From a virus, in IMG/VR virus record IMGVR_UViG_3300030101_003877, positions 1,014 to 27,713 of that record: DNA of 26,700 bases; one strand, 5' to 3'. The notes beneath the pieces were generated by a model that searched no databases, was not told the origin of the DNA, and was given only the letters and a program-made list of their open reading frames with translations. Made by a program: the position numbers and the translations under genes. This document shows, in pieces, positions 1 to 26,700 of the stretch; the first letter of the stretch is position 1, and each line of letters begins with the position of its first letter.

Positions 1-2
1 TA

Positions 3-560
3 AAATTAAATGCTGAAGATTCAGGTAAGACTATACAATTTTTTACTGTAAATGCCGAGAGAGCAAGAATCACAAGTGGGGGTGCTTTACTTGTAGGAAC
101 TACAGACGACACACCTAATGGTCTAGCTATAAGTTCTGCAATAGTTGGTATAAATGATGGCTCTCGATTTGCAGGTCATTTTGCAACTTCAACAAGTAGC
201 TCTTCTACTGCAATATGTTTCAGTAATACAAATGGTCAAGTAGGCTCAGTTACTACTGATGGTTCTGCAACAGCATTTAACACTTCATCTGATTACAGAT
301 TAAAAGAAGATTTAAAAGATTTTAATGCTTTAGAGATTGCTTCTAAAATAAAGATGTATGACTTCAAATGGAAAGCAGATGGTACGAGAAGCTACGGTGT
401 AATGGCACACGAACTTCAAGAAGTAATGCCACAAGCAGTTAGTGGTGATAAAGATGATAAATATATGCAACAAGTAGATTATAGTAAGCTAGTACCTATA
501 TTACTAAAGTCGATACAAGAATTGAAAGCAGAGATAGATGAACTGAAAAAAGACATTTAA
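3..560 (+). CDS. Tail fibre/tail spike protein, C-terminal part with S74 peptidase-like intramolecular chaperone (5' partial)
   Basis: The reading frame is open from the window edge to the TAA at 558-560, so this is the 3' end of a longer gene. The first part is a Gly/Ser/Thr-rich beta-structured fibre shaft. From about position 291 it becomes an S74-type chaperone: the entry motif SSDYRLKED, then a YDFKWK strand, YGVMAHELQEVMPQAV and a C-terminal coiled coil (VPILLKSIQELKAEIDELKKDI). In this family the domain helps trimerise the fibre and is then cut off by itself; which residues do this here was not tested. The protein would sit at the tail tip and contact the host surface. Its N-terminus may be the fibre start at 26189 if the genome is circular. 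Confidence 0.85.
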   Translation, partial: KLNAEDSGKTIQFFTVNAERARITSGGALLVGTTDDTPNGLAISSAIVGINDGSRFAGHFATSTSSSSTAICFSNTNGQVGSVTTDGSATAFNTSSDYRLKEDLKDFNALEIASKIKMYDFKWKADGTRSYGVMAHELQEVMPQAVSGDKDDKYMQQVDYSKLVPILLKSIQELKAEIDELKKDI

Positions 561-568
561 AAAATTAC

Positions 569-576
569 TATATTTG
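569..576 (+). promoter_or_regulatory. Candidate -7 promoter box TATATTTG
   Basis: An exact match to the Bacteroidota -7 consensus TAnnTTTG, 22 nt before the ATG at 599 and just after the fibre stop. No clear -33 TTG was found at the usual distance. Confidence 0.4.
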
Positions 577-598
577 TTAAAATATTAAATACAAAATT

Positions 599-952
599 AT
601 GGCAAAAGCAAAAAATACTTATTCGTGGAACTGCAAGACAGTTGACTGTTACCCATCTAAAGACGATAATACAGACGTAGTTTATAATATACATTGGAGA
701 TACACTTGTACTTCTGACAAAGTAGATGCAGAGAGCAATCCATATACTGCAACAATCATTGGAACACAAGTTATATCAACTGATGATATTACAGACTTCA
801 TACCTTTTGCTGATTTGACAAACGCAAAAGTCACAGAATGGTGTGAATCAGCTATGGGTGCAGAAAGAGTTGACGAGATGAAATCTAGCTTAGATGCACA
901 GATAGAAGAGAAGATAAATCCTACATCTGTAACATTATCAGTATCTGAATAA
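599..952 (+). CDS. Small conserved phage protein next to the tail fibre (DUF7936-like), function unknown
   Basis: 117 aa with no signal peptide or membrane segment. The pattern YSWNCKTVDCYPSKDDNTDVVYNIHW, a central TATIIGTQ strand, then PFADLT...VTEWCESAMG and a helix ending in INPTSVTLSV resembles a family of small phage proteins that I recall lying beside fibre genes (probably DUF7936; number from memory). The pattern suggests a beta domain followed by a short helix. It sits between the fibre and the major tail protein and has its own candidate promoter. A fibre-assembly or tail accessory role is only inferred from position. Confidence 0.6.
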   Translation: MAKAKNTYSWNCKTVDCYPSKDDNTDVVYNIHWRYTCTSDKVDAESNPYTATIIGTQVISTDDITDFIPFADLTNAKVTEWCESAMGAERVDEMKSSLDAQIEEKINPTSVTLSVSE

Positions 953-975
953 AAATAATTTTAATATTCTTTTTA

Positions 976-983
976 TACTTTTG
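976..983 (+). promoter_or_regulatory. Candidate -7 promoter box TACTTTTG
   Basis: Matches TAnnTTTG, 35 nt upstream of the major tail protein ATG at 1019, in an A+T-rich 66-bp gap. No convincing -33 element is visible. Confidence 0.4.
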
Positions 984-1018
984 TAGTATTATATGTTTAA
1001 CATTTAAATTTTAATACT

Positions 1019-1447
1019 ATGCCTTCAACCGGATTAATGAATGGAACAACCGTAGTTATGAGTATAAAAAACACAGATGGTGGTTCATATTCACCTATTG
1101 GTCATACAACTTCATCAAGTATTAGTTACTCTTTAGACACGCCAGAAGCGACGAGCAAAGATAGTGGTGGCTACAGAGAAATAATTGCAGGTGTGAGAAG
1201 TTTGGATATGAATTTTGATGGATTCGTTACTTATGATGATGCTACAAATTTAGAAGAACTGATTGTTTTTATAAACAATAGAACAAAAGTTAATATTAAA
1301 TTTGCTACTGCATTAACAGGTGATGTGGTTTACTCAGTTGATGGATTTTTAACTTCAATAGAGAGTACAGCTGACAGTGAGTCACCAATAACATACTCTG
1401 GGAGTTTTTCATCAACAGGTTCAGTAACTATTGGAACAAATCCATAA
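1019..1447 (+). CDS. Major tail (tube) protein, TP901-1/phage_tail_2-like
   Basis: 142 aa, beta-rich. It starts with MPSTGLMNGTTVVMSI and has the features of tail tube proteins: a strand-loop region around SSISYSLDTPEATSKDSGGYREIIAG, then RSLDMNFDGFVTYDD, and a C-terminal SPITYSGSFSSTGSVTI strand pair. In this family hexamers stack around the tape measure to form the tube. Position is a strong argument: it lies directly before a frameshifted G/GT pair and the tape measure, the lambda V-G-T-H order. The size is typical for siphovirus tube proteins. Confidence 0.8.
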   Translation: MPSTGLMNGTTVVMSIKNTDGGSYSPIGHTTSSSISYSLDTPEATSKDSGGYREIIAGVRSLDMNFDGFVTYDDATNLEELIVFINNRTKVNIKFATALTGDVVYSVDGFLTSIESTADSESPITYSGSFSSTGSVTIGTNP

Positions 1448-1483
1448 TTTTTTATTTACAGTTTTAAATTGTAGATTTACTTT

Positions 1484-1852
1484 ATGAACAGCAAAAGAGG
1501 TTACATAGAGGTAGAGATTGGAGGGAAAAAAAGAACCCTCCACTTCTCTATGAATTTCTGGTGTCACTTTACAGAAAGTTTAAATATTGGATTAAATGAT
1601 TTAGATAAATTTTTCACAGATAGTGTAAACATATCTACCATTAGAGCATTAATATATTCTGGATTAATAGCTTATGACCAAGAAGAGGGAAATAATATTG
1701 ATTATACTGTTTATAATGTTGGCTCTTGGCTTGAAGATTTTGATTCAGAGCAACTTACCAAAGTTATGAACACGCTGTCACAATCACGAATATTAGGAAA
1801 TGACCTTAACATGGGTCTAGAGAGAAACAAAGATAATCAAAAAAAAAAGTAA
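1484..1852 (+). CDS. Tail assembly chaperone, gpG-like (zero-frame product)
   Basis: 122 aa. The N-terminal half is a beta hairpin region (YIEVEIGGKKRTLHFSMNFWCHF); the rest is helical, with an acidic stretch around EDFDSEQL. The gene ends at TAA 1850-1852, directly behind a slippery A AAA AAG heptamer (1843-1849). In lambda and many siphoviruses gpG and its frameshifted form gpGT bind the tape measure and load tube protein; they are not in the virion. The place between tube protein and tape measure and the frameshift signal make the call, since these proteins have little sequence conservation. Confidence 0.75.
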   Translation: MNSKRGYIEVEIGGKKRTLHFSMNFWCHFTESLNIGLNDLDKFFTDSVNISTIRALIYSGLIAYDQEEGNNIDYTVYNVGSWLEDFDSEQLTKVMNTLSQSRILGNDLNMGLERNKDNQKKK

Positions 1853-2187
1853 CTGAGGACGCTTGGGAGGTGTTGTTAGATTTCTACATTGGTCAATGTG
1901 GAATCAAACCAGATGTGTTTTGGAAAAATACACTTAATGAAAACATAAGATTATCAGAATCATTTCAAATAAAACAAAATTTAGAATGGGAGAGATTGAG
2001 GTATATAGCTGCCATGATGATTAATTTAAATGCTACAAAAAGCTCTCAAAGAATACAACCAAATAAATTATTTGAACTGCCACAAGATAAAATGTTGAAA
2101 ATCACCAAATCAAAACCTTTACCTAAAGATGAGTTAGATAAAATAATAGACAAATGGAATAAAATAAAAGAATGGAAAAAAACGTAA
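1484..2187 (+). CDS. Tail assembly chaperone gpGT-like, made by -1 programmed frameshift
   Basis: A second reading frame (-1 relative to gpG) is open from 1837 to the TGA/TAA-bounded end at 2187 and has no convincing start of its own; a GTG at 1870 is the first candidate. In the zero frame the gpG codons read CAA AAA AAA AAG TAA, which contains the dnaX-type slippery heptamer A AAA AAG at 1843-1849. A -1 slip there reads on as KKKVTEDAWEVLLDFYIGQ and gives a fusion of about 234 aa. The T extension (about 112 aa) is rich in helices and basic residues (SFQIKQNLEWERLRYIAAMMI). Known analogy: lambda G/GT. The slip itself is inferred. Confidence 0.72.
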
Positions 2188-2200
2188 GTTGTAAAATATT

Positions 2201-2208
2201 TATATTTG
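2201..2208 (+). promoter_or_regulatory. Candidate -7 promoter box TATATTTG before the tape measure
   Basis: An exact TAnnTTTG match with 16 nt between the box and the ATG at 2225. A TTG at 2189-2191 is too close to serve as a standard -33 element. Confidence 0.4.
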
Positions 2209-2224
2209 TTTTTAAATATTTCTT

Positions 2225-4246
2225 ATGAACCAAGAACAATTACACTATCGAGTCACCGGAGATGCAAAAGGATTTAAAGGAGCAATAAATCAATCTCAAA
2301 AATCTCTTAATGGATTTCAACAGCAAATTAAAGGTGCAGCAAGTAGTTTAAAACTTTTATTTGTTGGTGGATTAACAATTGCAGGAACACAAGCTGTACG
2401 CTCAGCAAAGCAATTTGACCAATCAATGACAAGAATAAAATCTTTGGTAGGTGTTGCCGGAGATGAGGTCGATAAAATGGGTGTAGCTGCCATTGAGATG
2501 GCAACAAATACAGGCCGAAGTGCAAACGAAGCGGCCGAAGCGTTGTTCTTTATAACATCTGCAGGTTTGAGAGGTAAGGAGGCTATGGAAGTTTTAGAGG
2601 CATCTCTAAAAGCAGCAGCTATTGGTTTAGGGGAGACAAAAATTGTTGCTGATTTAGCTACATCTGCTCTGAACGCTTATGGAGCAGAAAACTTATCTGC
2701 TACGGGAGCAACAGATGTTCTTGTTACATCTGTGAGAGAAGGTAAATTAGAAGCAGATGAACTTGCACAATCTATGGGGCGAGTTTTACCTTTAGCATCA
2801 GCCATGGGAGTTGAATTTCATGAGGTTGGTGCAGCATTTGCAGCTCTATCGAGAACAGGTACAAACGCAGCAGAAGCAGCCACGCAGGTAAGAGGCATAT
2901 TATCAGCATTGCTAAAGCCAACACAACAAGCAGAAGAAGCCCTTGCAGAAATGGGTTTATCATCAGCCGAGCTTAGAATGCAATTAAGAGAAAAAGGTTT
3001 ATTATCTACTCTTAACACTTTAAAAAATGAGTTTGAAGGCAACGATGAAGCTGCAGCACAGGTTTTTGGTAATGTAAGAGCATTATCTGGTGTTTTAGAT
3101 TTAATGGGTGCTAATGCAGAGGGAACAGCTAAAATATTCGATTCACTCACAAGGTCACTTAATGCGACAAATACAGCTGCAGAAATAAATGCAGAATCTA
3201 TTTCTTTTCAACTTGATGCCGCATTTGCTAAACTTAGAAACAAAACTTTACCTCCATCGCAAAAAGCATTATTAGCATTTACAAACTTTCTGAACGGAAC
3301 AATTAGAGCATTTGAAATATTGGGACAGGTTGGTGGCCCACAAGATGAGTTCAGAAGAGAGTTAAAGAAAACTACTCTTGCAATTGATGAATTTAAAATA
3401 TCTGGAAAAGAAGCAACTAACGAGATGAAAGATTTGTTTTCTCAAGGTGCTGTTTTAGGTTTCTTAGGCGTAGAGACAGAAAACCAAGATTTAGATTTGT
3501 TAGCAAGAACTATATTAGCAAATCAAGGTGTCGAACCAACAAAGACAAAAGGTTTTGATACATTACTAGAGTTTAACAAAAAATTTGGAACATCATTTAA
3601 AGAATTAGCTGAGATAACTAATGAAGTGCAATTTGAGTTATTTATGGCTAATGATAAAGCCAATCTACTTAAAACAACATTTAAAGAATTAGGAGAAGGT
3701 GTAGCGGAAAATAAATTTGAATTATTAGAATACAGAACAGTAGTCGGTGAGGTATCAAGAACACAAGAGCAATTTGCTAGAATTGCAAACGCAGTAACTT
3801 TTGGAATGAATCTATTTTTTGATGCTATAAGTAATCCAGAGGGCTTCAATTCATTTATAAAAGGAATACAAAGAATAATTGCACAATTGTTAAAACAATT
3901 AGCAGTAATGGTTGCAATATCTGCGGTTGCCTCAGCCTTAGGATTTGGTTCATTTAAATCTGTTTTTGGTATGATATCTGGATTCGGTGGTGGTGGAGGA
4001 AGAAGCAGAGGGGGTGGTGGTCTTTTAAGTGGTGTTATGCCTTTTGCTAAAGGTGGTATAGTTACGAGCCCAGTCACCGGTCTGGTTGGTGAGCAGGGAG
4101 CAGAAGCTATAATACCATTAAGCAGATTACCTCAAATATTAAATAACACATCACAAAAAACAAAAGGTGAATTTACGCTGAGAGGACAAGATTTAATTTT
4201 AGCACTTGAGAGAGCAGGTGATTTTAGAGCAAGAGTAACAGGTTAG
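2225..4246 (+). CDS. Tail tape measure protein (TP901-type)
   Basis: 673 aa. Residues about 60-340 are the TP901 tape-measure core: FDQSMTRIKSLVGVAGDEVDKM, then repeated Ala-rich helices (ATNTGRSANEAAEALFFITSAG, TSALNAYG, VREGKLEADELAQSMGRVLP, FAALSRTGTNAAEAATQVRG). A hydrophobic helix lies near residues 545-570 (LLKQLAVMVAISAVASALGF), followed by a Gly-rich stretch and the end motif FAKGGIVTSPVTGLVGEQGAEAIIPLS that is common in tape measures. The family sets tail length; at about 0.15 nm per residue this length predicts a tail near 100 nm (an inference). It follows G/GT and is 4 nt from the tip gene, so the two are probably cotranslated. Confidence 0.93.
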   Translation: MNQEQLHYRVTGDAKGFKGAINQSQKSLNGFQQQIKGAASSLKLLFVGGLTIAGTQAVRSAKQFDQSMTRIKSLVGVAGDEVDKMGVAAIEMATNTGRSANEAAEALFFITSAGLRGKEAMEVLEASLKAAAIGLGETKIVADLATSALNAYGAENLSATGATDVLVTSVREGKLEADELAQSMGRVLPLASAMGVEFHEVGAAFAALSRTGTNAAEAATQVRGILSALLKPTQQAEEALAEMGLSSAELRMQLREKGLLSTLNTLKNEFEGNDEAAAQVFGNVRALSGVLDLMGANAEGTAKIFDSLTRSLNATNTAAEINAESISFQLDAAFAKLRNKTLPPSQKALLAFTNFLNGTIRAFEILGQVGGPQDEFRRELKKTTLAIDEFKISGKEATNEMKDLFSQGAVLGFLGVETENQDLDLLARTILANQGVEPTKTKGFDTLLEFNKKFGTSFKELAEITNEVQFELFMANDKANLLKTTFKELGEGVAENKFELLEYRTVVGEVSRTQEQFARIANAVTFGMNLFFDAISNPEGFNSFIKGIQRIIAQLLKQLAVMVAISAVASALGFGSFKSVFGMISGFGGGGGRSRGGGGLLSGVMPFAKGGIVTSPVTGLVGEQGAEAIIPLSRLPQILNNTSQKTKGEFTLRGQDLILALERAGDFRARVTG

Positions 4247-4250
4247 CGTT

Positions 4251-6566
4251 ATGGCATACGGAGAGAAATATTTTACTAACTTTTTTGATGACGATAATCA
4301 TAAATTCAGATTGCAAATATTTCAATGGGATTACAGCGGCACACCATCGTCAAATTTAACCTTAGCAGATAACGGTGTTACTGTCACCTATAGGCAAGAT
4401 GACGATTACTTTCAGCCTTTTATTGGTTCAACATGTAAATTAAGAATTTATGTAGAAGAGTCAACAGGTGGAGCAGAATGGCAAGTTGAAGAAACAAATT
4501 GGAATCTTGCTGATTTTGTTTGGGAGAGAAGTGAGTATGATTTTCTTATACCAACAAACGATAGAGAGTTTAAAATAAAAGTAAACAGAGAAAATGCAAA
4601 CGGCACAACAACTTCAACTACATCAAATAGTATTTTAAAAGATTCTACAGCATCGTTTAGCTCTGAGATTAAAGTTGGAGATTTAGTTGTTAACAATACA
4701 GATAATACCACAACAACAGTCTCAGCTGTCACCGATAATACAACTTTATCATTAAACTCGGATATATTTAGTTCTAGTACGACTACAGGTAAAAGCTACA
4801 CAATTTTTAGAAACTTTTACACAGGATTTATAATGCAGGACAGTTACAATCTTCCGATTGCACCTCATCCATTTGCTGTTGAAATTTTTGCATCTGATTT
4901 GATAGGTACAATAAATGGTTACGATATTGACTTAACTACGGAGAGGCCCAAAACATTTGACGTAATACAAAATTGTTTAAAAAAAATAAACTTAGAAAGT
5001 GGTGACGGAACATCTGGAAGAAGTTTAGATTTTACTTATAAAGTTTTATGTAGATTAAATCAAAGCACAGGCTCTGGTTTTAACAGCAATGATAACCCTT
5101 ATCTCAATACCTATATTTTAAGTGTTGATGGTTTACAAGATGAAAATGGTAATTATTTGAATTGTAAATATGTACTCGAATCAATACTTAGAATGTTCAA
5201 TTGTAGAATATTTCAACACGAGGGCTCATGGACAATTATTGACAATGCTTCCTTGGCCCTAACATCATTTAGTGATGGAGGTGGTGCATATTCTAAAGAG
5301 TTTAAAACGTATGATAAAAATGGCTCTGCCATTGGTACTGAATCAATTACTAACCCTGTGGTCAGTGTTAACAGCTCACAAAGCTCTGGAACGATGCAGC
5401 CACTTAACAATGATTTATTAAAAGTTATTAGGAGACCTGCAATCAGACAAAGAACACAGGTAAGAATAAAGGACACATTAAAATCAAGATTCAATAATGG
5501 AGGATATGAGAATAACACAGCACCCACAGGAGCTACGCCATCTTTTGGCAGAGATGTGACTGATTGGACTATTTCAGATAAAAGCAAGGCTTTTGCTGTA
5601 AATGAAACAGCACAACAATCTGGTGTTGTTTTTGGAATTACACCGTATGCAGGTCTTTTTTCACTCATAACTATCGGTAACAGTTCCTCAGCAACGGTAA
5701 TAGCTAGTAACAATACAGGTAATGTTGGAACTACATCTGAAGAAATAAAATTAAATTTTGCACACTATGCACTAGATATAAATAACACAGGGCAGCTTTT
5801 ACTGTATTCTATTAGATACCGTTTTGCAGTCATAGGTGTTGCAACATATTATTGGAAAGTTGACACACAGGAATGGACTACAAATGCAACACAAGGAATA
5901 AATACAATTACCGGCTCTGTGCAAGAGCAATGGATACTAAATGAGGTAAATATCAGCCCACCACCGGAAACAGGTACAGCTCAAATAGAATTTTTTCTTC
6001 CAAGAGAGCAGGGATTTGAAAGTGCTGATTTTAGAATATATTATGACGATGTTACATTGAGAAATCAATCTGACCTTGCATTCTTTGACACTAATACTTC
6101 AATTGTAAAAACAGAATTTTTAGAAAACAGCGGTGTTTTAAAATCTGTAGAAAATAGATTTGGTATGCTCAATGATACAAAATACTCAAATAGTTTAGTA
6201 GATAGTGCAGGTAATAGTATAACTGCATATAAAGGGTTTGATGATACACAGGGTGCTACATTAGAGGCTTTAATAAACAGACAAAGGTTGCAAGAATTTG
6301 CAACTAATAATTTTAGATATGAGGGTACATTTAGAAAAATTAAAGATAGCAATGGCTTTGTTAAAAACATTGATATGCTAACTTTTCCAAAAATAGCATT
6401 TACAACTTTATCTGAGGATAATCATCAAGCTATTGATAATATAAAATTTGAGGTTGCAAAGAATAGATATAAAATAACTTCACATATACCAACACAATCT
6501 AACCTTACATTGCTAGGTGATACAAACAGTATTACTGAATTTTATGAGCAGAAGCCAGAGGATTAA
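4251..6566 (+). CDS. Tail tip / distal tail hub protein
   Basis: 771 aa, the first gene after the tape measure. The N-terminus (MAYGEKYFTNFFDDDNHKFRLQIFQWDY...LADNGVTVTYRQDDDYFQPFIGS) matches a type I know from Bacteroidota phage tail-tip proteins: a distal-tail-like beta domain, then a larger domain with CLKKINLESGDG and YVLESILRMFNCRIFQHEGSWTIID. The middle is Asn/Ser/Thr-rich, with a possible carbohydrate-binding-like beta sandwich at about residues 420-600 (a guess from alternating hydrophobic strands). It probably joins lambda M/L/J-like functions in one protein, closing the tube and carrying the adsorption apparatus. It is the last gene of the rightward tail block. Confidence 0.7.
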   Translation: MAYGEKYFTNFFDDDNHKFRLQIFQWDYSGTPSSNLTLADNGVTVTYRQDDDYFQPFIGSTCKLRIYVEESTGGAEWQVEETNWNLADFVWERSEYDFLIPTNDREFKIKVNRENANGTTTSTTSNSILKDSTASFSSEIKVGDLVVNNTDNTTTTVSAVTDNTTLSLNSDIFSSSTTTGKSYTIFRNFYTGFIMQDSYNLPIAPHPFAVEIFASDLIGTINGYDIDLTTERPKTFDVIQNCLKKINLESGDGTSGRSLDFTYKVLCRLNQSTGSGFNSNDNPYLNTYILSVDGLQDENGNYLNCKYVLESILRMFNCRIFQHEGSWTIIDNASLALTSFSDGGGAYSKEFKTYDKNGSAIGTESITNPVVSVNSSQSSGTMQPLNNDLLKVIRRPAIRQRTQVRIKDTLKSRFNNGGYENNTAPTGATPSFGRDVTDWTISDKSKAFAVNETAQQSGVVFGITPYAGLFSLITIGNSSSATVIASNNTGNVGTTSEEIKLNFAHYALDINNTGQLLLYSIRYRFAVIGVATYYWKVDTQEWTTNATQGINTITGSVQEQWILNEVNISPPPETGTAQIEFFLPREQGFESADFRIYYDDVTLRNQSDLAFFDTNTSIVKTEFLENSGVLKSVENRFGMLNDTKYSNSLVDSAGNSITAYKGFDDTQGATLEALINRQRLQEFATNNFRYEGTFRKIKDSNGFVKNIDMLTFPKIAFTTLSEDNHQAIDNIKFEVAKNRYKITSHIPTQSNLTLLGDTNSITEFYEQKPED

Positions 6567-6592
6567 AAAAAAGGCTGCCATTTCTGACAGCC
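6565..6592 (-). terminator. Rho-independent terminator of the leftward operon
   Basis: GGCTG (6573-6577) and CAGCC (6588-6592) form the base of a stem that can be extended with internal mismatches. On the minus strand it is followed by a run of eight T (6565-6572). The plus-strand side lacks a T-run, so it acts mainly on leftward transcripts. It sits in the gap between the convergent tail and early blocks and touches the stop codon of the tail-tip gene. Confidence 0.75.
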
Positions 6593-6627
6593 CAAAATGA
6601 AAATATGATAAATCAAATATAACGCAT

Positions 6628-7023
6628 TTAAGCGATTATTTTATTGATGTTATACTTCTCACCATAATTAAACAAAAACTCTCTTAAATCGCTTCTATAT
6701 GCTTTAGATTCGCCTCTGTTATATACACCTATAACCTTGCAATCTTTAAACATAATATCTTGGTCTGGTGGCGTTGTATGTTCACAATAAACTATTGAAC
6801 CAATTTTACCACTGTCCTCCCAAGCATCAATTATTCTTTCAAGCATCAATCTTTGACCAAGCGGTATTTTATTTCCTTTAACTTTTAACTCAAAAAGTAA
6901 TAAATATTTTGAGTCAAATTCTAAAACAGCATCAATATCTGATGGATGTATATTTTTATTTTGTACACCTGTATAATTAACTGATTGCCTTATTCTTTGC
7001 AGATTGTTTCGCAAATCTGTCAT
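6628..7023 (-). CDS. PD-(D/E)XK-type nuclease-like protein
   Basis: 131 aa. The likely active site is D29-x-D31 (SDIDAVLEF), then E45-x-K47 on a hydrophobic strand (YLLLFELKVKG) and a Gln at 57 (LGQRLMLERI); this spacing is typical of small PD-(D/E)XK folds. The following strand IGSIVYCEHTTPPDQDI fits the fold core. Such proteins act as resolvases, repair nucleases or restriction-like enzymes; the substrate cannot be told. It is the last gene before the operon terminator. Its ATG lies 47 bp inside the preceding gene. Confidence 0.5.
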   Translation of the reverse strand: MTDLRNNLQRIRQSVNYTGVQNKNIHPSDIDAVLEFDSKYLLLFELKVKGNKIPLGQRLMLERIIDAWEDSGKIGSIVYCEHTTPPDQDIMFKDCKVIGVYNRGESKAYRSDLREFLFNYGEKYNINKIIA

Positions 7024-7186
7024 CTTCTAATTTTTTTAAACTTTTATCTTCTGTTTTTATAAACTTATTTATTTTTCTTAACTGCTCCTTGTATATGTTT
7101 ATCAAATCTCTTCTATGTGTCAAATCATGCATATTTGTAGAGCAACTATCTAAAAAATTGTTTTTTAGCATTTCGTAGATTTCCAT
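6977..7186 (-). CDS. Small hypothetical protein, helical and Lys-rich
   Basis: 69 aa, mostly helical, with basic clusters (YKEQLRKINKFIKTEDKSLKKLEDDRFAKQSAKNK) that could form a short coiled coil. No domain recognised. It overlaps the start of the downstream nuclease-like gene by 47 bp, which suggests translational coupling. It is a likely real gene because it fills the operon between tightly packed neighbours. Confidence 0.5.
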   Translation of the reverse strand: MEIYEMLKNNFLDSCSTNMHDLTHRRDLINIYKEQLRKINKFIKTEDKSLKKLEDDRFAKQSAKNKAIS

Positions 7187-7196
7187 AATTTAGTCG

Positions 7197-7274
7197 TTAA
7201 ATTAAAATTAAAGCTAACCAAGTTAATGCAAACAAAACTACCAAAAATAAAAATTCTGTGATTGCTTTTACCAT
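7197..7274 (-). CDS. 25-aa single-span membrane peptide (small ORF)
   Basis: The ATG at 7272-7274 overlaps the stop codon of the upstream gene (7268-7270), giving ATGGTAA. The product MVKAITEFLFLVVLFALTWL plus ALILI is almost entirely a membrane helix. It fills exactly the gap between the 97-aa and 69-aa genes. The overlap suggests translational coupling. Function unknown; small membrane peptides of phages can alter lysis or superinfection, but nothing specific points there. Hydrophobic runs arise by chance in A+T-rich DNA, so confidence is moderate. Confidence 0.4.
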   Translation of the reverse strand: MVKAITEFLFLVVLFALTWLALILI

Positions 7275-7561
7275 TTTACATTGCTTTTATGTTTAACATA
7301 AGCTACAACTTTAAGTATTACGGTATCCTCTTCTTCATCTGCATCTATATCTAAATAATGCAAATGAGAATCCCATATTTCTGGATTATCATCTTTTTGT
7401 ATTTCATACCATAAGGGTTCATTATATACGGTTGCGTTTTGTTCGTATATATCATCAGCCAACTCTTTGATTGTTTTTACATCTTGTTTAAGAGTTGTTT
7501 CTCTTTTTTTCAGTTGCTTATATGCATCTGTATGTTTCATAATTTCATTTATTTGTTTCAT
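7268..7561 (-). CDS. Hypothetical protein, acidic C-terminal half
   Basis: 97 aa. The N-terminal half is a Lys/Glu-rich helix (DAYKQLKKRETTLKQDVKTIKELADDIYEQ). The second half is beta-like and acidic (YLDIDADEEEDTVILKVVAYVKHKSN). No known domain. It begins a new transcription unit: the 71 bp upstream is A+T-rich and holds a TATATTTA box 22 nt before the ATG. Confidence 0.55.
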   Translation of the reverse strand: MKQINEIMKHTDAYKQLKKRETTLKQDVKTIKELADDIYEQNATVYNEPLWYEIQKDDNPEIWDSHLHYLDIDADEEEDTVILKVVAYVKHKSNVKW

Positions 7562-7583
7562 AATTTTTATTTTTAATTATATT

Positions 7584-7591
7584 TAAATATA
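7584..7591 (-). promoter_or_regulatory. Candidate -7 promoter box (TATATTTA on the minus strand)
   Basis: One mismatch from TAnnTTTG, 22 nt upstream of the ATG at 7561. The whole upstream region closely resembles that of the gene at 10107-10325, where the box is exact at the same 22-nt distance. The sequence is nearly all A/T, so chance matches are likely. Confidence 0.3.
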
Positions 7592-7632
7592 TAAATATTT
7601 TTAATAATTAAAAAATATTTTAATAATTTTTT

Positions 7633-7983
7633 TTAATAAGTTTTTATGATTTTGTTATCAACTAACATTTCAAGAATCTCAAGCCAATCGTTTTTTTCCA
7701 TTATTACGTACTCTCTGCCACCTTTTCTTTTATGATAAATTAATTTGTATTGAGGTTTGTTGGGCCTCATCTGGTCAAGTATTTTATGATAGCTTGGATT
7801 GTTAACTGTTGATTTACATTGTATGGCAAAGGGGTCTGTGCCAACTAAATCTATCTTAGCATTATCAATCATCTTAGATGCATATCGAGAAGTCTCACAA
7901 TATTTCCAACCAAAGTTTCTAAATTCTTTTCGTATGGCTCTCTCGTAATCGTGACCCTTTCGTCTTGATTTCATTCCGGACAT
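7633..7983 (-). CDS. Hjc/VRR-like PD-(D/E)XK protein, putative Holliday junction resolvase
   Basis: 116 aa. The N-terminus MKSRRKGHDYERAIRKEFRNFGW is the typical start of small archaeal-Hjc-like and phage resolvase-like proteins, with E14 as first catalytic residue. KIDLVGTD supplies D45 and AIQCKST gives Q55-x-K57, where Gln replaces the usual Glu of the E-x-K motif; this variation is familiar in phage relatives. The C-terminal helix (EKNDWLEILEML) completes the small fold. It would resolve branched DNA before packaging or during recombination. It lies in the nuclease-rich early operon. Confidence 0.6.
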   Translation of the reverse strand: MSGMKSRRKGHDYERAIRKEFRNFGWKYCETSRYASKMIDNAKIDLVGTDPFAIQCKSTVNNPSYHKILDQMRPNKPQYKLIYHKRKGGREYVIMEKNDWLEILEMLVDNKIIKTY

Positions 7984-8047
7984 ACAATAAAGATAATATA
8001 CCTACTAAGACAATCGCAACTATTTTAATTATTCTTTTTTTCATCAT
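7919..8047 (-). CDS. Possible 42-aa membrane peptide overlapping two genes
   Basis: The ATG at 8045-8047 gives MMKKRIIKIVAIVLVGILSL followed by LYVRNEIKTKGSRLRESHTKRI, a basic N-terminus, one membrane helix and a basic tail. A purine-rich GGAAAGAG stands just before the start. It covers the 41-bp gap between the neighbours but overlaps the upstream gene by 23 bp and the resolvase-like gene by 65 bp. It may be a true overlapping gene or a chance reading frame. Confidence 0.28.
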   Translation of the reverse strand: MMKKRIIKIVAIVLVGILSLLYVRNEIKTKGSRLRESHTKRI

Positions 8048-8351
8048 CTCTTTCCATAAACAGGGCATAGCCTAGGTAACAATAATTTATTATATCAGAA
8101 AACCTTGAATGTATTGGCTCTGATTTTTTTAGATTAGCGTTTTTTAAATGTGCATAAATGCTTTGTATCTGCTTTTCGAAAAAGGTGGCCCAAACCTTAA
8201 GCTCAGAAGTTTCTAATCTTTCAGCTGTAGATTTAAAATTATTTAATACATCCTCATTTTCATTAGTGTACTCCGGCCTTTTGTTTTGCATAATATCAAA
8301 ACTGTAATCATTCAATTGTTTCACTAATTTGTCAAATTCTTTTTGTGTCAT
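8025..8351 (-). CDS. Nmad1/DUF1599-like protein (nucleotide modification associated)
   Basis: 108 aa. The middle and end fit the family pattern: RPEYTNENEDVLNNFK, then VWATFFEKQIQSIY and EPIHSRFSDIINYCYLGYAL (conserved E78, R83, D86, N89-Y90 in this protein). The family was named for its association with phage genes for modified nucleotides; its exact reaction is not established. An all-helical fold is expected. It lies between a hypothetical gene (4-bp ATGA-type overlap) and the resolvase-like gene. No other nucleotide-modifying enzyme was recognised apart from the methyltransferase at 13398. Confidence 0.6.
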   Translation of the reverse strand: MTQKEFDKLVKQLNDYSFDIMQNKRPEYTNENEDVLNNFKSTAERLETSELKVWATFFEKQIQSIYAHLKNANLKKSEPIHSRFSDIINYCYLGYALFMERDDEKKNN

Positions 8352-8593
8352 ATTACTTTTTTTAATACATCATATTTTAAAGGGTCAAGTTCTTTTATTT
8401 TGCTCAAATATACCAACTGCTCTCCCTTTGCAATTTCTCTTTCTTTATCAGTGCTATCAATACCTAAATTGCACTCGATAACTTGGCATTTATGCATTAA
8501 TGCATCTATTTTTGCCTTTACCAATTTATTTGTTTGATATGCACCAAACAACTGCCTTTTTTCATGTTTACTTAGTTCCTCGGATGTTGTCAT
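8348..8593 (-). CDS. Hypothetical helical protein
   Basis: 81 aa, predicted mostly helical (MTTSEELSKHEKRQLFGAYQ...KAKIDALMHKCQVIE...EIAKGEQLVYLSKIKELDPLKYDVLKKVI). No domain recognised. It is embedded in the operon: its start overlaps the upstream nuclease-like gene by 26 bp and its end overlaps the next gene by 4 bp, as expected for coupled translation. Confidence 0.55.
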   Translation of the reverse strand: MTTSEELSKHEKRQLFGAYQTNKLVKAKIDALMHKCQVIECNLGIDSTDKEREIAKGEQLVYLSKIKELDPLKYDVLKKVI

Positions 8594-9119
8594 AAATTGT
8601 ACTTAATATTTTTATTTTTATATTAACATCAGTTAATTTTTTTTTGTAATTATCAGGTATATAGCCAACAAAATTCATGTCCTGTAATTTAAAGCTGATT
8701 ATCTTGTTTTTATAATCCTTAAAGCTTTTGTTTTGTTCTTCAAGTTTTATTGCTTTTGTTATTGGTAAAACTCGGATATCTTCATGCTCATCATCTACAA
8801 AATAAATTAATATTTCTTTTTTTGTATCATAATGTAGGGATATATATTCTTTATAATGTTTTATGTCGAATCCTGTTGATAAATACTTTTCGAATCTTTT
8901 TTTTGTTTTAACTTCACAATATAATATATCCTTGTTTTTTTTGTTCATTGCAGTAAAATCTACCCAATGAGCTTTATTTTTTTTATGTTCTAGTATATCA
9001 TAATATGGATACATTTCAGAGAATTTTTCTTTTACTATACACTCTCCTATATGACCTTTTTTTAATTTTTCGACAAAAATTAAATCTTTTAATACTACAG
9101 CTACATTGTTATTATTCAT
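8568..9119 (-). CDS. PD-(D/E)XK-type nuclease-like protein
   Basis: 183 aa. A restriction-endonuclease-like core can be seen: KKGHIGECIVKEKF with E26, HWVDFTAM with D54, then YCEVKTKKRF with E69-x-K71, followed by TGFDIKHYKEYI, a common helix after the active site. The C-terminal third is a separate, Lys-rich beta region (FKLQDMNFVGYIPDNYKKKL). The substrate is unknown. It directly follows the RecE-like gene with a 4-bp overlap, so the two are probably made together and may act in the same recombination pathway. Confidence 0.55.
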   Translation of the reverse strand: MNNNNVAVVLKDLIFVEKLKKGHIGECIVKEKFSEMYPYYDILEHKKNKAHWVDFTAMNKKNKDILYCEVKTKKRFEKYLSTGFDIKHYKEYISLHYDTKKEILIYFVDDEHEDIRVLPITKAIKLEEQNKSFKDYKNKIISFKLQDMNFVGYIPDNYKKKLTDVNIKIKILSTIYDNIRGTK

Positions 9120-9871
9120 AATATCAAACTTCCATCTTCATTAAAATTTTCCCACCAAAAACCTTTTGCCTCGTTTGTTTCTAAATACTCTTTCCAACTA
9201 TTAAAGGCAATACGCCATGCATCTTTTCCATATTCAATCATATCATTACTCATGGCAAACACCTCTACAGAGTACGGATATTTATTTTCGATGCATAAAA
9301 ATCTAAATTTTGCAGGGTCATAACCTAAGGCCTCGCAGTAAAAACAGGCCTGTAGATGATATGCAAAGTTATAAATAGAACTTTTAAAATACCTTGGACT
9401 TGCATCGGCTGTGGTTTTAATATCAATAATATAATCATTTTCTTTTATGCCATCCGGCCTAACTCTAACATCTATATTATCTATTTTTCCATAATATGAA
9501 ACTTCAGTTTCTGTTAAACGTTGCACTAAACTTCTAGCCAAATTATGATTATTGAAATTGTATTTTATACTTTCTATTGCAGCTTGTTCTTCCGGTTTAA
9601 TAATAATTTTACTGGTATTGTCTTTTATGAAATCATCTTTTACCTTTTTGCCCTGTTTAGTTCTAAGGTTGAGCTCCGGCAAAACAGCAATATCTGTTCC
9701 GCCTTCAAGTATAGCAGAATGTACTGCACTACCAAAATTCATTGCATCTGTAGTTTTAAAAGAACTGTTGATATGATGATAAACAGACTTTTTAAATATA
9801 GTTTTTAAACCACTTGCACTAATGGATTTGTGCAAATGGTATTCATCATTTGTGTCTTTTATTTTTTTCAT
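9116..9871 (-). CDS. RecE-like 5'-3' exonuclease (exonuclease VIII C-terminal type)
   Basis: 251 aa. It matches the PD-(D/E)XK exonuclease domain of RecE: SISASGLKTIFKKS, FGSAVHSAILE (H51), then ETEVSYYGKI, VRVRPDG (D140), YIIDIKTTADASP (D150-x-K152) and YNFAYHLQACFYCEAL (the Tyr/Gln helix). Length and order fit stand-alone phage versions. The enzyme digests one strand of dsDNA ends to leave 3' overhangs for annealing. No RecT/Erf/Redbeta-like annealase was recognised in the window. It overlaps both neighbours by 4 bp. Confidence 0.85.
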   Translation of the reverse strand: MKKIKDTNDEYHLHKSISASGLKTIFKKSVYHHINSSFKTTDAMNFGSAVHSAILEGGTDIAVLPELNLRTKQGKKVKDDFIKDNTSKIIIKPEEQAAIESIKYNFNNHNLARSLVQRLTETEVSYYGKIDNIDVRVRPDGIKENDYIIDIKTTADASPRYFKSSIYNFAYHLQACFYCEALGYDPAKFRFLCIENKYPYSVEVFAMSNDMIEYGKDAWRIAFNSWKEYLETNEAKGFWWENFNEDGSLIL

Positions 9872-10101
9872 TTAAAAAATTCGTTTCCAGACCATTCCCA
9901 TAGCTGTGGGTTTTTTTGTAAATATTTAATTGCTCTGTAATTATTATCTTCTATGCAGTAACCTGTTTCTATACAGTGTACCATGTATTTGTGGTCATCA
10001 CCACCCTCAATTCTAAATGTATATTGCTCACCATCTATAATTACTTTTTTAGATAATTTACCTTGTGCTGCGTCTTTTAGTGCTTCTTTACAGTATCTCA
10101 T
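9868..10101 (-). CDS. Small hypothetical protein
   Basis: 77 aa. Starts MRYCKEALKDAAQGKLSKKVIIDGEQYTFRIEGGDDHKYMVH; the middle looks like a small beta sheet and the end like a helix (RAIKYLQKNPQLWEW). No family recognised. It overlaps the RecE-like gene by 4 bp, so expression is probably coupled to it. Confidence 0.55.
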   Translation of the reverse strand: MRYCKEALKDAAQGKLSKKVIIDGEQYTFRIEGGDDHKYMVHCIETGYCIEDNNYRAIKYLQKNPQLWEWSGNEFFK

Positions 10102-10106
10102 GATTT

Positions 10107-10325
10107 TTATTTACCTGTTACACATTCAAATAATTTCCTGTAGTGAGCAATTACAATTCTTTTCTCACTTGGATAAATCATGTCAAAAGTTACCTTGATA
10201 TCCTTTTGTGGATAATCAAATAACACCTTGTAATGGTTAGAAATTTCATCAAATTTACTTTTATAATAATCTGATGAGTCATATGCCTCTTGATACTTTC
10301 TAAGTTTTTCGTCTGATATTCTCAT
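10107..10325 (-). CDS. Small hypothetical protein, first gene of a leftward unit
   Basis: 72 aa with a Tyr/Asp-rich helical N-terminal half (EKLRKYQEAYDSSDYYKSKFDEISNHYK) and a short strand-helix end (RIVIAHYRKLFECV). No domain recognised. It follows a 57-bp A/T-rich gap with an exact TAnnTTTG box on its strand, so it probably opens the transcript leading to the RecE-like gene. Confidence 0.5.
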   Translation of the reverse strand: MRISDEKLRKYQEAYDSSDYYKSKFDEISNHYKVLFDYPQKDIKVTFDMIYPSEKRIVIAHYRKLFECVTGK

Positions 10326-10347
10326 TGTTTTTGTTTTTAATTATACT

Positions 10348-10355
10348 CAAATATA
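10348..10355 (-). promoter_or_regulatory. Candidate -7 promoter box TATATTTG (minus strand)
   Basis: CAAATATA on the plus strand reads TATATTTG on the minus strand, an exact TAnnTTTG match 22 nt before the ATG at 10325. No clear -33 TTG. Confidence 0.4.
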
Positions 10356-10382
10356 AAAAAAATTTTAATAATAAAAAAATTT

Positions 10383-10532
10383 TTATATAATTTTTTTTAA
10401 ATATTTTTTGTATTTATATCTGATATAATAAAAAGTTGCAAGTAAAGCCGGTGAGCTATATAAAAAGGTCCAGATGTTAGGATGCCAATGTTCACCACAT
10501 ATACCAATCAAGTGTTTGCCAAATTCAATCAT
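10383..10532 (-). CDS. 49-aa membrane-like protein with CGEHWHPN motif
   Basis: The reading frame is MIEFGKHLIGICGEHWHPNI, then WTFLYSSPALLATFYYI and a basic tail RYKYKKYLKKII. The LIGxCGEHWHPNI pattern followed by one membrane helix and a Lys/Tyr-rich end is one I recall from tiny proteins of Bacteroidota phages; function unknown. His and Cys at the N-terminus could bind metal (speculation). It stands alone between a hairpin terminator upstream (10548-10602) and the next unit. Confidence 0.6.
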   Translation of the reverse strand: MIEFGKHLIGICGEHWHPNIWTFLYSSPALLATFYYIRYKYKKYLKKII

Positions 10533-10543
10533 ATTTTAAATAT

Positions 10544-10602
10544 AAAAAAAAGTGCCATCAAATAAGGTGCTTCCAAACAACCTATTATTATCCGGCACTT
10601 TT
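10544..10602 (-). terminator. Long hairpin with T-run, terminator of the regulator/SSB unit
   Basis: AAAAGTGCC (10548-10556) pairs perfectly with GGCACTTTT (10594-10602). On the minus strand the stem is followed by a T-run (10544-10551, partly shared with the stem). The loop of 37 nt holds an inner AATAGG/CCTTATT pairing with one bulge. It lies 28 bp behind the SSB-like gene and probably ends the leftward transcript that starts near 11279. The plus-strand side has only four T. Confidence 0.6.
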
Positions 10603-10630
10603 ATAAACTAACCCATTATGAAATATGAAA

Positions 10631-10888
10631 TTAAAAAGGCATTTCACTACCTTTATCTTCTACCGTTTTAGCCGGTGTAAAATCATTCCAAGCTACGTAT
10701 AAATCTTGTCCTGCTTTTAATTTATTTCTTAATTTTCCAATGGTTAGATTTAAAAACTTTCTGTCACCTACCTTTTGTATGCAGTTAGGATTCTCTGCAA
10801 GTTTATTCAAATCAATTTGCACATTAGAAAAATCTCCATATTTACCACTCTTTGTCCATCCACTACCTAAATATAATTTATTACTCAT
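10631..10888 (-). CDS. SSB-like small protein with acidic MPF tail (putative ssDNA-binding protein)
   Basis: 85 aa. The body (MSNKLYLGSGWTKSGKYGDFSNVQIDLNKLAE...DRKFLNLTIGKLRNKLKAGQDLYVAWNDF) reads as a small beta barrel with aromatic residues. The end EDKGSEMPF resembles the acidic Pro-Phe tail by which SSBs recruit partner proteins. It is shorter than standard OB-fold SSBs (usually over 100 aa), so this is an inference, not an assignment. The context with a RecE-like exonuclease and a helicase supports a replication/recombination role. Its ATG shares one base with the upstream stop. Confidence 0.45.
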   Translation of the reverse strand: MSNKLYLGSGWTKSGKYGDFSNVQIDLNKLAENPNCIQKVGDRKFLNLTIGKLRNKLKAGQDLYVAWNDFTPAKTVEDKGSEMPF

Positions 10889-11079
10889 TATTTTAAAAGT
10901 TTATTATTGTTATTGTATTTCTTACCTGTTGCACAGTAATAAGCTATTTCACTAGCTGTGTCAATTATTGTGTCAACGGTAATATCATTGTTACCTTGCT
11001 CGGCTTTTATCTTCCAAAAATCAATTGATGCTTTTATGGAACTCTGTCTTATAATACTTTTTTGAACATCCTCCATCAT
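10888..11079 (-). CDS. Small hypothetical protein
   Basis: 63 aa, helical: MEDVQKSIIRQSSIKASIDFWKIKAEQGNN, then DTIIDTASEIAYYCATGKKY and an Asn/Lys tail. No family recognised. It lies between the HTH regulator (4-bp overlap) and the SSB-like gene (1-bp overlap), clearly part of the same transcript. Confidence 0.55.
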   Translation of the reverse strand: MMEDVQKSIIRQSSIKASIDFWKIKAEQGNNDITVDTIIDTASEIAYYCATGKKYNNNNKLLK

Positions 11080-11267
11080 AAATCAATTCTTAAGTTTTTA
11101 ATAAATCCTACCTTTGCAAGTTTTTTTAATTCTGATATTTTAAAGCTATCAGGATTGTTGAATTTGTTATACATAGTCATTAATGTAACATCAACCTTGT
11201 TAGCTAATTTTTGCTTATCTAGTTTCATCTCCTTGAGACGTCCCTCTAATATTTCTTTAGTTAACAT
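11076..11267 (-). CDS. Small HTH regulator, Cro/XRE-like
   Basis: 63 aa, about the size of lambda Cro. Residues about 8-55 form an XRE-type helix-turn-helix: LKEMKLDKQKLANKVDVTLMTMYNKFNN, where QKLANKVDVTLMTMYNKF is the helix-turn-recognition helix part. A short helix SELKKLAKVGF follows. It is the first leftward gene and starts right at the divergent control region, so it is the best candidate to bind the ATTACnnnGTAAT palindromes there. A TAnnTTTG box lies only 4 nt before its ATG, which suggests a leaderless transcript. Confidence 0.7.
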   Translation of the reverse strand: MLTKEILEGRLKEMKLDKQKLANKVDVTLMTMYNKFNNPDSFKISELKKLAKVGFIKNLRIDL

Positions 11268-11271
11268 ACAA

Positions 11272-11279
11272 CAAATCTA
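11272..11279 (-). promoter_or_regulatory. Candidate -7 promoter box TAGATTTG for the regulator
   Basis: An exact TAnnTTTG match on the minus strand, 4 nt from the ATG at 11267. With a start point some 5-7 nt after the box, the mRNA would begin at or next to the ATG. Confidence 0.45.
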
Positions 11280-11341
11280 TAAAAATATTTTTAATTATTA
11301 TAATTTTTTTTTAAATTTATTTTTATAAACAGTAAATGATG

Positions 11342-11354
11342 CTTACAATGTAAT
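11342..11354 (+). promoter_or_regulatory. Operator-like palindrome, copy 1 (CTTACaatGTAAT)
   Basis: One mismatch from the palindrome ATTACnnnGTAAT that recurs at 11386 and 11401. It lies in the divergent region, nearer the middle. Confidence 0.5.
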
Positions 11355-11358
11355 TACT

Positions 11359-11384
11359 ATTATTTTTTATATATAAAAAATAAT
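11359..11384 (+). repeat. Perfect 26-bp A/T palindrome between operators
   Basis: The two 13-nt halves (first half ATTATTTTTTATA) are exact reverse complements around 11371/11372, so it could extrude as a cruciform or bind a dimer. It lies exactly between operator copies 1 and 2. As it is A/T only, part of the symmetry may be chance. Confidence 0.55.
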
Positions 11385-11385
11385 T

Positions 11386-11398
11386 ATTACAATGTAAT
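11386..11398 (+). promoter_or_regulatory. Operator-like palindrome, copy 2 (ATTACaatGTAAT)
   Basis: A perfect 5-bp inverted repeat with a 3-bp spacer, start to start 44 bp from copy 1 and 15 bp from copy 3. It lies where the promoter of the rightward gene at 11431 should be. Confidence 0.55.
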
Positions 11399-11400
11399 TA

Positions 11401-11413
11401 ATTACTATGTAAT
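11401..11413 (+). promoter_or_regulatory. Operator-like palindrome, copy 3 (ATTACtatGTAAT)
   Basis: A perfect 5-bp inverted repeat with a different 3-bp spacer. It ends 17 nt before the ATG at 11431, so a bound protein would cover the likely -7 region of the rightward promoter. Confidence 0.55.
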
Positions 11414-11430
11414 TATAAAATACAAAAAAT

Positions 11431-11736
11431 ATGGAATTAACTAAAGAAAAATTAAAAGAATTTATTGATGATTATCAAAACAATCCAATAACTAAAAAAT
11501 GGGTAGAATCAGTTGAGAATAGGGGTAAGTTTCAGAGGGAATTGGATAAGGAGTTTTTTGAATTATCTAAAACAACTATAAATCAATTATTAGATTTAAT
11601 ACTTTTTATGAATACAATATATGGCAGCGTTGATAAGGTTACTGAGAGCATTGTAATACAACAGGAAAAATATTTGGAGATAGTAGATGATTTTGAAAAA
11701 CAATTAATAAAATTAAAAAATGGGAATAAAGGTTAA
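11431..11736 (+). CDS. Hypothetical helical protein, first rightward early gene
   Basis: 101 aa, predicted all helical: MELTKEKLKEFIDDYQNNPITKKWVESVENRGKFQ, then TTINQLLDLILFMNTIYGSVDKVTESIVIQQEKYLEIVDDFEKQLIKLKNG, likely a coiled coil. No domain recognised. It lies directly behind the operators and overlaps the helicase start by 17 bp; a role as helicase partner or regulator can only be guessed. Confidence 0.55.
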   Translation: MELTKEKLKEFIDDYQNNPITKKWVESVENRGKFQRELDKEFFELSKTTINQLLDLILFMNTIYGSVDKVTESIVIQQEKYLEIVDDFEKQLIKLKNGNKG

Positions 11737-12667
11737 GGATTTTGATGATATATTAAAAAAAAACTACAATAAAAATGCCTGTAAGGAAGTTTTTGTTTCC
11801 GATATAAAGGATAAATTATTTTCATATTATGAGGAGGGATACCCTATGGGAGAAACATCTCATATAAAAGGTTTAGATGAAAATTTTAGATGGCGTAAAG
11901 GATTTTTATATTGCTTTAGTGGTTATCCACAAAGCGGAAAATCAGAAATATTAAATTACTTAAGCATTTTAAGAGCATATCATTACAAAGATAAGGTGAT
12001 GATGTACTCACCGGAAACAAATACAGCGGAGCTTGTTTTAAATTTATGCCAAGCATATCTTGGTAAAAATGTAAACCCAAACTATGCTGATAAATGCAGT
12101 GAGGATGAAATGAACAAGGCTCTAGATTTTGTAGGCAATCATTTTGCTTTTTTAGAAAATAACGATGATATGCCAACAATCAATTCACTTGTAGATAAAT
12201 TTGAAGAATATACAAAGAAAGGTTATAACAAATTTATTATTGACCCATTAAATTGGGTTGTTGAGTCAAATGCAGGAGAAAGTAATATGTATCAATATTT
12301 AAAATTAACATTAACAATATTAAAACAATTTGCAAAAAAAACAGACAGTATAATGACCTATGTTGAGCATCCAAAAACACCAACTCCTATACGTGGTTTG
12401 ATACCAAAAGCCACGGCATTCTCACTAGCTGGGGGAACTATGCATTTCAATAAGTGTGATTGTATGGTTGTAATGCACAGAATAAACGATGATGAGGTTG
12501 AGGAAAGAGTAAAGGGCAGAGATTTAGTTGAGGGTTTACTTTTAAATCAAGAAAAACATATTAAATTTGTTGAGTTTGAAACAGTAAAAATGAAGTCACA
12601 ACGTTTAAATGGGACTTTAGGAAGCTGTTTTATACAATACGATATAAAAACAGGTAGATATAAATAA
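11720..12667 (+). CDS. Twinkle/DnaB-like replicative helicase domain, without primase
   Basis: 315 aa with a single RecA-like core. GLDENFRWRKGFLYCFSGYPQSGKSE carries Walker A (about residues 67-76); VMMYSPETN follows; KFIIDPLNWV (171-180) is Walker B; IMTYVEHPKTP holds the sensor His at about 217; AGGTMHFNKCDCMVVMHR (237-253) and VKMKSQRLNGTLGSCFIQYDIKTGRY complete the core. This order is that of the C-terminal helicase of phage toprim-helicases, but there is no zinc finger or toprim domain. It would unwind phage DNA at the fork, perhaps with a host primase. Confidence 0.8.
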   Translation: MGIKVKDFDDILKKNYNKNACKEVFVSDIKDKLFSYYEEGYPMGETSHIKGLDENFRWRKGFLYCFSGYPQSGKSEILNYLSILRAYHYKDKVMMYSPETNTAELVLNLCQAYLGKNVNPNYADKCSEDEMNKALDFVGNHFAFLENNDDMPTINSLVDKFEEYTKKGYNKFIIDPLNWVVESNAGESNMYQYLKLTLTILKQFAKKTDSIMTYVEHPKTPTPIRGLIPKATAFSLAGGTMHFNKCDCMVVMHRINDDEVEERVKGRDLVEGLLLNQEKHIKFVEFETVKMKSQRLNGTLGSCFIQYDIKTGRYK

Positions 12668-12674
12668 ATAATTT

Positions 12675-12866
12675 ATGACAAAAGAACAGGCAATTCAAAT
12701 AATCGTGCAAGTCTGCGAGAAAGGAAATAAATCCGGACTTTTTACTTTATCTGAATCTTCATTAGTTCTACAGGCCTTAGAGCAATTTGGTGTCGAAGTA
12801 CCAAAAGTAAGTGACTTGCAAAACAATGAGGAAACAGAAACGGAAACAAAGGAAGTCAAGGATTAA
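12675..12866 (+). CDS. Small hypothetical protein with acidic tail
   Basis: 63 aa. The N-terminus MTKEQAIQIIVQVCEKGNKSGLFTLSESSLVLQALEQFG is two helices of a type seen beside replication genes of Bacteroidota phages. The tail NNEETETETKEVKD is acidic. Its last 41 bp are also read by the next gene in another frame. It starts 7 nt after the helicase stop. No function known. Confidence 0.5.
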   Translation: MTKEQAIQIIVQVCEKGNKSGLFTLSESSLVLQALEQFGVEVPKVSDLQNNEETETETKEVKD

Positions 12867-13125
12867 TTATTATTATAAAGATAACGATAACGAAATATTT
12901 GGCACTACAGACGATTGTTGCAGAACAATGATAAATCTGTTTACTGTGTTTAATAAAAATAAAAACAAAAAAGTTTTTTTTGATTTACATAATAAGAAAA
13001 AATTAATTTTTGATAAAGAAAACTCTTTGCAATATGCAGAGTCAAATAACATAAAAACTTATAAATATCAATCTAACATTATTAAAAGAAAGGATTTTAT
13101 CCTACTTTTAGCATGTGAGGAATAA
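12826..13125 (+). CDS. Hypothetical protein with basic N-terminus
   Basis: 99 aa from the ATG at 12826; an upstream GTG at 12811 is possible but overlaps more. The start MRKQKRKQRKSRINYYYKDND is strongly basic and could bind nucleic acid; the remainder is Asn/Lys-rich with IFGTTDDCCRTMINLF and KDFILLLACEE. No domain recognised. Confidence 0.45.
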   Translation: MRKQKRKQRKSRINYYYKDNDNEIFGTTDDCCRTMINLFTVFNKNKNKKVFFDLHNKKKLIFDKENSLQYAESNNIKTYKYQSNIIKRKDFILLLACEE

Positions 13126-13396
13126 TAAAAAAAAATTATTTGATGTTTTTGAAAAATTTATTATTGAAAATAAACACAAAGCAAAACAAGGTTTATTTGA
13201 TTACAACGATGATTATGAAACTTTTAAAATGATTTATGCTATTGCAGAATTGTTTCCGGTAGATAAAAAATACAAACGCAATGAGCCAAATGTAGAAATA
13301 TATTTAAAAGAACTATGGTACTTATATTTTTTTTATAAAGAAAAAATAAACGGACAAAATGTAAAATATTCAAGTATTGTAGCAAAATATTATTAA
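13115..13396 (+). CDS. Hypothetical protein
   Basis: 93 aa with a GTG start overlapping the previous stop by 11 bp. Rich in aromatic residues: KKLFDVFEKFIIENKHKAKQG, FKMIYAIAELFPVDKKYK, then VEIYLKELWYLYFFYKEKINGQ. Probably all helical, not a membrane protein since charges break the runs. It ends one base before the methyltransferase ATG. No family recognised. Confidence 0.5.
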   Translation: MRNNKKKLFDVFEKFIIENKHKAKQGLFDYNDDYETFKMIYAIAELFPVDKKYKRNEPNVEIYLKELWYLYFFYKEKINGQNVKYSSIVAKYY

Positions 13397-13397
13397 T

Positions 13398-14582
13398 ATG
13401 AGAAAAAAAGTACAGGTTAAAGATATTATCCCTAATAAAGAAAATCCAAGAAATATATCAAAAGAAAAATACAAAAAGCTAATAAAATCAATTACTGATT
13501 TTCCACAAATGCTAGAAAAAAGGCCATTAGTTGTAGATGAAGATATGATGGTTCTTGGTGGCAATATGCGACTCAAAGCTTTACAAAAGGCAGGTATCAA
13601 AGAAGTAATTGTTGATATTGCCGAGGGATGGACAGATGAACAAAAAAAAGAATTTATTATCAAGGATAATGTAGGCTTTGGTGATTGGGATTTTGATATA
13701 CTTGCAAACGAATGGGATATAGATAAGCTGAATGAATGGGGTTTAGATTTTGATTTTAAAATAGAAACTGTGGTTGAGGAGGATGATTACATTGAGCCAG
13801 ATGATATTAAGGTTGATGTTGTTTTGGGTGATATTATAGAAATAGGTAAACACAGGCTTGTATGTGGGGATAGTACGGATTCAAAGCAGGTTGCCATACT
13901 AATGAATAAAAAGAAAGCGGACATGATTTTTACTGACCCTCCATATAATGCAAATTATAAATCAAGAGGCAAAAACGAAACTTTGAGAAAAGGTATTAAA
14001 AATGATAATATGCAGGATAATGATTTTGATGATTTTATAAATGCTTTTATTTCTACTTCAATATTATCTGTAAAAGATACTGCACCAATGTATTTTTGTT
14101 GTAATTGGAAAGATTCATACCCAAGATTTTATTTTAAGTTATTAGATGCCGATATTAATATTTCAGCAAATATTGTATGGAATAAAGGAAGTGGAGGTAT
14201 GGGTTGGCAAGATTACAGGTATCAATATGAATTTATTATTTATTGCTTTCAAAAAGATAAAGGTCACAAATGGTATGCAGACAGAAAGCAGACAGACATA
14301 TGGGATTTTAATAGGGATAATCGTGGTGCATATAAACACCCAACACAAAAACCCGTGGAGCTATCATCAAAGGCAATTCAAAACAGCTCCAAAAAAAAAA
14401 ATATAATCTTAGATTTATTTTTAGGTAGCGGCTCAACTATGATGGCCGCACATCAACTTGATAGAATTTGTTATGGTATGGAGCTAGACCCAAAATATTG
14501 TCAAGTTATTATTGACAGAATGATTAACTTTGACTCTGATATTACTGTAAAAATAAACGGCAAAAAATATAAAAGTGCTTGA
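13398..14582 (+). CDS. ParB-like domain fused to DNA (adenine-N6/cytosine-N4) methyltransferase
   Basis: 394 aa. Residues 1-77 are a ParB/Srx-like domain (IIPNKENPRNI, LVVDEDMMVLGGNMRLKALQKAG). The methyltransferase follows: DIIEIGKHRLVCGDS, motif IV DPPY at 180-183 (IFTDPPYNANYKSRG), HPTQKPVEL at 314, motif I DLFLGSGST at 339-347 and ELDPKYC at 362. Motif IV before motif I defines the beta class. It transfers a methyl group from SAM to an amino group of A or C. No matching restriction gene is seen, so it is probably an orphan enzyme protecting phage DNA or marking it for packaging or regulation. Confidence 0.88.
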   Translation: MRKKVQVKDIIPNKENPRNISKEKYKKLIKSITDFPQMLEKRPLVVDEDMMVLGGNMRLKALQKAGIKEVIVDIAEGWTDEQKKEFIIKDNVGFGDWDFDILANEWDIDKLNEWGLDFDFKIETVVEEDDYIEPDDIKVDVVLGDIIEIGKHRLVCGDSTDSKQVAILMNKKKADMIFTDPPYNANYKSRGKNETLRKGIKNDNMQDNDFDDFINAFISTSILSVKDTAPMYFCCNWKDSYPRFYFKLLDADINISANIVWNKGSGGMGWQDYRYQYEFIIYCFQKDKGHKWYADRKQTDIWDFNRDNRGAYKHPTQKPVELSSKAIQNSSKKKNIILDLFLGSGSTMMAAHQLDRICYGMELDPKYCQVIIDRMINFDSDITVKINGKKYKSA

Positions 14583-14622
14583 TTCTTTTTTAAATGTAGA
14601 ATTTTTTCAAGAAACATTTAAG

Positions 14623-14630
14623 TATTTTTG
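14623..14630 (+). promoter_or_regulatory. Candidate -7 promoter box TATTTTTG before terS
   Basis: A TAnnTTTG match 31 nt upstream of the small terminase ATG, in the 79-bp gap that separates early from late rightward genes. Possibly the main late promoter. Confidence 0.4.
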
Positions 14631-14661
14631 ATGTTATAGATGAAAGCACTTTTTTTAAATT

Positions 14662-15021
14662 ATGAAAAGCAACAAAATACAACATACTAAAAAAGCATTA
14701 TTAGAATCTTTAGAAAAATCACTTGGTGTTGTTACAACTGCCTGTAAACAAGTAGGCATAGATAGAACAACATTTTACAGATATTATAAAGATGATAAGG
14801 TATTTGCTGCCAAAGTAGATGACTTAAGTAATGTGGCTAAAGATTTTGCAGAGAGTCAATTATTTAAACAGATACAGGATGGCAATCCTACATCAACAAT
14901 ATTTTATCTAAAAACAAAAGCAAAGGATAGAGGTTACGTTGAGAGAAGTGAATTGAGTTTAAATGGTTCTGTAGAAAGTAAATTAATTGAATGGAAACCG
15001 GCAGAAAAAAAGAAACAATAG
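14662..15021 (+). CDS. terS: Terminase small subunit (phBC6A51-type HTH)
   Basis: 119 aa. The N-terminal helix-turn-helix (ALLESLEKSLGVVTTACKQVGIDRTTFYRYYKDDKVFA) and the following helices (FAESQLFKQIQDGNPTSTIFYLKTKAKDRGYVER) are typical of small terminases of the phBC6A51 homeodomain-like type. It binds the packaging start site and feeds DNA to TerL. It overlaps terL by 31 bp. The 'one protein, one HTH, Lys-rich tail' form is of normal length. Confidence 0.82.
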   Translation: MKSNKIQHTKKALLESLEKSLGVVTTACKQVGIDRTTFYRYYKDDKVFAAKVDDLSNVAKDFAESQLFKQIQDGNPTSTIFYLKTKAKDRGYVERSELSLNGSVESKLIEWKPAEKKKQ

Positions 15022-16175
15022 AATGCAACATTCAATTTTATCAAACCATAAACTCTAACAAAAGAATTATCTTACATCAGGGTTCGTCACGTAGTGGAAA
15101 AACATATGCCCTTTGTCAATATATCATTTACCTACTAACAACAAGAAAAGATAAATTAGTTATAACGGTTGCAAGAAAAACACTACCTGCCTTAAAAGGT
15201 TCTGTGTACAGAGATTTTATAGAGATAGCACAAAGGGTTGGTATATATTATCTTGCTGAAATAAATAAAGCAGAGTTAACATTTAAATATAAAAATCACC
15301 TTGTCGAATTTATATCACTCGATAACGAGATGAAAGTCAGAGGTAGAAAAAGAAATATTTGTTGGCTCAATGAAGCCAACGAATTTTATTTATCTGATTT
15401 TGAACAGTTAGCACTTAGAACAAGTGAAAAAATATTATGTGACTTTAATCCATCGGATGTAATACACTGGCTTTATGATATAGGTAATAGAACAGATGCA
15501 GATTTATTTGTAACAACTTTTGAGGATAACGCCTTTTTAGATACTGAAATACGTAAAGAAATATTAAGAATGAAAGATACCGATAAAGATAGATGGAGGG
15601 TTTTTGGTTTAGGTTTAAGAGCTAATTTTAAAAGCGGTGCAATTTATGATAATTGGAATTGGATTGATTATAAAGATTTTTTAGATAAAGAACATACAGA
15701 GCTAGTTTATGGTATTGATTTTGGTTTTAGTAATGACCCTACAACAATAATTGAAATACGTAGAAAAAACGACAGATTATATATTCATGAGTTACTCTAT
15801 AAAAAGGGTTTAACAAATCAAGATTTATACCAAGAAATTAAAAAATTGAATCTTACAGAGCAGTTAATAATTTGTGATAGTGCTGAGCCCAAATCAATTG
15901 AAGAACTGAAAAGATTAAATTTATATGTTAAGCCATCACAAAAAGGAAAAGATAGCGTTTTAAATGGCATATCTACAATTAAGGAATATACCATATATGC
16001 ATCAAAAGAAAGCAAAAACTTATTTACAGAATATCAGTATTATGTATGGGAATCAAATCGAGATGGTGAGAGAATAAATAAGATAAAACAAAATGGTCAA
16101 GACCACTTGATGGATGCCTTACGTTATGGCGTTACTACAGGTTTGGCACGAGCAAGAGATTTTATCATTGTTTAA
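14991..16175 (+). CDS. terL: Terminase large subunit (Terminase_3 / PBSX type)
   Basis: 394 aa. ATPase: Walker A GSSRSGKT (31-38), adenine-motif region VARKTLPALKGSVYRDF, Walker B NICWLNEAN (122-130) and coupling motif LCDFNPS (149-155). Nuclease: D243 in GIDFGFSNDP, D296 in IICDSAEP, and D375 in HLMDALRYG, a metal-binding triad of RNase H-like type. It translocates DNA into the prohead and cuts the concatemer. The family and the gene order suggest pac- or cos-type packaging; the sequence alone does not decide which. Confidence 0.95.
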   Translation: METGRKKETIECNIQFYQTINSNKRIILHQGSSRSGKTYALCQYIIYLLTTRKDKLVITVARKTLPALKGSVYRDFIEIAQRVGIYYLAEINKAELTFKYKNHLVEFISLDNEMKVRGRKRNICWLNEANEFYLSDFEQLALRTSEKILCDFNPSDVIHWLYDIGNRTDADLFVTTFEDNAFLDTEIRKEILRMKDTDKDRWRVFGLGLRANFKSGAIYDNWNWIDYKDFLDKEHTELVYGIDFGFSNDPTTIIEIRRKNDRLYIHELLYKKGLTNQDLYQEIKKLNLTEQLIICDSAEPKSIEELKRLNLYVKPSQKGKDSVLNGISTIKEYTIYASKESKNLFTEYQYYVWESNRDGERINKIKQNGQDHLMDALRYGVTTGLARARDFIIV

Positions 16176-16185
16176 TAAAATTTTG

Positions 16186-16193
16186 TATTTTTG
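16186..16193 (+). promoter_or_regulatory. Candidate -7 promoter box TATTTTTG before the portal gene
   Basis: A TAnnTTTG match with 16 nt to the ATG at 16210. A TTG at 16168-16170, 15 nt upstream of the box, might serve as -33 element. Confidence 0.45.
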
Positions 16194-16209
16194 AGAATAA
16201 ATTCTATAT

Positions 16210-18675
16210 ATGGCAAGTTTTCTCCAAAGATTAAGGAATGGATTAAAAGCATTTAATTCACAGCAGACTAATGAATCATACAACAGATTCATTTATAATT
16301 TTTTAGGTAACAACACAATTTCAAACAACGAGTATAATGATGATTACATTGAAAAAGGATATGCATACAATCCAACAATATATTCGTTAATACAACTTAT
16401 ATCTAAATCAGCAGTTACAGTACCTTACTCTATTTACAGAAAAGTGGATGAGGGAGCAATGAAAGAATATAAAGCACTTACATCAAATAATTTAAATGAA
16501 GATTCTGTGCTCAAAGCAAAATTACTAAGAAAGCATACTTTGGAAGTTGTAGAACATACAGCACTTGGTAAACTTTTAGAAAGGCCTAACCCTGCTCAGT
16601 CTTGGGCCGTGTTTTTAGAGGAGTTGATTGGTTTTGGAAAATTAACAGGCAACAGATATATATATGGCATATCACCTGAAAATGGAGAAAATAAAAATAT
16701 TTACTACCAACTTTATAATTTACCTGCTCACCTCATAGAGATAAAATCAGATGGTATATTTAAACCTGTATCAAAATACACGATGATGTATAATAACAAT
16801 AAATATAATTTGACCTCTGATGAGGTTTTGCATATTGCTGACTTCAATCCAGATTATTCCAATGATGGCTCACACCTATATGGTCAATCACCAATACAAG
16901 CCGGCATGAGGGTTTTAACAACAAGTAACGAAGCAGTTGAAACAAATTTAAAATTTTTACATAATCAATCAGCCAGAGGAATGTTAACTCCCGATGATGA
17001 CCAACTCACACCAACCCAAGCTCAGCAAATGAAAGATGCATTTAGAAGAAACTTTCAAGGAACTAAATCAGCAAACGATGTAATGATAACAGGTAAAAAA
17101 TTCAGTTGGATAAACTTTGGGTTATCTACATCTGATTTGCAATTGTTAGAATCATACAATGCAACTATAAAAGATTTGTGTAATATTTTTGGTGTTCCTG
17201 TTCAGTTGCTAAACAACACAGAATCAACCACTTATGATAATTATAGAACTGCTAGAAAGGTATTATTTACAAATGCTGTAATCCCTGAGTTAAATAAAAT
17301 CAGAGATGAACTTAACAGGTGGTTAGTGCCAATGTTTGGAGAAGATTTATATTTTGATTTTGATTATAGTGCTGTTCCAGAACTTATGCCGGAACAAGAA
17401 AAACTTGTGGACACTCTTTCAAAATCATTTTGGTTAACTGCAAACGAAAAGAGACAGGCCCAAGGTTATGGAGTAGATGATGAGAACCCTGTAATGAATG
17501 AGTATTTAGTGCCATCAAATTTTATTCCTATATCTGATTTAGATATGGGTATTTCAAACGAATCTGCTTTTCCAGAGTTGGAGCAAGAGGAAGAGGAGGA
17601 AGTAGTAGAGGAAGAAGTTATTGAAGAAGTTATTGAGGAGGAAGAAGAACAAAAACAAGAGATAAATGCAAGGTTAAGAAAAGCATTACAAAAAAAAGCT
17701 GATGACCATAATGAGAAAGTAGGTAATGTAAAATCAAAAAGAACAAATGTTAGAACATTGTTTGCAGTTTATAAAAGAGGTATCGGTGCATATAGAAACA
17801 ATCCTCAATCAGTAAGGCCAACAGTAACAAGTGAACAGCAGTGGGCAATGGCCCGTGTGAACAGTTTTTTATATGCTTTGCGAAATGGAAGATTTAGAAG
17901 TGGCAAACATGACCAAGATTTATTGCCAGAAGGTCATCCAATGTCAACAAAGAAAACACAAAAAGCTATAAGTGATGAAGTTTATGACAATAGAGTTGAT
18001 GCACAAGAAAGAGCAGAGGCAATCGGTTGCTCTACAACACACACACACGAGACAGAGGATGGTATGGTTTATATGCCTTGTGCTAATATGGAAGAATTAC
18101 AAGAAAGATTAAATTCATATAAAAGTGAAAATAAAGATTTAGTTAGAGGTATGACCGATGTATTTACAACACAAGAAGAAGCAGAGGCAAGAGCAGAAGA
18201 GCTGGGTGGAAGTGGTTCTCATTCTCATACTTGGGATGGTGATGAAGTATTTATGCCATTTGAAACACACGAAGAATATAATGAAGCAGTAGGAAACAAA
18301 GATAAAGAAGAAGAGGAAGAAGAGTATAAACAGGAACTATACGATGATTATCCTAAATCAGTCAGTAACAATGCAAAAAGAGCACAGAAGATAAATGAAG
18401 AGTTTAATAATCCTTGTGCTACCTTAGTTGGTAAAAACAGAGCCAAAGATTTGATTGCAAGAAGAGGTTTAAGTTTAGATATTGTTAAAAAAACATTTGC
18501 TTATTTATCTAGAGCACATGAGTATGTCACAGGAGAGTATTTAGATGAAAAAGGAAAACCGATATGTGGCGATATTTCTTTTTCACTATGGGGTGGAAGT
18601 AACAAAGTTACAAATGTAGAGAATGATGTGATGTATAAATGGTGCAAAAAAATAATAGATAAAAGCGAGGAATAA
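16210..18675 (+). CDS. HK97-type portal protein with long multi-domain C-terminal extension
   Basis: 821 aa, about twice the usual HK97 portal. Residues 1 to about 445 are the portal: NPTIYSLIQLISKSAVTVPYSIY, LLERPNPAQSWAVFLEELIG, TSNEAVETNLKFLHNQSARGML, LESYNATIKDLCNIFGVPVQLL and TTYDNYRTARKVLFTNAVIPEL. Then come an acidic linker (456-481), a region at about 489-580 (KRTNVRTLFAVYKRGIGAY, WAMARVNSFLYALRNGRFRSG, LLPEGHPMS), two related 40-residue repeats (about 598-634 and 656-694: EAEARAEELG..GSHSH..DG..V.MPF), a second acidic run (697-706) and a final domain (710-815: YPKSVSNNAKRAQKINEE, CATLVGKNRAKDL, ISFSLWGG). These extra modules recur in other phage head proteins, but their job is unknown. 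Confidence 0.9.
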   Translation: MASFLQRLRNGLKAFNSQQTNESYNRFIYNFLGNNTISNNEYNDDYIEKGYAYNPTIYSLIQLISKSAVTVPYSIYRKVDEGAMKEYKALTSNNLNEDSVLKAKLLRKHTLEVVEHTALGKLLERPNPAQSWAVFLEELIGFGKLTGNRYIYGISPENGENKNIYYQLYNLPAHLIEIKSDGIFKPVSKYTMMYNNNKYNLTSDEVLHIADFNPDYSNDGSHLYGQSPIQAGMRVLTTSNEAVETNLKFLHNQSARGMLTPDDDQLTPTQAQQMKDAFRRNFQGTKSANDVMITGKKFSWINFGLSTSDLQLLESYNATIKDLCNIFGVPVQLLNNTESTTYDNYRTARKVLFTNAVIPELNKIRDELNRWLVPMFGEDLYFDFDYSAVPELMPEQEKLVDTLSKSFWLTANEKRQAQGYGVDDENPVMNEYLVPSNFIPISDLDMGISNESAFPELEQEEEEEVVEEEVIEEVIEEEEEQKQEINARLRKALQKKADDHNEKVGNVKSKRTNVRTLFAVYKRGIGAYRNNPQSVRPTVTSEQQWAMARVNSFLYALRNGRFRSGKHDQDLLPEGHPMSTKKTQKAISDEVYDNRVDAQERAEAIGCSTTHTHETEDGMVYMPCANMEELQERLNSYKSENKDLVRGMTDVFTTQEEAEARAEELGGSGSHSHTWDGDEVFMPFETHEEYNEAVGNKDKEEEEEEYKQELYDDYPKSVSNNAKRAQKINEEFNNPCATLVGKNRAKDLIARRGLSLDIVKKTFAYLSRAHEYVTGEYLDEKGKPICGDISFSLWGGSNKVTNVENDVMYKWCKKIIDKSEE

Positions 18676-19691
18676 TGCCACTACCAACGCCCAAGCCATT
18701 AGAATCTGATAATCAATTTATGAGAAGGTGTATGATAGATGATACAACGTCATCTGAGTACCCAAACCGGAGTCAAAGGTTTGCTGTATGTAATAATCTT
18801 TTACAACAGAAAAAAATTGAAACAAAACAAAATGAGCAAAAGATTGCCAGAGCTTTTGGCAAACAAATAAAAATTGCACAAAAGAAAAACTATCCTCTTG
18901 TATATCAATATTATATGAAAAATTACACAAAGGCTATGGATTTTTATCGTTTGGATGAATCTGAAACAAATCAAAATTATAATACTTTGTTTCAAGAAAA
19001 AGAAATGACCGAGATGTATAAACAAATGTACAGGCAAACAGGTTTACGTTTTTATTTATGGTATAGAAAAAACTTTAAATTATTTATAGAAAAATTAAAT
19101 AAAATAGAGTTAGATAGATTAATTGATAAAATAGAAAGAGGCAGAAAATTAACACCCAGAGAAATGCAAAACTTAGAATCAACTGTTTTGTCCGGTATGG
19201 ATAGATATGCCACGCAAAGAACAAATTATCTTGCTTTAGCTTCACAAGTCACATCAATTAGTGGGGTAGCAAGAAATACACTAAAAAAAGTTATAAAAGA
19301 GCTAACTGCCGATGAAAGATTTATGTCTCTTGGTTTAGAGCCTCGTGTAAAGGAGATAATGAAACGTTTAAAATTTAAATCTAGGTGGATGGCTCGTAGA
19401 GTTGTACAAACAGAGACTACAGCAGCGGCTAATAATGGGATATCTATATCAGCTCAAAATGTTTATGGAAAAGATAATTTATTTAAAAAATGGATTGCAG
19501 GAGGTGCAAATATAAGAGATACACATTCAACGGCTATGTCTATATATTCCAAAAAGCCAATACCAGAGGATAAACCTTATTTGGTAGGCTCATCTTATTT
19601 AATGTTCCCTGCTGATACATCTCTTGGTGCTTTAGCAAAAGAGGTTGTCAATTGCAAGTGTATATCTCTGCCCATTGTAAAAGCTGATTAA
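18675..19691 (+). CDS. Minor head protein, SPP1 gp7 / Mu gpF-like
   Basis: 338 aa. The C-terminal domain carries the family pattern: WIAGGANIRDTHS (W273), PYLVGSSYLMFPADTSLGALAKEVVNCKCIS with CKC at 327-329. The N-terminus (MPLPTPKPLESDNQFMRRCMIDDTTSSEYPNRSQRFAVCNNL) is a separate small module that I recall at the N-termini of several phage head and protease proteins. The middle is a long helical region. Family members sit inside the head near the portal and help DNA delivery or head assembly. The start codon shares one base with the portal stop. Confidence 0.85.
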   Translation: MPLPTPKPLESDNQFMRRCMIDDTTSSEYPNRSQRFAVCNNLLQQKKIETKQNEQKIARAFGKQIKIAQKKNYPLVYQYYMKNYTKAMDFYRLDESETNQNYNTLFQEKEMTEMYKQMYRQTGLRFYLWYRKNFKLFIEKLNKIELDRLIDKIERGRKLTPREMQNLESTVLSGMDRYATQRTNYLALASQVTSISGVARNTLKKVIKELTADERFMSLGLEPRVKEIMKRLKFKSRWMARRVVQTETTAAANNGISISAQNVYGKDNLFKKWIAGGANIRDTHSTAMSIYSKKPIPEDKPYLVGSSYLMFPADTSLGALAKEVVNCKCISLPIVKAD

Positions 19692-19714
19692 AAACATTTT
19701 ATTAAAAATTATAC

Positions 19715-19722
19715 TATTTTTG
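19715..19722 (+). promoter_or_regulatory. Candidate -7 promoter box TATTTTTG before the protease gene
   Basis: A TAnnTTTG match with 17 nt to the ATG at 19740, in a 48-bp A/T-rich gap. No clear -33. Confidence 0.4.
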
Positions 19723-19739
19723 AAAATAAAAATTAGATT

Positions 19740-20450
19740 ATGAGTAATGTTATATATAAACAAGGTCAGATAAGTGACATTGATGAAAATTTAGGAATTG
19801 TAAAAGGTTATGGTTCTGTTTTTGGTAATGTAGATTCAGATAAAGATATTATAGAAAAAGGTGCTTACAGAAGAACCATCAAAAATAATGGTTCAAGAAT
19901 AAAGTATTTATATCAGCACGATATTACTAAACCAATTGGCAAGATGAAAGAATTATATGAGGATGATAAGGGACTGGTTTTTGTTGCTGAAATTCCTAAA
20001 ACTACATTTGGAAATGAAGTATTAGAACTTATGAGATACGGTGTTATCGATGAGAACAGCGTAGGTATTATGCCTGTGAAAAAAGATTATAAAGAGGATG
20101 GTGTTAGAATAATAAAAGAAGCAAAGTTGTATGAAATATCTGCTGTAACAATTGCAGCTAATGATGAGGCCAAAATATTAGAGGTAAAAGGTGAAGTTAA
20201 TAACATAGATTACCTCTCAAAGAGATTTGATAATTTAATTAAAGTAATTAGAAAAGGTAATGTTTCTGATGACTTGGGTTATCTTATTGAATATGAATTA
20301 GAAGTTTTAAAATCTTTGATTGCTCGTGATAATACACACCAATCAGATGAGGAGCTAACTCGTGATAATACACACTTAGAAGCCAAAGAAGATAATATGA
20401 CTTCAGATTCAATAATTAATTATATGTTTAACAATTTAAATTCAAAATAA
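19740..20450 (+). CDS. HK97-family prohead protease (peptidase U35 type)
   Basis: 236 aa. Catalytic candidates: H60 in KYLYQHDITKPIG, S107 in GVIDENSVGI, and E132 in KLYEISAVTIAAN, the usual His-Ser-Glu arrangement of the HK97 gp4 family. The N-terminal GYGSVFGNVDSDKDIIEKGAY is also typical. The C-terminal 60-70 residues are a variable tail with an in-frame duplication giving RDNTH twice (196-200, 208-212). It cleaves the capsid delta domain and itself during maturation. Its stop shares one base with the capsid ATG. Confidence 0.93.
   Translation: MSNVIYKQGQISDIDENLGIVKGYGSVFGNVDSDKDIIEKGAYRRTIKNNGSRIKYLYQHDITKPIGKMKELYEDDKGLVFVAEIPKTTFGNEVLELMRYGVIDENSVGIMPVKKDYKEDGVRIIKEAKLYEISAVTIAANDEAKILEVKGEVNNIDYLSKRFDNLIKVIRKGNVSDDLGYLIEYELEVLKSLIARDNTHQSDEELTRDNTHLEAKEDNMTSDSIINYMFNNLNSK
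20323..20375 (+). repeat. 17-bp direct repeat in the protease tail, 36-bp period
   Basis: CTCGTGATAATACACAC occurs at 20323-20339 and again at 20359-20375. The 36-bp period equals 12 codons, so the reading frame is kept and the peptide RDNTH is doubled. Confidence 0.85.
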
Positions 20451-21667
20451 TGGATGAGAATATAAAAAAGCAGTTAGACGATATTTGTAATGTTATTGAT
20501 GAGAAGCTAGAGAAATCAGCAGCGTCAATCAAAGATAATGTTAACAATGAAGTTGATACTGTAATAAAAGGCGAGGTAAATAACCTCGTTGAAAAGCATT
20601 CAGAAATAGTTGAAAGATTAGACAAAATCGAAGTTGAAAACAAAAAAAATAACTTTGAGGGAGTTTATAAAACTAAATCTGAAGCATTTACTGAGGAGCT
20701 ACAAAAAAGCGAATCATTAAAAGCAATGAAGGAAGGTTCAAGAGCAAATGCCTCAATAGAATTAAAGGCAGATGTTTTAATATCTTCTGATTTTTCCGGT
20801 GCGAGTTCATCTAGAGATGCAACAGGTGTATTAACAGTTGATGGCATCAAAAGAGACCCATCGAATGTGACGAATATGATGGGAATCATTCCGGTTGGTT
20901 CAACTGATTCTAACGTAATTAGATACGTTAAGGAGTCAGCTTATACTGATAACGCTGCAAATGTTGCAGAAGGTTCAGCTCCAACTGATAGTGAGTTCCA
21001 ACTCACAGCTGAGGATGCAGTAGTTCAAAAAACTACAGCGGTCATGACCATTTCACAAGAGATGTTAGATGATACTCCTGGCTTAAGCTCCTATTTATCA
21101 CAGAGATTACCTGCAAAAATTAACACGGTAATTGATGACCAGTTGATTGGTGGTTCAGGTAGTTCACCTAATTTATTAGGATTAATGAATGGTGGTACAA
21201 CTTTTGCAGCAGGTGGATTTGCAAATGCAATTGAATCAGCACAGGAATTGGATGTATTATATGTGGCAATGAATCAGTTAGCCTTAGCTAACTACGCTGC
21301 AAATGGTATCGTGCTTAATCCAACTGATTTCCATAAAATCGCATTACTGAAAGATACTACAAATGAGTATCTAAGAGGTAATTCACTTGTTTCAGCGGAC
21401 GGTTTCTTTAGGATAAATGGTGTTCCGGTCTACATGAATAATAAAATGGCGGCAGGAAACTTTGTTGTAGCAGATTTTTCACAAGCCTCACAAGTATGGC
21501 AAAGAGAAGGATTGAAAGTCGACTTCGGATATGAAGATTCGGATAACTTCTCCAAGTATCTTGTTTCAGTTCGTGGAATAGCTAGAATAGCACACTCAAT
21601 TTATTTACCAACAGGTATTGTAAAGGGTGCGTTCTCAACTGCTAAAACAGCGTTAGAGACTTCATAA
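20450..21667 (+). CDS. Major capsid protein, HK97 fold
   Basis: 405 aa. Residues 1 to about 100 form a charged coiled coil (KKQLDDICNVIDEKLEK...KHSEIVERLDKIEVENKKNNFE), the delta/scaffold domain removed by the protease. The shell part has HK97-type features: RDATGVLTVDGI, NVIRYVKESAYTDNAANVAEGSAPTDSEFQL, VVQKTTAVMTISQEMLDD (the A-domain/spine region), INTVIDDQLIGGSGSSPNLLGLMN, NGIVLNPTDFHKIALLKDT, and VYMNNKMAAGNFVVADF. Less A+T-rich codons than the neighbours suggest selection for high expression. A strong terminator follows. Confidence 0.95.
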   Translation: MDENIKKQLDDICNVIDEKLEKSAASIKDNVNNEVDTVIKGEVNNLVEKHSEIVERLDKIEVENKKNNFEGVYKTKSEAFTEELQKSESLKAMKEGSRANASIELKADVLISSDFSGASSSRDATGVLTVDGIKRDPSNVTNMMGIIPVGSTDSNVIRYVKESAYTDNAANVAEGSAPTDSEFQLTAEDAVVQKTTAVMTISQEMLDDTPGLSSYLSQRLPAKINTVIDDQLIGGSGSSPNLLGLMNGGTTFAAGGFANAIESAQELDVLYVAMNQLALANYAANGIVLNPTDFHKIALLKDTTNEYLRGNSLVSADGFFRINGVPVYMNNKMAAGNFVVADFSQASQVWQREGLKVDFGYEDSDNFSKYLVSVRGIARIAHSIYLPTGIVKGAFSTAKTALETS

Positions 21668-21692
21668 TAAGTAATACTTATTTGAGTTAGAA

Positions 21693-21721
21693 AGGGGGTT
21701 ATTTTAACCCTCTTTTTTTTT
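21693..21721 (+). terminator. Rho-independent terminator after the major capsid gene
   Basis: AGGGGGTTA (21693-21701) pairs with TAACCCTCT (21705-21713), 9 bp with one G-U pair and a TTT loop, followed by a run of T to 21721. It is the strongest terminator seen in the window. Confidence 0.88.
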
Positions 21722-21734
21722 GCCTAAAAAAATA

Positions 21735-21784
21735 ATTAAAAAAAATTTTAAAAATATTTTGTTTTTATTAAAAAAAATTTTAAA
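21735..21784 (+). repeat. Two A8T4 tracts, 18-bp perfect direct repeat with 32-bp period
   Basis: ATTAAAAAAAATTTTAAA stands at 21735-21752 and 21767-21784. The period of 32 bp is about three helical turns, so the two A-tracts bend DNA in the same direction. They lie directly upstream of the unit at 21817 and may serve as an UP-like or curved promoter element. Confidence 0.6.
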
Positions 21785-21795
21785 TTAGAGTAATG

Positions 21796-21803
21796 CAATT
21801 TTG
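21796..21803 (+). promoter_or_regulatory. Possible -7 box CAATTTTG
   Basis: One mismatch from TAnnTTTG (C for T at the first place), 13 nt before the ATG at 21817 and behind the A-tract repeat. Confidence 0.28.
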
Positions 21804-21816
21804 CAGATAATTAAAA

Positions 21817-22173
21817 ATGAAAACAATGAGAATTTTAAAACATGAAGGTGTTGAATACAGATATGGATTTGAAGAAGGTAGTAAACTTTGGGCGAAAGGA
21901 GTTGGGGAGATTAAAAGTGATACCCTTAAAAATGCTTCAGATTCAGATGTTTTGCAATGGTACTATAATGCTTATGTAACTTATTACAATGCATACGGAC
22001 ACCACAAAGCTGAATGTAATAGGGAGTTGAAAGAGTTGTATGCAAAAGAACTCGATAAAAGAGGAATCTTTTATAAGGGCATGGCATACACTAATAATTT
22101 AGAGGAAGGTGAGACAGCTGGTAACTTCAGTAAACATAATACTGGAGTTCAAGGTGGTGATGGTAGTTGGTAA
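21817..22173 (+). CDS. Hypothetical protein in its own transcription unit (moron-like or head decoration)
   Basis: 118 aa, soluble. The start MRILKHEGVEYRYGFEEGSKLWAKGVGEI looks like a small beta domain, the middle (VLQWYYNAYVTYYNAYGHHKAECNRELKELYAKELDKRG) is a Tyr-rich helix pair, and the end is Gly-rich (NTGVQGGDGSW). No family recognised. It lies between the capsid terminator (21693-21721) and its own terminator (22200-22231), with an A-tract promoter region in front. This isolates it from the late genes. A decoration protein would also fit the place behind the capsid gene. Confidence 0.6.
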   Translation: MKTMRILKHEGVEYRYGFEEGSKLWAKGVGEIKSDTLKNASDSDVLQWYYNAYVTYYNAYGHHKAECNRELKELYAKELDKRGIFYKGMAYTNNLEEGETAGNFSKHNTGVQGGDGSW

Positions 22174-22199
22174 ATAAATAAAAAATACCAAGGTGTTTT

Positions 22200-22231
22200 A
22201 GAGAGCAACAAATTAGTTGCTCTTTTTTTTT
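22200..22231 (+). terminator. Rho-independent terminator
   Basis: AGAGCAAC (22202-22209) pairs perfectly with GTTGCTCT (22216-22223), loop AAATTA, followed by a T-run to about 22231. It ends the single-gene unit 21817-22173. Confidence 0.85.
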
Positions 22232-22260
22232 ATCTTTACAGCAAACAAAATTTAATTACC

Positions 22261-22449
22261 ATGAAAATAAAATGTAAAACTGAAATAACAAGAGAGGGTG
22301 TTGATTATAAAAAAGGTGATGTAATAAACATTCCAAAAGAAAATGTTTCTAAGTGGGTGGCAAAAGGATGGGGAGAAGTTGTTGATACAAAAGAGGAAAA
22401 GGCAACAAAAGAAACTAAAGAGTTTAAAGGCAATAAAGAAAGCAAATAA
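22261..22449 (+). CDS. Small head-region protein, KGD-type beta domain with Lys/Glu tail
   Basis: 62 aa. The first 42 residues (MKIKCKTEITREGVDYKKGDVINIPKENVSKWVAKGWGEVV) show a pattern common in tiny phage proteins between capsid and connectors: strand, x-KGD-x-x-x-x-P, helix, W-x-x-K-G-x-(A/G)-E. The tail is a Lys/Glu/Thr-rich linker. Function unknown. Its stop shares one base with the connector start. Confidence 0.6.
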   Translation: MKIKCKTEITREGVDYKKGDVINIPKENVSKWVAKGWGEVVDTKEEKATKETKEFKGNKESK

Positions 22450-23012
22450 TGATTAGTGTACAAATTGATTCTACCTCAGGAAGTGAAATTGTTTCTTCTT
22501 CTGAATTAAAATCATACGCAAGAATAGAAACATCAGATGATGATACTATTGTTGCTGAGATGATAAAGGCAGCAAGAGAAAAATGTGAAGCTATAATTAA
22601 CAGAGATATAGTTGCCAAAACTAGAACTTTGTTTATTAGCAATATAAATTTTTCTGGTGAGTATGGTAATTTGTACAGAAGAAGAGTAAAAGTTGTTTTG
22701 CCATTTGCACCGATTAATAGTATAACATCAGTACAAAAACAAGATGCAGATGGTACTTTGAGTAATGTAAGCTTTGATTCTTTTGGATTCGAGGATAAGT
22801 ACATAGAAATAACTTCAACTCATTCTAAAAATTTAAAAATTGTTTATACAACATCTGGTCTTTCATTTGATGATTTAAAGGTGGCCATAAAACAACTTGC
22901 AAGTACATATTATGATAATAGAGCTGAATTTGTAAAGGGTCAAACAATAAATGAAATACCAACAAATGTAAAAAGCATATTATCACCATACATATATTAT
23001 AATGAGTTATGA
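22449..23012 (+). CDS. Head-tail adaptor, HK97 gp6 / phage_connect_1-like
   Basis: 187 aa. Typical adaptor pattern: ELKSYARIETSDDDTIVAEMIKAAREKCEAIINRDI, then VVLPFAPINSITSVQ (the conserved Pro-Phe-x-Pro-hydrophobic strand) and a C-terminal helix LKVAIKQLASTYYDNRAEF followed by PTNVKSILSPYIYY. It would form a ring under the portal. It begins the connector block and overlaps the next gene by 4 bp. Confidence 0.85.
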   Translation: MISVQIDSTSGSEIVSSSELKSYARIETSDDDTIVAEMIKAAREKCEAIINRDIVAKTRTLFISNINFSGEYGNLYRRRVKVVLPFAPINSITSVQKQDADGTLSNVSFDSFGFEDKYIEITSTHSKNLKIVYTTSGLSFDDLKVAIKQLASTYYDNRAEFVKGQTINEIPTNVKSILSPYIYYNEL

Positions 23013-23338
23013 TAGAAGCAGGAGATTTAAGATACAGGGTAACGGTAAAAAGAAACAGCAACTCAGCTGATGGATATGGTGGATTCACCTCATCTCAATC
23101 TACAGTAGGAACTTTTTGGGCCAACAGAAAGTTTTTAGATGGCCAAATGATTTTTAGAGACGGTAAAAGAATTTTACAAACCGGTATTGAGTTAACCATG
23201 AGAAAAAACACTGCAACCACAAACATACAAAGGGGAGATGTATTATTCCTAACTGATGATTCTAACAAATACAGAATAAATCAAATGTTTGAGGAGGATT
23301 TATATACATTTAAAATATTAGCAGATAAACAACAGTAA
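23009..23338 (+). CDS. Head closure / head-tail joining protein, SPP1 gp16-like (Phage_H_T_join)
   Basis: 109 aa. Pattern of the family: AGDLRYRVTVKRN at the start, DGYGGFTSSQSTVGTFWANRKFLDG in the middle, IELTMRKNTA and GDVLFLTDDSNKYRINQMFEED at the end. All-beta protein that closes the head channel after packaging. It overlaps the adaptor by 4 bp and is 1 nt from the next gene. Confidence 0.85.
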   Translation: MIEAGDLRYRVTVKRNSNSADGYGGFTSSQSTVGTFWANRKFLDGQMIFRDGKRILQTGIELTMRKNTATTNIQRGDVLFLTDDSNKYRINQMFEEDLYTFKILADKQQ

Positions 23339-23339
23339 T

Positions 23340-23720
23340 ATGGCTAGAAAATCAGGTATAGAACTACGTGCAGCTGATAGAAGGCGTTTTAATAAAAAGA
23401 TGAGAAGGTTGCAAAGGTTTGTCAAACCAAGTCAAGGTTTTGATATGGAATTAAAAAAATACATAAGCAGGATATCTGAAATATCAACTGACTTTGTACC
23501 TGTAATTACAGGTAAATTAAGGGACTCTTTGTTTCTTGAAAGCAAAGCATTTAATTATGTAGTAGGATATAGAATAAATTATGCAGCATTTGTCGAGTTT
23601 GGAAAGGTTGGCAGAGGAAGTTTGCAGGGCAGGAAGCCATTTTTTAGACCTGCAATTAAAATGGCTACATTTGAGTTTATTAAAAATTTAAGAAAAAATT
23701 TAAAACAACAAACAAAATGA
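23340..23720 (+). CDS. HK97 gp10-like neck/tail completion protein
   Basis: 126 aa. The middle carries the gp10 pattern: FVPVITGKLRDSLFLESKAFNYVVGYRINYAAFVEFGKVGRGSLQGRKPFFRPAI. The Arg/Lys-rich N-terminus (RAADRRRFNKKMRRLQRF) is also usual. It links head adaptor and tail. It overlaps the tail terminator gene by 4 bp. Confidence 0.85.
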   Translation: MARKSGIELRAADRRRFNKKMRRLQRFVKPSQGFDMELKKYISRISEISTDFVPVITGKLRDSLFLESKAFNYVVGYRINYAAFVEFGKVGRGSLQGRKPFFRPAIKMATFEFIKNLRKNLKQQTK

Positions 23721-24151
23721 AAGATGCTTCTCATATTATACGTAAGGAGGTTTTTACAACATTAAATGGTAATATAACTTTAAATAGCTCTACAGTACCT
23801 GTTTACAATGTAGTGCCATCCTCAGCATCTGAGCCATATATACTCATATCATCAATTAGCAATTTAATTTTTGATAATATAAAAGATTCATATCTTAACA
23901 ACGTACAAACACAGGTCGAAATTGTAACAGCATTTGATACCAATACAGGTGGTCAGTTAGATGCAAATTTAGCTATGAATCAGATAACACAAAGATTAAT
24001 TTCAAGAACAAGTTTCTTTGATATAAGCTCAGATAATTTTAAATGTATATCTGCACAAAACGATGGCATCACATATTTAACTGAGGATACAGAAACTCAA
24101 ACCATTTACAGAGGCATTTTAACATTCTCAAATCTTGTTGAGGAGTTATGA
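23717..24151 (+). CDS. Tail terminator / DUF3168-like protein
   Basis: 144 aa. Family pattern: VPVYNVVPSSASEPYILISSI, then VQTQVEIVTAFDTNTGGQLDANLAMNQITQRL and a final EDTETQTIYRGILTFSNLVEEL. These proteins cap the tail tube and join it to the head (lambda U-like). In lambda-type phages the tube protein gene follows; here the lysis cassette comes next (4-bp overlap) and the tube gene is at 1019. Confidence 0.82.
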   Translation: MKDASHIIRKEVFTTLNGNITLNSSTVPVYNVVPSSASEPYILISSISNLIFDNIKDSYLNNVQTQVEIVTAFDTNTGGQLDANLAMNQITQRLISRTSFFDISSDNFKCISAQNDGITYLTEDTETQTIYRGILTFSNLVEEL

Positions 24152-24633
24152 GGTTGGAATTATACAGATATAGTTCACAAAAAGATAGTACCTTAGGCAT
24201 ATTATATTTAGTAGATGATGAAACAGACCACAAAAATTTTTTATGCTTTACTCTTGAAGATGAAAAAAGGGAGGTCAAAGTTTATGGAGAAACTCGCATA
24301 CCTCAAGGCACTTATCCGATTAAATACAGAACGGAGGGAGGTTATTTCATTAAGTACAAAAAAAGGTTTCCTGATTTACACAGCGATAAAAGAGGCGTTT
24401 TACACATTGATGATGTTCCTGATTTTAAGTTTATTCTTCTGCATTGTGGCAATACTACTGAGCATACACATGGTTGTCTACTTGTTGGGGATGTTATATC
24501 ACAAAATATTAGCAAAGAGCCGTTTTTAGGGCAAAGTACAAGTGCTTACAAAAGAATATATCCAATTATTGCTGACGTTTTAGATTCGCAAAAACAACTT
24601 TCAATTAAAATTATTAATTTTGAGCAAAGCTAA
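24148..24633 (+). CDS. DUF5675-like protein, candidate peptidoglycan-acting enzyme (lysis)
   Basis: 161 aa. Fits the DUF5675 pattern: FTLEDEKREVKVYGETRIPQGTYPIKYRT, VLHIDDVPDF (H86), ILLHCGNTTEHTHGCLLVG (H99, H106, H108, C110) and STSAYKRIYP. The HGC motif after an upstream His resembles the active site of YkuD-type L,D-transpeptidases, so a cell-wall role is likely but not shown. No lysozyme, amidase or signal peptide is found elsewhere in the window. It begins the cassette with several small membrane proteins. Confidence 0.7.
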   Translation: MRLELYRYSSQKDSTLGILYLVDDETDHKNFLCFTLEDEKREVKVYGETRIPQGTYPIKYRTEGGYFIKYKKRFPDLHSDKRGVLHIDDVPDFKFILLHCGNTTEHTHGCLLVGDVISQNISKEPFLGQSTSAYKRIYPIIADVLDSQKQLSIKIINFEQS

Positions 24634-24643
24634 AATCAAAAAC

Positions 24644-24946
24644 ATGGATGATATAACAAATAAAAAAGTTGCTGTTGATTTGGACGGTGATGGCAAATCA
24701 GATTTTAAAGTTGATATTAAGTTTTTGGGCCTGTTGGTTGGTGGTATCATTTCACTTACTATGACGTATTCTCAACTCACATCAGAAATTGAAATTGCTA
24801 AAACTTTGCCAGAGTATAAAATTGAGCAAGATGATACAAAAGTTATAAATCAAAAAATTGATTATTTGATAAGAGAATTAGAAAAATACGAAGAGCAAAC
24901 AAACAGAAGATTAGAAAATTTAGAAGATAAAGTTTATAAAAAATGA
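24644..24946 (+). CDS. Single-span membrane protein with DxDxDG motif and coiled coil
   Basis: 100 aa from the ATG at 24644; a TTG at 24620 would add 8 residues and overlap the previous gene. Residues 10-21 read AVDLDGDGKSDF, a DxDxDG loop like those that bind calcium. A membrane helix follows (about 26-44, IKFLGLLVGGIISLTMTY) and then a charged coiled coil (INQKIDYLIRELEKYEEQTNRRLENLEDKV). I recall relatives in Bacteroidota phage lysis regions. It may be a holin, antiholin or spanin-like factor; none is proven. Confidence 0.6.
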   Translation: MDDITNKKVAVDLDGDGKSDFKVDIKFLGLLVGGIISLTMTYSQLTSEIEIAKTLPEYKIEQDDTKVINQKIDYLIRELEKYEEQTNRRLENLEDKVYKK

Positions 24947-25134
24947 AATTACTTAGCGATATAAGTTTATCTGAAAAGGATGTTAATGAGCAATTAAAAA
25001 CTACGCAAACGTTATCTAAAATCAATACATTGATGGATGTAGCTGAAGGTTTAAAAGATTGGGAAGGTGTGCAACGTATAGAAATTTTTTTAAGAATAGA
25101 ACACAAATTAATGGATTTAATAGATGAGTTGTAA
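24943..25134 (+). CDS. Small hypothetical helical protein
   Basis: 63 aa, all helical (EKDVNEQLKTTQTLSKINTLMDVAEGLKDWEGVQRIEIFLRIEHKLMDLIDEL). No membrane segment. It overlaps the previous gene by 4 bp and the next small ORF by 1 bp, so it belongs to the cassette. No function known. Confidence 0.6.
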   Translation: MKLLSDISLSEKDVNEQLKTTQTLSKINTLMDVAEGLKDWEGVQRIEIFLRIEHKLMDLIDEL

Positions 25135-25247
25135 TGCAAATACATTTGGAAAACGTAGATTTTGCTGTGGTAACTGTGACGCTTGTTGGTGCTTTACTTG
25201 TTGGAGGTCTTATATTATATGTGTGGCTAACAGATAAAGATAGATGA
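25134..25247 (+). CDS. 37-aa single-span membrane protein (small ORF)
   Basis: Reads MQIHLENVDFAVVTVTLVGA, then LLVGGLILYVWLTDKDR: short soluble start, one membrane helix of about 22 residues, charged end. The ATG shares one base with the previous stop and the TGA overlaps the next ATG (ATGA), so it fits the gap exactly. This tiling makes it a real gene. Possibly part of the holin system. Confidence 0.72.
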   Translation: MQIHLENVDFAVVTVTLVGALLVGGLILYVWLTDKDR

Positions 25248-25630
25248 ATAAGATATTTCAGAAACTCTTTGGAGAAACAGCCACAGGTATTGCTAATATT
25301 GTTGACCGTTTTGTTCAAACAAAAGAAGAAAAGCATCAAGCTAACAAAGAGATTAAACAATTGTTTCAATCATTTGAGATTGAAATGCAAAAAAATACTA
25401 CCGAGAGATGGAAGTATGATAGCACTTCTGATAGTTGGCTTTCCAAAAACATTAGGCCCTTAGTTTTATTAATCTTAGTAATTAGCACCATATTACTTGT
25501 TTTTATAGATGCAGGTAAAATATCCTTTGAGGTCAAAGAAAGTTGGGTTGATTTATTACAAATTGTTTTAATTACTGTTATTGGTGCTTATTTTGGAAGC
25601 AGAGGTTTAGAAAAATATTCTAAAAAGTAA
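25244..25630 (+). CDS. Holin-like membrane protein (3TM-type holin relative)
   Basis: 128 aa. N-terminal amphipathic/charged helices (GIANIVDRFVQTKEEKHQANKEIKQLFQSFEIEMQKN), then TERWKYDSTSDSWLSKNIRPLVLLILVISTILLVF (first membrane helix about 72-88), and WVDLLQIVLITVIGAYFGSRGLEKYSKK (second, about 103-117). The WLSKNIRPL and AYFGSRGLEK motifs are typical of a holin-type family in Bacteroidota phages. It would make the membrane hole for lysis. It overlaps both neighbours. Confidence 0.72.
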   Translation: MNKIFQKLFGETATGIANIVDRFVQTKEEKHQANKEIKQLFQSFEIEMQKNTTERWKYDSTSDSWLSKNIRPLVLLILVISTILLVFIDAGKISFEVKESWVDLLQIVLITVIGAYFGSRGLEKYSKK

Positions 25631-25770
25631 TGGCTAAAAGGTTTTTTCCTAAAGCGTACATTAGTAAACCTAAAAAAAAAAGAAAAGGAATACACAGCAA
25701 AAACAGAAACACTAATCAAAAAAGTGGCAAATATTACAAAGGACCAAAATATAGAGCACAAGGCAGGTAA
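25630..25770 (+). CDS. 46-aa very basic phage protein (GxHxKxxxxNxxSxxYxKxYxxQGR type)
   Basis: Reads MAKRFFPKAYISKPKKKRKG, then IHSKNRNTNQKSGKYYKGPKYRAQGR. Nearly half of the residues are Lys/Arg. The pattern of a Gly-(Ile/Val)-His-x-Lys-x-x-x-x-x-Asn and a final Tyr-Lys-x-x-x-Tyr-x-x-Gln-Gly-Arg is one I know from tiny proteins near lysis and packaging genes of Bacteroidota phages. It may bind nucleic acid; function unknown. The ATG shares one base with the holin stop; the end overlaps the HNH gene by 47 bp. Confidence 0.65.
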   Translation: MAKRFFPKAYISKPKKKRKGIHSKNRNTNQKSGKYYKGPKYRAQGR

Positions 25771-26164
25771 AATTTGTGCAACATGTAAAAAAGTAAAGCC
25801 GCTAACAAAATATTATAAAAGGGCCAATAAAAAACCAGAGATTCACTGCAGAGACTGTAGAAATAAAAAAAGAGAAAAAAATCACAGGCATTGGAAACAA
25901 GAGTTTATATATAAATTATCTGAATATATAGATATTAAATGTGTGAAGTGTGGTTACGATAAAAATTTCAGTGCATTAGACTTTCATCACACAAAAAGAA
26001 AAAAAATTGGTATTGCAAGAGCTATTAGAAATTTATCTGAAAAAAGTTTTTATGATGGAAAGGTTGATTCTATATTAACAGAAATTATGTCAAAGTGTGA
26101 GGTGTTATGTGCCAACTGTCACAGAGAGCATCATAACAAGCATATTATGAAAATGAAAAAATAG
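25724..26164 (+). CDS. HNH endonuclease with N-terminal zinc finger
   Basis: 146 aa from a GTG start; no ATG lies near. The N-terminus has a zinc-knuckle (C18-x2-C21 and C42-x2-C45), then a basic stretch. The HNH part: C73-x2-C76, LDFHHTKRKKIG (H88-H89), and CEVLCANCHREHHNKH with C129-x2-C132 and N131. Phage HNH enzymes are either homing nucleases or packaging helpers; here it lies between lysis genes and a fibre gene, far from the terminase, which fits a homing-type mobile gene. It overlaps the basic protein gene by 47 bp. Confidence 0.85.
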   Translation: MANITKDQNIEHKAGKICATCKKVKPLTKYYKRANKKPEIHCRDCRNKKREKNHRHWKQEFIYKLSEYIDIKCVKCGYDKNFSALDFHHTKRKKIGIARAIRNLSEKSFYDGKVDSILTEIMSKCEVLCANCHREHHNKHIMKMKK

Positions 26165-26172
26165 TATATTTG
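26165..26172 (+). promoter_or_regulatory. Candidate -7 promoter box TATATTTG before the fibre gene
   Basis: An exact TAnnTTTG match with 16 nt to the ATG at 26189, just behind the HNH stop. No clear -33. Confidence 0.42.
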
Positions 26173-26188
26173 TAAATAAAATATTCTT

Positions 26189-26700
26189 ATGGGTACATCA
26201 TTAACAGGAGTAAATATATCAGCGAGCTATCTAGGTATTCTCAAAAGTACAGATTCACAAGCGATTGGAGGAACAAAAAAAATAATTACTGATGGTGCAG
26301 GTAATGATTTACCATTTGGCATTTCAACACATTCGTTGACATTTAATGGTGGTGCAGTTGATGTTCCTACCTTATCCATTGGAAGTATAAATGAAGGATT
26401 TTATCAACCAAGTGATGAAACTATAGGTGTTAGTATTAATGGTTCAGAGGTAGCTAGATTTTTAAACACAGGCTTAAGTTTAACATCATCTAAACTAACG
26501 CTAAGTAACGACCAAAAAGTCAGATGGACTTCAGATGATGTTTATATACAAGGTACAACAAGTGCTGATAACATACAGCTTGGTGTTGGTGGTGCAACAC
26601 AATTTACTTTTGCGCAGACAACTGGTATGAGATTACATCAATATGGTAGTGGTAACATAACTGGCACAGTTACACAAAGACTTGGTGTAACATCTACTGG
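26189..26700 (+). CDS. Tail fibre protein, N-terminal part (3' partial)
   Basis: 170 codons are seen before the window ends. It starts MGTSLTGVNISASYLGILKS and continues as a fibre shaft: ITDGAGNDLPFGISTHSLTFNGG, then VARFLNTGLSLTSSKLTLSNDQKVRWTSDDVYIQGTTSADNIQLGVGG and a repeat-like GTVTQRLGVTSTG. The N-terminus would attach to the tail and the shaft is beta-rich. It resembles the shaft part at 3-290 in style and may be the other end of the same gene if the genome is circular. Confidence 0.8.
   Translation, partial: MGTSLTGVNISASYLGILKSTDSQAIGGTKKIITDGAGNDLPFGISTHSLTFNGGAVDVPTLSIGSINEGFYQPSDETIGVSINGSEVARFLNTGLSLTSSKLTLSNDQKVRWTSDDVYIQGTTSADNIQLGVGGATQFTFAQTTGMRLHQYGSGNITGTVTQRLGVTST

Follow-up and report, generated by a model that had tools for sequence, protein, structure and literature searches.

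The portal gene and its C-terminal tail

The window analysed here (the whole stretch of 26,700 nucleotides, positions 1,014 to 27,713 of IMG/VR virus record IMGVR_UViG_3300030101_003877) encodes, in order, a terminase, a portal, a MuF-like protein, an S78 prohead protease and an HK97 capsid protein. The portal is assigned to the HK97 type from profile matches over its core (Phage_portal at aa 110-418 and TIGR01537, portal_HK97, at aa 102-420) together with its site between the terminase and the head genes. A first-pass annotation had described a modular portal tail at 17560-18672; this stretch is in frame with the portal ORF and corresponds to aa 451-821 (371 aa), and every piece described was recovered, namely an acidic linker, a basic region, two histidine-containing repeats, a second acidic run and a terminal CATLVGK...SLWGG domain. 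We refer to the basic region as module B, to the repeats as C1 and C2, and to the terminal domain as module E. The features are as follows.

14991-16175, upstream of the portal: terminase
16210-18675, + strand: portal ORF, 821 aa, HK97-type
16210-17559, + strand: portal core, aa 1-450, HK97/PF04860 type (Phage_portal E 7e-54, portal_HK97 E 7e-39)
17560-17664, + strand: acidic linker, aa 451-485, net charge -18 by charge count
17665-17958, + strand: module B, aa 486-583, basic (+14), all-helical and DUF5824-like (PF19141, AlphaFold2)
17971-18105, + strand: module C1, aa 588-632, DUF3721 repeat with a Cys pair (GCSTTHTH...MPC; PF12518, 31.4 bits)
18154-18294, + strand: module C2, aa 649-695, DUF3721 repeat without the Cys pair (GGSGSHSH...MPF; PF12518, 29.7 bits)
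18295-18339, + strand: second acidic run, aa 696-710, by charge
18340-18663, + strand: module E, aa 711-818, five-helix domain, CATLVGK...SLWGG (PHROG 2859 segment, AlphaFold2)
18675-19691, + strand: MuF-like head morphogenesis gene (phrog_2468, E 5e-16), overlapping the portal stop by one base
18675-18821, + strand: RCM module (MPLPTPKP...RCM...EYP..QR.AVC) at the N-terminus of the MuF-like gene, from comparison with relatives
19740-20450, + strand: S78 prohead protease (PF04586, E 1e-29)
20450-21667, + strand: HK97-fold major capsid protein, MCP (PF05065, E 4e-36)

In the window C1 and C2 have net charges of -10 and -12 and module E of +5; for module B the mean net charge is +8.8 across 72 sequences. 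The RCM module has two cysteines in the window and is mobile, being found in relatives at the N-terminus of either MuF or the S78 protease. A DUF5675 protein, possibly lysis related, is encoded in the late region at 24148-24633.

Module families and predicted folds

Each module was searched alone. Module B matches PF19141 (DUF5824) at 28.8 bits against a gathering cut-off of 25, and the match is partial, spanning positions 58-111 of 127 (about 55 positions). C1 and C2 each match PF12518 (DUF3721) above the cut-off of 27 bits, both over positions 1-32 of 33. Module E corresponds to positions 164-267 of PHROG 2859 (profile E 2.3e-7 against the genome), and no Pfam family was found for it by profile search. 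PHROG 2859 is a 740-column composite of unknown function, of which the window portal has the E segment only; proteins of CRP-831, HRTV-28, HGTV-1 and DC31 match this same segment. The composite also matches a stretch overlapping the ParB region of the gene at 13398-14582, in which a ParB-like N-terminal domain is fused to an N6/N4 DNA methylase. HMMs seeded from the window E and from the E of CRP-831 reach nearly one set (236 and 239 domain hits), and iterated HMMs begun from C1 and from C2 likewise converge on nearly one set. The earlier statement that the modules have no assigned role holds in so far as these families lack an assigned function, but the modules do have family names; no mention of DUF3721 or DUF5824 was found in the literature searched. 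No enzyme, nuclease, toxin or known DNA-binding family or fold was found in the tail using Pfam, PHROGs, NCBIfam and Foldseek.

Structure prediction, suggested by the first-pass annotation, gave confident AlphaFold2 folds for B, C1 and E. Two stretches were modelled, from input alignments without rows from phage records: B+C1 (pLDDT 95.1, pTM 0.77) and E (pLDDT 93.5, pTM 0.84). B is predicted to be all-helical, C1 to form a helix, a beta-hairpin and a helix, and E to consist of five helices; the helix expected after MPC in C1 is present in the model. Neither model has a significant PDB match by Foldseek, nor did a profile search give one. A known fold for C was considered and set aside, the weak matches being mainly designed repeat proteins. 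Against the viral structure library BFVD, module E has 39 Foldseek matches at E<=0.001, and those with names include XkdF-type proteases, prohead proteases, portals (among them the Halorubrum tailed virus 4 portal) and ParB-like proteins.

The paired HTH/HSH repeats had been proposed to bind metal, and ligand counts over 90 parsed C repeats do not bear this out. The first histidine hardly varies, yet 15 of the 90 repeats have E, M, Q, V, F or T at the position of the second, and the C2-type (HSH) repeats have Gly/Phe in place of both cysteines; metal binding by the paired histidines as a general property was therefore rejected, and a His-based site common to both repeats is not supported by the sequences. 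The Cys pair of C is all-or-none (53 repeats with both, 37 with neither and none with a single cysteine), counts that are not independent events since subfamily members share ancestry. In module E a Cys pair is likewise all-or-none across the aligned set, and Cys-bearing E is found in several unrelated contexts. From this pattern the paired cysteines are likely to contact each other, whether in a disulfide, in packing or at a metal site. For the pattern scan of E we used single sequences in place of alignment A1, which was too divergent.

Carriers, gene position and exchange

That the tail is modular, with modules that recur on other head proteins of different phages, agrees with the first-pass annotation and is supported both by an architecture survey and by named viruses, some of them archaeal. 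Across 293 loci the carriers are portal C-termini, N-termini of proteases or protease-MCP fusions, MuF N-termini and stand-alone ORFs. Portal architectures include PORTAL-B-C-E, PORTAL-C-B-E, PORTAL-B-C-C-E and PORTAL-C-C-E-B, and the others include E-B-S78-MCP, C-S78, B-E-MUF and a stand-alone E-C-B; at one locus (L252) the tail is divided, with C on the portal and B-E on MuF. Proteases and protease-MCP fusions often bear module E N-terminally. In comparison with a scaffold (delta) domain, the modules of the window lie on the portal, and those of the E-B-S78-MCP fusions lie N-terminal to both protease and MCP.

Module E is present in the portals of HRTV-28 and HATV-3, the proteases of HGTV-1 and phiPsal1, the capsid fusions of S-CBS1/S-CBS3 and CRP-831, in DC31, and in Vibrio phages. 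In HRTV-28 gp10, a portal-MuF fusion, E stands behind the portal core as it does in the window, and in HGTV-1 gp11, a prohead protease, E stands behind the protease together with a DUF3721-like repeat; both differ from the window protein in their 29-35% identity, archaeal hosts and other flanking modules. Roseobacter phage CRP-831 gp40, annotated as a major capsid protein, likewise bears E and then B, but there the two precede a fusion of S78 protease and MCP and are not on the portal. The C repeat was not found in cultured phage records by tblastn, and its spread is seen in IMG/VR and, by profile, in HGTV-1 only; in the loci described here DUF3721 is fused to head proteins and falls into one subtype that has the Cys pair and one that lacks it.

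Gene position was compared over 149 deduplicated loci in which both a portal gene and an HK97 capsid gene were recognised. Every one of their 288 B, C and E copies falls between portal core and MCP core, a count that applies to loci picked by their modules or portals with flanks of <=6 kb and is not genome-wide; the interval averages 31% of locus length. A recognised head gene is present in 273 of 278 module loci, and the remaining five include apparent other capsid types, as read from the sequence rather than profiled. Exceptions to the head-locus rule include L045, L076, L103, PaBG gp148 and the distant DUF5824 copies near replication genes described below. In L045 and L076 the module protein, again read from sequence, follows the head-tail connectors. 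The product of Pseudomonas phage PaBG gp148 (L312, 5977-6309) is a stand-alone 110-aa E beside DNA topoisomerase II genes and is annotated as a putative DNA-binding protein.

Module B was found 13 times in 84,980 species genomes; seven of these finds share a contig with recognised phage head genes, and at least three of the other six, which are distant copies, have phage-like surroundings. Distant DUF5824 copies lie near recombinase and primase or replication genes, and the top-scoring members of the family encountered in this analysis either belong to large-phage proteins that have cytidylyltransferase domains or are neighbours of replication genes; the B subfamily, in contrast, is carried by head proteins. 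In L302-L306 a distant DUF5824 occurs in proteins of large-phage type that also show cytidylyltransferase-like, DUF6321 and CW..Y..VG....G..VPNCVP motifs; HRTV-28 gp10 has a similar motif.

Close relatives were identified on 28 IMG/VR contigs for the tail and 37 for the portal core. Of the portals, 60 distinct ones have a complete C-terminus, although some are cut at the N-terminus; 57 of these carry E, 58 carry C and 53 carry B, and one has no module. Module B is absent from L026, L028, L266 and L269, the C count is one or two per portal, and module order varies. The module-free case is a single 4-kb metagenome contig (L282), whose portal core is 93% identical to that of the window; it retains the acidic linker only, ends 67 aa from the SDLDM motif and is followed directly by a MuF gene, which is intact, and by a gene for the protease. 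We found no second occurrence of this C-terminus in IMG/VR. Because so similar a portal has none of them, the modules are accessory, as judged by sequence comparison. In L018 (portal ORF 3651-5942) a frameshift, either a sequencing error or a real variant, takes away module E.

The tail is under purifying selection and is maintained: dN/dS in B and E is about 0.06-0.25 against ten relatives, where dS is estimable. The tail is thus not debris, and the suspicion that it could prove a degenerate leftover is countered on this point, even though the complete lack of modules in L282 beside intact downstream head genes partly accords with it.

Exchange between lineages is seen for C2, which is 95.7% identical in DNA to L003, L004 and L006, with a dS of 0.23 versus 1.75-2.0 for the portal cores; this contrast indicates that the repeat was transferred recently between lineages. 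The window B is 71% identical over 98 aa to that of CRP-831, while alignment is marginal both for the two portals (E 0.048) and for the MCPs (E 0.001 over 46 aa). Unusual constraint is insufficient to account for this likeness because in most pairs within the clade of the window the rate of change of B equals or exceeds that of the portal core, and horizontal transfer appears the better explanation. Changes of carrier protein number 10 on the B tree and 14 on the E tree, which are not taken as proof since few branches are well supported and the starred B-tree branches force only one change.

Possible roles of the tail modules

The tail strings together small domains, B, C1, C2 and E, each apparently autonomous, on acidic linkers, and the property that the modules have in common would be delivery into the assembling prohead, because they change carrier yet, in every HK97-type locus examined, fall between portal core and capsid core. 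In tailed phages the portal crown, MuF and the protease all lie within the head as it assembles, and the modules most likely end there as well; the earlier idea that the tail projects into the head or carries cargo would fit this shared location of all the carrier proteins. The explanation we prefer, at a little under an even chance, is that the modules are head-interior passengers on the portal, apart from its own mechanism, with B and possibly E contacting DNA or being ejected. Basic B, and possibly E, would then meet the packaged DNA or leave with it as accessory proteins, and S78 cleavage may free the modules. DNA contact is hinted at by the basic charge of B and by the DNA-metabolism neighbourhood of some distant relatives; the acidic C repeats are a point against it. 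Ejection with the genome is possible by analogy with the proposal for domains linked to portal and MuF proteins (PMC5512222); a search of the literature yielded neither proteomics nor translocation results for these phages.

A further point against passengers of this kind is that in the protease-MCP fusions the modules belong to the portion that maturation should remove; this would favour a role before packaging and makes such a role the main rival. B, C and E would then be assembly modules that, for example, bind a scaffold (delta) domain or recruit the protease or MuF, and that are destroyed or expelled as the head matures. All of the carriers are early head-assembly proteins, the modules are kept in viruses of bacteria and archaea alike, and maturation would remove E from the protease and protease-MCP N-termini at which it is common; a core assembly function, however, should not be lost or reshuffled among near-identical phages, in several of which B is missing and in which C count and order vary, nor should L282 have intact MuF and protease genes with no modules. 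We regard an assembly role as possible but doubtful. An extension specific to the portal, enlarging the crown or plugging the channel and working only as part of the 12-fold portal, would account for the presence of at least one module in 59 of the 60 complete C-termini in the clade of the window, but it is quite unlikely given that other phages place the modules on protease, MuF or free ORFs, where the expected copy numbers differ, and that one close relative does without them.

Domains fused to portal or MuF are already known, and those described by Iyer et al. (2017, PMC5512222) are shuffled between phages and are proposed to be packaged with the genome and injected. The tail resembles these polyvalent/MuF effector systems in that extra domains are appended to the portal or MuF of tailed phages, and its modules could similarly be effectors of host takeover or counter-defence that, once ejected, act against a host target. 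An arms race of this kind would fit with the shuffling of the modules, their dispensability and their horizontal exchange. The domains of PMC5512222 are predicted enzymes (such as PBECR RNases, 2H phosphoesterases and InPases), whereas searches of Pfam, PHROGs and NCBIfam place none of B, C and E in an enzymatic family, so that the window tail shares the portal/MuF fusion of the effectors and not an enzymatic or toxin domain; unlike those fusions, the modules are also found on the protease and the protease-MCP fusion, and dN/dS is low, with diversifying selection not seen. We therefore think effectors unlikely. That the HTH/HSH repeats are metal sites giving the tail a metal-dependent function is highly improbable: the conserved first histidine and the paired cysteines of one C subtype speak for it, but the second histidine is not strictly kept, the C2-type repeats lack both cysteines, and a disulfide or packing explains the Cys pair equally well. 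A functionless remnant of gene fusion is scarcely tenable and is largely refuted by purifying selection, the confident predicted folds and retention in 59 of 60 portals also opposing it, whatever support it draws from the module-free relative and the frameshifted tail of L018.

Set beside the preferred explanation of head-interior passengers is a broader and more tentative proposal, which we hold at appreciably less than an even chance, that tailed viruses of bacteria and archaea share an unrecognised kit of small non-enzymatic modules (B, C, E, RCM, Tudor-like and PNEHAARL-type) that enter the prohead on any early head protein, act in the capsid or after ejection, and shuffle independently of their carriers. 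Within the literature searched, two aspects appear to be new: a non-enzymatic module set common to portal, MuF, protease and capsid precursor in bacterial and archaeal viruses, and the conservation of head-operon position rather than carrier. A mobile kit would predict that the modules are inside the head. Portals, proteases, MuF proteins and capsid precursors of many environmental phages bear these domains and are annotated by the host protein only, and a kit tied to gene position would explain labels such as 'major capsid protein' for an E-B-protease-capsid fusion. The CRP-831 protein with this label is an E-B-PNEHAARL-protease-capsid fusion, and the roseophage paper does not mention a protease or a fusion; the 'major capsid protein' of S-CBS3 also has E near its N-terminus, and capsid annotations of this type, as on these two genes (L030 4473-7397 and L313 3965-6475), hide other domains.
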